From Burkholderiales bacterium (GTDB lineage: Bacteria; Pseudomonadota; Gammaproteobacteria; Burkholderiales; Burkholderiaceae_C), in assembly GCA_021732385.1 (NCBI GenBank), contig JAKFVA010000022.1, positions 1-64,000 of the forward strand: 64,000 nucleotides of DNA, given 5' to 3'. A program made the position numbers and the translations under genes. The notes under the pieces were generated by a model. That model ran no database searches. It was not told the DNA's origin and worked only from the letters and a program-made list of their open reading frames with translations. Position 1 is the first letter of the stretch. Each line of letters starts with the position of its first letter. Below, piece by piece: positions 1 to 64,000 of the stretch.

Positions 1-120
1 TTGTACGACGCTGGCGTGGAACCAAGCTCGTCAACGCCCGAGGCGATGTCTGAATACATGGTCAAGGAAATGGCTCGCTGGGGCAAAGTCGTCAAGGACA
101 TCGGCATCAAGCTGGAGTAA
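1..120 (+). CDS. C-terminal end of a Bug-family (TctC-like) periplasmic solute receptor, cut by the window edge
   Basis: Only the last 39 codons are present; the reading frame is open from the first base to the TAA. The visible residues (an Ala-Gly-Val-Glu-Pro stretch, then Trp-Gly-Lys-Val-Val-Lys-Asp and a final Lys-Leu-Glu) match the C-terminal signature of Bug/TctC receptors. The complete Bug receptor at 1308-2294 ends in the same style (KWAKVIRDAGVTLE). Such proteins capture small organic acids in the periplasm, often for tripartite tricarboxylate carriers and sometimes as orphans. Ligand and start lie outside the window. Confidence 0.8.
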   Translation: MYDAGVEPSSSTPEAMSEYMVKEMARWGKVVKDIGIKLE

Positions 121-140
121 GGCCTCCCGGAAAGAAGGCC
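121..140 (+). terminator. Weak hairpin after the Bug receptor tail
   Basis: GGCCT (121-125) and AGGCC (136-140) are complementary across a 10-nt loop directly after the stop codon, followed by GATAAAAATC. The stem is short and there is no clean U-tract, so a terminator role is only plausible. Confidence 0.3.
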
Positions 141-251
141 GATAAAAATCACTCGGCATCAATCGCGTGCAGGCTTGGGGAATTTGCCGGCCCTTTTTGG
201 CTGCATCGCTCGGGGCGTGGCTGATCTGTAAAAGTAAAATAATGCGCACTC

Positions 252-650
252 ATGACGCATGCAATTTCCGGCATAACGGCCGCTACGCAACACTGGGTTG
301 ACGCCTTTAACGCGGGCGACCCTGCCAGGCTTTGCGCGCTCTACCACGCCAGCGCTGTGCTGTGGGGCACTACCGCCCAGGCACTAATTACCACGCCGCA
401 AGGTGTGCGGCAGTATTTTGAGCGTCACTGCGTGGCTGAATCACCGCTGAAGGTGACACTGACAGATCAACAGGTCAGGGTCTATGGCGACACCGCTATC
501 AACACCGGCAGCTACACGCTGGCCGCAGCGGTGCAGGGCCAGCAGCGCGCACTACCCGCACGCTTTAGCTTTACCTACTGCAAAGTGGCCAGTGGCTGGC
601 TGATTGTGGACCACCACTCGTCTTTCGTCCCCGCAGCGCAAGTGCTTTAA
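252..650 (+). CDS. SnoaL-like / DUF4440 (NTF2-fold) small protein
   Basis: A 132-residue single-domain protein. The N-terminal helix holds a W-V-D-A-F-N-A-G-D motif, followed by 'LYHASAVLWGT' and a C-terminal 'YCKVASGWLIVDHHSSFVP'. This is the usual pattern of NTF2-fold SnoaL/DUF4440 proteins of the SgcJ/EcaC type, in which a cone-shaped sheet forms a hydrophobic pocket. Members include isomerases, hydrolases and ligand binders, so no reaction can be assigned. No signal peptide is evident. The ATG lies 12 bases after a TAAAAT box (235-240) with no convincing Shine-Dalgarno sequence, so the leader may be very short. Its 3' end overlaps the convergent EVE gene by 4 bp. Confidence 0.7.
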   Translation: MTHAISGITAATQHWVDAFNAGDPARLCALYHASAVLWGTTAQALITTPQGVRQYFERHCVAESPLKVTLTDQQVRVYGDTAINTGSYTLAAAVQGQQRALPARFSFTYCKVASGWLIVDHHSSFVPAAQVL

Positions 651-1120
651 GACGCTGGCTTGCCCAGCAGCTTGAGAATCGCCTGCCAATGCGCAGGCTC
701 CACTGGCGTGATGGACAAGCGGTTGCCTTTGCGCAGCACCACCAGGTCTTTCAAGGCGGCATGGGCGCGCAGCTCGGGCAGGGAGAGGTTGCGCGTCTTG
801 TGCAGCACCTGAATATCCACCAGCAGCCAGCGCGGCGACTCGGGTTTGGAGGCTGCGTCAAAGTAGGGTGATTGGGTGTCAAACTGCGTGGGGTCGGGGT
901 AGGGCGCTGATGCCACCCGCGCAATGCCCACAATGCCGGGCTCGGCGCAACTGGAGTGGTAGAACAGCACGCCATCGCCCACGCGCATGGCATCGCGCAT
1001 GAAGTTGCGCGCCTGGTAGTTACGCACGCCGACCCAGGGCACGCTGGCGTTGGGGGCCGCCAGCGCATCGTCTACTGAGCATTCGGTGGGCTCGGATTTC
1101 ATGAGCCAGTGGCTTGTCAT
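647..1120 (-). CDS. EVE domain-containing protein
   Basis: A protein of 157 residues reading MTSHWLMKSEP at its start and 'GVRNYQARNFMRDAMRVGDGVLFYHS' further on. This is the EVE (PUA-like) fold signature, with W-x-x-K-S-E-P at the N-terminus and the conserved R-N-Y-Q-A-R-N loop. EVE domains bind modified bases in DNA or RNA and occur in housekeeping proteins and in modification-dependent defence. Here the gene stands alone with no nuclease or methylase neighbour, which suggests the housekeeping type. I use the internal Met at 1120 because the frame upstream (to 1156) adds residues unlike the family. Confidence 0.85.
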   Translation of the reverse strand: MTSHWLMKSEPTECSVDDALAAPNASVPWVGVRNYQARNFMRDAMRVGDGVLFYHSSCAEPGIVGIARVASAPYPDPTQFDTQSPYFDAASKPESPRWLLVDIQVLHKTRNLSLPELRAHAALKDLVVLRKGNRLSITPVEPAHWQAILKLLGKPAS

Positions 1121-1307
1121 CGGTTGGCTATGTGGCGTATTTTTAACAACAAACACAGCTTAGCCGACGCAACGCGACAGGCCAAGCAACCGTTTGCACG
1201 GCTCGTACGGTCATGTGGCGAGACGAATGACGCCTCTGGCGGGAAAACACCGAGCGCTGACTGTCCTGTGCAACTCCAGAATGCACGCATCCTATTGGAG
1301 TTGTTTC

Positions 1308-2294
1308 ATGTCCCAAGCCGCCCTGTCTCGCCGCCGTTTCACCCAAGTCGCCGCAGGTACCGCCGCCAGCATCAGCTTGCCGCTGCTGGCGCAATCGCCC
1401 TGGCCGAACAAGCCGATTCGCCTGATCGTGCCGTACACGCCGGGTGGCTTTACCGATCAAATCGCGCGGATTGTGCAGGTGGGTTTGCAAAACCGTTTGC
1501 AGCAAACCGTGCTGGTGGACAACAAGCCCGGTGCCAACAGCATCATTGGCGTTGACGCGCTGGCCAAAGCTCCGGCTGATGGCAGCACCTTTGCGGTGGT
1601 GATTGCTGCCTATGCCGCCAACACCACGCTCTACCCTAAGCTGCCGTACGACCCGCGCAAAGACCTCACCGGCGTGTCGTTGATAGGTGTGTCGCCCCTG
1701 CTGGCAGCCATTAACAACGACGCGCCTTTCAAAACCGCGCGCGAGATGATTGACTATGCCCGCCGCTTCCCCGGCAAAGTCAGCTTTGGCTCATCAGGCA
1801 ACGGCTCTGCCGCGCACCTGACCACGGAGCTACTCAAGGCCATCACCAAAACCTACATGGTGCACATCCCGTACCGTGGCGCAGCCCCGGCCTTGACGGA
1901 TTTGCTGGGGGGGCAGATTCAGTTGTTTTTTGATGCCGCTACCGGCCTGATTAACCAGGGCAAACAAGGCAAGGTGCGGCTGATTGGCGTTTCGCATGAC
2001 CAGCGCCTGCCGGCTTCGCCCGACACACCCACGTTTATTGAACAAGGTTTTGCCGGTTTTACCGGCAGCACTTGGGCCGGCCTGCTGGCCCCAAAAGCCA
2101 CGCCATCCGAGATTGTGCAGCGCCTGTCGCAAGAGGTCAGCGCGATTGTGCGCAGCGACGAAATCCGCGCCCGCTTTGCCGCCATGGGCACGTTTGCCAA
2201 TGGCAGCACACCGGCCGAATTTGATGCCTTTATCGCCCAGGAAACCAGCAAGTGGGCCAAAGTGATTCGGGACGCCGGTGTCACGCTTGAATAG
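1308..2294 (+). CDS. Bug-family tripartite tricarboxylate transporter substrate-binding protein
   Basis: A 328-residue secreted receptor. The N-terminus (LSRRRFTQVAAGTAAS, then Leu-Ala-Gln) is a twin-arginine-like signal with probable cleavage near LLAQS. The mature part opens with 'WPNKPIRLIVPYTPGG', the hallmark Bug motif, and later has 'GVSHDQRLPASPDTPTFIEQGF'. The start at 1308 is preceded by TTGGAG at 1295-1300; longer in-frame extensions upstream lack a family-like N-terminus. The Bug fold clamps carboxylated ligands between two lobes. No membrane TctAB partner is next to it, so it is probably one of the many orphan Bug receptors of Burkholderiales. Confidence 0.9.
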   Translation: MSQAALSRRRFTQVAAGTAASISLPLLAQSPWPNKPIRLIVPYTPGGFTDQIARIVQVGLQNRLQQTVLVDNKPGANSIIGVDALAKAPADGSTFAVVIAAYAANTTLYPKLPYDPRKDLTGVSLIGVSPLLAAINNDAPFKTAREMIDYARRFPGKVSFGSSGNGSAAHLTTELLKAITKTYMVHIPYRGAAPALTDLLGGQIQLFFDAATGLINQGKQGKVRLIGVSHDQRLPASPDTPTFIEQGFAGFTGSTWAGLLAPKATPSEIVQRLSQEVSAIVRSDEIRARFAAMGTFANGSTPAEFDAFIAQETSKWAKVIRDAGVTLE

Positions 2295-2361
2295 TCGCCA
2301 CGGCGCTTGACAGGCCGCGCTTGCAAGCGCTGGCAGCAACAACCGATTCAAGGCAAACACC

Positions 2362-3351
2362 ATGTCCAAAGCACAAGTCATCCACCAGCTCGGCGCACCC
2401 GATGTCATGCAATGGCAAGACTGGCCGGTGCCCGACCCGGCTGCGGGCGAGGTACGCTTGCGCCATACCGCCGTGGGGGTGAATTTTGCCGACACCTATC
2501 ACCGGGGCGGCATTTCGCATCCCTGGCCGGTGCCAGCTTGCCCGGTGGTGATCGGCTTTGAAGGCGTTGGCATTGTGCAGGGGGTGGGTGCTGGTGTGAC
2601 GCAGTTCAAAACCGGTGACCGCGTGGCCTATGGCATTCCGCCATTGGGCAGCTACAGCGAGCAGCGCAACTACCCGGCAGACAAGCTGCTGCACCTGCCG
2701 CCCGGGCTGGCAGAGCGCGACGTGGCGGCGCTTTTGATGAAGGGCATGACCGCGCATTACCTGCTGCACCGCACCTACCCGGTTCAGCCCGGCGACACCA
2801 TCTTGGTTCATGCGGCGGCTGGCGGCATGGGGCTGATTTTGTGCCAGTGGGCCAAGGCCCTGGGCGCGACCATTGTGGGCACGGTCAGCACCGAGGAGAA
2901 GGCCGAATTGGCACGCGCAGCGGGATGCGACTACCCGGTGGTGCGTTCAAGAGAAGATTTTGTGGCCAAAGTACGCGAAGTCACCGACGGCGAGGGCGCA
3001 GCCGTGGTCTATGAAGCCATTGGCAAGGAAACGCTGCAACGCTCACTTGACAGCCTGCGGCCAATGGGCATGTGCGCCGCCTACGGCCATGTCTCAGGCC
3101 CGCCTGACCCGATTGATGTGATTCAGGATTTGGGCCGCCGTGGTTCGCTTTTCATCACCCGACCGGCCATCATGCATTACGTGGCCAAGCGCGCTGATTT
3201 GGAGCGCACGGCTGGCGCTTTGTTCAAGGCCATTGGCGATGGCATCCTGGACGCCAATATCCACCATGAATTTGCCTTAAAAGATGCTGTCAGGGCGCAT
3301 CAGGCACTGGCCAGCGGCGCGACGCAAGGGGCCATGGTGCTGTTGCCCTGA
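2362..3351 (+). CDS. NADPH:quinone oxidoreductase family protein (zeta-crystallin-like MDR)
   Basis: A 329-residue zinc-free medium-chain dehydrogenase/reductase. It has an N-terminal GroES-like domain ('GVNFADTYHRGG', 'GFEGVGIVQGVGAGVTQFKTGDRVAY') and a Rossmann domain with the nucleotide loop 'VHAAAGGMGLILCQWAKALGA'. The order and spacing match Qor/zeta-crystallin, which transfers hydride from NADPH to quinones or electrophilic enones. Zinc-binding cysteines are absent, as expected. It lies 67 bp after the Bug receptor on the same strand and may be co-transcribed, but the functional link is unknown. Confidence 0.88.
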   Translation: MSKAQVIHQLGAPDVMQWQDWPVPDPAAGEVRLRHTAVGVNFADTYHRGGISHPWPVPACPVVIGFEGVGIVQGVGAGVTQFKTGDRVAYGIPPLGSYSEQRNYPADKLLHLPPGLAERDVAALLMKGMTAHYLLHRTYPVQPGDTILVHAAAGGMGLILCQWAKALGATIVGTVSTEEKAELARAAGCDYPVVRSREDFVAKVREVTDGEGAAVVYEAIGKETLQRSLDSLRPMGMCAAYGHVSGPPDPIDVIQDLGRRGSLFITRPAIMHYVAKRADLERTAGALFKAIGDGILDANIHHEFALKDAVRAHQALASGATQGAMVLLP

Positions 3352-3410
3352 GCGCTACACTGCCCCTGCAACCCACTGCATCCACTTGGTGATGCGCCGC
3401 CCACATAAAT

Positions 3411-4289
3411 ATGCTGCCCCGACACAAACCCAACCCCATCCCCGCGATTCATCCCCTGCCTGAATATAAAGCGACAGGTGCGCGCAAGGCGGTCTATGAA
3501 GACACCAAGGCCGTGTTGGGCGTGCCGTGGATGGGCGTGGTCACCATGGCTTTCTCGCACTACCCCAGCTTTTACCAAACGCTATGGTCGGGGGTGCGCC
3601 CGCTCTGCCAAAGCCGGGCGTTTGGCGATGCCTGCCTGCGATTGCGTGCCTTCACCGAGGCGCAAGCAGCTGACTTTCCTCTGGCCGACCTGCAACCCGC
3701 CTTGCGTAGCCAGGGGTATGCCGAACGCGAGCTTGACGATATCCGCGCCATCATCGAGGTGTTTTCAGTTGGCAACATGCCCTATTTGCTGCTGGCAACA
3801 CTGGCACGGCTGCTGTTGCAGGGCAATGAGATGGGTGGGCCGGTGTCGCCCGGAGCTGCCCAGGTAATGGCCGGCATGACCCCGGTAGTTGAGCGGCGTC
3901 TGATTTTGCTCGAACGCCACCATGCTGACGCGCCGACCAGAGCGGTCTATGACGATATCCAAGCAACTCTGGGTCTGCCGTTGATTAATACCGACTACCG
4001 GGCGCTGGCCCGTTGGCCCAGTTACTTTGCCGCTGCCTGGGGCAATCTCAAACCCGTGATTCTTGGCAACGATTACCCGCAACGGGCCGAGGCCATCCAT
4101 TATGAGGCTGTGCGCTTGGCGCTGGCGCTGCCCAATCCCGGCGGCCTGCGCTCAGCTGCGCTGCAAAGCGCCGCGCTGGCAGACGCCCCCAAGGGCGAGG
4201 TCGATTCGGTGGTGGGGCTGTTTCAGTGGCTACTGCCGGGTCTGGTGGCCAATGTGGCGGGCTTTCAGCGCCAGATCAAGCCAAGTTAG
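3411..4289 (+). CDS. DehI-family 2-haloacid dehalogenase homologue
   Basis: A 292-residue protein with an internal pseudo-duplication. Residues 27-68 (AVYEDTKAVLGVPWMG...YPSFYQTLWSGVRP) align by eye with residues 178-219 (AVYDDIQATLGLPLIN...WPSYFAAAWGNLKP). This tandem architecture is characteristic of DehI dehalogenases, which remove halide from D- and L-2-haloalkanoic acids by direct attack of water. In DehI the catalytic Asp lies in the second repeat; here Asp195 in 'INTDYRAL' sits at the equivalent place, and Asn122 in 'GNMPYLL' may match the substrate-site Asn. Other proteins of this family have no shown dehalogenase activity, so substrate is unproven. Its 3' end overlaps the convergent peptidase gene by 4 bp. 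Confidence 0.75.
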   Translation: MLPRHKPNPIPAIHPLPEYKATGARKAVYEDTKAVLGVPWMGVVTMAFSHYPSFYQTLWSGVRPLCQSRAFGDACLRLRAFTEAQAADFPLADLQPALRSQGYAERELDDIRAIIEVFSVGNMPYLLLATLARLLLQGNEMGGPVSPGAAQVMAGMTPVVERRLILLERHHADAPTRAVYDDIQATLGLPLINTDYRALARWPSYFAAAWGNLKPVILGNDYPQRAEAIHYEAVRLALALPNPGGLRSAALQSAALADAPKGEVDSVVGLFQWLLPGLVANVAGFQRQIKPS

Positions 4290-4915
4290 GGGCAACCTGG
4301 GGCCGCATCAAATCCAGCGGCGTTGGCGTTACTGGTACATAGGGCTGGACCGTTGCTTGCTGCGCTGCCAGGTGCTGGTACCAGCAAGGCCACACGGCGC
4401 GCACCGTCGAAGCGGTTGCGCCAGTAGCCCACGCCCATGTCTTCCACCCGTACCTGTGCGCCGGGTTTGGGCGAGTGGACAAACTTGCCGTCGCCCACGT
4501 AAATACCGACATGGCTGAAGGTGCGCCGCAAGGTGTTGAAAAACACGAGATCACCGGGTTGCAACTCGGCTTTGTCTATGGTTTGGGTGGCGGCGGCTTG
4601 CTGTTCGGCACGGCGCGGCAGCAGCAGGCCCAGGGTTTGCGCGTACATGGCGTGAACAAAGCCGCTGCAATCAAAGCCGGTCTCGGCTGAACTGCCGCCG
4701 CGTTTGTAGGGCATGCCCATAAAGCCCATGGCGGTAAATACCAGCTCCGAGGCCTTGTGCGCCACCGATTGACGCACCTGGTTAAGCTGGCCCAACAAGC
4801 CTTTTTCAGCCAGCAGGCTGTCCAGATCGTCATTGGTCGTGGGTGCCGGGTTGGCGTGCAAACTGCCCGCCAAACACAGGCTGAGCACAAAAACAAACGC
4901 GGCTGATTTCAACAT
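4286..4915 (-). CDS. NlpC/P60 (C40) peptidoglycan endopeptidase, secreted
   Basis: A 209-residue protein with a cleavable signal peptide (residues 1-21, ending Leu-His-Ala-Asn) and a C-terminal NlpC/P60 domain. The catalytic Cys lies in 'GFDCSGFVHAMYAQ', the His in 'RTFSHVGIYVGDGKFVHS', and 'MPYKRGGSS' is the usual substrate-side motif. Such enzymes cleave gamma-D-glutamyl-diaminopimelate or related links in periplasmic murein. The gene is divergent from acuR. Its ATG begins 6 nt after a good -10 box with no room for a Shine-Dalgarno, so the message may be leaderless. Confidence 0.88.
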   Translation of the reverse strand: MLKSAAFVFVLSLCLAGSLHANPAPTTNDDLDSLLAEKGLLGQLNQVRQSVAHKASELVFTAMGFMGMPYKRGGSSAETGFDCSGFVHAMYAQTLGLLLPRRAEQQAAATQTIDKAELQPGDLVFFNTLRRTFSHVGIYVGDGKFVHSPKPGAQVRVEDMGVGYWRNRFDGARRVALLVPAPGSAASNGPALCTSNANAAGFDAAPGCP

Positions 4916-4921
4916 GCATGC

Positions 4922-4950
4922 AGATTAGGGGGCAATAGCTTATAAGTCAA
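4922..4950 (-). promoter_or_regulatory. Sigma-70-type promoter for the NlpC/P60 gene
   Basis: Read on the minus strand, TTGACT (4950-4945) and TAATCT (4927-4922) are separated by exactly 17 bp. The start codon lies at 4915-4913, 6 nt past the -10 box, so transcription should begin on or next to the ATG. The TTATAAGT octamer occurs at 4940-4947 (inside the spacer) and again at 4963-4970, 23 bp away, a possible regulator site. Confidence 0.5.
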
Positions 4951-5074
4951 GTGAGGTTGTGTTTATAAGTGCTTGTTTTTATTGAAAACATACCCAAACT
5001 GTTGTGTAAATCTGGTCTTTCAAAGCATCTGGTGCTGTGATTTGAAGGATTTATTGCCATCAAAGCCAATTCTG

Positions 5075-5089
5075 TAGACGACCAGTCTA
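5075..5089. promoter_or_regulatory. Probable AcuR operator
   Basis: A perfect inverted repeat, TAGAC-GACCA-GTCTA, lies 11 bp upstream of the acuR GTG. It abuts and overlaps a -10-like TATTAT at 5088-5093, so a bound repressor would block polymerase. Spacing and symmetry are typical of TetR-family operators. Autoregulation of acuR (and acuI by read-through) is inferred. Confidence 0.5.
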
Positions 5090-5100
5090 TTATCTGTCCC

Positions 5101-5808
5101 GTGGCTAAACCTTCTAAACCCCGGCGTTCTTTATCTTCTGCTGGCTTGGATGCGGCGGCCAGCGAAAGTGCTGCCGCTGCCCTGCCTGAAGCCGTGCCAC
5201 GGCCAGTTGCCGCCGTACCCCAGCGCAGCCGCAAGCAGCGCACCCAAGCGCGTGACGCAACCCGCGACACGCTGGTTCGCACCGGCTTGACGCTGGTGCT
5301 CGAGCGCGGCTGGTCGGCCACCAGCGTCGATGCGGTGCTGGCGCAATGCGGTGTGCCCAAAGGCTCGTTCTACCACTATTTCAAGAGCAAAGACGAGTTT
5401 GGTTTTGCCGTGCTAGACAGTTACCAAAGCTACTTTCTCAAGCGGCTCAACCAGTGGTTTGGCGCACCGTCTGACAAGCTCAGACTGTCAGAGCGCTTTG
5501 CCGGTTTTCTGGCCGATTCCGAGGCGGGTGTGCTGCGCTATGAATTCCGCCGCGGCTGCCTGATTGGTGCGCTGGGCCAGGAGGTGGCCAGCCTGCACAA
5601 TGAATTTCGCCTGCGGCTGGAGAAAAGCCTGGCCCAGTGGGACGACGTGCTGGCGCGTTGCCTGGCGCGCAGCGGCATCCAGGGCGACTGCCATTTGCTG
5701 GCGCACGCGTTTTGGGCTGGCTGGGAGGGCGCGGTGTTGCGCGCCATGCTCAGCCACGACGTTACCCCGCTGCGCGTGGCCATCAAACGGTTTTTGGCCT
5801 CGCTGTAA
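5101..5808 (+). CDS. acuR: TetR-family regulator, AcuR-like
   Basis: A 235-residue protein with a GTG start. Residues 1-45 are a low-complexity Ala/Pro/Ser extension; the TetR helix-turn-helix follows at about 72-96 ('SVDAVLAQCGVPKGSFYHYF'). The C-terminal ligand domain carries 'EFRRGCLIGALGQE' and 'AFWAGWEGAVLRA', which closely resemble what I recall of Rhodobacter AcuR, the acrylate-responsive repressor of acuI. The next gene downstream is acuI, which supports the call. There is no Shine-Dalgarno before the GTG, and a -10-like TATTAT ends 7 nt upstream, so the mRNA may be leaderless. A start further inside the extension cannot be excluded. Confidence 0.8.
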   Translation: MAKPSKPRRSLSSAGLDAAASESAAAALPEAVPRPVAAVPQRSRKQRTQARDATRDTLVRTGLTLVLERGWSATSVDAVLAQCGVPKGSFYHYFKSKDEFGFAVLDSYQSYFLKRLNQWFGAPSDKLRLSERFAGFLADSEAGVLRYEFRRGCLIGALGQEVASLHNEFRLRLEKSLAQWDDVLARCLARSGIQGDCHLLAHAFWAGWEGAVLRAMLSHDVTPLRVAIKRFLASL

Positions 5809-5815
5809 AAAACCG
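5788..5815 (+). terminator. A/T-rich hairpin at the acuR/acuI junction
   Basis: CGGTTTTT (5788-5795) pairs with AAAAACCG (5808-5815), followed by CTTTTCAATTTTT. It spans the acuR stop codon and is followed by a T-rich stretch, as in an intrinsic terminator or attenuator. The stem is mostly A-T, so strength is doubtful. Confidence 0.3.
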
Positions 5816-5838
5816 CTTTTCAATTTTTAGGAGAGTCC

Positions 5839-6840
5839 ATGTTCAAGGCCTTGCTGCTCGAAAAATCCGATCCCAAACTCACAGGCGAGGCTGCTGGTTT
5901 CAGCGCGTCCATCCAGTCGGTCGACGAGGCCCAGCTGCCCGCTGGCGATGTGCTGGTGCAGGTGCAGTACTCCACCCTCAATTACAAAGACGGCTTGGCC
6001 ATTGCCAACAAAGGCCCGGTGGTGCGTAGCTGGCCCATGGTGGCTGGCATCGACGCTGCGGGCAGCGTGCTCGAATCGACCCACCCGCAGTGGAAGCCGG
6101 GGCAGGCCTTTATTCACAACGGTTGGGGTGTGGGCGAAACCCGCTGGGGCCTGCTGGCTGAAAAAGCCCGCCTGCAAGGCGACTGGCTGGTGCCATTGCC
6201 CGCTGCCTTTACGCCGCGCCAGGCCATGGCTATCGGCACGGCAGGCTATACCGCGATGCTGTGCGTGATGGCGCTGGAGCGCGGTGGCGTGCAGGCCGGG
6301 CAAGGCGAAATTCTGGTGACTGGTGCCACGGGCGGTGTCGGCAGCGTGGCGATTGCGCTGCTGGCCAAACTGGGGTTTGACGTGGTAGCCGCCACCGGCA
6401 AGGCCAGCGAAGCAGGGTACTTGAAATCGCTGGGTGCCAAAAGCATCATTGACCGCGCTGATCTCGCAGCCGCAGGCAAGCCGTTTCAAAAAGAGCGCTG
6501 GGCCGGTGTGGTCGACGCCGTGGGCTCGCACACGCTGGCCAATGCGCTGGCACAAACCCGCTATGGCGGTGTGGTGGCGGCTTGCGGGCTGGCGCAGGGC
6601 ATGGACTTGGCTACCAGTGTCATGCCGTTTATTTTGCGCGACGTCACCCTGGCGGGAGTCGATTCTGTAATGGCCCCGCTTAGCCTGCGGCAACAAGCCT
6701 GGCAGCGGCTGGCGCAAGACCTGGATGTGGCCAAATTGGAATCGATGATTGACGAGGTGCCGCTGGAAGCTGCCATAGCCAAGGCGCACGACTTGATGGC
6801 GGGCAAGGTGCGTGGCCGGGTGGTGGTTCGCATCAACTGA
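5839..6840 (+). CDS. acuI: Acryloyl-CoA reductase (NADPH), AcuI/YhdH family
   Basis: A 333-residue medium-chain reductase beginning MFKALLLEK, with '[21 protein letters not shown]' and the YhdH/AcuI-specific 'GNGWG'-like segment (here '[13 protein letters not shown]'). The nucleotide loop is '[21 protein letters not shown]'. The family reduces toxic acryloyl-CoA to propionyl-CoA with NADPH, protecting cells that meet acrylate, DMSP or 3-hydroxypropionate. A clear AGGAG precedes the ATG. It follows acuR by 30 bp, forming a regulator/detoxifier pair. The propionyl-CoA product would feed odd-chain metabolism; prpE lies elsewhere at 20829-22748. Confidence 0.9.
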
Positions 6841-6848
6841 GGTAATTT

Positions 6849-8024
6849 ATGCCAAACAATGCTGCAGTAAAGCTAGGGTGTGTACATACAGCTATGCTAT
6901 TGGTAGCTATTAGCACTGTCGGCAGCCTGCTTTTTACCGGCAGTTTGGCGGCACAAACCTCGGCGCTTAAAACCGAAACAGTGGCCACTGGCCTGGCGCA
7001 TCCCTGGGCCATGGCTTTCTTGCCCGACGGGCGTTTTCTGGTTGCTGAGCGAGCAGGACGGCTGCGCGTGGTGCAGGCCAACGGCCAACTGGGAGCGCCG
7101 GTGCAGGGCTTGCCCGAGGTGGCGGCCAGCGGGCAAGGCGGCCTGCTTGATGTGCTGCTGGATGCCGACTTTGCCCGCAATCGCACCCTTTATTTTTGTT
7201 ATGCGGAACCCGATGCCGACGACGCCGCCCGCAACAGCACGGCACTGGCACGCGCCCGTTTGTCAGCAGACGCCGTGCGGCTGGAAGCCGTGCAAGTCAT
7301 CTTCAGCCAAAAGCCCAAGTACGCCAGCAACCTGCATTTTGGCTGTCGTATCACCGAGGGCCAGACGCAGGGCAAAGTTGACGGTACCCTGTTCCTCGCC
7401 CTGGGCGAGCGCTACCACCGCGCCGCCGACGCGCAAAAACTCGACAACCACCACGGCAAAGTGGTGCGCGTGGGCAAAGACGGCAGCGTGCCCAAGGACA
7501 ACCCGTTTGTTGGCCAAAAAGATGCCTTGCCTGAAATCTGGAGCTATGGCCACCGCAATATGCAGGGCGCCGCGCGCGCGCCTGACGGCGGCTACTGGAC
7601 GCACGAGCATGGCCCCCAGGGCGGCGACGAAATCAATTTGCCGCAAGCCGGGCGCAACTACGGTTGGCCCGTGATTACGTATGGCGAGCAATACGGCGGC
7701 GGCAAGATTGGCGAGGGCCTAACCCAAAAGGCGGGCCTCGAGCAACCGCTGCATCAATGGACACCATCGATTGCGCCTTCGGGCATGGCGTTTTTAAGCA
7801 GCGAGCGCTATGGCAAGGCCTGGCAGGGCAATTTGTTTGTCGGTTCGCTCAAGTTTCAGTACCTGGTGCGGCTGGAAATGGCAGGCGGTAAGGTGCTGCG
7901 TGAACAAAAATTGCTGGCCGAGTTGCGTGAGCGCATCCGCGATGTGCGCCAGGGGCCAGACGGCCTGCTGTATGTGCTGACCGACAGCCCCAAGGGGCGG
8001 CTGATTCGCCTTCTGCCGCCTTGA
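6849..8024 (+). CDS. PQQ-dependent aldose sugar dehydrogenase (YliI/Asd-like, soluble GDH fold)
   Basis: A 391-residue secreted beta-propeller enzyme. A signal peptide occupies about residues 1-35. The mature part begins 'ETVATGLAHPWAMAFLPDGRFLVAERAGRL', the classic entry motif of the glucose/sorbosone dehydrogenase family. It continues with 'WSYGHRNMQGAA', 'WTHEHGPQGGDEIN' and 'GRNYGWPVITYGEQY', which hold the PQQ- and calcium-binding residues in this family. It would oxidise the C1 hydroxyl of aldoses in the periplasm. It starts 8 bp after acuI with a GAGGTAA ribosome site, so it is probably co-transcribed with acuI although no pathway link is obvious. A strong hairpin follows. Confidence 0.88.
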   Translation: MPNNAAVKLGCVHTAMLLVAISTVGSLLFTGSLAAQTSALKTETVATGLAHPWAMAFLPDGRFLVAERAGRLRVVQANGQLGAPVQGLPEVAASGQGGLLDVLLDADFARNRTLYFCYAEPDADDAARNSTALARARLSADAVRLEAVQVIFSQKPKYASNLHFGCRITEGQTQGKVDGTLFLALGERYHRAADAQKLDNHHGKVVRVGKDGSVPKDNPFVGQKDALPEIWSYGHRNMQGAARAPDGGYWTHEHGPQGGDEINLPQAGRNYGWPVITYGEQYGGGKIGEGLTQKAGLEQPLHQWTPSIAPSGMAFLSSERYGKAWQGNLFVGSLKFQYLVRLEMAGGKVLREQKLLAELRERIRDVRQGPDGLLYVLTDSPKGRLIRLLPP

Positions 8025-8041
8025 GTTGCCGCATGTTTGGT

Positions 8042-8073
8042 GCGTGGCAAACGGCGGGGCCCGTTTGCCACGC
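8042..8073. terminator. Strong 13-bp hairpin between the sugar dehydrogenase gene and trhO
   Basis: GCGTGGCAAACGG (8042-8054) is perfectly complementary to CCGTTTGCCACGC (8061-8073) around a CGGGGC loop. It sits 18 bp after the upstream stop codon. There is no U-tract, so it may act as a terminator, an mRNA 3'-end stabiliser or a leader structure for trhO (ATG at 8091). Confidence 0.6.
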
Positions 8074-8090
8074 CCTGCTAAAGTTTGCGT

Positions 8091-8978
8091 ATGTCACACA
8101 CGCCAGATTCCGCGGCAGTTTTGCACATCGCCTTCTACAAATTCACGTGTTTGCCCGCGCCTGAGCAAACTGCCGCGGTGCTGCGCGAACTCACGCAGGG
8201 CTTGCTCGGCAGCATCTTGTTGGCGCACGAAGGCATTAACGGCATGCTGGCGGGCAGTGCCAGTGCGCTCGATGCGTTTGAAGCGGCGCTGCAAACCGAT
8301 GCGCGGCTGCACAGCGCGTTTGCCGGCACGGTGTTCAAACGCACTGCCTGCCAGACCGCCCCGTTTGCCCGGCTAAAAATTCATGTCAAACCTGAGATTG
8401 TTCCGCTGGGCGTGGCGGGGGTGGACGCCACGGCAAAAACTGGTGTCAATGTCAGCCCGCAAGACTGGCGCAAGCTGATTACCGAGCCCGATGTGGTGCT
8501 GCTCGACAACCGCAACCATTTTGAATTTGAGCTGGGCCGCTTCAATGGCGCGATAGACCCGCAGGTGCACAACTTCCGCGACTTTGCTCACTACGTGCAA
8601 GCCCATGCCGCCGAATGGAAAGCGCAAAACAAGCGCGTGGCCATGTACTGCACCGGCGGTATCCGTTGCGAAAAAAGCAGCGCCTGGATGCTGGATTTGG
8701 GCTTGCCGGTATACCAGCTAGAGGGCGGCATCCTTAACTACTTTGCCCAGATGCCCAATGCCGATAAAGACTGGCAGGGCGAATGCTTTGTGTTCGACAA
8801 CCGCGTGGCATTGGACACGCATTTGCAGGAAACCGCCACCACTGAAGAAGACGTGTTCGCCGGTGACCCCGGCGACGCCTGGCGGCTGGCGCGCGCCAGG
8901 CGTCTGGCCGCAGGGCCAGCTTCGAGCGTTGCCGCAGGGCCAGCCCCAAGCGCTGCCGGCAAGCCGGAAGCAGAGTAG
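8091..8978 (+). CDS. trhO: tRNA uridine(34) hydroxylase (rhodanese-fold, YceA/UPF0176 family)
   Basis: A 295-residue protein with an N-terminal acylphosphatase-like half and a rhodanese domain. The active-site loop 'YCTGGIRCEKSSAWM' gives Cys187 and Cys193, the pair typical of TrhO. TrhO makes 5-hydroxyuridine at position 34 of certain tRNAs with O2, an early step to cmo5U/mcmo5U. The ATG at 8091 is preferred over the TTG two codons upstream. The C-terminus carries an Ala/Gly/Pro-rich tail made from a 24-bp tandem duplication and is probably unstructured. The RluA-like gene begins 5 bp downstream, so two RNA-modification genes are coupled here. Confidence 0.93.
   Translation: MSHTPDSAAVLHIAFYKFTCLPAPEQTAAVLRELTQGLLGSILLAHEGINGMLAGSASALDAFEAALQTDARLHSAFAGTVFKRTACQTAPFARLKIHVKPEIVPLGVAGVDATAKTGVNVSPQDWRKLITEPDVVLLDNRNHFEFELGRFNGAIDPQVHNFRDFAHYVQAHAAEWKAQNKRVAMYCTGGIRCEKSSAWMLDLGLPVYQLEGGILNYFAQMPNADKDWQGECFVFDNRVALDTHLQETATTEEDVFAGDPGDAWRLARARRLAAGPASSVAAGPAPSAAGKPEAE
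8905..8952 (+). repeat. 24-bp tandem duplication in the trhO 3' end
   Basis: Copy 1 (8905-8928) and copy 2 (8929-8952) share GCCGCAGGGCCAGC followed by AGCG at the end, with a few substitutions. Each encodes an eight-residue unit of the type x-Ala-Ala-Gly-Pro-Ala-x-Ser. The array keeps the frame and only lengthens the disordered tail. Confidence 0.7.
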
Positions 8979-8983
8979 CCGTC

Positions 8984-9919
8984 TTGGCCACGTCCCTGCC
9001 CAGCCGCCACGGCGTCAACGCCAGTTGCGTGTCGCTGCCCGTGGGGCCGTGGCCCACGATGGCGGCCTTTTTGGTGCAGCGCTTTCCTGCCATTCCTGCC
9101 CAAACCTGGGCCCAGCGCCTGGCCGCTGGCGATGTGGTGGATGCGCAGGGCAGGGTGGTCACGCCCGAGCAACCGTACCAGCCGCATGGCAAGCTTTACT
9201 ACTATCGCAGCCTGCCCCAGCCCGAGGCGCGTATTCCGTTTGATGCCGTGGTGCTGCACCGCGACGCCCATCTGGTGGTGGTCGATAAACCGCATTTCCT
9301 GCCCGTCACACCCAGCGGCGGCTATTTGCAAGAAACCCTGCTGGTGCGCCTGCGCCTGCAACTGGGCTTGCCCGATCTGGCGCCCCTGCACCGCATTGAC
9401 CGCGAGACAGCGGGGCTGGTGTTGTTTGCCGCCCAGCCCGCCAGCCGCGGGGCGTACCACCAGCTTTTTGCCCAGCGCAAAGTGCACAAAATCTACCAGG
9501 CGGTAGTGCACTGGCAGGCTGACCGGGTGCTGCCTGCGGTGCACGCGAGTTGCCTTCTGGATGGCGCGCACTTCATGCAAATGCAGGAGGTGGTGGGCCC
9601 AGCCAATTCGCAAACGTACCTTAAGCTGTTGGCGGTGCACGGCAACCTTGCCACGCTGGAGCTCACGCCAGTCACGGGCCGCCGCCACCAGCTGCGCGTG
9701 CACTGCGCCGCGCTTGGCATGCCCATCGTCAACGACCAGATTTACCCGCAGCTGCAAACACAGCGCCATGCCGACTACAGCCAGCCGCTGCAATTGCTGG
9801 CGCAGCGGATCTCATTTACTGATCCGTTCAGCGGTCAGTTGCGTGAGTTTGCTAGCTGCCAAAACCTGGCGTTGGCAGCGTGCCAGGCCAATGCCACAAA
9901 AAATGGCAGGGTCAATTGA
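8984..9919 (+). CDS. RluA-family pseudouridine synthase
   Basis: A 311-residue protein with the RluA catalytic motif 'HRIDRETAGLVLF' (catalytic Asp139) and later 'PVTGRRHQLRVHCAALGMPIVND'. The N-terminal region 'MAAFLVQRFPAIPAQTWAQRLAAGDVVDAQG' looks like a short S4-like segment. The family isomerises uridines to pseudouridine in rRNA or tRNA; the exact target is not readable from sequence. I place the start at TTG 8984, 5 bp after the trhO stop, because homologues I recall begin close to 'HGVNASCVSLPVGPWPTM'. Ribosome-site support is weak. Confidence 0.85.
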   Translation: MATSLPSRHGVNASCVSLPVGPWPTMAAFLVQRFPAIPAQTWAQRLAAGDVVDAQGRVVTPEQPYQPHGKLYYYRSLPQPEARIPFDAVVLHRDAHLVVVDKPHFLPVTPSGGYLQETLLVRLRLQLGLPDLAPLHRIDRETAGLVLFAAQPASRGAYHQLFAQRKVHKIYQAVVHWQADRVLPAVHASCLLDGAHFMQMQEVVGPANSQTYLKLLAVHGNLATLELTPVTGRRHQLRVHCAALGMPIVNDQIYPQLQTQRHADYSQPLQLLAQRISFTDPFSGQLREFASCQNLALAACQANATKNGRVN

Positions 9920-9944
9920 CGCGGGCCATCGCTATCATGCCCCC

Positions 9945-10805
9945 ATGGCCTCAACTTTTTCCAGGCATTTCGCCCTAGCTGCGCTGCCCCACAGCGCAAG
10001 CCGCTGGTCACGCGCGGCCCTGCGCTGGATGGCAAGCTGGTGGCGGCTGCTGCAGTTTGGCGCGGTCATCTTGGTACTGGCGCTTACGCCCAGCAGCTAC
10101 GCGCGCGACAACCGGGCGCAGTTTGCCCACCACATTTACCGCGGCACAGCCCCTTCGCTGGTCTGGTTCACCGTGCTGTGCGCTTTAGGCACGCTGGTCA
10201 TCACGCGCATTGTGGTGGTCACGGCGCTGAGCTATGGCCTGTCGCAATACGCCCTGCAAGTGGTGATACGGGTATTGGTGCTGGAGCTGATTCCCATGGG
10301 CGCGGCGCTGTTTGTCACTTTGCGCTGTACCTTGCCCAGCGCCTTGCAACTGGCGCTAATCCACCAGACGGCCCGGCAAGACACTGTGAGCATGGAGCCA
10401 CCGCAAGGCATTGGCTTACTGCGGGTCGAGGTATTGCCGCGTGTTGTGGCCGGTATGTTTGCCTCGGCCACCTTGGCAGCCCTGAGCTGTGTGGTGGCGT
10501 TGGTGCTGGCCTATCTGGCGGTGTATGGCTTTACCAGCTCGGCCCTGCCGTCTTACACGCGCCTGTTTGGCCAGGTGTTCAACCCCGCCGTGACGCTTAT
10601 TTTTTTGCTCAAAACGCTGTTGCTGGCGCTGGCGGTTTCCATCATTCCCATGGCTGCGGCCTTGCAAGACAGCGGTGAGGTAACCCACAACCCCAAGACT
10701 GCCAGCGGTTACAGCGCAGCTAGTGCTGAACTGCGCGTGCTGGTGCGCCTGTTCGCCGTGCTTTTGCTCATTGAGGCCGTGTGCCTTGTGGGCAACTATT
10801 ATTGA
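9945..10805 (+). CDS. MlaE/YrbE-like permease of an MCE lipid-transport system, divergent
   Basis: A 286-residue membrane protein with about six hydrophobic helices. The pattern of the second half ('LLRVEVLPRVVAGMFASATLAALSCVVALVL', then 'LIFLLKTLLLALAVSIIPMAAAL') follows MlaE permeases. The canonical LRELGPVL and EQ(I/L)xAL coupling motifs are only weakly recognisable, so it is a distant member. MlaE-type permeases pair with an MlaF ATPase and an MCE protein to move phospholipids across the envelope. The next gene is an MCE protein, which supports the assignment, but no ATPase gene lies here. The ATG at 9945 gives a sensible N-terminus; the frame is open further upstream only through overlap with the synthase gene. 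Confidence 0.72.
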   Translation: MASTFSRHFALAALPHSASRWSRAALRWMASWWRLLQFGAVILVLALTPSSYARDNRAQFAHHIYRGTAPSLVWFTVLCALGTLVITRIVVVTALSYGLSQYALQVVIRVLVLELIPMGAALFVTLRCTLPSALQLALIHQTARQDTVSMEPPQGIGLLRVEVLPRVVAGMFASATLAALSCVVALVLAYLAVYGFTSSALPSYTRLFGQVFNPAVTLIFLLKTLLLALAVSIIPMAAALQDSGEVTHNPKTASGYSAASAELRVLVRLFAVLLLIEAVCLVGNYY

Positions 10806-10827
10806 TGTCCATCAGGCCTTAGCCACC

Positions 10828-11817
10828 ATGCCAGAACCCATTGCCCCACTGCCCGTCACCGAGCCGCCTCCACCCAACCTGGAGTTCAAGGCTTTACTGC
10901 TGATGGGCTTCATGCTTCTTTTGATACTTGGCTCGGCCTGGTATGTGCTCTATGCGCGCGGCGCGTTCGAGGCCACCCAAGAGCTGGTCCTGGTAGCCGA
11001 GGATTCCGAGGGCGTGGTGGTCGGCATGGATTTGACATTTTCGGGTTTTCCCATTGGCCGGGTGCGCCGCATCGAGCTGGCAGACGACGGCAAGGCCCGT
11101 ATCGTGATTGATGTACCCAGCAAGGATGCACGCTGGCTGCGCACCTCTAGCGTTTTCACGCTGGTGCGCGGCTTGGTGGGCAACACCAATATTCGCGCTT
11201 ATTCGGGCGTGCTGGCTGATCCGCCGTTGCCCGACGGCGCGGTGCGCACCGTGCTGGCAGGCGACACCAATGCGGAGATTCCCAAAGTGGTGGCGGCTAG
11301 CAAGGAGCTGCTGGAGAATCTGAACAACCTGACTTCAGAAAACAGCGCGTTGGCCGTCACGCTGGCCAACGCCAAACTGGCTACCGAAAAACTCAGCGGT
11401 CCGCGCGGCGCTTTGGCTGTGCTCACCGGCAATGACGCCGATGCGCAAAAGATCGTGCTGCTGCTCGAGCGCACCAACACCTTGCTGGCGCGGCTGGATG
11501 GCCTGACGCAAAAGGCCGATGGCCTGGTGGGCAAGGCCGATACCCAGGTGTTTGGCGACAAGGGTTTGCTGCCCGCCAGCCAGGCGGCGATTGCCCAGGT
11601 CAATGCCCTGCTGGGAGACGCCCGCAACAGCCTGAAAAAAGTGGATGCCGTGTTGCTGGAAGCCCAGGGCGTGGGCGCCAATGTGCGCGAGGGCACGGCT
11701 GAACTGGGTGCCCTGCGCGCCGAAGCCGAGTCCAGCCTGCGGAAGCTAGAGGGGCTGATTAACGACATCAACCGCAAATGGCCGTTTGCCCGTGACACGG
11801 AGCTCAAGCTGCCATGA
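10828..11817 (+). CDS. MCE-domain (MlaD/PqiB-like) lipid-transport protein
   Basis: A 329-residue protein with one N-terminal membrane anchor (about residues 22-45). An MCE domain follows ('GMDLTFSGFPIGRVRRIELADDGKARIVIDVP' and 'FTLVRGLVGNTNIRAY'). The C-terminal 170 residues are alpha-helical with repeated Leu/Ala heptads, as in MCE proteins that form periplasmic needles or rings. MCE proteins bind lipids in a central pore and bridge the inner and outer membranes. It lies 22 bp after the MlaE-like permease and its 3' end overlaps the lipoprotein gene by 4 bp (ATGA), so the three form an operon. Confidence 0.88.
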   Translation: MPEPIAPLPVTEPPPPNLEFKALLLMGFMLLLILGSAWYVLYARGAFEATQELVLVAEDSEGVVVGMDLTFSGFPIGRVRRIELADDGKARIVIDVPSKDARWLRTSSVFTLVRGLVGNTNIRAYSGVLADPPLPDGAVRTVLAGDTNAEIPKVVAASKELLENLNNLTSENSALAVTLANAKLATEKLSGPRGALAVLTGNDADAQKIVLLLERTNTLLARLDGLTQKADGLVGKADTQVFGDKGLLPASQAAIAQVNALLGDARNSLKKVDAVLLEAQGVGANVREGTAELGALRAEAESSLRKLEGLINDINRKWPFARDTELKLP

Positions 11818-12518
11818 GCACCAACACCCCAAAACCTGATTACCGGCATGCGTTTTGGCTTTGCGCGGCGCTGCTGGCCGCTTGTACCAGCACGCCGCCA
11901 CAACCCAACTGGCAACTCAGTGCCAGCGGCAGCAGCGAGCGCTTTGTGGCGGCCTATCTAGAGGGCAACCAGCGGGTCGAGGCAGCCGAATTTGCCCGTT
12001 TGCAGCGCGAGCTCTCTGCCACCGGCAAGGTCGAGCTGCTGGCGCGCGCCGAGTTGCTGCGCTGCGCCACCCGCATCGCCAGCCTGGTGCTGGAGCCGTG
12101 CGCCGGCTTTGAGCGCTTACGCCAGGATGCACCCGTGCCTGAGCGTGCCTACGCCGATTATTTGGCGGGCCGTTTGCAGCCGCAAGATGCCGCTTTGCTA
12201 CCTGCCCAGCAGCGTGCGGCTGCCAGCGGCAATGCCGATGCCGCGTCGCTAAAAACCTTGGCTGACCCGCTGTCGCAACTGGTGGCGGCCGGGGTTTTGC
12301 TGCAAAACGGCCGCGCCAGCCCCGCCGTGGTGGCGCTCGCGGTGGACACGGCCTCAGGCCAGGGCTGGCGGCGGCCCCTGCTGGCCTGGCTGGGTGTACA
12401 GGCGGCGCTGGCTGAGAAGGCCGGCGACACGCAGGGCGCAGCCCAAATCAAAAGACGCATGGACTTGACGGCGCTGCCTGCCCCAACCGCCAGCCCAGCG
12501 ACACCAGCAAAGCCTTGA
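11814..12518 (+). CDS. Outer-membrane lipoprotein of unknown function in the MCE operon
   Basis: A 234-residue protein. Its N-terminus has a hydrophobic stretch ending in the lipobox Leu-Ala-Ala-Cys24. The residue after Cys is Thr, consistent with sorting to the outer membrane. The rest is Ala/Leu/Arg-rich and helical, with a Pro/Ala tail. I do not recognise a named domain; it does not look like PqiC or MlaA. Start overlap with the MCE gene (ATGA) implies translational coupling. By analogy with other tripartite MCE systems it could be the outer-membrane partner, but that is inference. Confidence 0.7.
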   Translation: MSTNTPKPDYRHAFWLCAALLAACTSTPPQPNWQLSASGSSERFVAAYLEGNQRVEAAEFARLQRELSATGKVELLARAELLRCATRIASLVLEPCAGFERLRQDAPVPERAYADYLAGRLQPQDAALLPAQQRAAASGNADAASLKTLADPLSQLVAAGVLLQNGRASPAVVALAVDTASGQGWRRPLLAWLGVQAALAEKAGDTQGAAQIKRRMDLTALPAPTASPATPAKP

Positions 12519-12523
12519 GGCGG

Positions 12524-12539
12524 GCTAACGCGCGTTAGC
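12524..12539. terminator. Perfect 16-bp palindrome between convergent genes
   Basis: GCTAACGCGCGTTAGC is self-complementary over all 16 bases. It sits between the lipoprotein stop (12518) and the esterase stop on the other strand (12539-12541). The position fits a shared bidirectional transcript end, although no U-tract is present on either side. Confidence 0.4.
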
Positions 12540-13756
12540 TAACTGCGCGCCGGCTGTGCCAAGAAAAAGCGCAGCATTTCGGCGCTGGCGTCCGGCCCCT
12601 GCGGGTCGGTAAACGAGCCGGCAGCATCGCCCCCTGACCAAGCGTGGCCCAGGCCGTTGACTTCCCAGTATTGCGCGGCCATCTTGGCCGCGCCGTAGTG
12701 CTGGCAGGTGTAGGCATGGCCATTGGGCACCTGGCCTTTTTGCGTTTGCGCCACCGATGCATCGGCCCAACCGGCTTGCGCCAGCAGCGCAGGCGCATTG
12801 CGCGGGTGTACCACCGCATCGGCGCTGCCCTGAAACACCACCATTGGCACTGTCAGTGTGATACGCGCGGGGGCTTGGTCGCCCAGTTTCATGGCCTGCA
12901 TGGCGCCACTGGCGTCGTGTGCCACGCCGTAAGCCAGCCCGCTGTGCACCCCAATGGCGGCAAACAGCTCGGGGTAAGCGTGGGCCAGGTTGACAGCCAT
13001 GGCAGCACCCGCCGAGAGGCCCGCCGCATACACGCGCTGGGCGTCGGCGGCATGCTCTGCCAACACCGCCTGCACCATGCCCGCCAGGATGGCCGGCTCG
13101 CCAAAGCCGCGCAACTGGTGCTGCGTGCTAAACCAGTTCCAGCAACCATAGGGGTTGGCCCAGCGCGTTTGTGCCGGGTACAGCACCAGGCACTGCGCGG
13201 CTTGCGCCAGCGCGTTCATGCGGGTGCCAGTGGCAAAGTCAGCCGGACTCTGCTTGCAGCCGTGCAGCATAACCAGCAGCGGGCGCGGTGGTGCGGGCAC
13301 ATCGCTGGCTGATGGGGTAGGCACGAAGAGCTTGTAGCGGCGCTTGCCAAAGGCGCAGGTGTACTGGCCGTCGCGCATGCCGCTGGCGTCAGGCGGTTCA
13401 CCGTCTGACTCATCCCGCGGTTCATCGGCTGACTCATTTGGCGGCTCATCAGATGGCAGATCAAACAGCGATGGCGCTGCTTTGCTGGCAGCCGCTGGGC
13501 GCTTGCGGCGGTTGCGTGGCGCTTTGGGCCGCGCTGGCGGTGCAGTGGCTGCTTCAGGTGGCGCAGGCGCGTCGGGGGTGGCTGTTGGCGCAGCTTCAAG
13601 TGGGTCTTGGTGCGGTGCGCCAGTAGGCGGTGCTTGCCCGCTGAGTCGGCGCATCAGCCAAGCCAAAAAACCAAACCAGGCCAACCAGAAGCGGCGGGCG
13701 AGCCCAGCTAGTGCCGCGAGGAAAGCGCTAAAAAGCCAGCGGAAAAATTGGGTCAT
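12539..13756 (-). CDS. PHB-depolymerase-family (Esterase PHB) serine esterase with membrane-anchored linker
   Basis: A 405-residue protein. Residues 1-40 form hydrophobic helices without a clear cleavage site. Residues 41-127 are a Pro/Ala/acidic low-complexity linker that includes imperfect DEPxxES repeats. The catalytic alpha/beta-hydrolase domain starts near 128. It has the oxyanion loop 'LVMLHGCKQSP' (165-168) and the lipase box Gly-Leu-Ser-Ala-Gly with Ser248; the His is probably in 'VNGLGHAWSGG'. This is the short-chain 'type 1' PHB depolymerase/LpqC-like group, whose members also include feruloyl and acetyl-xylan esterases. The substrate is therefore open. It is convergent with the MCE operon. 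Confidence 0.82.
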   Translation of the reverse strand: MTQFFRWLFSAFLAALAGLARRFWLAWFGFLAWLMRRLSGQAPPTGAPHQDPLEAAPTATPDAPAPPEAATAPPARPKAPRNRRKRPAAASKAAPSLFDLPSDEPPNESADEPRDESDGEPPDASGMRDGQYTCAFGKRRYKLFVPTPSASDVPAPPRPLLVMLHGCKQSPADFATGTRMNALAQAAQCLVLYPAQTRWANPYGCWNWFSTQHQLRGFGEPAILAGMVQAVLAEHAADAQRVYAAGLSAGAAMAVNLAHAYPELFAAIGVHSGLAYGVAHDASGAMQAMKLGDQAPARITLTVPMVVFQGSADAVVHPRNAPALLAQAGWADASVAQTQKGQVPNGHAYTCQHYGAAKMAAQYWEVNGLGHAWSGGDAAGSFTDPQGPDASAEMLRFFLAQPARS

Positions 13757-13843
13757 GCCAGTGGGCCTTTAGCGTACGGATGCCCAGGGAGTGGGCTCAG
13801 GGCGGCGCTGAACTTATTGTCAGGGTTGAGCGCGGTGCACGGT

Positions 13844-14091
13844 GCTGTCAAAAATGATAGTAAAAACCATAGCGTTACCCGCACGTCAGCGCTGGGTTTA
13901 AGCCATATTTAATGTCTGAAATCGGCACTAAAAGCCTAAAAAATGTGCTTTTTGGGCTGTCAAGTACCGCAGCGCGCCGCTGCAAACCCAAAAATTGTCA
14001 AAAAAGGGCTGTTTTCAGGCATTAAAACCCTGTTTTAGCCAGCAGCCACGTGCGGGTAGCGCTATGCTTTTTTGCTATCTTTTTTGCCAGC
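13844..14091. repeat. MITE-like palindromic repeat, copy A (whole gap 13757-14155)
   Basis: The two ends are imperfect inverted copies for about 85 bp. AGCGTTACCCGCACGT at 13871-13886 faces ACGTGCGGGTAGCGCT at 14048-14063, each flanked by GATAG-A-rich / CTATC sequence and GCTGTCA / TGCCAGC edges. There is no open reading frame inside. The rest of the 400-bp gap between the esterase and hydroxylase genes shows nothing else I can support. Related arms occur at 42.0 and 60.6 kb. Confidence 0.7.
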
Positions 14092-14155
14092 TATTTGTGA
14101 TCTGCTGGCAAGCTCATAAGTACATAACCACCCAGCGCGTTAGCGCATAGCCGGA

Positions 14156-15907
14156 TCAGCTGTGCATATCCTTTTGGGTATCCGTGTGTGGCGTCAAATT
14201 GATTTCTTGCAATCGTTTTGACGGCAGCGTCGCCGCCACTTCCGGTAAATTGACCATGAACGGCGCGCCCGGCGCGGTGCAACCGGTGTCGCAGCACTTG
14301 CCGGGCTGGCGGTTTTGGGTGATTGCGCGCTTCGGGTCGTGCGGGGCGGCGGCAGGGGTGCCGTCTGCCGCCACGCCACGTTCGAGCAAGCGCTCGACCA
14401 ACTCCACCTTGCTGCCAATGGGGTAGTTGCGGTAAATCTCCTGCTTCATGGCCGCCGGGCTGCCACCGCCGTGCAGACTGATGACGCTGTACCAGCCGCC
14501 CTGGTAACCCGCCGTCAAATCTTCAATGAAGCGGGCGGTCTCGATGCGCTGCTCGTAAGGCACGTCGGGGTTGGCGCGCAGTACTTCAGACAACTTGGCA
14601 GCGGTCTCGGGGTTGTGGTCTTCGTCGGGGCCGGGCAGGGTGACGATCAGGCCGCCACTCACATAGTGCGCAATGCGGTGCATGTCGTAGATTTTGGTGG
14701 CGAGCAGCAGTTTGCCGATGTTGGAAAACACCGGGTCGGGCATGAAGGTTTTACTCCATGGGTCCGGCTTGCCGTAGACGCTGGCTGCGACGCCGCAGGC
14801 GTAAAAACTCTCGGTGATGGTGATGAGCTCGACCATCTGGTCGCGCAGGTGGCTCTCTTTGCCAGGGTCGAAGCCATTGGCCTCGCACATCAAAGCGCCT
14901 GCGCCAATCAAGAGGTCGCCAAAACCCGCGCGCGCCGCGATGCAGGTGTGGCGGTGGTGGGTGGCGTAGCTGTAGGTGAGGTGGCCCGAGTGTTCCCAGG
15001 TGCCCTGGCTGCCGTCGTAGAACACCTTGTCCCAGGGAACAAATACGCGGTCAAACAAGCACACGCCGGTGCTCTGGCCGTATTTGCGGCTGAACAGCGC
15101 GTCGCCATGCTCGAGCTTTTCACCGGGGCGGCCGGCCGGGCGCGCCACAATGGTTAGGCCCGGTGCGTCAATGGGTACGGCGCAGCAGACCGCAAAATCC
15201 TGGTCATCCGGCCCCATGTTGCGGCACGGCATGACCAGCAGCTCGTGCATGTACGGCGCGCCAGTGACGATGGCTTTGGTGCCGCTGATGACGATGCCGC
15301 GCTGACCGTTGACGAGTGCATTTCGCTCCACCACATGCACATAGCTGTTTGCATTGGCCTGCTCGTGCGGGCGGCGGCTGCGGTCGCCCTTGGCGTCGGT
15401 CATGGCAATGCCCAGCGTCAAATCCTGGTCTTGCACCTGGTGCAGATAACTCAGAAAACGTCCGGTGTGTTCGCCAGTGCCAAAGGCCTTGCCCTGCGCG
15501 TCGTCAATGCGGGCGGTGACTTGTCCAATGGCGTTCATGGCGTCGTGCACCAGGTAGCGCTGGGCGCAGCCGGTTTCCTGGCAGACCAGGCGCACGGCTT
15601 CCAGTTTGTTCAACAAATCCGCCGCGCTGGTGTTGATGTGGGACAGGCGGTTCACCACTTTGCCGCTGGTGTGCTGCACCGCGTTCATCAGCGGCTGGTA
15701 GCGCGCTTGCAAAGCAAAGTCGTAGGTCAGGGCAATGGCGTTGATGCCGGGGCCAAAGGCGCGTTCGTCGGCCACGCTGGCCACTTTGCGGCCATCGACA
15801 AAGATGTTGGGCTGGTAGCGGCGCAGGGAGTCACGGTAGTCAGCGCCGCTCATCAGGCCGCTGGTGGGTAAATGGTGTTGAATCGGCAAAATTTCAGGTG
15901 CGTTCAT
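14156..15907 (-). CDS. 4-hydroxyphenylacetate 3-hydroxylase (HpaB)-family flavoprotein
   Basis: A 583-residue protein with the HpaB/AbfD acyl-CoA-dehydrogenase-like fold ('DYRDSLRRYQPNIFVDGRKV', 'GIVISGTKAIVTGAPYMHELLVMPC', 'HHRHTCIAARAGFGDLLIGA'). The relatives split into FADH2-dependent aromatic monooxygenases and the Fe-S 4-hydroxybutyryl-CoA dehydratases. As I recall the dehydratase cluster ligands, one of the Cys pair is present (Cys114) but its partner is Tyr118, and the Cys after the conserved His is Ala. An Fe-S dehydratase is therefore unlikely. A cysteine knot near the C-terminus (Cys538, Cys539, Cys543) is unexplained. No HpaC flavin reductase is adjacent. Start chosen at Met 15907; the frame upstream is not family-like. 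Confidence 0.75.
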   Translation of the reverse strand: MNAPEILPIQHHLPTSGLMSGADYRDSLRRYQPNIFVDGRKVASVADERAFGPGINAIALTYDFALQARYQPLMNAVQHTSGKVVNRLSHINTSAADLLNKLEAVRLVCQETGCAQRYLVHDAMNAIGQVTARIDDAQGKAFGTGEHTGRFLSYLHQVQDQDLTLGIAMTDAKGDRSRRPHEQANANSYVHVVERNALVNGQRGIVISGTKAIVTGAPYMHELLVMPCRNMGPDDQDFAVCCAVPIDAPGLTIVARPAGRPGEKLEHGDALFSRKYGQSTGVCLFDRVFVPWDKVFYDGSQGTWEHSGHLTYSYATHHRHTCIAARAGFGDLLIGAGALMCEANGFDPGKESHLRDQMVELITITESFYACGVAASVYGKPDPWSKTFMPDPVFSNIGKLLLATKIYDMHRIAHYVSGGLIVTLPGPDEDHNPETAAKLSEVLRANPDVPYEQRIETARFIEDLTAGYQGGWYSVISLHGGGSPAAMKQEIYRNYPIGSKVELVERLLERGVAADGTPAAAPHDPKRAITQNRQPGKCCDTGCTAPGAPFMVNLPEVAATLPSKRLQEINLTPHTDTQKDMHS

Positions 15908-15942
15908 GGTTGTGGTTGTTCTGTGCCAAATAGGTTGCTGTA

Positions 15943-15963
15943 AATTTGAACACCGTTCAAATT
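15943..15963. promoter_or_regulatory. Perfect 21-bp operator-like palindrome in a divergent promoter region
   Basis: AATTTGAAC-ACC-GTTCAAATT has 9-bp arms without a mismatch. It lies 35 bp upstream of the hydroxylase start codon on the minus strand and about 116 bp upstream of the isochorismatase-like gene. Symmetry and length fit a TetR- or MarR-type dimer site. No regulator gene is adjacent. Confidence 0.6.
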
Positions 15964-16079
15964 GAGGGTCAAGCCGATAAATCCAGCTTGCATTAGCCGC
16001 GAACAACGCGTTTCGAGCGCGTATAGTTTGCGTGTGTCTGCGCACTGTATGCAGCTGATTTTTTTGAAAGCCACCGCCC

Positions 16080-16700
16080 ATGCTGCTAGACGTCAACGAT
16101 TCCCACCTATTGCTGGTGGACTACCAGATTCGCCTCATGCCCGCGCTGTTTGATGGTGCCGGTGCGCTGGCTAATGGCGTGCGCCTGGGCCAAATGGCCA
16201 AGCTGCTGCAGGTGCCCATTACGGGTACCGAGCAAAACCCCGCCGGGCTGGGCGAGAGCGCGCCCGAGATTCGCGCCCTGTGCGATACCACGCTGGCCAA
16301 AATGCATTTCAGTGCCTGCGCCGATGGCCTGGTGCAACTGCTGCGCCCACCGGTCAGCCAAACGGCGCGACCCCAGAGTGGCAATGTCCGCAGTCTGCCC
16401 AAGCATCTGCAAAAACCGCCTGTTGCAGCGCCTGGAAGTGGCCGCAACACCATCGTCATGGGTGGCTGCGAAACCCATGTGTGCTTTATGCAAACCGCGC
16501 TGGATTTGCTGGACGAGGAGTTTGAGGTCTGGGTGGTCACTGATGCCTGTGCCTCGCGCACCGAGCGCAACCGCGACGCCGCCTTTGACCGCCTGGCCTC
16601 TGCCGGGGCTGAACTGCTCACCACCGAAATGGTGGCGTTTGAATGGCTGCGCACGGCCCAGCACCCGCAATTCAAGGCGGTGCTGGGGTTGGTGAAGTAA
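16080..16700 (+). CDS. Isochorismatase-like cysteine hydrolase
   Basis: A 206-residue protein with the expected catalytic triad of the family. Asp14 lies in 'LLLVDYQIRLMP', Lys74 in 'TTLAKMHFSAC', and the nucleophile is probably Cys135 in 'GGCETHVCFMQTALDLL'. A stretch at about residues 90-121, rich in Pro, Ser and basic residues, is longer than in typical relatives. The family hydrolyses C-O or C-N bonds in isochorismate, nicotinamide, N-carbamoyl compounds and ureas, so the substrate is unknown. It is divergent from the HpaB-like hydroxylase. The transporter gene starts 30 bp downstream and may be in the same transcript. Confidence 0.85.
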   Translation: MLLDVNDSHLLLVDYQIRLMPALFDGAGALANGVRLGQMAKLLQVPITGTEQNPAGLGESAPEIRALCDTTLAKMHFSACADGLVQLLRPPVSQTARPQSGNVRSLPKHLQKPPVAAPGSGRNTIVMGGCETHVCFMQTALDLLDEEFEVWVVTDACASRTERNRDAAFDRLASAGAELLTTEMVAFEWLRTAQHPQFKAVLGLVK

Positions 16701-16730
16701 CGGCGAGCAGCAATTAAGACCGCTTCAGGC

Positions 16731-18248
16731 ATGCTGATTTTGCGTATTGTGGTGGCTTTGCTGGCACTCTGGCTGGCCAGTGGCAATGTGCATTCGCAAA
16801 CCCAGGCGCAGGACACGCTGCACATCGGTGGCAAGCGCTTTACTGAGGCATATATTTTGGCCGAGGTGCTGGCCCAAACCGCGCGCGCCAGCGGCACGCC
16901 GGTTGAAGTCAAGGCCGGGCTTGGTAACACCGCCATCGTCTATGAGGCGTTGCGCTCGGGCAGCATTGATGTGTACCCCGAGTACAGCGGCACCATTGCC
17001 ACCGAAATTGTGAAAGATCCCGGCGCTGGCACCCTGGCCGCGCTGCGCGAGAAATTGCAGCCCTTGGGCTTGGGTGTAGACATCCGCCTGGGTTTCAACA
17101 ATGGCTATGCGCTGGCGATGCGCGACGACGTGGCGGCGCGGCTAGGTATCAGCAAGTTGTCTGATTTAGCGCGCCACCCGTTGTTACGCATGGGCTTGTC
17201 CAACGAATTCATTGGCCGCGCTGACGGCTGGCCCGGCCTGGCGCAGCGCTACCAGATGCCCCAGCGTCCGCAGGGGCTTGACCACGGCCTGGCCTACGAC
17301 GCGCTGGCGGCGGGGCAGGTCGATGCCATCGACATCTACACCACCGATGCCAAGATTGCCCAACTGAAATTGCGCGTGCTGCAAGACGACGCCCAGCACT
17401 TTCCGCGTTACGACGCGGTACTGCTCTACCGGCTGGACGTGCCCGTGCGCTTTCCCAAGGCCTGGGCGGCTTTGCAGGCGCTGCAAGGCCGAATCACCGA
17501 ACCGGCCATGATTGCCATGAACGCCCGCGCCGAGCTGGAACGTGCGCCGTTTGAAGTGATTGCGCGCGATTACCTGGCTGGCAATTCGGCGAACGCAGCG
17601 TCCGCAACCAAGAGTTTCTGGCCCAAGCTCTTCGGCCCCGATTTGCTACGCCTGACTTGGCAGCATCTGAGCCTGGTGCTGGCATCAGTGGCCTTGGCGG
17701 TACTGCTGGGGGTGCCGCTGGCGTTAGCAGTTGCCAGGCAACCGCGCCTGCGTGCGCTAGTGCTGGGTGCCACGGGTGTGCTGCAAACCGTGCCGTCCCT
17801 TGCATTGCTCGCGGTGCTGATCTCGTTCATGGGCCGCATTGGCGCAGGCCCGGCGCTGGTGGCGCTGACGCTGTATGCCCTGCTACCCATCATGCGCAAT
17901 ACCTGCACCGGCCTGGCCGAGGTGCCGCGCGGTTTGGTGCTGGCGGCCCAGGCGCTGGGCTTTAACCGTTGGCAGTGCCTGTGGCTGATTGAGCTGCCGC
18001 TGGCGCGGCCAGTGTTGCTGGCCGGCGTGCGCACTGCCACCACCATTGCGGTAGGTACTGCCACCATTGCCGCATTCATAGGCGCCGGTGGCTATGGCGA
18101 GCGCATTGTCACCGGCCTGGCACTGAACGACAGGGATCTACTGCTGGCTGGAGCCTTGCCTGCGGCAGCGCTGGCGTTGGTTTTTGAAGGGCTTTTTGGG
18201 CTGCTCGGCTGGTTTTGGTTAAAACCTAAAACCATTGCACTGAAATAA
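16731..18248 (+). CDS. ABC transporter fusion: OpuC-type binding protein plus permease (quaternary amine/osmoprotectant family)
   Basis: A 505-residue protein. Residues 1-24 are a signal peptide. Residues 28-285 are an OpuAC/OpuBC-type binding domain ('LHIGGKRFTEAYILAEVLAQ', 'VYPEYSGTIATEI', 'VDAIDIYTTDAKI'). From about 305 onward come six membrane helices with the permease coupling loop ('LAEVPRGLVLAAQALGFNRWQCLWLIELPLARP'). Binding-domain/permease fusions of this order are known among glycine betaine/choline/carnitine importers and in the ergothioneine importer EgtU, although here the binding domain comes first. No ATP-binding subunit is adjacent, so the ATPase must be encoded elsewhere. 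The ligand is unknown. Confidence 0.85.
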   Translation: MLILRIVVALLALWLASGNVHSQTQAQDTLHIGGKRFTEAYILAEVLAQTARASGTPVEVKAGLGNTAIVYEALRSGSIDVYPEYSGTIATEIVKDPGAGTLAALREKLQPLGLGVDIRLGFNNGYALAMRDDVAARLGISKLSDLARHPLLRMGLSNEFIGRADGWPGLAQRYQMPQRPQGLDHGLAYDALAAGQVDAIDIYTTDAKIAQLKLRVLQDDAQHFPRYDAVLLYRLDVPVRFPKAWAALQALQGRITEPAMIAMNARAELERAPFEVIARDYLAGNSANAASATKSFWPKLFGPDLLRLTWQHLSLVLASVALAVLLGVPLALAVARQPRLRALVLGATGVLQTVPSLALLAVLISFMGRIGAGPALVALTLYALLPIMRNTCTGLAEVPRGLVLAAQALGFNRWQCLWLIELPLARPVLLAGVRTATTIAVGTATIAAFIGAGGYGERIVTGLALNDRDLLLAGALPAAALALVFEGLFGLLGWFWLKPKTIALK

Positions 18249-18290
18249 ACCTGTGCCTGATTCAAACGAATCGCTCAAGCCGCCACGCAA

Positions 18291-18350
18291 TCACCGAAAA
18301 ATAAAATACAAAATAATAAGGACCAAAATGGTTCCGGCGCCGATATACAT
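18291..18350 (-). CDS. Possible 19-residue single-span membrane microprotein
   Basis: The minus strand reads MYIGAGTILVLIILYFIFR then TGA, a peptide that is almost entirely one hydrophobic helix with a terminal Arg. A GAGGGAG ribosome site stands 6-8 nt before the ATG. The bases just before the ATG form an 11-bp palindrome (GGGAGTCTCCC on the plus strand, 18351-18361) that could fold over the ribosome site. The gap 18249-18546 holds no other gene I can support. Short hydrophobic ORFs arise by chance, so this needs homologues. Confidence 0.35.
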   Translation of the reverse strand: MYIGAGTILVLIILYFIFR

Positions 18351-18546
18351 GGGAGTCTCCCTCGCATCGCTCACCCCCTGACGGGGATACGGAGCATGCG
18401 GCTGCTGGTTCATTAGCGCTTTTGCAGGCCTTGCCGTCTGTGCTGTGGCGCACCCAGTATTTGCATAAAAATTTAATGACTTGCGTTGCCATTTCAGGCT
18501 GCACAGGCGCACACTCAGGTATCTTTTTTGTTTGCAAGGCCTGTTA

Positions 18547-19050
18547 ATGAAGCCGCTTATGCGCCTGTTCAGCTTTGTTCATGGGGCAATGGCGTTTTTA
18601 TTTGCCTGCGCCGCGTTGATGCTGATTGCTATCGCCGCCCATATGGGCTGGGGAGCATTTGCGGGTGGCCTTGACAGGGCTGCCGCGCAAGCCATCATTG
18701 AGGCCGTGGGTTTGCTGGCTGCGGCGGTGGTGGCACTGCAAATCGCCGAGACCATTTTGGAAGAAGAAGTGATTCGCGACGCCGATATCAGCGCACCGAC
18801 GCGTGTAAGGCGCTATTTGTCACGCTTTTTTGTGGTGGTGCTGGTGGCGCTGGCAATCGAAGGGCTAGTAGCCACCTTTAGGGCGCAGCATGAAGAACCG
18901 GCTCAACTGCTGTATGCCGCCAGCCTGCTGGTGGCGGTGGGCGTGCTGCTGGCGGCCTGGGGTGTATTTATTTACCTCAACCGCAGCGCCGAAGAGCTTG
19001 AGCCCGAGGCCATGGACGATGCCAAGCGCGAAGACAAAAAGCTCAAGTAG
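18547..19050 (+). CDS. Conserved-looking four-helix membrane protein, function unknown
   Basis: A 167-residue protein with four predicted membrane spans: about 7-33, 46-70, 95-115 and 128-148. A charged cytoplasmic-type loop ('EEEVIRDADISAPTRVRRYLSR') lies between the second and third, and the tail is acidic then basic ('EELEPEAMDDAKREDKKLK'). I do not recognise the family. The ATG at 18547 puts the first helix near the N-terminus; upstream residues in the same frame look non-coding. It is flanked by the microprotein candidate and a DUF1653 gene, with no functional hint. Confidence 0.7.
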   Translation: MKPLMRLFSFVHGAMAFLFACAALMLIAIAAHMGWGAFAGGLDRAAAQAIIEAVGLLAAAVVALQIAETILEEEVIRDADISAPTRVRRYLSRFFVVVLVALAIEGLVATFRAQHEEPAQLLYAASLLVAVGVLLAAWGVFIYLNRSAEELEPEAMDDAKREDKKLK

Positions 19051-19202
19051 TCTGGCTTGACCATTTTTGATGCGATTCTTCATAATCGGCAGCAAATACA
19101 GCCAGCCATCCAAAGGACATTAATGGCAACATGATTTGTCGTTTACCAAAAATCCAAGACCCAGCCGCAGTTGGCTGGCACTACGGCACGGCGCTGGCTT
19201 AA

Positions 19203-19475
19203 ATGAACGAGTTGACTGCTTTGCCAGAGACGCCTCTAGGCCTTTACCGCCACTACAAAGGCGGTGAATACGAGGTGATTGGTGTGGCGCGGCACAGCGA
19301 AACCCTGGAGCCGCTGGTGGTGTACCGGCCGCTGTACAACCAGACAGGCTGGTGGGTGCGCCCGCACGCCATGTTTTTTGCGCAGATAGAAATACAAGGT
19401 CGTTTAAGGCCGCGGTTTGTGTGGGTGGCTTGTGCGGGTGGCTTGACCGCGGCGCAAGGATTTGCTGGCGCATAA
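19203..19475 (+). CDS. DUF1653 domain protein
   Basis: A 90-residue protein dominated by one DUF1653 domain. The conserved pattern is easy to see: 'GLYRHYKGGEYEVIGVARHSETLEPLVVYRPLY', then 'WWVRPHAMFFAQIEIQG' and 'RPRFVW'. The domain is common in bacteria, forms a small beta-barrel and has no established function. There is no good ribosome site. An ATG-to-TAA 23-codon frame (19131-19202) ends one base before this start and could couple translation. Confidence 0.82.
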   Translation: MNELTALPETPLGLYRHYKGGEYEVIGVARHSETLEPLVVYRPLYNQTGWWVRPHAMFFAQIEIQGRLRPRFVWVACAGGLTAAQGFAGA

Positions 19476-19605
19476 CTCGCCACCGCGCGCAGGCAAATTA
19501 ATGGCTACATTGCGTGTACCAAAACGGCCTAGGTTCTCAACGTCTTGACGCACGCTCGCCAACTGACATGTGTGAGCCTTTTGTGAATTTGAAGCTTCAG
19601 CAATT

Positions 19606-20349
19606 ATGAAAATGGTTTACTCGGCTACTGGTCTGTTCTCGGTTGCTGCAGCATTGCTGCTGGGTGTGCACACCGCCTGTGCAGCCCAAACCACAAACAT
19701 ACGCCCTGAACTTAGCCAGATAAAGGCCGAAATCATCACGCTGGCACAGTCGTTTGCCGGACAAGGTGACCCAGATTTCAGCAAGCAAAAGGCGTTTGAC
19801 ACGCTCATTCAAAAACTGTTGCTTGCGAATCCACAGCCGCCTTTGAAAGAGCGCTTGCCTTTGCTGCATGGTGCCTGGAAGCAGGTCTGGGGCCCTTACG
19901 ACTACCGCAACAAGCAGCGCGGCATTGACCCAGAGTTGGGTGTTGACGAAATTTACCAAGTGCTTTTTGCCGGCGGGTATTACTACAACGTGTCGCCGTT
20001 GTATACGGATGGCGACCGCCGCCGCGAACGAATTGGCTTGCTGCGCGGCGAATTCAAGTTCGACGCCGAACGGCCCAATGTGTTGCTGGTGCGTTTTACC
20101 CAGTACCCAGGGTTGAGCGCACGGCCTAAGCCGCCCGACAGCTTGCCTGATCTTGCTGCGCAGCTTGAGAGCGGTACCTTAAAAAGTGACGCATCAATTG
20201 TGCCCACCTGGGTGGTTCGTCTGTTTTTTGGCAGTGGCGCGCTAAATGAGGTGTACACCGATGCGGATTTGCGAATTTTGTACGGTGCAGACAGCAACCG
20301 TTTTGAAAACCCAGCGCTTTACATCATGACTCGTGTTGCTCAAAAATAG
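19606..20349 (+). CDS. Secreted PAP/fibrillin-like domain protein
   Basis: A 247-residue protein with a signal peptide (residues 1-27, Ala-Cys-Ala-Ala-Gln). The mature part has helical 'LIQKLLLANPQPPLKERLPLLHGAWKQVWGPYDYR'. Later come 'YYYNVSPLY' and, near the C-terminus, 'GSGALNEVYTDADLRILYG'. The last segment resembles the Tyr-x-Asp-x-Asp-Leu-Arg-Ile motif of PAP/fibrillin lipid-associated domains. Bacterial members are poorly characterised and may bind lipophilic ligands. The assignment rests on motif resemblance only. Confidence 0.5.
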   Translation: MKMVYSATGLFSVAAALLLGVHTACAAQTTNIRPELSQIKAEIITLAQSFAGQGDPDFSKQKAFDTLIQKLLLANPQPPLKERLPLLHGAWKQVWGPYDYRNKQRGIDPELGVDEIYQVLFAGGYYYNVSPLYTDGDRRRERIGLLRGEFKFDAERPNVLLVRFTQYPGLSARPKPPDSLPDLAAQLESGTLKSDASIVPTWVVRLFFGSGALNEVYTDADLRILYGADSNRFENPALYIMTRVAQK

Positions 20350-20359
20350 TGATGCCAAT

Positions 20360-20695
20360 ATGAGCAATCATTTTTGTTTATAGGCGGGCAGCAAGGCCCA
20401 TGGCGCGTCACGCAAACGATGCCGATGTGCGGAGTTGGCTTGGCTAATGTGCCGACCTTGCAGGTTGTACAGGCCCCCAAACAATCGCTTGCCCACCAAG
20501 GCGGTTGGTTGCTGCAAGGTTTCACCAGCAATGTGTGTTACGCCGAACGTCATGAAATTACCCAACTCAAAGCCCAGCAAGAACTTTGGGCTCGGTGGAT
20601 GCTTTCTAAAACAACTATTGAAATGGCTGAGGGCCTCGCCTGAATGGGCCTATGTCGAGCGCGAAGTAGACATCCGGTTGGTGCGCAAACCTTGA
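20360..20695 (+). pseudogene. Degraded chlorite-dismutase-like (heme-dependent family) gene
   Basis: The ATG at 20360 opens as MSNHFC and hits a stop at once. Reading one base over from 20374 gives 'FIGGQQGPWRVTQTMPM...WLLQGFTSNVCYAERHEITQLKAQQ', the N-terminal third of a Burkholderiales chlorite-dismutase-like protein. A missing T in the T-run at 20371-20375 explains the first frame break. The expected middle part is then absent, and a different frame resumes with 'LLKWLRASPEWAYVEREVDIRLVRKP' (about 20614-20695), the usual C-terminus. One small indel plus one large internal deletion therefore broke the gene. The family call is from memory of the motifs. Confidence 0.65.
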
Positions 20696-20717
20696 CGGCC
20701 TCTGGGCACACTTTCAG

Positions 20718-20734
20718 GGCAGTGTCAGACTGCC
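20718..20734. promoter_or_regulatory. Inverted repeat upstream of prpE
   Basis: GGCAGT-GTCAG-ACTGCC is a perfect 6-bp inverted repeat 94 bp before the prpE ATG. It could be an operator or a remnant terminator of the broken gene. Nothing else is clear in 20696-20828. Confidence 0.3.
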
Positions 20735-20828
20735 GCAAGTTCATGGCAAATAATGTGTTGTTCAAGTACAGCGCCGCCTCGGCAGATTTACTGTGGCACG
20801 GCAGCATTCATAAAAATATGGAGACATC

Positions 20829-22748
20829 ATGACGCTTGCGAGCACCACTTTTTCCGACTTTCATCGCCAATCATTGCAAAATCCAGATGCGTTCTGGGCA
20901 GAGCAAGCCAAGCTGATCGACTGGCAGACGCCACCGCAACAAATTTGCGACTACAGCAACCCGCCGTTTGCCCACTGGTTCAGGGGCGGCACCACCAACC
21001 TGTGCCACAACGCGGTAGACCGCCACCTGAAAGACCGTGCCAACCAGCCCGCGCTGATTTATGTGTCCAGCGAGACGGGCATTGAAAAAACCTACACCTT
21101 TGCTGAACTGCACACCGAGGTGCAGCGCATGGCGGCTATTTTGTTGGAACTGGGCGTGCAGCAGGGCGACCGGGTGCTGATTTACATGCCCATGATTGCC
21201 GAAGCCGCGTTTGCCATGCTGGCCTGTACGCGCATTGGTGCCATCCACTCGGTGGTGTTTGGGGGGTTCGCCAGCGTCAGCCTGGCCAGCCGGATTGAAG
21301 ACGCCACTCCCAAACTCATCATCAGTGCCGACGCCGGTTCACGCAGTGGCAAGGTCGTGCCCTACAAACCGCTGCTGGACGAAGCCATTGCGCTGTCCAG
21401 CCACAAGCCAGAGGCGGTGTTGATGGTGGACCGCGGCCTGACGGCGTTTGCTAGCGTGGCCGGACGCGACCACGGTTACGCGGCGCTGCGTGAGAAGCAT
21501 TTGCAGGCCAGCGTGCCTTGCGTCTGGCTGGACGCCACCGCCATTAGTTACACCATCTACACCAGCGGCACCACCGGCCAGCCCAAGGGTGTGCAGCGCG
21601 ATACCGGCGGCTATGCCGTGGCGCTGGCCGCCAGCATGGTGCATATTTTCGAAGGCAAGCCTGGCGAAACCTACTTTTCCACCAGCGACATCGGCTGGGT
21701 GGTGGGGCACAGCTACATCATCTACGGTCCGCTGATTGCCGGCATGGCCAGCATCATGTACGAGGGGCTGCCGACCCGCGAGATGGACGGCAGCGCCAAC
21801 GCCGGCATTTGGTGGCGCCTGGTCGAAAAATACAAAGTCACCCGCATGTTCAGCGCGCCCACGGCGGTGCGGGTACTCAAGAAACAAGACCCGGCCTACC
21901 TGAAGCAATACGACCTCTCCAGCCTGCAGGGCCTGTACCTGGCGGGTGAGCCGCTGGACGAACCCACGGCTAAATGGATCAGTGAGGCACTGGGCGTGCC
22001 CATCATCGACAACTACTGGCAAACGGAGACCGGCTGGCCGCTGCTCACCGTGGCCAATGGCGTGGAAAAAATGCCCAGCAAATTCGGCAGCCCCGGCATC
22101 CCGATGTATGGCTACAACGTCAAGCTGCTGCACGAGACCACGGGTGAAGAATTGACGGAGCCCAATCAGAAGGGCGTGGTGGTGTTGGAGGGGCCCACAC
22201 CGCCCGGTTTCATGCAAACCGTGTGGCGCGATGACGCCCGCTTTGTCAACACCTACTGGAAAAGCGTGCCCGGCAAGCTGGTCTACAGCACGTTTGACTG
22301 GGGTATCAAAGACGCCGATGGCTACTACTTCATTCTGGGCCGCACCGACGACGTGATCAACGTAGCGGGGCACCGCTTGGGCACGCGTGAAATTGAAGAA
22401 AGCATATCCAGCCACCCCAATGTGGCCGAGGTGGCGGTGGTGGGCGTGGCCGACGCGCTAAAAGGCCAGGTGGCCATGGCGTTTGTGATTGCCAGAGACA
22501 CCAGCGCTTTGCAAGATGAAGCAGCCCGACTCAAGCTGGAGGGCGAGATCATGAAGCTGGTGGATGGCCAGTTGGGGGCAGTAGCCCGCCCGGCGCGCGT
22601 GCGCTTTGTCAGCCTGCTGCCCAAAACCCGCAGCGGCAAACTGCTGCGGCGCGCGATACAAGCCGTCTGCGAGGGCCGCGACACTGGCGACCTGACCACC
22701 ATGGAAGATCCGCAGGCCCTGCAGCAAATCCGTGACTTGATGGCCTGA
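20829..22748 (+). CDS. prpE: Propionate--CoA ligase (acyl-CoA synthetase, PrpE type)
   Basis: A 639-residue ANL-superfamily ligase. It carries 'TIYTSGTTGQPKGVQRDTGGYAVALAASM', where the V-Q-R-D-x-G-G-Y variant separates PrpE from acetyl-CoA synthetase Acs. Further motifs are 'IDNYWQTETGWP', 'GRTDDVINVAGHRLGTREIEE' and the catalytic Lys of 'KTRSGKLLRRAIQA'. It activates propionate to propionyl-CoA via an acyl-adenylate, feeding the 2-methylcitrate cycle. Acetylation of the C-terminal Lys is a known control in this family. No prp cycle genes are adjacent. A GC-rich hairpin follows the stop codon. Confidence 0.88.
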   Translation: MTLASTTFSDFHRQSLQNPDAFWAEQAKLIDWQTPPQQICDYSNPPFAHWFRGGTTNLCHNAVDRHLKDRANQPALIYVSSETGIEKTYTFAELHTEVQRMAAILLELGVQQGDRVLIYMPMIAEAAFAMLACTRIGAIHSVVFGGFASVSLASRIEDATPKLIISADAGSRSGKVVPYKPLLDEAIALSSHKPEAVLMVDRGLTAFASVAGRDHGYAALREKHLQASVPCVWLDATAISYTIYTSGTTGQPKGVQRDTGGYAVALAASMVHIFEGKPGETYFSTSDIGWVVGHSYIIYGPLIAGMASIMYEGLPTREMDGSANAGIWWRLVEKYKVTRMFSAPTAVRVLKKQDPAYLKQYDLSSLQGLYLAGEPLDEPTAKWISEALGVPIIDNYWQTETGWPLLTVANGVEKMPSKFGSPGIPMYGYNVKLLHETTGEELTEPNQKGVVVLEGPTPPGFMQTVWRDDARFVNTYWKSVPGKLVYSTFDWGIKDADGYYFILGRTDDVINVAGHRLGTREIEESISSHPNVAEVAVVGVADALKGQVAMAFVIARDTSALQDEAARLKLEGEIMKLVDGQLGAVARPARVRFVSLLPKTRSGKLLRRAIQAVCEGRDTGDLTTMEDPQALQQIRDLMA

Positions 22749-22751
22749 TTG

Positions 22752-22775
22752 GCGGCTGGGCTGCCAGGCCGCTTT
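22752..22775 (+). terminator. Hairpin after prpE
   Basis: GCGGC-TGG (22752-22759) pairs with CCA-G-GCCGC (22764-22772) with one bulged G, followed by TTT. It begins 4 bp after the prpE stop and would separate it from the sucA transcript. Confidence 0.45.
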
Positions 22776-22872
22776 CAATGGCACAATCCAGGCTGTACCT
22801 AGGCCCTTCCTGCCACAGTCGCATCCGCCAACCGGTTCAGCCGTGTAGCGGAAGGTTAATCAACCAGCTAAT

Positions 22873-22889
22873 GTTTCCCACAGGGAAAC
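22873..22889. promoter_or_regulatory. Inverted repeat in the sucA leader
   Basis: GTTTCCC-ACA-GGGAAAC is perfect over 7-bp arms and directly abuts the GGAGG ribosome site (22890-22894) of sucA. It could be an operator or an RNA hairpin that controls translation of the 2-oxoglutarate dehydrogenase operon. Confidence 0.4.
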
Positions 22890-22904
22890 GGAGGTCAGCA
22901 GCAT

Positions 22905-25814
22905 ATGAGCGCAATTCCCCCAGTCACGCTTACCCCTGGCGTACCCGCCTCGTCCGTTTACGCAGCCTACCAGGCCAATACCTACCTCTTCGGCGGCAAT
23001 GCGCCCTATGTCGAGGAGATGTACGAAAACTACCTGGCCAACCCCGGCAGCGTGCCCGATAACTGGCGCGACTATTTCGACGCACTGCAAAACGTACCGG
23101 CGGTAGATGGCAGCAATGCCAAAGACGTGCCGCACTTGCCTGTGGTCAATGCCTTTGCCGAGCGCGCCAAGCAGGGCACCACCAAGGTGGTGGTGGCTAG
23201 CCAGGACGCCGAGATGGGCCGCAAGCGCACGGCAGCGCAGCAGCTGATTGCCGCTTACCGCAACGTAGGCGCCCGCTGGGCTGATCTGGATCCGCTCAAG
23301 CGCACCGAGCGCCCGGCCATCCCCGAACTCGAGCCGTCGTTCTACGGTTTTTCCGATGCCGATCAGGAAACCGTGTTCAACACCAGCAACACCTACTTTG
23401 GCAAGGAGCGCATGAGCCTGCGCGACCTGCTCAACGCGCTGCGCGAAACCTACTGCGGCACGATTGGCGTGGAGTACATGTACATCAGCGAGCAGCCGCA
23501 AAAGCGCTGGTGGCAGCAAAAGCTGGAAAGCGTGCGCAGTAAGCCGCAGTTCAACACCGAGAAAAAGCGCCACATCCTTGATCGCGTTACCGCGGCGGAA
23601 GGCCTGGAGCGCTTTTTGCACACCAAATACGTTGGCCAAAAGCGATTCTCGTTGGAAGGTGGCGAGAGTTTCATTGCTTCCATGGACGAACTGATCCAGC
23701 TTGCTGGTAGCAAGGGCGTGCAAGAGGTGGTGATCGGCATGGCGCACCGCGGCCGCCTGAACGTGCTGGTCAACACCCTGGGCAAGCTGCCCAAGGACTT
23801 GTTTGCCGAGTTTGACCACACTGCGCCCGAAGACCTGCCCAGTGGCGACGTCAAATACCACCAGGGGTTTTCATCGGATGTCACCACCCCCGGCGGACCG
23901 GTGCACCTGACGCTGGCCTTCAACCCCTCGCACCTGGAAATCGTCAACCCCGTGGTGGAAGGCTCGGTGCGCGCGCGCATGGACCGCCGTGGCGATGCGC
24001 TGGGCTTGCAGGTCTTGCCGGTGCTGGTGCATGGCGACGCAGCGTTTGCCGGGCAGGGCGTTGTAATGGAGACGCTGGCACTGGCAGAGACGCGTGGCTA
24101 CTCTACTGGTGGCACGGTACACATTGTCATCAACAACCAGATTGGCTTTACCACCAGTGATCCGCGCGACTCGCGCTCCACCCTGTATTGCACCGACGTC
24201 GTCAAGATGATTGAAGCGCCGGTAGTGCATGTGAATGGCGACGACCCCGAGGCGGTGGTGCTGGCAACGCAGCTGGCGCTGGAATACCGCATGGAATTCC
24301 ACAAGGACGTGGTGGTGGACATCATCTGCTTTCGCAAACTGGGCCACAACGAACAAGACACACCGGCGCTGACGCAGCCACTGATGTACAAGAAAATTGC
24401 CCAGCATCCCGGCACGCGCAAACTGTATGCCGACAAGCTGGCTGCGCAGGGCATGGGCACCACCCTGGGTGATGACATGGTCAAGGCCATGCGCGCCGCG
24501 TTGGACGAGGGAAAAAATACCATTGACCTGGTGCTGACCAACTTCAAGAGTAAGTACGCGGTGGACTGGCTGCCCTACCTCAACAAGAAATGGACTGACG
24601 CTGCCGATACCGCCATCCCCACTACCGAGTGGAAACGCCTGGCTGAAAAAATAACCACGTTGCCGGCTGGCTTTACGCCGCACAACTTGGTGAAAAACGT
24701 GCTGGATGCACGCGCTGCGATGGGCCGGGGCGAAGTCAATGTGGACTGGGGCATGGGCGAGCATATGGCTTTTGCCTCGCTGGTAGCCAGCGGCTACCCT
24801 GTGCGCCTTTCAGGTGAAGACTGCGGCCGTGGCACTTTCACGCACCGCCATGCCGTGTTGCATGACCAGAACCGCGAGAAGTGGGACATTGGCACCCACA
24901 CGCCGCTGCAGCATGTGGCTGACAACCAGGCTCCGTTTATGGTGATTGACTCCATCTTGTCGGAAGAAGCGGTGTTGGGGTTCGAGTACGGCTACGCCTC
25001 CAATGATCCCAACACACTGGTGATTTGGGAGGCGCAGTTTGGCGACTTTGTTAATGGCGCGCAGGTGGTGATTGACCAGTTCATTGCCTCTGGCGAGGTC
25101 AAATGGGGCCGTGTGAATGGCATTACGCTGATGCTGCCGCACGGCTACGAAGGCCAGGGGCCTGAGCACAGTTCGGCGCGGCTGGAACGCTTCATGCAGT
25201 TGAGTGCGGATACCAACATCCAGGTGGTGCAACCCACCACGGCCAGCCAGATATTCCATGTGTTGCGCCGCCAGATGATTCGCCCGCTGCGCAAGCCGCT
25301 GATCATCATGACGCCCAAGAGTTTGCTGCGCAACAAGGACGCCACCTCACCGCTGTCTGAATTCACCAAGGGCGGTTTCCAGACCATCATCCCCGAGAGC
25401 AAGGCCGACGTCATTGCCAAGGCCGACAAAGTCAAGCGTATCGTTTGCTGCTCGGGCAAGGTGTATTTTGACTTGGCCAAAAAACGCGAAGAAAAAGGCG
25501 CTGATGACGTGGTGCTGCTGCGTGTGGAGCAGCTCTACCCGTTTCCGCACAAGGTGTTTGCCGGAGAGCTCAAAAAATACCCGAATGTCACTGAAATTGT
25601 GTGGTGCCAGGACGAGCCGCAAAACCAGGGCGCCTGGTTCTTTGTGCAGCACTACATTCATGAAAACATGACGGATGGTCAAAAACTCGGCTATGCCGGA
25701 CGTGCTGCCTCCGCCTCGCCAGCCGTGGGCTATGCGCACTTGCACCAAGAGCAGCAAAAGGCGCTGGTAGATGCCGCCTTTGGCAAGCTCAAGGGCTTTA
25801 TCCTGACTAAATAA
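22905..25814 (+). CDS. sucA: 2-oxoglutarate dehydrogenase E1 component
   Basis: A 969-residue thiamine-diphosphate enzyme. The N-terminus has the E1o docking segment ('[35 protein letters not shown]'). The ThDP region includes '[17 protein letters not shown]' and '[18 protein letters not shown]' followed by '[17 protein letters not shown]', and the C-terminal half has '[18 protein letters not shown]'. It decarboxylates 2-oxoglutarate and passes the succinyl group to the lipoyl arm of SucB. It has a strong GGAGG site 10 nt before the ATG and starts the operon sucA-sucB-lpdA-zapE. Length matches the family (about 930-960). Confidence 0.97.
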
Positions 25815-25849
25815 CACACCAAAACACACTTAAATCGAGAAGAAATAAC

Positions 25850-27121
25850 ATGGCTATCGTAGAAGTCAAAGTACCGCAGCTGTCGGAATCGGTTGCCGAG
25901 GCAACGATGTTGCAGTGGAAGAAAAAGCCCGGCGATGCGGTTGCAGTCGATGAAATCCTGATTGAAATTGAAACCGATAAGGTGGTGCTTGAGGTGCCTG
26001 CCCCATCGGCTGGCGTGCTGGCCGAGCTGGTGGTGGCTGATGGCGGCATGGTGGTGAGCGACCAAGTGATTGCGCGCATCGACACGGCGGGCAAAGCCGG
26101 TACTGCATCTGCATCTGCATCTGCGCCTGCGCCTGCACCTGCACCGGTCGCTGTCAGCGCTGTAGCCGCAACTGCCGCTGCGGTTTCAGGTGGTGGCAAA
26201 TCGGATGTGGCTATGCCTTCAGCCGCCAAGCTAATGGCCGATAACAACCTGGCCGCCGGTTCAGTATCCGGCACCGGAAAGGATAGCCGCATAACGAAGG
26301 GCGATGTGTTGGTTGCGGTAGCCTCGGGTGCTACTACAAAAGCCGCTGCTGCGGTCATGCCCACGAAAGCGCCAACCCCCAGCTTGCCGCAAGTAGCTGT
26401 GCCAGCGGTCGATTTGGGGGAGCGCCCTGAACAACGTGTCCCTATGAGCCGCCTACGCGCACGCGTGGCTGAGCGGCTATTGCAATCGCAAGCCACCAAT
26501 GCCATTTTGACTACCTTCAACGAGGTCAACATGGCGCCAGTGATGGAGATGCGCAAACGGTTCCAGGAGAAATTTGAAAAAGAGCACGGCGTGAAGATTG
26601 GCTTCATGAGCTTTTTCGTCAAAGCGGCAGTTCATGCGCTGAAAAAGTACCCGGCAGTTAACGCCAGCGTGGACGGTACCGACATCGTCTACCACGGCTA
26701 CTTCGACATTGGCATTGCCGTGGGGAGCCCGCGTGGCCTGGTGGTGCCAATCCTGCGCAATGCCGATCAGATGAGTTTTGCCGATATTGAAAAGAAAATT
26801 GCCGAGTTCGGCAATAAGGCGCGTGACGGCAAGCTGAGCATTGAAGAAATGACCGGCGGCACCTTCTCGATCTCCAATGGCGGCGTGTTTGGCTCCATGC
26901 TCTCCACGCCCATCATCAACCCGCCGCAGTCGGCAATCTTGGGCGTACACGCCACCAAAGACCGCGCCGTGGTGGAAAACGGCCAAATTGTGATCCGTCC
27001 GATCAACTACCTCGCCATGAGCTATGACCACCGCATCATCGATGGCCGCGAGGCCGTGCTGAGCCTGGTGGCAATGAAGGAAGCGCTGGAAGACCCAGCG
27101 CGTCTGCTGTTCGATATTTGA
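25850..27121 (+). CDS. sucB: Dihydrolipoamide succinyltransferase (2-oxoglutarate dehydrogenase E2)
   Basis: A 423-residue protein with three parts. The N-terminal lipoyl domain has Lys44 in '[12 protein letters not shown]'. A peripheral-subunit-binding domain follows around residues 120-155 ('[31 protein letters not shown]'). The catalytic domain has His394 and Asp398 in '[13 protein letters not shown]'. The first linker is an Ala/Pro/Ser repeat and the second is also Ala/Pro-rich, giving the swinging arm mobility. It transfers succinyl to CoA. It lies 35 bp after sucA. Confidence 0.97.
26105..26146 (+). repeat. Hexanucleotide microsatellite in the sucB linker
   Basis: Three GCATCT units, two GCGCCT, two of GCACC(T/G) type run in phase with the codons and encode alternating Ala-Ser then Ala-Pro. 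Because the unit is 6 bp, copy-number change would lengthen or shorten the linker without a frameshift. Confidence 0.75.
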
Positions 27122-27183
27122 TTAACTTTGCGGGGCAGTCTGGTGGCCAGGCCGCCAGCGCGCTACCCAACCGACTAAAAAAT

Positions 27184-28611
27184 ATGAGTAAACCATTTGA
27201 CGTCATTGTTATCGGCGGCGGCCCTGGCGGCTACATTGCCGCCATCCGCGCTGCGCAACTCGGTTTTTCTGTGGCTTGCATTGACGAGTGGAAAAACGCG
27301 GCAGGTGGCCCGGCGCCTGGTGGAACCTGCACCAATGTGGGCTGCATTCCCAGCAAGGCGCTGCTGCAGTCTTCAGAGCACTACGAGCAGGCAGGCCATC
27401 ACTTTGCCGAGCACGGCATTGAGGTCAAGGGGTTGGGCCTGGACGTAAGCAAGATGCTGGCGCGTAAAAATACCGTGGTCAAACAGAACAACGATGGTAT
27501 TTTGTATTTGTTCAAGAAGAACAAGATCGGCTTTTTCCATGGACGCGGCGCATTCGTCAAGGCGGCTGACGGCTTGTACGAAATTTCGGTGACGGGCGCG
27601 CAAAACGAGTTGCTGGTGGGTAAGCACATTGTTGTGGCCACAGGCTCCAACGCGCGTGCTTTGCCTGGCACCCCATTTGATGAAGAAAACATCCTCAGTA
27701 ACGATGGCGCACTGCGCATTGGTACGGTGCCTAAAAAGCTGGGGCTGATTGGCGCTGGCGTGATTGGTCTGGAGATGGGCTCGGTCTGGCGCCGGCTGGG
27801 CGCAGAAGTCACGATTTTGGAGGGGCTGCCGACCTTCCTGGGTGCGGTTGATGAGCAAATTGCCAAGGAAGCGAAAAAAGCCTTTGACAAGCAAGGCCTG
27901 AAGATTGAGCTGGGCGTGAAAGTAGGCGAAATAAAGGGCAGTAAAAAAGGCGTGTCGATTGCCTACAGCAATGCCAAAGGCGAGGCGCAAACGCTGGAGG
28001 TGGACAAGCTCATCATCTCGATTGGACGGGTCGCGAATACGACTGGGCTTGGTGCTGAGGCGGTAGGTCTCAAGCTCGGTGAGCGTGGCGATATCGAGGT
28101 CGATGCCGAGTGCAAGACCAACCTGCCGAATGTTTGGGCCATTGGCGACGTGGTACGTGGCCCCATGCTGGCCCACAAAGCCGAGGAAGAGGGTGTGGCT
28201 GTGGCCGAGCGTATCGCCGGCCAGCACGGGCATGTCAATTTCAATACCGTTCCCTGGGTCATCTACACCAGTCCCGAGATTGCCTGGGTGGGCCAGACCG
28301 AGCAGCAATTGAAGAGTGCAGGCCGTGCCTACAAGGCTGGCAGCTTTCCCTTCTTGGCCAATGGCCGTGCGCGCGCTTTGGGGGACACCACCGGCATGGT
28401 CAAAATGCTGGCTGATGCGACGACCGACGAAATTCTGGGCGTACACATCGTTGGCCCGCAGGCCAGTGAATTGATTGCCGAGTGCGTGATGGCAATGGAA
28501 TTCCGCGCCAGCAGTGAAGACATTGCCCGCATCTGCCACGCCCATCCCTCGCTGTCGGAGGCAACCAAGGAAGCGGCGCTGGCAGTCGACAAACGCACCT
28601 TGAACTTCTAA
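27184..28611 (+). CDS. lpdA: Dihydrolipoyl dehydrogenase (E3)
   Basis: A 475-residue FAD flavoprotein. It has the N-terminal FAD loop '[19 protein letters not shown]', the redox disulfide Cys49-Cys54 in '[15 protein letters not shown]', the NAD loop '[20 protein letters not shown]' and the dimer-interface active His-Glu in '[16 protein letters not shown]'. It re-oxidises dihydrolipoamide with NAD+. The ATG at 27184 is chosen because the 22 extra codons in frame upstream are not family-like. The 62-bp spacer after sucB contains a GGTGGCC/GGCCGCC stem that may tune expression. Confidence 0.97.
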
Positions 28612-28612
28612 G

Positions 28613-29728
28613 GTGGCTGACTCCGGCATTCGCCCGGTCAGCGCGGCCTACCAAGCCGAACTCGCTGCACGCAACTACCGCAGCGATCCGGCCCAGTTGC
28701 GGGCAGTGCAGGAGCTGGAGCGCTGCGCCACTGAGTGGGCCGACTTCAAGGAGCAACGCTCCAATGTCTTCAAAAAGCTGATCAACCGGCCTGACGTGCC
28801 GCAAGGCGTTTACTTGTACGGTGGGGTAGGGCGCGGCAAGAGCTTCTTGATGGACTGCTTTTTTCATGCGGTGCCCCTGAAGCGCAAAGCACGGCTGCAC
28901 TTTCATGAATTCATGCGCGAGGTCCACCGTGAGTTAACGGAGTTGCAAGGCACGGTCAACCCGCTGGACGAGCTGGGCAAGCGCATGGCCGAGCGTTTTC
29001 GGCTAATTTGTTTTGACGAATTTCATGTGGCTGACGTGACCGACGCGATGATCCTGCACCGGCTGCTGGATGCCCTGTTCAAGAATGGTGTTGGTTTCGT
29101 GACCACATCCAACTTCCACCCGGACGCCCTGTACCCCGATGGTTTGCACCGCGACCGCATTTTGCCGGCTATCGAGTTATTGAAAGACCATCTGACGGTA
29201 GTGAATGTGGACAACGGCACAGACTACCGTCAGCAGGTGCTTTCCCAACTGCAGATGTATTGCACGCCCCTGGGGGAGCAGGCACAAACCTACATGGCAC
29301 AGGCTTTTGGCCGTCTGGCGGATGGTCAGGAAGAGCCGCCACTGCTGCAAATTGAATCGCGTCAGATCCATGCGTGTAAAAAGGCTGGCGCTGTGGTCTG
29401 GTTTGATTTCAAAACGCTGTGCGGTGGACCACGTTCGCAGAATGATTACCTGGAAATCGCTACGCAATTCCATACTGTTCTGCTATCAAATGTGCCTGCA
29501 ATGCCGCTACGCATGGCGAATGAGGCGCGCCGCTTCACTTGGCTGGTGGATGTACTGTATGACAGGCGCGTCAAGCTGATTATTTCTGCCGAGGTAGCGC
29601 CTGAGATGCTTTATACCGAAGGCCCTTTAGCGCACGAGTTTGCACGTACCGTCTCCCGGCTCAAGGAAATGCAGTCGGCAGAATTTCTGGCCTTGGAGCG
29701 ACGCTTGGTGGATACTGGGCTGACATGA
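28613..29728 (+). CDS. zapE: Cell division AFG1-like ATPase ZapE
   Basis: A 371-residue P-loop ATPase with Walker A 'GGVGRGKS' (70-77) and Walker B 'LICFDEFHVAD' (131-140), followed by 'MILHRLLDALFKNGVGFVTTSNFHPDALYPDGLHRDRILPAI', a diagnostic AFG1/ZapE region. ZapE acts at the Z-ring during late division, and the AFG1 family has proteostasis roles. The start is GTG, one base after the lpdA stop, so the gene rides on the sucAB-lpdA transcript, an arrangement seen in other Burkholderiales as far as I recall. Confidence 0.93.
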   Translation: MADSGIRPVSAAYQAELAARNYRSDPAQLRAVQELERCATEWADFKEQRSNVFKKLINRPDVPQGVYLYGGVGRGKSFLMDCFFHAVPLKRKARLHFHEFMREVHRELTELQGTVNPLDELGKRMAERFRLICFDEFHVADVTDAMILHRLLDALFKNGVGFVTTSNFHPDALYPDGLHRDRILPAIELLKDHLTVVNVDNGTDYRQQVLSQLQMYCTPLGEQAQTYMAQAFGRLADGQEEPPLLQIESRQIHACKKAGAVVWFDFKTLCGGPRSQNDYLEIATQFHTVLLSNVPAMPLRMANEARRFTWLVDVLYDRRVKLIISAEVAPEMLYTEGPLAHEFARTVSRLKEMQSAEFLALERRLVDTGLT

Positions 29729-30084
29729 AAAAACGAAGTCAGTTTCAGCATGGGCTTGGTATTGGCCTACTTTGCATGGGCATGGCCAGCGCACAGTCTT
29801 TACCAGCAACCTCATCGACCGGCGCCGCCGAGCCAGTTAGTGCGGGTGTATCAGACCGAGTTGAGCGTGCGCGAATTACCGCTGAGCGCGAGTGGGTAGA
29901 GACACGCTTTACCAGCGAAGAAGCTGTTTGCTACAACAAATTTGCGACACACGACTGTCTGAATCAGGCACGCGCGCAGCGCAGACAGGCATTGGCTGAT
30001 TTGCGTCGCCAAGAGATTACGCTGAATGACGCGCAGCGCAAACGCCGCGGGGTCGAGCAGATGAAGAAGCTGGAGAGCCGCTGA
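29725..30084 (+). CDS. Small secreted protein, function unknown
   Basis: A 119-residue protein with a signal peptide (residues 1-24, Ala-Ser-Ala-Gln). The mature part is highly charged and helical. It contains 'RITAEREWVETRFTSEEAVCYNKFATHDCLNQARAQRR', with two Cys that could pair, and a basic C-terminus. No named domain is recognised. It overlaps zapE by 4 bp (ATGA), so it is the last gene of that operon. A periplasmic location is likely; the role is unknown. Confidence 0.7.
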   Translation: MKKRSQFQHGLGIGLLCMGMASAQSLPATSSTGAAEPVSAGVSDRVERARITAEREWVETRFTSEEAVCYNKFATHDCLNQARAQRRQALADLRRQEITLNDAQRKRRGVEQMKKLESR

Positions 30085-30126
30085 GGCGCAGAATCGGCAA
30101 AACAGCAAGCCAGCCTAAAGGCGGGC

Positions 30127-30882
30127 CTAAAGCGGCTCGAGCTTGACAATCACCAACGACAAATTATCACCACTGCCTCTGGCGCGTGAACGGGCCTTGT
30201 CAATCAGAAATTCTGTGGCCTCACGCGGCGACAAAGACGAAAGCGCAGCGCCTAGCTCGCCATGACTAAAATAGTGCCAAACCCCATCGCTGCAGGCCAT
30301 CAGCACATCGCCAGGCCGCAATTGCGGTATCAAATGAATAGATACCGGGGGGTCGGTTTCTGTGCCCAGGCAGCTCATTAATATGTTTGACTGGGGGTGG
30401 TTGTTAGCTTCTTCTTCCGTAATTTCGCCACGATCTACCAGCGTTTGCACATACGAGTGGTCCATGGTGCGTTTTACCAACTGGTTGCCGTGGTAATGGT
30501 AAATGCGCGAATCACCCGCATGCGCCCAATGGCAATCTCCTTGGGGATTAATGATGAAAATGGCCATCGTGCTGTGCGGTTCCTGCTCAGCAGAAATCGC
30601 GGTCAATTTGATGACCATGTGCGCCTCTTGAACCATTTGGTTCAAGAGTGATGGCGTATCGTCGGTTTCAGGAGAGTAGCGCTCAAACAACTGCTTGGCG
30701 GTGAGCATTACCTGGTCAGACGCCTTGCGTCCGCCACTGCGCCCACCCATGCCGTCTGCCACCAAGCCGAGCACACAGCCGTTGACACGGGGATGGCTAA
30801 TCAAGGTTACCTGGTCTTGCTGGTAGTCGCGGTCACCCTTGTGGATACCAGTAGAGGCGGTCAGTCGGTATCCTTGGCTCAT
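30127..30882 (-). CDS. PP2C-family protein serine/threonine phosphatase
   Basis: A 251-residue phosphatase with all main PP2C motifs: 'GIHKGDRDYQQDQ', 'GLVADGMGGRSGG' (metal-binding Asp43), 'WAHAGDSRIYHYHG', 'LMACSDGVWHYF' and 'ARGSGDNLSLVIVKL'. Such enzymes remove phosphate from Ser/Thr with two Mn or Mg ions, usually opposing an STK kinase; none lies in the window. The gene is divergent from the dinG-like helicase with a 122-bp spacer and convergent with the small secreted protein gene. A mismatched GCC(A)GCCT/AGGCGGGC stem lies in the 42-bp gap between the 3' ends. Confidence 0.9.
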   Translation of the reverse strand: MSQGYRLTASTGIHKGDRDYQQDQVTLISHPRVNGCVLGLVADGMGGRSGGRKASDQVMLTAKQLFERYSPETDDTPSLLNQMVQEAHMVIKLTAISAEQEPHSTMAIFIINPQGDCHWAHAGDSRIYHYHGNQLVKRTMDHSYVQTLVDRGEITEEEANNHPQSNILMSCLGTETDPPVSIHLIPQLRPGDVLMACSDGVWHYFSHGELGAALSSLSPREATEFLIDKARSRARGSGDNLSLVIVKLEPL

Positions 30883-31004
30883 AGCGATAAATGCTGCGGT
30901 GTTTTCATGGCATTTTTAAGTACGGTAGGCGCGTATTATCAAGTCAACTGGCCTGTGGGGCTTTACGGGTATTGTGCTTGCGGTGTTTTGGTGATTTTTA
31001 ACTC

Positions 31005-33032
31005 ATGAGTTTGCCTCTTTTGGCCGCTGAGGCTTTTGCCCCTGACGGTGTTTTGTCGCGTGTGACGCTTGGATTTAAGGCGCGCGCTGGGCAAACCGAA
31101 ATGGCTTTGGCTGTGAGCCAAGCCATCGAGCAAGGTAGTGTGCTGGTAGTTGAGGCTGGCACCGGCGTAGGCAAGACATTTTCCTACCTAGTGCCGGCAC
31201 TGCTCTCAGGCAAAAAGGTACTGGTATCCACCGCCACCAAGGCTTTACAAGACCAATTGTTTGGGCGCGATTTGCCGGGGTTGGTGCAGGCGCTTGAGCT
31301 GCCGCTGGTATGTCGCGTGCTCAAGGGGCGTGGCAGTTATTTGTGCTTGCAGCGCCTACCACTGGCACGCCACAGTGCCGGGGTTATTGGCTATGCCGAG
31401 ATGGCGGTACTGGCGCGTATTGAGCAATGGGCCACGCAAACCCAGTCGGGTGAAATTGCCGAGATCCCCGGTATGGATGAACGATCAGCTTTGATCCCGC
31501 TGGTGACTTCCACACGGGAGAATTGCCTGGGCAGCCAGTGCCCACAATTCAAGGCGTGCCATGTCAACAAGGCACGACGCGAGGCCTTGCTGGCCGACGT
31601 GCTGGTAATCAACCACCACCTGTTCTTTGCCGATATGGCGGTGCGTGAATCGGGCATGGCTGAGCTGTTACCTGCCTTTGATATTGCGATTTTTGACGAA
31701 GCGCACCAAATGAATGAAACCGGCATCCAGTTTTTGGGGCAGCACCTGGCGACTGGGCAATTACTGGATTTCTCACGAGATTTACTCGCCTCTGGCCTGC
31801 AGCATGCGCGCGGCTTGCATGATTGGCCGGCATTGGCACAAGGCGTTGAGATCGCTGCACGCAACCTGCGCTTGGTGGCCAGCAAAGTCCCGTTGGGCAG
31901 CAAGCTGCGCTGGCGTGGCCCTGTGCCAGAGGGCCTTGCATCGCCAGCTTGGAGCCTCGCATTGGAGGCGGTGCACACAGCGGGCCATAGCGCTCAAAAG
32001 GCACTGGAGATGGTGCGGGAAACAGCCCCGGATTTCGACCGCCTGATTGCGCGCGCCGAGACGTTTTGCAGCCGAGCACGAGGTTTCTCGGCCGTTGCCG
32101 CACCAGAGAGCGTGCGTTGGTTGGATGTGACGTCGCAACTGCGGCTGGTCGAGTCGCCGCTGGATGTTGCACTTGCAATGCAAGCCTTGGTCTATCCCCA
32201 GGAGGGGCGTGCCACGCCTCAAAAAACATGGGTCTTTACCTCGGCCACCTTGGCGGCCGATGCACAGTTGCGCGGCTTCACAGAGCCCATGGGCTTACAA
32301 CAAGCTCAAGTTTTGCAGGTGGGCAGCCCGTTTGATTTTGCACAGCAGGCGGCTTTGTATGTTCCTAAAGGGTGGCCCTTGCCGGGTGATCCAGCGCATA
32401 GTGAACAGGTGGCGCGCTTTGTCGCCAGTGCTGCCAGCTGCTTGCAGGGTCGCACTTTGGTGCTAACGACCAGCTTGAAAGCCATGCGCACGGTTGGCGA
32501 ACATTTGCAAGTGCATTTTGAAGCAACCGGTGAGCCAATTGATGTGCTGGTACAGGGCCAGTGGCCCAAGCGCGAACTGATGCGGCGCTTCAGTCAGGGT
32601 GCAAGCGTGGGCCACAGGGCTTGCGTGCTGGTGGGATCAGCTTCATTTTGGGAAGGCGTAGATATTCCGGGCGCCGCGTTACAACTGGTGGTGATTGACA
32701 AGCTACCGTTTCCACCGCCCCGTGATCCATTGGTTGAGGCTCGGGCCAACCGGCTGGAAGCGACTGGCCGCAATCCGTTCCAGCACTACTTTCTGCCCGA
32801 AACCGCGGTGGCGCTCAAACAAGGGGCAGGGCGCCTTATACGGCGTGAATCAGACGTGGGTATTTTGGTGGTGTGTGACAGCCGCTTGCTCAGCATGGGC
32901 TATGGCCGCCAGTTGCTCAATGCATTGCCACCCATGCGCCGTCTGGGCAGCGAGGCGGATTTTCAGTCAGCGCTGGATGCGCTTACCAAAACTTCCACCA
33001 CGGATTTGACTGAACTTTGCCACCTGAGGTGA
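31005..33032 (+). CDS. XPD-like Fe-S DNA helicase, DinG/YoaA type
   Basis: A 675-residue superfamily 2 helicase. Walker A is 'EAGTGVGKT' (50-58) and the Walker B box is DEAH (231-234). Between them four cysteines (Cys114, Cys174, Cys179, Cys185) are spaced like the 4Fe-4S cluster of XPD/DinG proteins. The C-terminal helicase motifs include 'GSASFWEGVDIPGAALQLVVIDKLPFP' and 'QGAGRLIRRESDVGILVVCDSR'. DinG and YoaA unwind D-loops, R-loops or G-quadruplexes and help forks past damage. The length is nearer to YoaA (about 640) than to E. coli DinG (about 716). Its last 50 bp overlap the convergent bamD gene. Confidence 0.9.
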   Translation: MSLPLLAAEAFAPDGVLSRVTLGFKARAGQTEMALAVSQAIEQGSVLVVEAGTGVGKTFSYLVPALLSGKKVLVSTATKALQDQLFGRDLPGLVQALELPLVCRVLKGRGSYLCLQRLPLARHSAGVIGYAEMAVLARIEQWATQTQSGEIAEIPGMDERSALIPLVTSTRENCLGSQCPQFKACHVNKARREALLADVLVINHHLFFADMAVRESGMAELLPAFDIAIFDEAHQMNETGIQFLGQHLATGQLLDFSRDLLASGLQHARGLHDWPALAQGVEIAARNLRLVASKVPLGSKLRWRGPVPEGLASPAWSLALEAVHTAGHSAQKALEMVRETAPDFDRLIARAETFCSRARGFSAVAAPESVRWLDVTSQLRLVESPLDVALAMQALVYPQEGRATPQKTWVFTSATLAADAQLRGFTEPMGLQQAQVLQVGSPFDFAQQAALYVPKGWPLPGDPAHSEQVARFVASAASCLQGRTLVLTTSLKAMRTVGEHLQVHFEATGEPIDVLVQGQWPKRELMRRFSQGASVGHRACVLVGSASFWEGVDIPGAALQLVVIDKLPFPPPRDPLVEARANRLEATGRNPFQHYFLPETAVALKQGAGRLIRRESDVGILVVCDSRLLSMGYGRQLLNALPPMRRLGSEADFQSALDALTKTSTTDLTELCHLR

Positions 33033-33795
33033 GGTAAGCGCTTTTCGGGTAGCTTTTTTCCATGATGCGACGTGTATCGTCACGCAACGCAGTCAAGCCC
33101 AGCGCTTCGTAAGACTGCAGCACAATAAACAACGCCTCTTCCAACGCAGGAACATCGCGGTAATCGGTCAGGGCAATTTGAGCCCGATTGATGGCTGCCA
33201 CGTAAGCGCCGCGCTTATAGTAATAACGCGCCACATGCACCTCATATTGGGCCAGGGCATTGACGATATAAACCATGCGCTGACTAGCGTCGGGGGTGTA
33301 GCGCGACTCGGGGAAACGCGTTACCAATTCTTTGAATGACTCAAATGACTCCTTGGCGGCTTTCTGGTCGCGCTCGGAGAGGTCTTGGCGCGAAATAAAA
33401 GCAAAGGCACCCAGCTTGTCGTTGAAATTGACAATGCCTTTGAGATACAGCGCGTAGTCAAGCGCTGGGCTAGCAGGATGCAGCTTGATAAAGCGCTCCA
33501 GTGTTGCAATCGCCTGCGCCGGCTCTTCGCTGCGGTAATGGGCGTAGGCCTTTTCAAGCTGCGCCTGTTGCGCCAAGGGCGTACCGGCCGCACGGCCCTC
33601 AAGTTTTTCAAACAGGATAATGGCTTTGTCGTAGGAACCAGCGCTGATCTCCTCCTTGGCGTCAGCGTAGATTTTGTTCGGGCTTTGATTGGCAGTGGGG
33701 TCTGCAGGGGTGGAACTGGATGCGCAGCCCGTCAGCAGCAACGCTAGCCAGGCTGCTGAAAATAGGGCCACACTCGATAATCTAGCCAAAACCAT
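32983..33795 (-). CDS. bamD: Outer-membrane protein assembly factor BamD (ComL)
   Basis: A 270-residue lipoprotein with lipobox Leu-Thr-Gly-Cys24 and about five TPR-like helical repeats ('[29 protein letters not shown]', '[29 protein letters not shown]'). BamD bridges BamA and BamC/E in the beta-barrel assembly machine and is essential in most Gram-negatives. The start at 33795 gives a normal signal peptide; it is only 16 bp from the divergent rluD ATG, so promoters must overlap the 5' coding parts. The C-terminal codons overlap the dinG-like gene by 50 bp tail to tail. Confidence 0.95.
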
Positions 33796-33811
33796 ATACG
33801 CCGCCTTCGTG

Positions 33812-34849
33812 ATGCAAACCCAACAGATTATATCGAGCGACCCAAGTGCAGCCAGTGGGTTGAGCGCGCCAGACGACTGGGTGGAGGAAGCTGACGAGGC
33901 CAGCCCGGCGTTTGAACTACGCCAGATCGTGCTCGGTGCGGCTGCGCACGGCACGCGCCTGGATCGCGCCCTGGCCGATCAAGTGGGTGAATTTTCACGC
34001 AGCTATTTGCAACAGCTCATAGAGGCTGGGGCGCTAAAGCGCAATGGCCTGCCTGCATTGCGCTGTGCAACCCGCGTGCAGGCCGGTGACCAACTGGCGC
34101 TGGAGCTGCGCCCGACTCTGCAAAGTCAGGCGTTCGCGCCCGAGCCCATGGCACTGGACGTGGTGTTTGAAGATGCCCACTTGCGTGTTATCAATAAACC
34201 CGCTGGCCTGGTTGTGCACCCGGCGCCAGGCAACTGGAGCGGCACACTGCTCAATGGCTTGCTGGCCGACGATCCACGCGCTGCCGGGCTGCCCCGCGCC
34301 GGCATAGTGCACCGGCTCGACAAAGACACCAGCGGCCTGATGGTGGTGGCGCGCACCCGCGCCGTGATGGACGCGCTAGTGGACATGATTGCGCAGCGCC
34401 AAGTCGACCGCAACTACCTGGCACTGGCGCATCAGCCGTGGCACGGCCAGATGGTTAAAACAGTGGAGGCGGCGATTGGGCGGGATCCACGCAATCGCCT
34501 GCGCATGGCGGTGGTCGACTTGCAGAAACAGGCAGGTAAAACAGCCCGAACCGATGTGCATTTGTTGCACAGCACCGAACGGGGTTGTTTGGTGCGCTGC
34601 GTTTTGCACACCGGACGCACGCACCAAATTCGGGTGCACATGGCCTCTATTGGCCATGTGCTGGTGGCTGACGAGTTGTATGGCGGCAAACCGGCCGCAG
34701 GTATGCTGCGCCAAGCCCTGCATGCGCATCGCATGGCTTTCACGCATCCTATAACGGGGCAGTTATTAAACTTCCTGGCGGTTGTGCCACCCGACATGCA
34801 ACTGGCTTTGGAAACTTGGGGCCTCAGATACAATGCATTCGAGGGCTGA
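33812..34849 (+). CDS. rluD: 23S rRNA pseudouridine synthase RluD
   Basis: A 345-residue RluA-family protein with an S4 domain (about residues 47-105) and the catalytic motif '[14 protein letters not shown]' (Asp170), then '[13 protein letters not shown]' and '[27 protein letters not shown]'. The 'HPAPGN' loop and divergence from bamD are typical of RluD, which modifies U1911, U1915 and U1917 in helix 69 of 23S rRNA. The first 40 residues are an acidic extension. The ATG at 33812 avoids reading back through the bamD 5' end. Confidence 0.92.
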
Positions 34850-34948
34850 ACTTACTTTGTTCCACATGCCCTCAATCTCTCTGGTTGACAGATGATTCCA
34901 CCGTACTGGTGCCCGATTTTTGCACCCTGACTCACGACTGATGCCAAC

Positions 34949-35551
34949 ATGAACAGCTCGGATGCGCTTCGTGTCCTGGAAACTGCATTGATGTGTTCAC
35001 CGCAGGCTTTGTCTGTGCGTGAAATGGGTGTGTTATTTGCTGAGGCATTTGACGGCGATGCCTTACAGGAAATGCTTAACCAATTACAGGTTAAGTGGGC
35101 GAGTAGCGGCATGCAGTTGGTGCACGTTGGTAGCGGCTGGCGCTTCCAAAGCCGCCCCGAAATGCTGGGCTATCTGGAGCGCCTGAGCCCCGAGAAGCCG
35201 CCTAAATATGCGCGCGCGACGCTGGAGACGCTGGCCATCATTGCTTACCGCCAACCCGTCACGCGTGGCGATATGGAGGACATTCGAGGTGTCGCCATCA
35301 ACAGCCAGATTGTCAAGCAACTGGAAGACCGCGGTTGGATTGAAGTGATTGGCCACCGTGAAGCGTTGGGTCGTCCCGCCTTGTTCGCCACCACACGCCA
35401 GTTCCTCGACGACATGGGCATTGCCTCATTAGACCAATTGCCCGCCATGGACAACGCGCTATCCGAATCTAACGCACCCACCTTGCTGGCAGAAGGCATG
35501 TTTGCGCCTGAAACGCCCACCACCCCGCAGCAAGAGAGCCCCGCCGCATGA
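34949..35551 (+). CDS. scpB: SMC-associated segregation and condensation protein ScpB
   Basis: A 200-residue protein with two winged-helix domains. The hallmark is '[25 protein letters not shown]' followed by '[25 protein letters not shown]'. ScpB dimers bind ScpA and help load SMC condensin for chromosome segregation. The tail after residue 165 is disordered. Its TGA overlaps the rluB ATG (ATGA), a gene order common in proteobacteria. No scpA is in the window. Confidence 0.93.
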
Positions 35552-36906
35552 AGCCCCAAGACCCAGTTGACAACAGCGCTGCCTTGCCTCATGAAATTGA
35601 GCAAAATACCTTGCCAGACCCGCATGCTTTCGTGCCTAAAGCTATCAATAGTGAAGCAATCAGGGGTATTGCAGTTGCGGTGGGCGCGCCCGAAGCGGCA
35701 GTCTTTGCCGATGTGATTTCTGGCCGTTTTGATGAGCCACAAGAAATAGCTGATTTGCCTGCCAAGCGTGTGTTGGCCCCTGAGGTAGAAAGTCCCAAGC
35801 TGCACAAAGTGCTGGCGCAGGCTGGTTTGGGCTCGCGCCTGGAGATGGAGCAATTGATTCTGGAAGGCCGCATTTCTGTTAATAATGAGCCCGCCCATAT
35901 TGGCCAGCGCATCCAGTTCGGTGACCAGGTCAAGATCAATGGCAAGGCCATTCGGGTGCAAATTGCGCCGCCACCGCCGCGCGTAATTGCTTATCACAAG
36001 CCGGCAGGCGAGGTCGTGACGCACGATGACCCACAAAACCGCCCCACTGTGTTTCGTCGCTTGCCCAAACTGCACCAAGGCAAATGGCAATCGGTGGGCC
36101 GTCTGGATTTGAATACCGAGGGCCTGTTGCTGTTAACCAACTCAGGCGAGTTGGCCAACCAGCTGATGCACCCACGCTTTGGTCTGGAGCGTGAGTACGC
36201 CGTACGCGTGCTGGGTGCTTTGAGCAGTGAAGAAAAGCAGCGTTTGCTCGATGGCGTCAAGCTTGACGACGGCTTGGCACAGTTCAGCCTGATTGAAGAC
36301 GGCGGCGGCGAAGGCGCCAACTGCTGGTACCGCGTCACCATTGCTGAAGGCCGCAACCGCGAGGTACGTCGCATGCTAGAAGCTGTAGGTCATGCAGTGA
36401 GCCGGCTGATCCGCATCCGCTACGGTGCTATGCTGCTGCCGCGCGGCTTGCGCCGTGGTGCCTGGGCTGAGCTGGGCGATGCCGACATTCGTGCATTGGC
36501 CAGCGCCGCTGGCGACAAAGGTGCTAGCCGTTTCGAAAAACCGGCCGGGCAAGCGCGCCGTGGCGGACGTGGGCCAGGCAATGCAGACAAGCGCAGTGGC
36601 GCCCCGGGGGTGGCCAGCTCGCAAAAACGGTCAGACTTTGGGCCGCGGCGTGAGCAGCAAGGCCAACGTCGCAATGGTGGCGGCAACCGAGCCGATTACC
36701 GCGGCGATGCTCGCCCGCCAGCTGAGCCTGGCGAGTTGCCCGCCAACGGCGTCCAACCCGACCCAATGAAGACCGCTTTTGGCTACATTGGCGCAGACAG
36801 CTTCACGCGACAGCGGCCGGGGCAGGCGGGTGCTCGGCCAGGCCGCAATGGCGGCAGCAACGCCAATACACCACGCGGTCAGCGGCGTGGCGGGCGCGGC
36901 CGCTGA
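35548..36906 (+). CDS. rluB: 23S rRNA pseudouridine(2605) synthase RluB
   Basis: A 452-residue protein. An S4 domain spans about residues 84-140 and the RsuA/RluB catalytic motif is '[17 protein letters not shown]' (Asp187), followed by '[26 protein letters not shown]'. The first 80 residues and the last 150 are low complexity; the tail is rich in Gly, Arg, Asn and Gln and ends 'RRGGRGR', which should bind RNA non-specifically. Such long basic tails are common in betaproteobacterial RluB. It is coupled to scpB by a 4-bp overlap. Confidence 0.93.
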
Positions 36907-36985
36907 AAGCGTAGCTGGCTGCTTGCTGGGTGGTTTTTCCGTGTGCAGGTAGCCCTACCATGCAAATCTGTCAGAGTTGCCGGGT

Positions 36986-37020
36986 TAAAATCAGGGGCTT
37001 TGTCAGGCAGTGCTTGCCTG
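36986..37020 (+). promoter_or_regulatory. Likely ndk promoter -10 and leader hairpin
   Basis: TAAAAT at 36986-36991 in the context GGGTTAAAATCAGGGG resembles -10 boxes common in this bacterial family; no good -35 is present. The leader then contains CAGGCA-GTGCT-TGCCTG (37004-37020). The AGGAAA ribosome site is about 10 nt before the ndk ATG. Confidence 0.4.
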
Positions 37021-37047
37021 CGGTTTATTTAATTTAGGAAATCTCTC

Positions 37048-37473
37048 ATGGCGATCGAACGCACTCTCTCCATCATCAAACCAGACGCTGTTGCCAAAAA
37101 TGTTATTGGCCAGATTTATGCCCGTTTTGAGGCCGCCGGTTTGAAAGTGGTGGCAGCCAAAATGGCGCATCTGTCGCGTAGCGAAGCCGAGGCTTTTTAT
37201 GCGGTGCACAAAGAGCGTCCCTTTTTCAAGGATTTGGTGGATTTCATGATTTCCGGCCCGGTCATGATTCAGGCGCTTGAAGGTGAAAACGCTGTGCTGA
37301 AGAACCGTGACTTGATGGGCGCTACCGACCCCAAGAAAGCCGCGCCTGGCACCATCCGCGCCGACTTTGCCGACAGCATTGATGCGAATGCCGTGCATGG
37401 CTCTGACGCAGTGGACACCGCCAAGGTCGAAGTTGGCTTCTTTTTCCCCGGCATGCAGGTCTACACCCGATGA
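37048..37473 (+). CDS. ndk: Nucleoside diphosphate kinase
   Basis: A 141-residue protein starting '[21 protein letters not shown]', with the phosphorylated His117 in 'NAVHGSD' and '[18 protein letters not shown]'. It balances nucleoside triphosphate pools by ping-pong phosphate transfer. Length and motifs are exactly those of bacterial Ndk tetramers. It heads the ndk-rlmN-pilF-rodZ-ispG series found in the same order in many Burkholderiales. Confidence 0.98.
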
Positions 37474-37552
37474 ACGTGCTGACGGTATCACGGGATGTGC
37501 TTTTTGCGCTGCGGCTGCAGGCCGAGTGCAATCGGGTACAAGGGTGAATGCC

Positions 37553-38746
37553 GTGACGGCCAATCTTCTTGATTTCGACCTGGAAGCCTTGGCCGCGTTT
37601 TGCGAGCAGTTGGGCGAGAAGCGCTTTCGCGCAACGCAACTGTTTCGCTGGATCCACCAAAAAGGCGCCACCGATTTCAGCCAGATGACTGATCTGGCTA
37701 AATCCCTGCGCGACAAGCTGCCCGCTAGTGCACACATCCCCAAGCCGGTGCCCATTTCTACCCATGTGTCGTCCGACGGCACGATCAAATGGCTGTTCGA
37801 TGTGGGCGGTGGCGATGCGGTGGAAACCGTCTTTATTCCCGAAGACGACCGCGGTACCCTGTGCATTTCGTCACAGGCGGGCTGTGCGGTGGGGTGCCGT
37901 TTTTGTTCTACCGGGCATCAGGGCTTTAGTCGCAACCTCTCCACCGCTGAAATTGTGGCGCAGCTTTGGTTTGCCGAGCACGACCTGCGTGCCCGTTTTG
38001 CCGGCACCAACACTGGTCGTGCTAAATCGAATGACCTGGGCACGAAGTCAAATGACACTCGCGTTATCAGCAACGTCGTTTTTATGGGCATGGGAGAGCC
38101 CTTGCAGAATTACGCTGCGGTCCTCCCTGCGCTGCGCATCATGCTCGACGACCATGCCTATGGCCTATCGCGACGCCGTGTCACTGTCTCCACCTCGGGC
38201 GTGGTACCTTTAATGGATAAATTAGGTGCTGACTGCCCGGTGGCACTTGCCGTGTCCCTGCATGCGCCTACTGACGCGCTGCGTGACCAACTGGTGCCGC
38301 TTAACCGCAAGTACCCGCTGAGTGAGCTGCTGGCCGCTGCGCGCCGCTACCTGGCCCATGCGCCGCGTGACTTTATTACCTTTGAATATTGCATGCTTAA
38401 AGGCGTGAACGACCAGCTCGAACATGCGCAGCAGTTGGTACGCTTGATACAAGACCCAGTTCGGGGGGTGGCGTGCAAATTCAACCTGATTCCGTTCAAT
38501 CCGTTCCCCGAGTCAGGCTTGCATTGCTCAGACCGTGAAACCGTACTGGTTTTTGCCAAAATACTCAGTGATGCTGGTATAGTGACAACCGTGCGCAAAA
38601 CCCGCGGCGACGATATCAACGCGGCGTGCGGCCAATTGGCGGGTGATGTGGTGGATCGTACCCACGTGATGCAACGCATGCAGCGCCAGCGCAGTGTGAT
38701 GCCTTCGCCCGTTGCTAGCGCTGCCAATCTGGCTCTGGAGTCCTAA
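37553..38746 (+). CDS. rlmN: Dual-specificity rRNA/tRNA adenine C2-methyltransferase RlmN (radical SAM)
   Basis: A 397-residue radical SAM enzyme with the cluster motif Cys111-x3-Cys115-x2-Cys118 in '[14 protein letters not shown]'. It has '[16 protein letters not shown]', and the catalytic C-terminal Cys is in '[11 protein letters not shown]'. It methylates A2503 of 23S rRNA and A37 of some tRNAs. I choose the GTG at 37553 because AAGGG at 37540-37544 stands 8 nt before it; GTG 37544 is an alternative. An insertion of about 18 residues at 151-168, with a repeated KSND, separates strands and is not usual. Confidence 0.95.
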
Positions 38747-38749
38747 CGC

Positions 38750-39598
38750 ATGAAACTGCCCGCCGCCTTGTTGCCCGTCCGTCCGATTGCCCGCTTACCT
38801 AGCTTGGCATTTTTAGGCCTTTGCCTGTGCGCTGTAGCCCTGCTGGTTGGCTGCGCGGGCAAACCAGGTGCGCCTGCCGCCGACAGCTCCCGAGTCGAGG
38901 CCTTCACTGAATCCGATGAGCCTGAATTTCGCAAGCGCGCCCGCATCCGGCTCGAACTGGCGATTGGCTATTACGAACAAGGCCAAACGTCAGTGGCGCT
39001 AGATGAACTGAAACAGGCGCTGGCCGCTGACCCCAACTACTTTGAGGCCTTCAACCTGCGCGGGCTGATTTACATGCGTTTGAACGACCTGGGCGCTGCT
39101 GAAGACAGCTTCAAGCGTGCTGTGGCACTGAATTCGCGCGACGCCAACACCCAGCACAACTACGGCTGGTTGCTGTGCCAGCAAAGCCGCTACAGCGAAT
39201 CTTTTCAGTTTTTCAGTCAGGCGTTGAGCAGCCCGTTGTATGGCGACCGAGCCAAAACATTCATGGCCCAGGGCTTGTGCCAGGCCCGCGCCGGTCAGAC
39301 CACCGAGGCCGAAGGCAGCCTGTCGCGCTCATATGAGCTCGATGCTGGCAATCCGATTACCGGCTACAACCTGGCCAATCTGCTGTTTAAACGCGGTGAC
39401 TTCACCCGCGCCCAGTTTTACATCCGGCGCCTTAATAACAGCGAACTTGCCAACGCCGAATCATTGTGGCTGGGCATCAAGGTAGAGCGGCGTTTGAACA
39501 ACGCCGAAGCGCAGCAGCAGCTGGCAGCGCAGCTCAAGCGGCGCTTCCCGCAATCACGGGAGATCGCTTTTTACGAGCGCGGAGCCTTTAATGACTGA
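38750..39598 (+). CDS. pilW: Type IV pilus biogenesis/stability lipoprotein PilW (PilF)
   Basis: A 282-residue lipoprotein with lipobox Leu-Val-Gly-Cys35 and about five TPR repeats from residue 64 on ('ARIRLELAIGYYEQGQTSVALDELKQAL', 'NYFEAFNLRGLIYMRLNDLGAAEDSFKRAV'). PilF/PilW is the pilotin that helps the PilQ secretin reach and assemble in the outer membrane. It starts 3 bp after rlmN and overlaps rodZ by 8 bp, consistent with one transcript. No other pilus genes are present. Confidence 0.9.
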   Translation: MKLPAALLPVRPIARLPSLAFLGLCLCAVALLVGCAGKPGAPAADSSRVEAFTESDEPEFRKRARIRLELAIGYYEQGQTSVALDELKQALAADPNYFEAFNLRGLIYMRLNDLGAAEDSFKRAVALNSRDANTQHNYGWLLCQQSRYSESFQFFSQALSSPLYGDRAKTFMAQGLCQARAGQTTEAEGSLSRSYELDAGNPITGYNLANLLFKRGDFTRAQFYIRRLNNSELANAESLWLGIKVERRLNNAEAQQQLAAQLKRRFPQSREIAFYERGAFND

Positions 39599-40670
39599 GG
39601 CGGTTTTACCGTTCGAGCCAGCCCCCGGCGGACAAGCTGGTGTGGCGGCAGGCACTGAGGCTGGTGCAAGCGCCTCGCCAGCCGCTGATGCCCCACTGGT
39701 TATTGAACCAAGTATGGTTGATTGCGCGCACGCAGCAGCGCAATTGCCGCACGCAGAATTGAGTGCGGGGGCCTTGCTTAAAACGGCGCGTGAGGCAGCC
39801 GGTTTGCACATTGCCGCCTTGGCGGTATTGCTTAAAGTGCCAGTTAAAAAGCTGGAGGCGCTGGAAGCAAACCATTTTGATGCCTTGCCCGACGCAGTTT
39901 TTGTGCGCGCCCTGGCCTCCAGCGTGTGCCGCACCCTCAAGATCGATCCGGCGGCGGTATTGGCAAAACTGCCGCAAAGCAACCAGCCGCGTCTGGCGTA
40001 TGAAGAAACCGTGACGCACATACCGTTTCCCGCGAGCGCGGCAGCCAATGCCGGCATGCAAAGCCTGCAGGTCTCGCGTCCGCTAATGTGGTCGGTAGGC
40101 CTGTTGGTGGTTGGTGCGCTGGCTATTGGCCTGATGCCGTCTTTGCCCGAAGTTACCCGTCACTGGCAAAACGCCAAAAAAACCTTAACCGATGGCTTGG
40201 ACAATGCCAGTCCAGTCAATCAGACGCCATCTTCACTTGCCCTAGAAGACAAGCCTCGCACGCTGGTAACAGAGACGCAGCCCGTTGTTGGCGCACCAGC
40301 CGTTAGCGCTGCGCTAACCGCGCCCGATCCGTTGGCAAGCAGCTCGCAAGCTGATGCAGCTGTGGGTATCCCAGCAATGTCTGTACTTCAAGCTGACGCA
40401 GGTGCAGCACCAGTTGCCCAGCGCCAGCCCGCTACGGGCATCGTTGTATTCAAGGCGCTGGCTGAGTCCTGGGTGGAAGTCACCGACAAAACGGGTACTG
40501 TGGCCCTGCGCCGCACGCTGGCCGCCGGCGAGAGCGTGGGGGCTACTGGGCCGCTGCCTTTGACGGTAGTGGTAGGCCGCGCCAACGTTACGCAGGTGCA
40601 GGTCAGAGGCAAAGCTTTTGACATGCAAACGCTGACCAAAGACAACGTAGCCCGCTTTGAGGTGAAATGA
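39591..40670 (+). CDS. rodZ: Cytoskeletal helix-turn-helix membrane protein RodZ
   Basis: A 359-residue protein with the RodZ layout. There is an N-terminal HTH_25 domain (about 58-125, '[38 protein letters not shown]'), one membrane span (164-184), a Ser/Thr/Pro-rich periplasmic linker and a C-terminal DUF4115 domain ('[30 protein letters not shown]'). RodZ links MreB filaments to the elongasome and sets rod width. A 45-residue Ala/Pro extension precedes the HTH. It overlaps pilW upstream and ispG downstream. Confidence 0.92.
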
Positions 40671-41947
40671 TGCAATCCCCCCAACCGATTGAAGTGGTGA
40701 CACCCGCCAGCAGGCACTCACGCCAAGCCAGCGTCGCCTGGGGCAGTCGTGTAGTGACCGTCGGTGGCGGCGCGCCCGTGCGCGTGCAGTCCATGACCAA
40801 TACCGACACAGTGGACGCCATTGGCACCGCCATCCAAGTCAAAGAATTGGCCACGGCTGGCTCAGAACTGGTACGTATTACTGTCAACACACCTGAAGCC
40901 GCCGCGCAAGTGCCCTACATCCGCGAGCAATTGGACCGCATGGGCATTGATGTACCGTTGATTGGCGATTTCCACTACAACGGCCACCGCCTGCTGACCG
41001 ACTTTCCCGATTGCGCGCAAGCCCTCTCCAAATACCGCATCAATCCCGGCAACGTTGGCAAGGGCGACAAGCATGACAAGCAGTTCGGTCAAATGATTGA
41101 AGCAGCCATGCGCTGGAAAAAACCCGTTCGCATCGGCGTCAACTGGGGCAGCCTCGATCAGGAGCTGCTGGCCGATTTGATGGACACCAACGCAGCACGC
41201 AGCGTACCTTGGGACGCCAAGCAGGTGATGTACGAAGCGCTGATCACCTCGGCCATTGAATCAGCCAATCTGGCCGAGCGCATGGGCCTTCATGGCGACC
41301 AGATCATCCTGTCTTGCAAGGTCAGCGGCGTGCAAGACCTGATCTCGGTCTACCGTGAACTGGCCCGCCGCTGCGACTACGCCCTTCACCTGGGCCTGAC
41401 CGAAGCGGGCATGGGCACCAAGGGCACGGTGGCGTCGGCCACGGCACTGGGTATCTTGCTGCAGCAGGGCATCGGCGACACCATCCGCGTCTCGCTCACA
41501 CCGCAGCCTGGTGAGGCGCGCACGCAAGAGGTGGTCATTGCATCAGAGATCATTCAGTCGCTCGGCTTGCGCAACTTTGTGCCTAGCGTTACCGCTTGCC
41601 CGGGTTGTGGCCGCACCACCAGCACCACCTTTCAAGAGCTGGCCAAGGAGATTGACGACTTTTTGCGCGCCCAGATGCCCGTCTGGAAGAAAAAATACCC
41701 CGGCGTTGAAAAAATGAAGGTTGCCGTAATGGGCTGCATCGTCAACGGCCCTGGCGAGAGCAAGCACGCCGACATTGGCATCAGCCTGCCCGGCACTGGC
41801 GAAGCACCGGCGGCGCCGGTGTATATCGACGGTGAAAAAGCGCTGACTTTGCGCGGTGACAACATTGCCGCTGAATTTCACCAGCTGGTTGAACGCTATA
41901 TTGAAAAACGCTTTGGTGCGCATGCTGTGCAAACCGCTGCGGCATGA
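40667..41947 (+). CDS. ispG: 4-hydroxy-3-methylbut-2-enyl-diphosphate synthase IspG (GcpE)
   Basis: A 426-residue Fe-S enzyme of the MEP isoprenoid pathway. The 4Fe-4S ligands are Cys311 and Cys314 in '[12 protein letters not shown]' and Cys357 in '[11 protein letters not shown]'; the N-terminal TIM barrel has '[11 protein letters not shown]' and 'ADIHF'-like 'IGDFHYNG'. It converts methylerythritol cyclodiphosphate to HMBPP using reduced flavodoxin or ferredoxin. Length fits the two-domain bacterial form. It overlaps rodZ by 4 bp. Confidence 0.97.
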
Positions 41948-41995
41948 GCCGCTTTGTTAGTGGTTGCGTCCCACAAGCTTTATTCAACGCGATTT

Positions 41996-42085
41996 TTGCT
42001 ATAAAATACATAGTAAATAATGATAGCGTTACCCGCACGCATCTACTGGCTTGGTTCTCGATTTAATGCTTGAAAAACAGGCTAT
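41996..42085. repeat. MITE-like repeat, copy B (solo arm)
   Basis: GATAGCGTTACCCGCACG at 42022-42039 is followed by sequence (CTTGG...TTTAATGCTTGAAAA) that matches the left arm of copy A and the arms of copy C. No opposite arm is found before hisS. It sits in the 237-bp ispG-hisS gap, which holds no other clear feature. Confidence 0.6.
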
Positions 42086-42184
42086 TTTTCACAAATTTCA
42101 GGGTTGTTGATCTCCTAACCGGCCAAAAAATACGTTTTGGTGCCAGGCACCTTAAAACCAACCCTTGGCAACCGCTTGTATCCC

Positions 42185-43513
42185 ATGGCTGAAAACTCCA
42201 ACGCTCCCAAACTCACTGCCCTCAAGGGCATGAACGACATCCTGCCACCGGCTTCCGCGCGTTGGGAGTGGCTGGAAGCCCAGGTACGCGATTTGATGGC
42301 GCGCTATGCCTACCGCAATATCCGCACGCCTTTAGTGGAGTCCACGGCGCTGTTTGTGCGCGGCCTGGGCGAGGTGACGGATATTGTTGAAAAAGAGATG
42401 TACTCGTTTGCTGACAGTTTGAACGGCGAGCACCTAACCTTGCGCCCGGAGAATACCGCTGGAGTGGTACGTGCCGTGGTTGAGCATTCCTTGTTGTACG
42501 AAGGCGGCAAGCGCCTGTATTACATGGGCCCCATGTTCCGCCACGAGCGCCCGCAACGCGGCCGCTACCGCCAGTTTCACCAGATCGGCGCGGAAGCGCT
42601 GGGCTTTGCCGGGCCCGAGCTGGACGCCGAGTTGATTTTGTTGGCGCAGGCCCTGTGGCAGGCGCTGGGCTTGCAAGGTATCCGGTTGGAACTCAACAGC
42701 CTGGGCCAGCCGCCGGAGCGCCTGGCGCACCGCGCCGCACTGATTGCCTATTTTCAACAGCATGCCGCGCAGCTTGATGAAGAAGCCAAGCGCCGCCTGC
42801 ACAGCAACCCGCTGCGCATTCTTGACAGCAAAAACCCCGCCATACAGGCACTGCTTGAGGCCGCGCCACAACTAATTGATTTCCTGGGGACTGCTTCGTT
42901 AGCTCATTTTGAGTCAGTGCAGACCATCTTGCAGACCAATGGCGTGGCCTACCGCATCAACCCGCGCCTGGTGCGCGGCATGGACTATTACAACCTCACG
43001 GTATTTGAATTCATAACCGACCACCTGGGCGCGCAAGGCACGGTTTGCGGTGGTGGCCGCTACGACACCCTGATTGAACAAATGGGCGGCAAACCTGCCC
43101 CCGCAGTAGGCTGGGCACTGGGCGTGGAGCGCGTGCTGGAGCTGCTGCAGGTGCAGGCGCTGGAAGTGACCGCGCCGGTGCTAGACGCCTATGCCATCGT
43201 GGGTGAGGTCAGTGCCTGGCCGCAGGTGCTGCTGGCGCTGCAGACCCTGCGTGGGCTGGGTCTGCGTGTGCAAATGCACAGCGCTGGCGGCGAAGGCCTG
43301 GCCAGCATCAAGGCGCAATTCAAGAAAGCCGATGCCAGCGGCGCTCGCTATGCATTGGTGTTTGGCGCCGACGAATTGCGCGCGGGATGCGTCACGGTTA
43401 AATCGCTGCGCGCAGCCAACCGCGATGCGGGTGTGCAAACCACCCAGCCGCTGGACAACATTGCAGCCTGGGCACAAACCCTACAATCGCACCCTGACAC
43501 ATCCGCTCGCTAA
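42185..43513 (+). CDS. hisS: Histidyl-tRNA synthetase
   Basis: A 442-residue class II aminoacyl-tRNA synthetase. Motif 1 begins '[17 protein letters not shown]', motif 2 is '[29 protein letters not shown]', and the His-specific loops are '[15 protein letters not shown]' and 'GGGRYDTL'. The C-terminal anticodon-binding domain follows from about residue 335. The ATG at 42185 is preferred; the 16 extra upstream codons lie in repeat-derived sequence. The paralogue hisZ lies downstream at 50848. Confidence 0.97.
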
Positions 43514-43524
43514 CGCTCCCACCT

Positions 43525-44208
43525 ATGGCCAAACAACTCAATCTCGAAGAGCAGGAACAGCTCGACGAACTCAAACATTTCTGGAAGCAGTACGGCAATC
43601 TCATCACTTGGCTGCTGATTGTGGTGTTTGGCTCAATTGCCGCCTGGAACGGCTACCAGTACTGGCAGCGCACCCGCGCTGTGCAGGTGGCGGGCCTGTT
43701 TGACGAGGTCGAACGCTTTGCCCAGGCAGGTGACCTGCCGCGCCTTGAGCGCGCTTTTGCCGACATTAAAGATAAATACGGCTCCATGGCCTATGCCCAC
43801 CAGGCCGGCTTGCTGCTGGCCAAAACCGCGCATGAAAAAGGCAATACCGATGCCGCCAAAGCGGCCTTGCAGTGGGTGGCCGACAACGCGTCCGATGAGG
43901 GCTACCAGGCAATTGCGCGTTTGCGCCTGTCGGGGCTGCTTTTGCAAGCCAAGGCCTACGACGATGCGCTCAAAGCCATTGCAGGGAGCTTTCCCGCCAG
44001 CTTTACTGGCTTGGTGGCTGACCGTCAGGGCGATATTTTTGCCTTGCAGGGCAAGCGCGCCGAAGCCGTTACGGCCTACAACAAGGCTTACACCGAGCTC
44101 GATGCACGCTCAGAGTACCGCCGCATGGTCGAGATCAAGCTGACCTCGCTGGGGGCTGAACCTGCCAAACCCGTTGCGTCAGTTGCAACTACTGGGGATA
44201 AAAAGTGA
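43525..44208 (+). CDS. yfgM: YfgM-like ancillary SecYEG translocon subunit (TPR_21)
   Basis: A 227-residue protein with a short cytoplasmic N-terminus ('LEEQEQLDELKHFWKQYGNL'), one membrane span (about 26-45) and a periplasmic TPR domain ('AYAHQAGLLLAKTAHEKGNTDAAKAALQWVADN'). YfgM binds SecYEG and periplasmic chaperones and hands over secreted proteins. The position between hisS and bamB is the same as in E. coli, which supports the call. It overlaps bamB by 4 bp. Confidence 0.9.
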   Translation: MAKQLNLEEQEQLDELKHFWKQYGNLITWLLIVVFGSIAAWNGYQYWQRTRAVQVAGLFDEVERFAQAGDLPRLERAFADIKDKYGSMAYAHQAGLLLAKTAHEKGNTDAAKAALQWVADNASDEGYQAIARLRLSGLLLQAKAYDDALKAIAGSFPASFTGLVADRQGDIFALQGKRAEAVTAYNKAYTELDARSEYRRMVEIKLTSLGAEPAKPVASVATTGDKK

Positions 44209-45362
44209 TTTCCAAGCGTTTTACTGGCCTGGCTTTCTACAGGCGTTCACCTGCAGCTATTATTTTTGTAGCGGCTGCAGCTTTGCTGTTGGGTGCATGT
44301 GGTAGCGGTGCAAAAAAGCCCAAACCCACTGAATTGGGGCCCAACGCAAGCCTGATTGCCGTCAAACCGCTGTGGAGCCAGCGTCTGGGTGCGGTCGATT
44401 TTTCACTGCAAATCGCCGCCCAGGGTGACACCGTGACTCTGGCCAGCAATGACGGCACCGTGGTGGCACTTGACGTCAAAACCGGCGCAGAACGCTGGCG
44501 CGCCAGTTTGGCCACAGCGCTTACTGCAGGCGTTGGGAGCGACGGCAAGCTAGCCGCCGTGGTCACTCGCAACAACGAACTCGTGATGCTGGATGGCGGG
44601 CGCGAATTGTGGCGTCAAAAACTGGCAGCCCAGGTCTACACCGCGCCGTTTGTGGCCGGTGGTCGCGTGTTTGTGCTCGCTGCTGACCGCTCAGTTACGG
44701 CATTTGACGGTAAAGGCGGGCGCCAGTTGTGGTCGCAGCAACGTCCCGGCGAACCCCTGGTATTGCGCCAGGCGGGCGTCATGCTGGCGGTGGGCGATAC
44801 GCTGGTGGTGGGTTTGTCTGGTCGTCTGGTGGGCATGAACCCGCTTAATGGCAGCAGCCGCTGGGAGGCGCCCATTGCCTCGCCGCGTGGCGTCAATGAG
44901 GTCGAGCGCCTGGTGGACTTGGTGGGCAGTGTGAGCCGCGTCAACAATGTCGTGTGTGCTCGTTCTTACCAAACCGCGGTGGGCTGCGTGGACGCGCAGC
45001 GTGGCAACCTGCTGTGGAGCAAACCCGCCGACGGCGCACAAGGCGTACATGGCGATGAGCGCCAGGTGTACGGCAGCGAAGCGGATGGCAAGGTGTTGGC
45101 CTGGGCGCGCGGCGACGGCCAGCGCGTTTGGAGCAACGAGGCCTTGCGTTACCGCGACCTGTCTGCGCCACTGTTGTATGGCCGTGCCTTGGTAGTGGGT
45201 GATGCTGCCGGGTTTTTGCATTTTTTGTCCCCAGCGGATGGCAGCTTGCTCACCCGTGTGTCTACCGACGGTCAGGCCCCAGTGGGTGCGCCAGTGCAGG
45301 CTGCTGGCGTGCTGGTCACCATCACGCGCAATGGTACGGCCTATGGATTTTCTACCGAGTGA
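44205..45362 (+). CDS. bamB: Outer-membrane protein assembly factor BamB
   Basis: A 385-residue lipoprotein with lipobox Leu-Gly-Ala-Cys32 and an eight-bladed PQQ-like beta-propeller ('TVVALDVKTGAERWRASL', 'VTAFDGKGGRQLWSQ', 'LVGMNPLNGSSRWEAP'). BamB binds BamA POTRA domains and speeds outer-membrane protein insertion. The start is GTG inside GTGA, overlapping the yfgM stop. bamD of the same complex lies 10 kb upstream. Confidence 0.95.
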   Translation: MISKRFTGLAFYRRSPAAIIFVAAAALLLGACGSGAKKPKPTELGPNASLIAVKPLWSQRLGAVDFSLQIAAQGDTVTLASNDGTVVALDVKTGAERWRASLATALTAGVGSDGKLAAVVTRNNELVMLDGGRELWRQKLAAQVYTAPFVAGGRVFVLAADRSVTAFDGKGGRQLWSQQRPGEPLVLRQAGVMLAVGDTLVVGLSGRLVGMNPLNGSSRWEAPIASPRGVNEVERLVDLVGSVSRVNNVVCARSYQTAVGCVDAQRGNLLWSKPADGAQGVHGDERQVYGSEADGKVLAWARGDGQRVWSNEALRYRDLSAPLLYGRALVVGDAAGFLHFLSPADGSLLTRVSTDGQAPVGAPVQAAGVLVTITRNGTAYGFSTE

Positions 45363-45393
45363 CCGCAGCAGCATTTAAAGCAATACGCAATCC

Positions 45394-46731
45394 ATGAAAC
45401 CAGTGCTTGCGTTGGTCGGCCGACCCAACGTCGGCAAGTCCACGCTGTTTAACCGCCTGACGCAAACGCGTGACGCCATCGTGGCCGATTACGCAGGCCT
45501 CACGCGTGACCGCCACTATGGCAATGGCAAGCTGGGTAAGCACGAGTTCATCGTGATCGATACGGGCGGTTTTGAGCCTGACGCTGCCAGCGGCATCTAT
45601 AAGGAAATGGCCAAGCAGACCCAACAGGCGGTGGCCGAGTCTGACGTGGTGATTTTTGTACTTGACGCTCGCGGCGGCTTGTCAGCGCAAGACCATGACA
45701 TCGCCAAATACCTGCGCCGTCTGGGCAAAACCACCTTGCTGGCCGCCAACAAGGCCGAGGGCATGACGCAAGGCCAGCAGTTGGTGGAGTTTTTTGAACT
45801 GGGCCTGGGCGAGGTGCTGCCGGTATCGGCCGCGCACGGGCAGGGTATTCGCAGCCTGGTAGAGCAGGCGCTGGCCGCCGCCAATATGCCGCAAGACGCG
45901 CAGCCGCTTGAGGAAGACAGTGGCGTCATCAAGCTGGCAGTGGCAGGCCGCCCGAATGTGGGTAAATCCACCCTGATCAATACCTGGCTAGGTGAAGAGC
46001 GGCTGGTGGCCTTTGACATGCCCGGCACCACGCGCGACGCTATCAGTGTGCCGTTTGAGCGCAATGGGCAAAAATTTTCCTTGATTGACACGGCTGGACT
46101 GCGCCGCCGCGGCAAGGTGTTTGAGGCAATCGAGAAATTCTCGGTGGTCAAAACCCTGCAAGCCATTGAATCGGCGCATGTGGTGCTGCTGCTGGTTGAT
46201 GCCACACAGGGCGTGACCGACCAGGACGCGCACATTGCAGGCTATATTTTGGAGAGTGGCCGCGCCGTGGTGGTGGCCGTGAACAAATGGGATGCCATCG
46301 ACGATTACCAGCGCCAACTGGTGCAGCGCTCAATTGAAACTCGGCTGGCATTTTTAAAGTTTGCTTCGCTGCACCTGATCTCTGCAACCAGGCGCCAAGG
46401 CATTGGCCCACTGTGGCAGTCGATTGGTCAGGCGCATAAATCGGCGTTTTGCAAAATGTCCACACCGCTGCTCACGCGCCTGTTGCTAGAGGCCGTGCAG
46501 TTCCAGTCGCCCCAGCGCTCGGGCATGTTCCGCCCCAAGCCACGCTATGCCCACCAGGGTGGCATGAATCCACCCGTCATCGTGATTCATGGCAATTCGG
46601 TGGAGCATATTCCTGATTCCTACAAGCGCTTTCTGGAAGGGCGCTTTCGCAAGGCGTTTGACCTGGTGGGTACACCGTTGCGCATCGAAATGAAGACGTC
46701 GAGCAACCCGTACGCGGGCAAAGCCGCTTGA
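45394..46731 (+). CDS. der: Ribosome biogenesis GTPase Der (EngA)
   Basis: A 445-residue protein with two consecutive GTPase domains, the defining feature of Der. P-loops are 'GRPNVGKS' at 9-16 and 185-192, with DTGG and DTAG switch II motifs and NKAE/NKWD specificity motifs. A C-terminal KH-like domain ends 'NPYAGKAA'. Der is essential for 50S subunit assembly. It is the last of the hisS-yfgM-bamB-der string, the same order as in E. coli. Confidence 0.97.
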
Positions 46732-46853
46732 GCGCAGCCCGGATTCAAGCGCCCTGCGCCAGCGTGGGGGAATTACGGGCTTGACATTTTGCACAAAGCA
46801 CCCCATGTGCTATCGTGAAATGCTTATAACAACTCTTGAACACGGAGAATATC

Positions 46854-47102
46854 GTGAGCAACAAAGGTCAGCTACTGCAAGACCCGTTCTTGAACACATT
46901 GCGCCGAGAGCATGTGCCAGTGTCGATTTACCTGGTGAACGGCATCAAGCTGCAAGGTCAGATTGAATCCTTTGACCAGTACGTGGTGTTGCTGCGCAAC
47001 ACCGTGACGCAAATGGTCTACAAGCACGCCATTTCCACCATTGTTCCTGGCCGCGCCGTAAATTTTGCTGCGGCTGAAGATGGAGACGCTGGTGCTGCGT
47101 AG
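46854..47102 (+). CDS. hfq: RNA chaperone Hfq
   Basis: An 82-residue Sm-like protein. Sm1 covers '[41 protein letters not shown]' and Sm2 is '[11 protein letters not shown]'. It forms hexamers that pair small RNAs with mRNAs. The start is GTG at 46854 with GGAG at 46843-46846; the TTG further upstream would add six non-conserved residues. Upstream, TTGACA at 46781 and an extended -10 (TGC-TATCGT, 46808-46816) are present but too far apart to be paired confidently. Confidence 0.97.
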
Positions 47103-47159
47103 CAAAGTTGGCTTGATCATCAGCTCACGCCTGTTCAACTTTATGGCTGGCCTGTTCAC

Positions 47160-48359
47160 TTGACAACGCTTGAACTGTCCGGGGCGAGTCCCGTCAAAGC
47201 CGTGCTGGTGGGGGTCGACTTTGGTGCCCCCCTGTTTGACGCTCAACTCACCGAACTCGGCTTGCTCGCGCAAACTGCTGGTTTGATGCCGGTGGCCAGC
47301 ATCACGTGTAAACGCCAAGCCCCTGACGCCGCATTATTTGTGGGCAGTGGTAAAGCCGAGGAGATCAAGCTGCTGGCTGAGCAGCACGGCGCTGCTGAGG
47401 TGCTGTTTGACCAGTCGCTCAGCCCGGCACAGCAACGCAATCTCGAGCGTGTGTTGGGCCTGCCGGTGAATGATCGCACTTTGCTGATCCTTGAAATATT
47501 TGGCCAGCGCGCCCGTAGTCATGAGGGTAAGCTGCAAGTGGAACTGGCGCGTTTGCAGTATTCCATGACGCGTCTGGTGCGGCGCTGGTCGCACCTGGAG
47601 CGCCAGCGCGGCGGCATTGGCGCGCGTGGTGGGCCGGGCGAGACTCAAATTGAGTTAGACCGGCGCATGATTTCCAGCGCCATTAAGCGCACCAAGGAGC
47701 GGCTGGAAAAGGTTAAAAAACAGCGCCATACCCAACGCCGCCAACGCGACCGGCAGGGTACTTTTGCCGTTTCCCTAGTGGGCTATACCAACGCAGGGAA
47801 ATCTACCTTGTTCAATGCGCTGGCTAAAACGCGTGTTTATGCGGCTGACCAACTTTTTGCCACGCTTGACACCACCACACGCCAGCTCTATCTTGGCCAA
47901 GACGGTGCGGGTGTCAGTCGGCAGGTGTCGCTATCCGACACAGTGGGTTTTATTCGCGATTTACCACACGGTTTAATTGATGCCTTTGCTGCAACCTTGC
48001 AGGAAGCTGCTGATGCCGACGTGCTGTTGCATGTGGTGGATGCGGCCAGCCCTGAGCACCTTGAGCAAATTGTGCAGGTGCAGCGCGTACTGGAAGAAAT
48101 TGGCGCGCAAAATGTGCCGCAGGTGCTGGTGTTCAACAAGCTGGATGCGCTGGAATCTGCGCGCCAGCCCTTGGTATTGCAAGATATTTATGAGCTGAAC
48201 GGGCAACCACTCACCCGTCTGTACGTAAGCGCAGCACAGGGGCAAGGCCTGGATGGGCTGCGCCAACACCTCATTGCCCTGGCAGATGCGGCCCAAGCGC
48301 AACGCCGCCCCCTTGATATGCCCGACAATCCCCCAGTTGTTGCCGAGGCTGTCGCCTGA
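47160..48359 (+). CDS. hflX: GTPase HflX
   Basis: A 399-residue Obg-superfamily GTPase. The N-terminal HflX domain includes 'LFVGSGKAEEIK' and 'LFDQSLSPAQQRNLERVLGLPVNDRTLLILEIF', followed by the Gly-rich 'GGIGARGGPGETQIELDRR' and a G domain with P-loop 'GYTNAGKS' (208-215), 'DTVGF' and 'NKLD'. HflX splits stalled ribosomes after heat shock. The frame favours a TTG start at 47160, which is not certain. It lies between hfq and hflK as in E. coli. Confidence 0.94.
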   Translation: MTTLELSGASPVKAVLVGVDFGAPLFDAQLTELGLLAQTAGLMPVASITCKRQAPDAALFVGSGKAEEIKLLAEQHGAAEVLFDQSLSPAQQRNLERVLGLPVNDRTLLILEIFGQRARSHEGKLQVELARLQYSMTRLVRRWSHLERQRGGIGARGGPGETQIELDRRMISSAIKRTKERLEKVKKQRHTQRRQRDRQGTFAVSLVGYTNAGKSTLFNALAKTRVYAADQLFATLDTTTRQLYLGQDGAGVSRQVSLSDTVGFIRDLPHGLIDAFAATLQEAADADVLLHVVDAASPEHLEQIVQVQRVLEEIGAQNVPQVLVFNKLDALESARQPLVLQDIYELNGQPLTRLYVSAAQGQGLDGLRQHLIALADAAQAQRRPLDMPDNPPVVAEAVA

Positions 48360-48397
48360 TTAGGCACAATCGCAATTCCATAAATTTGAGACGCTGC

Positions 48398-49786
48398 ATG
48401 AATCTGAACCTCCGCGCCCTGCGCTGGGCCCTTTTATATGACCGCATCAGCGGCATGTTCAACCTGAACGACTCGCGCTGGGGCCGTGCTGACGACAAAG
48501 CCCCAGAGGGCAACAAACCTGGTGACGAGCCTGCAACACCCACGCCAGCGCCAACGCCTGTTGCACCAGAGCCCGCGTCTGACAATAGCCGTGGCCAAAA
48601 CCGACCCCAGAGCGCCAACCAGGGCCCGCCTGATTTGGATGAACTGTGGCGTGATTTCAACCGAAAACTTGGCGGCTTGTTTGGCGGCAACAAGAATGGC
48701 GGACGCGGTGGTGCCAATGGTGGCCGCTTCGGTGGCGGTGGTGGCCCGGGCGGCTTTCAGCCCAACATGAAAAGCGCTGGCATTGGGGCTGGACTCATTG
48801 CCGGTGTGGTGTTTCTAATCTGGATGGGCACAGGGTTTTTCATTGTGCAAGAGGGTCAGCAGGCCGTGATTACCGAGTTTGGTAAGTACAAGTCATCGGT
48901 TGGAGCTGGCCTCAAATGGCGCTTGCCCTATCCAATTCAACGCCATGAATTAGTGTTTGTAACGCAAATTCGCTCGGTTGATGTGGGGCGCGACACCATC
49001 ATTAAGGCTACCGGCCTGCGCGAGTCAGCCATGTTGACTGAAGACGAAAACATTGTGGAAATCAAATTTGCCGTGCAATACCGCTTGAGCGATGCGCGTG
49101 CTTTTTTGTTTGAGAGCAAAAATCCAGCAGAAGCCGTGGTGCAGGCGGCAGAAACTGCTGTGCGCGAGGTAGTGGGCAAGATGCGCATGGATTCAGCCTT
49201 GTCTGAAGAGCGCGACCAAATCGGTCCACGCGTGCGCACTCTTATGCAAACTATTTTGGACCGCTACAAGGTTGGTATTGAGGTGGTGGGTATTAACTTG
49301 CAGCAAGGCGGTGTGCGCCCGCCCGAGCAGGTACAGGCCGCGTTTGACGATGTGCTTAAGGCCGGGCAAGAGCGTGAGCGTGCTAAAAACGAAGCCCAAG
49401 CTTATGCCAATGATGTCATCCCGCGTGCTGTCGGCTCGGCCTCGCGCCTGAAAGAAGAGTCGGAAGCCTACAAAGCCCGCATCGTGGCGCAGGCTGCCGG
49501 TGACGGCCAACGCTTTCGCGCGGTACTGGCTGAATACCAGAAAGCCCCGCAAGTTACGCGTGACCGCATGTACCTCGATGCCATGCAGCAGATCTATACC
49601 AACGTCACCAAAGTGCTGGTCGACACGCGACAGGGCTCCAACTTGCTGTACCTGCCGCTGGACAAAATCATTCAGCAGTCGACGGTAGTTGAGCCTAGCC
49701 CTCCGACTGCAACCACGCCAGCTGCTACGCCTGCCGTGGTTGCGCCCGCGGATGCCCGTGCGCGCGACACCGGCCGCAGCCGCTGA
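48398..49786 (+). CDS. hflK: FtsH protease modulator HflK
   Basis: A 462-residue membrane protein. Residues 1-128 are a Gly/Pro/Asn-rich cytoplasmic region, then one membrane span (129-150) and an SPFH/stomatin domain ('EGQQAVITEFGKYKSSVGAGLKWRLPYPIQRHE'). A long coiled coil ('KAGQERERAKNEAQAYANDVIPRA') follows. HflK and HflC build a cage around FtsH in the inner membrane and limit its access to substrates. Several Met codons are possible; 48398 is preferred, with 48455 (MFNLNDSRWGR) as the alternative. Confidence 0.95.
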   Translation: MNLNLRALRWALLYDRISGMFNLNDSRWGRADDKAPEGNKPGDEPATPTPAPTPVAPEPASDNSRGQNRPQSANQGPPDLDELWRDFNRKLGGLFGGNKNGGRGGANGGRFGGGGGPGGFQPNMKSAGIGAGLIAGVVFLIWMGTGFFIVQEGQQAVITEFGKYKSSVGAGLKWRLPYPIQRHELVFVTQIRSVDVGRDTIIKATGLRESAMLTEDENIVEIKFAVQYRLSDARAFLFESKNPAEAVVQAAETAVREVVGKMRMDSALSEERDQIGPRVRTLMQTILDRYKVGIEVVGINLQQGGVRPPEQVQAAFDDVLKAGQERERAKNEAQAYANDVIPRAVGSASRLKEESEAYKARIVAQAAGDGQRFRAVLAEYQKAPQVTRDRMYLDAMQQIYTNVTKVLVDTRQGSNLLYLPLDKIIQQSTVVEPSPPTATTPAATPAVVAPADARARDTGRSR

Positions 49787-49797
49787 AGGAAAAAATT

Positions 49798-50703
49798 ATG
49801 AACAGAATCGGATTTATCGTTACGTCGCTGCTGGTGCTGTTGGCACTGGGTAGTTCTATGTTGTTTGTGGTGGATCAGCGCCAGTTTGGCGTGGTTTACG
49901 CCTTGGGCCAGATTGAAAAAGTCATCACTGAACCGGGCCTCAATTTCAAACTACCGCCGCCGTTTCAGAACGTCTCATACATCGACAAGCGCTTGCTCAC
50001 GCTGGATAGCACCGACACCGAGCCCATGCTGACTGCTGAGAAGCAGCGCGTGGTGATTGACTGGTATGTGCGCTGGCGCATTACCGATCCGCAGGAATAC
50101 ATTCGCAACGTGGGCCTTGACGAAAACGCCGGCGCCAACCAGCTCAACCGCGTGGTGCGCAACGCCTTACAGGAAGAAATCAACAAGCGCACCGTTAAAG
50201 AGTTGCTGTCAGCCAAGCGTGAAGCGCTGATGGCCGATGTCAAACGTGAAACCCTGGAGGCCGTGCGCGGCATTAAACCCTGGGGTGTCGATGTGGTGGA
50301 TGTACGCATTACGCGTGTGGACTATGTCGATGCCATCACCGAATCGGTCTACCGCCGTATGGAAGCCGAGCGCAAGCGCGTGGCCAATGAATTGCGTTCC
50401 ACCGGTGCGGCTGAAGGTGAAAAAATCCGCGCTGATGCTGACCGCCAGCGTGAAGTGGCTTTGGCCAATGCCTACCGCGATGCACAAAAAATCAAGGGCG
50501 AGGGCGATGCCGAAGCGGCAAAAACCTATGCCGAAGCCTTTGGCCGCGATGCGCAATTTGCCCAGTTTTACCGCAGCCTGGAGGCCTACAAAGCCAGTTT
50601 TGGTAAAAAGAGTGATGTAGTGGTTTTGGACCAGTCATCCGAATTCTTCAAGGCCATGCGTGGCAATGCGGCGCCTGCAGCGCCCGCGCCTGCCAAGCGC
50701 TAA
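49798..50703 (+). CDS. hflC: FtsH protease modulator HflC
   Basis: A 301-residue partner of HflK with an N-terminal membrane span (5-24), an SPFH domain ('VVDQRQFGVVYALGQIEKVITEPGLNFKLPPPFQNVSYIDKR') and a C-terminal helix ('RAEG'-type 'TGAAEGEKIRADADRQREVALANAYRDAQKIKGEGDAEAAKTYAEAF'). It starts 11 bp after hflK with an AGGA site. A strong hairpin follows the stop, so the hfq-hflXKC unit probably ends here. Confidence 0.96.
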   Translation: MNRIGFIVTSLLVLLALGSSMLFVVDQRQFGVVYALGQIEKVITEPGLNFKLPPPFQNVSYIDKRLLTLDSTDTEPMLTAEKQRVVIDWYVRWRITDPQEYIRNVGLDENAGANQLNRVVRNALQEEINKRTVKELLSAKREALMADVKRETLEAVRGIKPWGVDVVDVRITRVDYVDAITESVYRRMEAERKRVANELRSTGAAEGEKIRADADRQREVALANAYRDAQKIKGEGDAEAAKTYAEAFGRDAQFAQFYRSLEAYKASFGKKSDVVVLDQSSEFFKAMRGNAAPAAPAPAKR

Positions 50704-50737
50704 GCCTGTGCGCAGCACAATGAGTGCTGCGCGGCTT
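50703..50737 (+). terminator. Strong hairpin after hflC
   Basis: GCGCAGCAC (50710-50718) pairs perfectly with GTGCTGCGC (50724-50732) around AATGA. An outer AAGCC/GGCTT pair extends the stem after a three-base bulge. It starts on the hflC stop codon. No U-tract follows, but the stability and position fit a transcript end. Confidence 0.65.
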
Positions 50738-50806
50738 GGAGTGTGTCTGGTCAGTGCACCAGCTAAGCCGCGGGGCTGGCTGGTGGGCGGGCTCGCACTG
50801 GCCCGC

Positions 50807-50812
50807 TAGAAT
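50807..50812 (+). promoter_or_regulatory. Likely -10 box for hisZ-purA
   Basis: TAGAAT in the context CCCGCTAGAATCC lies 35 bp before the hisZ ATG and after the hflC hairpin. The -35 region is poor. Position suggests a new transcript for hisZ, purA and the phosphoribosyltransferase gene. Confidence 0.35.
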
Positions 50813-50847
50813 CCTGTTTTTAACAGTGCCGCACAATTTTCCTACTC

Positions 50848-53372
<2,525 letters not shown>

Positions 53373-53390
53373 CTTTAACCGGAGACCAGC

Positions 53391-53915
53391 TTGCTGACCG
53401 AAGACGGAAAACACCTGTACGTGTCGTATGACGAGTACCACAAGCTGATTGAAAAGCTGGCCATCAAGGTGCACCACTCCGATTGGCCATTTGACACAAT
53501 TTTGTGCCTAGCCCGTGGTGGCTTGCGCCCTGGCGACATTTTGAGCCGCATTTTTAACAAGCCATTGGCTATCATGTCCACCAGCTCTTACCGTGCCGAG
53601 GCAGGCACGGTGCAGGGCAAGCTCGACCTGGCACGCTTTATCACCACACCGCAAGGCGAGATTGCCGGGCGCGTGCTGCTGGTGGACGACCTAGCCGACA
53701 CGGGACACACCTTGCATGCCGTGATAGACATGCTCAAGTCGAGTTACCCTGCCATTACCGAGCTGCGCACCGCGGTGATCTGGGTTAAGGGCATGTCAGC
53801 GTTTACGCCCGACTATTCGGTGGAACTGCTGCCCACCAATCCCTGGATTCACCAACCGTTTGAAAGCTACGACGCCATGGGCGTGGAGCAACTCTTGGCC
53901 AAATGGAAAATTTGA
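53391..53915 (+). CDS. Phosphoribosyltransferase family protein (purine-salvage type)
   Basis: A 174-residue type I PRTase with the PRPP loop 'VLLVDDLADTGHTL' (95-108), 'LARGGLRPGDILSRIF' upstream and a C-terminal Trp-rich hood 'NPWIHQPFESYDAMG'. The features resemble xanthine/hypoxanthine PRTases (XGPT), but the base specificity is not readable. The start is TTG, 18 bp after purA, with a GGAG ribosome site at about -10. Linkage to purA supports a role in purine salvage. Confidence 0.85.
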   Translation: MLTEDGKHLYVSYDEYHKLIEKLAIKVHHSDWPFDTILCLARGGLRPGDILSRIFNKPLAIMSTSSYRAEAGTVQGKLDLARFITTPQGEIAGRVLLVDDLADTGHTLHAVIDMLKSSYPAITELRTAVIWVKGMSAFTPDYSVELLPTNPWIHQPFESYDAMGVEQLLAKWKI

Positions 53916-53937
53916 GCCCCTGACAGGCAACCCTGCC

Positions 53938-55128
53938 ATGAGCCATCAAACAACCCAACTCATTCACCACCCTTACACGCCGCCACAAGGTTTTGTCGCC
54001 CCACAGCTGCCGGTGTACAAGGCGTCTACTGTGATTTTTCCCAGTGTCGCGGCCATGCGTGCCCGCGATTGGCAGCACAAAACCGGTTACACCTACGGCC
54101 TGCACGGAACGCCCAGCACGTTCGTTCTTGAAGAGCGCCTGTGCACCCTGGAAGGTGGCCTGCAATGCGTGCTGGCCCCTAGTGGCCTTGCGGCCATCGC
54201 CAATGTCAACCTGGCTTTGCTGCAAGCCGGTGATGAGGTGCTGCTGCCCGACAACGTTTACGGCCCCAACAAAGTCATGGCGCGTGGCGAGTTGAAGGCC
54301 TATGGCATCAGCCACCAGTTTTACGACGCGATGAATCCAGCCGACTTGGCCGCGAGGCTGAGCAACAAAACCCGGCTGGTCTGGCTCGAAGCGCCGGGCT
54401 CCGTCACGCTCGAATTCCCCGATTTGATCGCCCTGCTGCGCCTGTGTAAAGCGCGCAATATCACTACTGCGCTGGACAACACCTGGGGCGCTGGCCTGGC
54501 CTTCAACCCGTTTACATTTGACGACGGACAGGGCGTTGATATTTCAGTGCACGCATTGACCAAATATCCCAGTGGAGGCGGTGATGTGCTGATGGGCAGT
54601 TGCATTACCCGCAGTGACGCCTTGCATCAGCAACTCAAACTCAGCCACATGCGTCTAGGCTTTGGCGTGGGAGCCAATGATGTGGAGGCCGTCTTGCGCA
54701 GCCTGCCCAGTCTGGCGTTGCGCTACCAGGCGCATGACTTAGCCGCCCGCGAGTTGGTGCTCTGGTGCGCCCAGCAAGCCGAATTTGTCCAAGTGCTGCA
54801 CCCGGCCTGGACGCCATCGCCGGGGCATGTGCATTGGCAACAGGTCTGCGGCACGGCGGGCAAGGCGGCGGGGTTGTTCAGCGTGATCGTCCATGAGCGG
54901 TTTAACTCCGCACAAGTGGATGCTTTTTGCGAGGCATTGCAATTGTTCAAACTCGGTTACTCATGGGGCGGCCCCATCAGCCTGGTGGTACCTTATGACC
55001 TGACCAGCATGCGACAGTGTTGGCCCACCGGCTTGCAGCGTGGCACAGTGGTACGTTTTTCTGTGGGCTTGGAGGCAGTAGACGATTTGCGTGCCGATTT
55101 AGAGCAAGCCCTGGCTGTGTTGCGTTGA
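53938..55128 (+). CDS. PLP-dependent cystathionine beta-lyase / trans-sulfuration family enzyme
   Basis: A 396-residue fold-type I PLP enzyme. The Schiff-base lysine is Lys209 in 'SVHALTKYPSGGGDVLMGS'; the usual Asp is in 'ITTALDNTWGAG' and the substrate-side Tyr region is 'GYTYGLHGTPST'. It matches proteobacterial MetC-type cystathionine beta-lyases (product homocysteine), though family members also include methionine gamma-lyase and cysteine desulfhydrases. The ATG at 53938 lies 22 bp after the PRTase stop. Confidence 0.85.
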   Translation: MSHQTTQLIHHPYTPPQGFVAPQLPVYKASTVIFPSVAAMRARDWQHKTGYTYGLHGTPSTFVLEERLCTLEGGLQCVLAPSGLAAIANVNLALLQAGDEVLLPDNVYGPNKVMARGELKAYGISHQFYDAMNPADLAARLSNKTRLVWLEAPGSVTLEFPDLIALLRLCKARNITTALDNTWGAGLAFNPFTFDDGQGVDISVHALTKYPSGGGDVLMGSCITRSDALHQQLKLSHMRLGFGVGANDVEAVLRSLPSLALRYQAHDLAARELVLWCAQQAEFVQVLHPAWTPSPGHVHWQQVCGTAGKAAGLFSVIVHERFNSAQVDAFCEALQLFKLGYSWGGPISLVVPYDLTSMRQCWPTGLQRGTVVRFSVGLEAVDDLRADLEQALAVLR

Positions 55129-55166
55129 ACGCTCTATGCCCACACGCAATTTGCTGATGATTTCAA

Positions 55167-55187
55167 GGCGCTTTGATGAAAAGCGCC
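55167..55187 (+). terminator. Hairpin after the trans-sulfuration gene
   Basis: GGCGCTTT (55167-55174) pairs with AAAGCGCC (55180-55187) around GATGA. It lies 38 bp after the stop. No U-tract follows. The remaining bases up to 55229 look like the leader of the small gene at 55230. Confidence 0.5.
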
Positions 55188-55229
55188 ACTATTGCCTTAC
55201 AGTAGTGTGAATTATATTGAAAGCATACC

Positions 55230-55385
55230 TTGGCCACACCCAATTACGCCTACGAAAAGCGCCAAAAAGAACTCGCCAAAAAGCGCAAAAAAGAAGAGAA
55301 GCTGAAGAAACCCAAGCCTGATGAAATGGGATCGACCAGCCAAAGCGATGCGGTTAATCCAGCGCAGGGCCAGTCTGCAGGTTAG
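55230..55385 (+). CDS. Small lysine-rich protein of 51 residues with a TTG start
   Basis: The frame reads LATPNYAYEKRQKELAKKRK from its TTG and continues basic (KEEKLKKPKP) before a Ser/Gln/Asp tail and TAG. About one third of residues are Lys, Arg or Glu, forming a charged helix. Short proteins starting with a very similar (M)ATPNY-YEKRQ-ELAKKRK sequence are, from memory, widespread in Burkholderiales and unannotated in function. The TTG start and small size make it easy to miss. It could bind nucleic acid or ribosome, which is only a guess from charge. Confidence 0.6.
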   Translation: MATPNYAYEKRQKELAKKRKKEEKLKKPKPDEMGSTSQSDAVNPAQGQSAG

Positions 55386-55456
55386 CCTTCCACCCGGCAA
55401 CACCTTGATCAACTCGGGGCTTATTCACCTGAACAAGATTCAGCGTGTGTTACACC

Positions 55457-56248
55457 TCAAGGCCTGACACCAGGTGTCTCAAGCACCATGCCTTGCGCGC
55501 GCTGCGCCAGATACAACTCCAGCTCCAGCATTTCAGCCGCGTCCCAGGCGTAAGGCTGGGCGCGCACCCCCGTCATGCAGTTACGCAGACGCCGTTGCAG
55601 TGCGCCTACGGCTTGCCACTCGAGCCGGTATTGCGGGTAGCCGGTGGGGTGAGCTTGCGGGATAGTGCTGCCGCCCAGCCGCTGGCCGGCCAACTGGTTG
55701 TGACATTGCGCGCATGACAGATTAAGCTGGCCCATGCGCTGGTGAAACAGCTGCTCACCTTTGGCACGGTGAATAGCCAGCCGCTCGTCTGGCGGTGGGT
55801 TGATGGGCAGTCCACGGGACTGCAAGCCGACAAAGCTCTCCAGTCCTAGCGAATCAGGGCCTTGCGCGGGCAGGGCCTGGGCCTGCTGGTGTTTGACACG
55901 GCACTGGTTGATGCGTTGCTGCAAATTTACCGGGCGGTTCAAGCTGCCGTCAAACGCCGGGTAACGGGTGGCGACACCTTTCATGCTGCTGGCGGCATCG
56001 CCGTGACAGGTAGCGCAGGCCTTGTTGCTGGCGCCCTGATTTTTCTGCCACAGGGCACGGCCATCTTGTACCCACAGCATGCCGGGGTTTTGCGAGTCGT
56101 CTTTTTGCAGCGCCTGGGTAGATGGGCTCATAAATTCATAACCCGAGCGGCGGGAATCGGCGGGATGGCTGCCTTGTGCCTGCGCCGCTGTGGCCGCCAG
56201 CAAGGCCGCGCACGCCAGCCAGCGCAAAAAGGTGAGGGGCTGCAACAA
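55457..56248 (-). CDS. soxA: Sulfur oxidation c-type cytochrome SoxA
   Basis: A 263-residue diheme cytochrome with a signal peptide (residues 1-25). Heme sites are Cys78-Ala-Thr-Cys81-His and Cys179-Ala-Gln-Cys-His183. Cys116 in 'INQCR' and Cys224 in 'RNCMTGVRAQPYAW' stand where SoxA has its axial cysteines, the second being the persulfide-bearing active site. The end 'LELELYLAQRAQGMVLETPGVRP' is standard SoxA. With SoxX it oxidatively attaches thiosulfate to SoxY. It is the last gene of the six-gene operon, 5 bp after soxZ. Confidence 0.93.
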   Translation of the reverse strand: MLQPLTFLRWLACAALLAATAAQAQGSHPADSRRSGYEFMSPSTQALQKDDSQNPGMLWVQDGRALWQKNQGASNKACATCHGDAASSMKGVATRYPAFDGSLNRPVNLQQRINQCRVKHQQAQALPAQGPDSLGLESFVGLQSRGLPINPPPDERLAIHRAKGEQLFHQRMGQLNLSCAQCHNQLAGQRLGGSTIPQAHPTGYPQYRLEWQAVGALQRRLRNCMTGVRAQPYAWDAAEMLELELYLAQRAQGMVLETPGVRP

Positions 56249-56253
56249 AGCGT

Positions 56254-56577
56254 TCAGCCCGTGATGCTCAGCACATGGGTTTCGGCCTGGCTGAACCCCT
56301 TGTCGCCTTCCCAGCCAAAGCGCAATGTGGCGCTGACTGTGGCACGCACATAAAACGCCAGGTAGGGGTTGGCCGAAATGGCCGGGAACAGGTCAGCGGC
56401 AAACACGGGCTCGTCGTTGTAGTGGCAGACAAAGCGGGTGATGATGTCGCGCGGCAGCAGCCGACCTTCATCGCCCGAGCGAAAACCTGTTTCCATCGGG
56501 TGGCCAATCAGCACCCGAATTTCCACCAGGTCGCCGCGCTTGGCGCTGGCAGGGGCGGTGATTAGGGTGCGCGCCAT
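56254..56577 (-). CDS. soxZ: Thiosulfate oxidation carrier complex protein SoxZ
   Basis: A 107-residue beta-sandwich protein. 'RGDLVEIRVLIGHPMETGFR' and 'LLPRDIITRFVCHYNDEPVFAADLFPAISANPYLAFYV' are the SoxZ signature. It pairs with SoxY to form the periplasmic sulfur-carrier heterodimer and travels with it, having no signal of its own, as usual. It overlaps soxY by one base. The last residues (THVLSITG) are normal for the family. Confidence 0.95.
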   Translation of the reverse strand: MARTLITAPASAKRGDLVEIRVLIGHPMETGFRSGDEGRLLPRDIITRFVCHYNDEPVFAADLFPAISANPYLAFYVRATVSATLRFGWEGDKGFSQAETHVLSITG

Positions 56578-57056
56578 TACACGTCGCCCTCAATGCAGGC
56601 GGCCAGCGTGACCAGCACATCCACAGTGTGCGACCAGTACGAGCCATCGCTCAGCTGCGCCACTGCAATAAGCTTTTGCGAGGTGGCCAGCCGTATGCGG
56701 GTGGCTGCCCAAGCCTTACCGCTGCCCGGCATGAAATAAAAGCGCGCCACCTCGCGCTGCGGGTTGCGTTCATTGAAGATGGCAATGCTTTTGACGTGGT
56801 CCGCAGCAGTCATCGGGCTGTCCAGCGTTACGGTGAGAGCCACAGAATTGCCGTTGTCTACTAGCGCAGGCACGTCAAGTTGGACTTTGCCGGGCTGTAT
56901 TTTTTGGCCTTCCGTATAGGTGGCCAAGGCACTGGCCAGGTCAGGCACGGCGGCGGCAGTGGGGCAAGTCATCAGCGTTACCAGCAGGCCACCACCTGCG
57001 GTCAGCAGTTGACGGCGTTTGTTGGCTTGGGATTGGGTTTGCACGGCGCTGTTCAT
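56577..57056 (-). CDS. soxY: Sulfur carrier protein SoxY with atypical C-terminus
   Basis: A 159-residue protein with a twin-arginine signal (Lys13-Arg-Arg-Gln-Leu-Leu; SoxYZ are Tat exported). The core 'VPALVDNGNSVALTVTLDSPMTAADHVKSIAIF' and 'TRIRLATSQKLIAVAQLSDGSYW' is SoxY. Canonical SoxY ends in Gly-Gly-Cys-Gly-Gly, a swinging arm whose Cys carries the sulfur chain. Here the end is Thr-Leu-Ala-Ala-Cys154-Ile-Glu-Gly-Asp-Val: the cysteine remains but the flexible glycines are gone and five residues follow. The stop at 56577-56579 leaves no further sequence. Function as a carrier is likely but altered. Confidence 0.85.
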   Translation of the reverse strand: MNSAVQTQSQANKRRQLLTAGGGLLVTLMTCPTAAAVPDLASALATYTEGQKIQPGKVQLDVPALVDNGNSVALTVTLDSPMTAADHVKSIAIFNERNPQREVARFYFMPGSGKAWAATRIRLATSQKLIAVAQLSDGSYWSHTVDVLVTLAACIEGDV

Positions 57057-57529
57057 TCACGCAGGCTGCTTAAAAAAGCCACAACGTCCTCAATTTCTTG
57101 CGCTTTTAACAGTGGCTTGCCCTGCCAGGCATTGCCCACACGCTGCAAACCTGCCGGGTTGTAGTACGGCGGCATGATGGAGTTGGGATTGAGCAGGCGC
57201 GCATCTACCAGGCGCAGGCGCAACTGGCCAGGACTCCAGCGCGCGCCAGCGCCAGCTAGGCTGGGTGCCAGATTGCCCTGCTGAGGCTCCTCGGGGAACG
57301 GGCCGCTGTGGCACAGCAGACACAGGCCGACCTGGCGATTGGCCACAATGGCGCGGCCAGCCACTGGGTTGCCCGGTTGCTGCGTCAAGGATTCAGGCAC
57401 GGCATCGCCTACTTGGCCGATAGCCAACGGCGCTGGCGCAGATGGACCGGGCAGTTGCGCATGGCTGGTGGACACGCCGAGCAGGCCAGCCGCCAAACAA
57501 CCCATTTGCCATGCCAGCAGCCATTTCAT
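57053..57529 (-). CDS. soxX: Sulfur oxidation c-type cytochrome SoxX
   Basis: A 158-residue monoheme cytochrome with a signal peptide (residues 1-24). The heme site is Cys70-Leu-Leu-Cys73-His, and 'LLNPNSIMPPYY' supplies the axial Met119. 'AWQGKPLLKAQEIEDVVAFLSSL' is the usual SoxX tail. It accepts electrons from SoxA during thiosulfate conjugation and passes them to small cytochromes c. Its ATG overlaps the stop of the molybdopterin subunit gene by 4 bp, so its synthesis is tied to that of the hydroxylase. Confidence 0.93.
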   Translation of the reverse strand: MKWLLAWQMGCLAAGLLGVSTSHAQLPGPSAPAPLAIGQVGDAVPESLTQQPGNPVAGRAIVANRQVGLCLLCHSGPFPEEPQQGNLAPSLAGAGARWSPGQLRLRLVDARLLNPNSIMPPYYNPAGLQRVGNAWQGKPLLKAQEIEDVVAFLSSLRE

Positions 57530-59799
57530 GCCCGCTTGAGACTCTGGTCTTTCAGCGGCAAATCGCGGATGCGCTTACCGGTCGCAGCAAAAATCGCGTT
57601 CAGCACCGCTGGTGCGGCTACCGCAATGGTGGGCTCGCCCACACCGCCCCAAAAGCCGCCTGACGGCATCACAATGGTTTCCACCTTGGGCATATCGGCT
57701 AGTTTGAGTACCGGGTAAGTATTGAAGTTTTCCTGCTCCATGCGGCCGCCCTTGACCGTGCATTCCTGGTACAGCGCAGCAGACAAACCGTAGACAAACG
57801 AGCCTTCCACCTGCGCCTCGATTTGCTGTGGATTGACTGCGTGACCGCAATCGGTAGCGGCCACAATTCGGTGGATTTTGAGCACGCCCTCTTTGCTCAC
57901 CGACACCTCGGCGCAAGCTGCCACGTAGCTACCAAAGCCCATGGTTTGCGCCAGCCCGCGGTAGACGTTTTGCCCGCCGATTTTGGCTGCTGGTTTGCCC
58001 CAGCCCACGCGCTCGGCCACGGCGTTGAGCACGGCCAGGTGCTTGGGGCTTTGGCTCATGAGCTTGCGCCGCAATGCCAGCGGGTCTTGCTGAGTGGCGT
58101 GGGCAATTTCGTCAAGAAACGATTCCAGGTAAATCGCGTTCTGATTCAAATTGACGCCGCGCCAAAAGCCCGGTGGCACGGCCGGATTGCGCATGGCGTG
58201 GTCAATCAGGACCGTGGGAAAGGTGTAGCCAATCGAGGCCTCAGGGCCAGGCGGGTTCAAGCCCTGGAACACCACCGGGTCCTTGCCATCCTTGATGTTT
58301 TGCGGAAACAGCGCCGCCAAAATGGACTGGCCAGAAATACGCATGTGCAGACCAGTGATGTTGCCCTGCGCATCCAGCCCCGCGCTCAGCTTGCACTGGG
58401 TGATGGGGTGGTAGTTGCCGTGCAGCATGTCCTCCTCGCGCGACCACAGCAGCTTGACTGGCACACCGGGCATTTCTTTCGCAATGGCCACTGCTTGGCG
58501 CACCCAGTCGTGCACGGCACCACGGCGGCCAAAACCGCCACCCAGGTGCAGTTTGTAGACCTCGCATTTGGCGGGTGGCAGGCCAATGGCCTCGGCTGTA
58601 GCGGCCAATGCGGCTTCGCCGTTTTGCGTAGGTGTCCAAACTTCGCAGCGTTCGGGCTGGCCTACGGCATTGAGCGTCACCTTGGCGGTGGCGTTCATGG
58701 TTTCCATGGTGGCGTGGTTTTGAAAAGGGTAGCTGTACACCGCCTCAATCTTGCGCGCCGATGCCGCAATCGCAGCGCGGGCGTCGCCACTGCTGTTGCC
58801 CACGACCGCTTCGTTGGCGTCAAGCCCGGTTTTAAGCATCTGCGCAATGCTGGCACTGGACATTTGCGCGTTGGGGCCGTTGTCCCAAACAATTGGCAGT
58901 GCATCCAGCGCGGTTTTGGCGCGCCACCAAGTGTCAGCCACTACCGCCACGGCGCTGTCGCCCACTTGCACAACTTTCTTTACGCCGGGCTTTTGCATCA
59001 CGGCAGCGGCGTCAAAACTTTTGACTTTGCCGCCAAACACCGGGCAGTCTTTGATGGCGGCGTTGAGCATGCCGGGCAATTTGAGGTCGCTGCCGTAGAT
59101 TTGCGCGCCGGTGGTTTTTTCCACCGTGTCCAGCCGGGCCAGGCGCTTGCCAGTAATTTTCCAGTCTTTCGGGTCTTTCAGCACCACACTGGCAGCTACT
59201 GGCGGCGTCACTTTGGCAGCAGCATCGGCCATTTTTCCAAAGCTTACGCTGCGGCCGCTGGGGGTGTGCGTGATGACGCTATTGGCCGCGCGGCACTCGG
59301 TGGATGGCACTTTCCACTCATCGGCGGCGGCTTGCACCAGCATCATGCGGGCGGCAGCGCCACCTTTGCGCACATAGTCTTGCGACTCGCGTATGCCGCG
59401 GCTGCCACCGGTGGAAAAGTTGCCCCAGGCACGGTTGCGCGCCAGGTTTTGGCCGGGCGTGGGGTATTCGGTGGTGACCTTGGCCCAGTCGCATTCCAGT
59501 TCCTCGGCTACCAGTTGCGCCAGGCCGGTCAGGCTGCCTTGGCCCATTTCAGAGCGGGCAATGCGGATGACCACCGTGTCGTCGGGTTTGACGACCACCC
59601 AGGCGTTGATTTCGGGGGCCAATGTCAGGACAGGCGTTGCCGGGGCGGCGTTTTGCGCCAACACATTGCCTGCAAACGGAATGTGAAATGCCACCACCAG
59701 ACCACCACCAGCGGCGGCCGACGCTTGCAAAAAGTGGCGGCGGGAGGGCTTTTTGATAGCGGCCGCACTGGCGTTCACGGATGTCAGTATGGTGCTCAT
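57526..59799 (-). CDS. Molybdopterin-binding large subunit, isoquinoline 1-oxidoreductase (IorB)-type, Tat-exported
   Basis: A 757-residue xanthine-oxidase-family protein. Residues 1-50 hold a Tat signal ('[19 protein letters not shown]', then Ala-Gln). Molybdopterin motifs include '[19 protein letters not shown]', '[12 protein letters not shown]', '[24 protein letters not shown]', and Glu722 in '[14 protein letters not shown]', the catalytic base position in this family. Two-subunit IorAB enzymes hydroxylate aromatic or aldehyde carbons and pass electrons to cytochromes. Here the downstream genes are soxXYZA, two of which are cytochromes c. No FAD subunit exists. The substrate is unknown. 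Confidence 0.9.
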
Positions 59800-60293
59800 G
59801 TGGTGCTCCCATCGGCGTGGGTGATGGCCAGACCAGCGATTTTGGTGCTGCCCGTGGCGGCAGCCTTGATGCCGGCGCGGATGCGGTTGTAGGTGCCGCA
59901 GCGGCAGATGTTGGTCATGGCTTCGTCAATGTCTTTGTCGGTGGGATTCGATTTGGCTTTGAGCAAGGCGGCAGCGGCCATAATCATGCCGCTTTGGCAG
60001 TAGCCGCATTGCGGCACGTCCAGCGCGGCCCAGGCTTTTTGAATCGGGTGCGAGCCATTGGGCGAAAGCGCCTCGATGGTGACAATTTTTTCTTTGCTCA
60101 GGGTGGAGATGGGCCGCACGCAGCTGCGGCTGGGTACGCCGTCAATGTGCACGGTGCAGGCACCGCACTGAGCCACGCCGCAGCCGTATTTGGTGCCGGT
60201 CAGGCCCAGTTGCTCGCGCAGGACCCACAAAAGTGGGGTATCGGGCTCGGCCTCAAAATCGCGCAGCGCGCCGTTGATGTGAAGTTGAGTCAT
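59796..60293 (-). CDS. 2Fe-2S subunit of the molybdenum hydroxylase, IorA-type
   Basis: A 165-residue protein with two 2Fe-2S domains. The plant-ferredoxin type cluster uses Cys38, Cys43, Cys46 and Cys58 ('[17 protein letters not shown]'); the second uses Cys96, Cys99, Cys130 and Cys132 ('[11 protein letters not shown]', '[11 protein letters not shown]'). It carries electrons from the molybdenum centre. The absence of a signal fits co-export with the Tat-signalled large subunit, as in related enzymes. The ATG at 60293 has an AAGGA site; an in-frame ATG nine codons earlier is possible. First gene of the operon. Confidence 0.92.
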
Positions 60294-60351
60294 AGGGCGT
60301 CCTTGGGTAATGAGGAGCATGGATGAAAGTCGGTGAAATATCCTAGCGCAC

Positions 60352-60379
60352 TGCAGCAGCTAATGCATTGGCTGCTGCA
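60352..60379. promoter_or_regulatory. 28-bp near-perfect palindrome upstream of the hydroxylase-sox operon
   Basis: TGCAGCAGC-T-AATGCATT-G-GCTGCTGCA has 9-bp outer arms and a palindromic core, with a single mismatched pair. It lies 58 bp upstream of the operon's first ATG. No regulator gene is adjacent. A transcription factor dimer site is the simplest reading; a structured leader is the alternative. Confidence 0.5.
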
Positions 60380-60460
60380 ATAGCTGACTGGAACGCTGCG
60401 GGCGCAGCCGGGTTTAATCGGCCAGACACGCAACAGCCGTTTGAAAACCGGCTTGCACAG

Positions 60461-60690
60461 CTATCAATTTTGATAGCGGAAGTCGCATAGCCCTGTTAGC
60501 TTGAAGGCCAGTTTGATACTTGAAAAGGGTGCTTGGCAGCCTTAAAAACATTGTCAAGGCTTAAAAACGGCTAAAACCAAGGGGAATTAAAAAATCAGAA
60601 AAACAGGCGATTTTCAATTGCCAAAAAAGCCTGGAAGCCAATGTGGGTGTGCGGGTAACGCTATCAAAAAATACTATTATTTAGGTAGCA
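60461..60690. repeat. MITE-like palindromic repeat, copy C
   Basis: Right arm GTGCGGGTAACGCTATC (60649-60665) is the reverse complement of the arm motif at 42022. The left arm begins GATAGCG at 60472 and shares TTTGATACTTGAAAA with copy B. No ORF lies inside. The remaining 60294-60460 holds the palindrome above and otherwise nothing I can name. The right edge covers the stop codon of the ridA-like gene. Confidence 0.65.
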
Positions 60691-61084
60691 AATCATCGGG
60701 CAGCACGGCGGTAACTTCAATTTCGACCTTGGCGCGCGCTTCCACCAAACCGGCCACCTGCACGCAGGTCATCGCCGGGAAATGTTTGCCCATGACCTCG
60801 CGGTAGACGCTGCCCAAGGCGCGCAGGCTGGCCAAGTATTCATCGCGGCTGGTCACGTACCAGGTCATGCGCACCATGTGCTGCGGTCCCGCGCCGCCCG
60901 CTTGCAACACACCCACGATGTTTTGTAGCGCCTGGCGGGTTTGCATTACAAAGTCGTCGCTCTCAAACTGCTGGGCGGCGTTCCAGCCGATCTGGCCGCC
61001 CACAAACAACAAAGTGCCGCGTGCCATCACGCCGTTGGCATAGCCCTTGGGCTCGGCCCAGCCGGGCGGTTGGAGTTTTTGCAT
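60677..61084 (-). CDS. RidA/YjgF-family protein lacking the catalytic arginine
   Basis: A 135-residue Rid-family protein with 'YANGVMARGTLLFVGGQIGWNA' and 'MTWYVTSRDEYLASLRALGSVYREVMGKHFPAMTCVQVAGL'. In true RidA the segment reads Pro-Ala-Arg-(Ser/Thr)-Cys-Val, and that Arg is needed for imine deamination. Here it is Met, so this is a different Rid subfamily, perhaps an aminoacrylate-independent hydrolase or a ligand binder. It lies 18 bp after an aryl-CoA ligase gene. Its TAA stop falls inside repeat copy C. Confidence 0.85.
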   Translation of the reverse strand: MQKLQPPGWAEPKGYANGVMARGTLLFVGGQIGWNAAQQFESDDFVMQTRQALQNIVGVLQAGGAGPQHMVRMTWYVTSRDEYLASLRALGSVYREVMGKHFPAMTCVQVAGLVEARAKVEIEVTAVLPDDLLPK

Positions 61085-61102
61085 GGGTGCTCTCCGGTGT
61101 TT

Positions 61103-62785
61103 TCAGGTTGTGCGCAGTTTGAAGCGCTGGAGTTTGCCGGTTTCGGTGCGCGGCAGCGCCGCCACAAATTCAACTTGGCGCGGGTATTTGTAGGGGGCCA
61201 GTGTGGCTTTCACATGGTCTTGCAAAGCCTGGGCGGTCTGGGGCGTGCCCGCGTGGCCGGGCCGCAGCACGCAAAAGGCTTTGACCAGCATGCCGCGCTC
61301 GGTGTCGGGCACACCCACCACGGCGCATTCGGCCACGGCCGGGTGTTGCAGGAGCGCGTCTTCGACCTCGGGCCCGCCGACGTTGTACCCCGCGGTGATG
61401 ATCATGTCGTCGGCCCGCGACTGGTAGAAAAAGTAGCCGTCGGCGTCTTGCGCGACCGCGTCGCCGGGGTGGTTCCAGCCGTTTTTTACGTAGTTGCTCT
61501 GGCGCGCGTCATCCAAATATTTGCAGCCCGTGGGCCCGATAACGGCCAGCGAGCCGACGCTGCCGCGCGGCATTTCTTGGCCGTTTTCATCGACCACTTT
61601 GGCGCTGTAGCCTGGCACCACCTGGCCAATGGCACCGCGCCGCACGTCGCCTGGTTTGGACGAGATAAAGATGTGGAACAGCTCCGTCGCGCCAATGCCG
61701 TCAAGCAGTTCAATGCCGGTGGCCTGTTTCCAGAGTTGCCGCGTGGCGTCGGGCAGCGCCTCGCCCGCGCTGACGCAGATGCGCAGCGCGATCTGGCGGC
61801 CCGTTTGTACATGCTGCCGCATAAACGGTTCCATTTGCCGGTAAAACGTGGGCGCGGTGTAGCAAATGGTGGCGCGGCTTTCAAACAGGTGAGCCGCCAT
61901 GGCCTCGGGTGTGTATTTGGTATCGGGAAAATACACGCAAGCCCCAACGCTCATGGGAAACAGCAGCAGCCCGCCCAGGCCGAAGGTGAAGGCCAGCGGC
62001 GGTGAGCCCATCACCACGTCGTGTTCATTGGCTTGCAGCACGTGGCGCGGCCATGCGTTGCAGGCGGCCAGCACGTCGCGGTGGGTGTGAACCGCTGCCT
62101 TGGGCTGGCCGGTGGTGCCGGAGGTAAAGGCGATCAAGGCCATATCGTCAGCCGCCGTGGGGCAGGGCGGGTGGCGGCCTTTTTTTAGCGCGGCGCGCTG
62201 TTCCAGTGAATCGGCCAGCGGCTTTGTGGGTAAGTCGGGCAGCACGTCTTGCGCGTTAAACAGGCCAAACGGCACAATGGTTTTCAGGCACGGCTGTTGC
62301 GCTTGGACTTGCTGCAATTCGCCCAGCAAGGCGGCGTCGCACAAGGCCACTTCAATCTGCGCTTTGCCCAAGATTTCACCAAGCTCTTTGGCGCGCAGCA
62401 GCGGCATGCTGGCCACCGCCACCAGTCCGGCCTTAACCACACCCAGCCAGGCCAGCGCCATAGCGATGGAATTGCCACCGCGCAGCAGCACGCGGTTGCC
62501 CGGCACCAGCCCCAAGTCCTGCGTCAACACCAGCGCGATGCGGTTGATGCGGCGGCTGACTTCGGCGTAGTTGAGGCACTCGGTTTGCGAGCGCAAAAAA
62601 GGGCGGTGCCACAAATCACGCGCGTCAATTTGTGCCAGCAGCACATCGACCAAATTGGCTTGGTCGGGAATTTGCAACTCGGGCAGGTCATAGCGCATCT
62701 GCGGCCATTGATCAGGCGCGGGCAGGCGTTCGTGCACAAAGCGGTCAGTTTGGGCAGACGCTTTTGCGCGCATGTCGGCGTTCAT
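61103..62785 (-). CDS. Aryl/acyl-CoA ligase, possibly 2-aminobenzoate--CoA ligase
   Basis: A 560-residue ANL-superfamily ligase with 'LIAFTSGTTGQPKAAVHTHRDVLAACNAWPRHVL', 'GIGATELFHIFISSKPGDVRRGAIG', 'ADDMIITAGYNVGGPEVEDALLQHPAVAECAVVG' and the catalytic Lys551 in 'PRTETGKLQRFKLR'. The closest type I know is benzoate-CoA or 2-aminobenzoate-CoA ligase. In Comamonadaceae, a ligase of this type next to an acyl-CoA dehydrogenase and a Rid protein belongs to the 2-aminobenzoyl-CoA/salicylyl-CoA hydroxylase cluster. The hydroxylase itself is not in the window, so the substrate is tentative. Confidence 0.8.
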   Translation of the reverse strand: MNADMRAKASAQTDRFVHERLPAPDQWPQMRYDLPELQIPDQANLVDVLLAQIDARDLWHRPFLRSQTECLNYAEVSRRINRIALVLTQDLGLVPGNRVLLRGGNSIAMALAWLGVVKAGLVAVASMPLLRAKELGEILGKAQIEVALCDAALLGELQQVQAQQPCLKTIVPFGLFNAQDVLPDLPTKPLADSLEQRAALKKGRHPPCPTAADDMALIAFTSGTTGQPKAAVHTHRDVLAACNAWPRHVLQANEHDVVMGSPPLAFTFGLGGLLLFPMSVGACVYFPDTKYTPEAMAAHLFESRATICYTAPTFYRQMEPFMRQHVQTGRQIALRICVSAGEALPDATRQLWKQATGIELLDGIGATELFHIFISSKPGDVRRGAIGQVVPGYSAKVVDENGQEMPRGSVGSLAVIGPTGCKYLDDARQSNYVKNGWNHPGDAVAQDADGYFFYQSRADDMIITAGYNVGGPEVEDALLQHPAVAECAVVGVPDTERGMLVKAFCVLRPGHAGTPQTAQALQDHVKATLAPYKYPRQVEFVAALPRTETGKLQRFKLRTT

Positions 62786-63963
62786 GATTGCAACACGGCT
62801 TTGCCAATGATGAGTTGCTGCAGCTCGCTCGCGCCTTCGTAAATGCGCAGCGCGCGGATGTCGCGGTACAGCGCCTCGACCTTGGTGCCCACTTTCACGC
62901 CCAGGCCGCCGTGCAGTTGCAGCGCCATGTCGATCACGCGCTGGGCGTTTTCGGTGGCGGTGAGTTTGGCCATGGCTGACTCTGCGGTGAGGCGTGCCGG
63001 GTTGCCCAAGCGCTCACCTTCATCGCGCAGCCAGGCCGCGCGGTAGGTCAACAGTGCAGCGGCATCAATCAGCGCCGCCATCTCGCCGAGCTTGGCTTGG
63101 GTGAGCTGAAAGTCGGCCAGCGCTGCGCCAAAGAGTTGGCGCTGCTTGGCGTGCTGCACAGCCTCAAACAACGCACGCCGCGCCATGCCAAGGGCGGCTG
63201 CCGCGACCGAAGCGCGAAAAATATCCAGCGTCTGCATCGCCAGTTTGAAACCGCCGTGCAGCGGGCCGAGCAGCGCCCCCTCTGGCAGGTGGCAATCGTT
63301 GAACTTCAAAGTTGCCAGCGGGTGCGGCGACATCACCTGGATGTGTTCGCTGCTGTCCAGCCCCGGCGTGTGCGCATCCACAATAAAAGCGCTGATGCCG
63401 CGCGTGCCCGCTTCGGGTTCGGTTTTGGCAAAGACCACGTAAAAATCCGCCAGATCACCATTGCTGATCCAGGTTTTGCTGCCGTTTATGGCCCAGCCTT
63501 GCGCGGTGCGGGTGGCGGCAGTCGTCATGGCGCCCACGTCGGAGCCGGCAGCTTCTTCGCTGAGTGCAAAGGCGGCGATTTTTTCACCGCGCGCTACCTT
63601 GGGCAAATAGGCTGCTTGCTGCGCCGGTGTACCGGCCAACGTAATGGCACCGCTGCCCAGCCCCTGCATGGCAAAGGCAAAGTCGGCCAGCGGGGAGTGA
63701 AAGGCCAGGGTTTCGCGCAGGATAACCAGGGCGCGGGAGTCCAGCCTTTGCAGCGCACCACCCAAGATGCCGCCCTTTCCGGCGGGCACGCAGTAGCGCA
63801 GCCACTGAGCCGCGCCCAGCCCTGCCACCCATTGTGGGCAGGCGGCGCGGTCATCGCTTTCGTCAATGTGCTGCTGCGGCATCCAGCCAGCCAGCCGCTG
63901 GCCCAGATCACGGTGCACGGCGTCGAAAAACGGCAAGGCCAAATGGGTGGTGGGTGACAGCAT
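62782..63963 (-). CDS. Acyl-CoA dehydrogenase
   Basis: A 393-residue flavin dehydrogenase with '[51 protein letters not shown]' (FAD-binding) and a C-terminal '[38 protein letters not shown]' with the probable catalytic Glu near residue 376. It introduces a 2,3-double bond into an acyl-CoA, passing electrons to ETF. The gene overlaps the ligase start by 4 bp, so the two are translationally coupled. I choose the ATG at 63963 over the TTG two codons upstream. More of the operon probably lies beyond the window edge. Confidence 0.9.
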
Positions 63964-64000
63964 ATTCAAAATCCCGCTGAAGTTTTTGGTTTTCAGTTAC

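Follow-up and report, generated by a model that had tools for sequence, protein, structure and literature searches.

What is a perfect inverted repeat doing between two divergent enzyme genes in a genome in which its regulator is not to be found? The question is raised by a locus of a Burkholderiales bacterium (assembly GCA_021732385.1; 2.61 Mb, 61 contigs, 96.85% complete), and it was followed in the window, which is the whole 64-kb stretch analysed (positions 1-64,000 of contig JAKFVA010000022.1). The initial annotation had described a perfect 21-bp dyad between the two genes, and this description was borne out: the sequence AATTTGAACACCGTTCAAATT is present at 15943-15963 as AATTTGAAC-ACC-GTTCAAATT with 0 mismatches, and its 9-base arms are fully complementary around a 3-base centre. 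It sits between a minus-strand gene of the HpaB superfamily (ATG 15907) and a plus-strand isochorismatase-domain gene (ATG 16080). The elements of the locus are as follows.

14156-15907, minus strand: HpaB_N/HpaB-domain flavoprotein-like gene according to its domain matches, the putative first target
15943-15963, no strand: 21-bp dyad, very probable TetR-family operator, of the type TTRAAC-R-N-Y-GTTYAA conserved in 43/43 tetR-bearing relatives
15946-15960, no strand: operator core TTGAAC-N3-GTTCAA, a 15-bp palindrome
16080-16700, plus strand: isochorismatase-fold cysteine hydrolase gene, which directly adjoins the operator here and lies downstream of tetR in relatives

In the window the dyad is the sole match at up to 3 mismatches, and the shuffled expectation of 0.01 per window argues against a chance palindrome. 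It had been proposed that the same site would be found near TetR or MarR genes elsewhere in the genome, however no other exact site is there, and elsewhere in the 2.61 Mb TTTGAACNNNGTTCAAA has no second copy at up to 1 mismatch. When 2 mismatches are allowed in the 15-bp core, 59 places are matched in the genome versus 62 for the reversed control, so the weaker copies are background.

The nature of the site was evidenced by comparison of orthologous loci. In one species-genome scan 80 loci with an HpaB-like ortholog were kept out of 245 found, and a divergent TetR-family gene is located upstream of the HpaB-like gene in 43 of them; TetR_N exceeds the Pfam cut-off in all three regulator proteins checked. 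In each of the 43 tetR loci a TTGAAC-N3-GTTCAA-like site, with no more than 2 of its 12 letters changed, is located upstream of where the HpaB-like match starts. As background, 2542 windows of 340 bp from other parts of these loci were scanned, and 10 of them held such a site. Among the 37 loci devoid of tetR the site is absent within 300 bp in 36, and the 37th (L050) was set aside as contig-limited, its contig starting 190 bp upstream and being cut possibly before its tetR. The initial annotation had named absence of the site from orthologous regions as refutation; such absence was indeed recorded in 36 of 80 loci, yet as a check it is misleading, because the regulator gene is also missing in those 36. 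In 21 tetR-less relatives the isochorismatase match is less than 300 bp from the start of the HpaB-like match, a layout like that of the window, and the site is present in 0/21. A maximum-likelihood tree was built from the HpaB-like proteins of the 80 loci together with that of the window. On its starred branches the tetR label switches 7 times or more, and site and tetR change in the same direction in 7/7 independent tree pairs (sign test p 0.0156; window and L050 left out).

The dyad could also be read as an RNA hairpin or a chance palindrome and not a protein site, and its 9-base arms with a 3-base centre could fold on either strand. Nevertheless, it is the core letters and not the pairing that are kept across the 43 loci, where AAC and GTT are invariant while 5 to 8 of 9 positions are symmetric, and the presence of the site tracks the regulator gene. 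Such a reading is hardly credible, and on comparative grounds the dyad is very probably a real TetR-family operator.

A second sample of 399 family genomes, some possibly shared with the first, gave the same picture. The regulator is matched at E <=1e-30 in 40 genomes, the HpaB-like protein at E <=1e-100 in 69 and both in 36, where they are side by side on one contig in 36/36 (coordinates compared by eye). Of this sample 31 tetR loci were inspected, and 31/31 have the site no further than 350 bp ahead of the tetR match, with the HpaB-like gene in view in 29 of the 31. One of these loci (L104, genome G018) retains tetR, the site and the isochorismatase gene in a genome with no HpaB-like match, so the site belongs with the regulator and not with the enzyme gene. 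The exact sequence TTGAACRNYGTTCAA was found in 33 of the 399 genomes versus 4 for the reversed control, in 22 of those 33 by tetR (match lists compared by eye); for exact sites in other settings no TetR-like frame was noticed in 8 loci checked. Among 33 genomes with an HpaB-like match but no tetR match at the threshold, only G000 has an exact site at the HpaB-like gene, and in G392 the exact site and that gene are on different contigs. In four loci (L103, L148, L150, L154) two operator copies 18 bp apart are located between tetR and the HpaB-like gene, which suggests binding of two dimers; genome G017 is one of several in this sample with sites paired at that distance.

The dedicated repressor proposed by the initial annotation thus has its counterpart in the relatives, where the site goes with a divergent tetR in 43/43 and then 31/31 loci, however for the genome under study no ortholog of the regulator was found. 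Both the HpaB-like and the isochorismatase-like genes flank the site in 41 of the 43 tetR loci, with the isochorismatase match starting up to 170 bp after the tetR match in 35 of these 41, whereas the OpuC-type binding protein-permease fusion, which follows the isochorismatase-fold gene at 16731-18248 in the window, is matched in 0/80 loci, though in 58 of them over 2 kb of sequence is available past the isochorismatase gene. The transporter was rejected as a member of the conserved unit, and these results correct the view that the window holds a single catabolic unit of aromatic enzymes plus transporter.

In the relatives the repressor gene and the HpaB-like gene point away from each other, and the isochorismatase-like gene usually comes after the former. 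TTG is also kept at -12, each base being present in 38 to 41 of the 43 loci, and a TYAAAW stretch runs into the operator; in most loci these two elements plausibly form a -35/-10 pair spaced by 17 bases. The corresponding elements in the window are proposed from the relatives; a consensus promoter scan detected no sigma-70-type promoter at the locus.

15967-15972, minus strand: candidate -35 TTGACC of the HpaB-like gene, its TTG kept in most relatives
15944-15949, minus strand: candidate -10 TCAAAT, inside the operator, spacer 17, proposed from relatives

We infer from this layout that TetR, bound to the 15-bp palindrome as a dimer, would mask the promoter of the HpaB-like gene, with the candidate -35 beside the palindrome and the candidate -10 inside, and probably also the promoter of tetR itself, and that a small molecule would then release TetR from the operator. 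No Shine-Dalgarno-like motif is seen at 15908-15925 near the start of the HpaB-like gene of the window, and such a motif is present in 61 of the 73 relatives whose gene showed an MN start.

The place where the relatives have their regulator can be given for the window as well.

15973-16079, plus strand: location of tetR in relatives; no credible tetR remnant in the window

A search for a tetR remnant in 15881-16110 returned nothing but short matches, none with an E below 0.04, and blast of the intergenic DNA of the window aligned relatives over the operator only (20/20 bases in L012 and L052). The genome holds 10 TetR_N matches, none of them a tetR ortholog, the best showing 29% identity, and this along a part of its length. 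Protein and profile searches gave no ortholog, and neither did tblastn when 18 TetR proteins were compared with the loci that hold these ten matches. No relatives were found in viral contigs. Since no ortholog is among the 10 TetR_N matches of a genome that is 96.85% complete, the dyad is filed here as an orphan operator and not as a working regulator-operator pair. A probable account, and the likeliest one judging from the sequences compared, joins the TetR-family operator with a recent loss of tetR in this genome: the gene would have been lost, probably recently, through a deletion that brought the isochorismatase gene beside the operator, so that the operator would now be an orphan and would probably have ceased to control the two enzyme genes. 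The placement of the window on the HpaB-like tree is not firm, and it is the site itself that points to an ancestor with tetR.

Intermediate states in relatives are consistent with such a loss. In L192 (genome G086) 52 residues from the C-terminal part of tetR, with 63% identity, persist between the HpaB-like and isochorismatase genes and the site is gone. In L018, a Variovorax locus devoid of tetR, the site is left in degraded form, 4 of 18 positions being mismatched. Both suggest a loss of tetR in place, with the sites fading or vanishing alongside. A further possible trace is position 15976 (-16 relative to the core on the strand of the HpaB-like gene), which is A in 43/43 tetR loci and C in the window; this change would fit loss of an element on the tetR side, where position -16 may belong to the tetR promoter or to an auxiliary half-site.

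Several points speak against the loss of tetR. As there is no tetR remnant, the window gives no proof of deletion. Moreover, the window site is symmetric at 9/9 positions and is the most symmetric of 44, and a long-abandoned relic should not show the top symmetry. This perfection would suit an operator still used by a tetR ortholog encoded away from its targets, in the unassembled 3% of the genome. The genome being 96.85% complete in 61 contigs, tetR could sit in the missing part, and while the flanking intergenic DNA is unalignable, the operator shares a run of 20 identical bases with those of L012 and L052. However, all 36 family genomes (of 399) with both genes have tetR beside the HpaB-like gene, so an unlinked tetR is without precedent in the sample, and a repressor acting from elsewhere is rather unlikely. 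The site may also have been taken over by another regulator of this genome, for which the 10 TetR_N matches offer candidates and which the perfect site and the selection on both enzyme genes would suit. Against such a take-over, there is no other exact site in the genome, the lone 1-mismatch site near a TetR gene (C7:44600) is estimated to lie inside that gene's own open frame, and the ten TetR proteins match the profile of the orthologous regulator weakly, in the DNA-binding part; it is therefore considered very unlikely. Taken together, an operator that is still selected, held by a different regulator or by a repressor encoded elsewhere in the genome, is an unlikely alternative, and if true it would represent a natural replacement or relocation of a regulator in which the old operator was kept and made more symmetric. 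Loss of tetR is still preferred as the account of the locus.

Both enzyme genes are under purifying selection as estimated from codon changes, with dN/dS of 0.12-0.14 for the HpaB-like gene and 0.20-0.25 for the isochorismatase-fold gene, and therefore both are probably in use, whether controlled or not. A faster decay of the target genes after the loss of tetR was considered as well and is unsupported by these values, sucA of this genome being similarly diverged.

The label of hydroxylase given to the first target is doubtful. With the two NCBIfam HpaB equivalogs the protein reaches 119.7 bits where 480.2 are required and 57.6 where 885.2 are required, and identity as HpaB 4-hydroxyphenylacetate 3-monooxygenase is unsupported by scores so far under both cut-offs. 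It is nearer to 4-hydroxybutyryl-CoA dehydratase and vinylacetyl-CoA isomerase, its closest solved structures by sequence being 6vjr (vinylacetyl-CoA Delta-isomerase) and 1u8v (a dehydratase/isomerase of GABA metabolism). The [4Fe-4S] ligands of 4-hydroxybutyryl-CoA dehydratase are taken by us to be Cys99, Cys103, His292 and Cys299. In the alignment with 1u8v Cys99 and His292 are kept, and the other two ligand positions are occupied by Tyr and Ala, both invariant in 81/81 rows; with two of the four presumed ligands missing, membership in the dehydratase family is unsupported too. Because the HpaB cut-off is missed and two Fe-S ligands are replaced, the protein is placed in an uncharacterised branch, and judged by sequence it is neither a proven hydroxylase nor a proven dehydratase. 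Other Cys and His residues are invariant instead, namely a C-x4-C motif and HHR-x2-C (81/81), as is a C-terminal CC-x3-C (18/18), and it is possible that such residues form a different metal site. The predicted structure of the protein has a mean pLDDT of 34.5.

It can be said that the kind of element is ordinary and that the orphan state with a perfect sequence is its unusual part. According to PMC3511530, the TetR-family genes likeliest to regulate a divergent neighbour are those less than 200 bp away from it. The relatives resemble the tetR/tetA-type systems treated there in that a regulator and an enzyme gene diverge from a short intergenic region with a 15-bp palindromic operator; the difference is that the regulator gene is missing from this genome and that the operator is known here by its sequence. 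RutR, FadP, LiuQ and PsrA, the TetR-family regulons of Proteobacteria whose Betaproteobacteria members were inferred from conserved sites (PMC5343134), share the regulator superfamily, however the TetR of the relatives scores 40 of 368 bits for RutR, far under its equivalog cut-off, and TTGAAC does not occur in the main text of that paper. A literature search, with subscription literature mostly outside its scope, gave no account of this TetR regulator or site, and novelty is unproven.

With these results a regulator class and an operator are named for an enzyme pair widespread in Burkholderiales, and therefore reporter-based hunting for the ligand becomes possible. The natural states met in the relatives and the window (site and tetR intact, site without tetR, degraded site, tetR stump without site) form a set from which the order of steps in dismantling such a switch can be read.

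Another dyad of the window, TAGAC-N5-GTCTA at 5075-5089, lies just upstream of a TetR_N gene (TetR match 5278-5400), after which comes a gene that is presumably YhdH/AcuI-like. From its position this dyad is a candidate for a second, separate repressor-operator.
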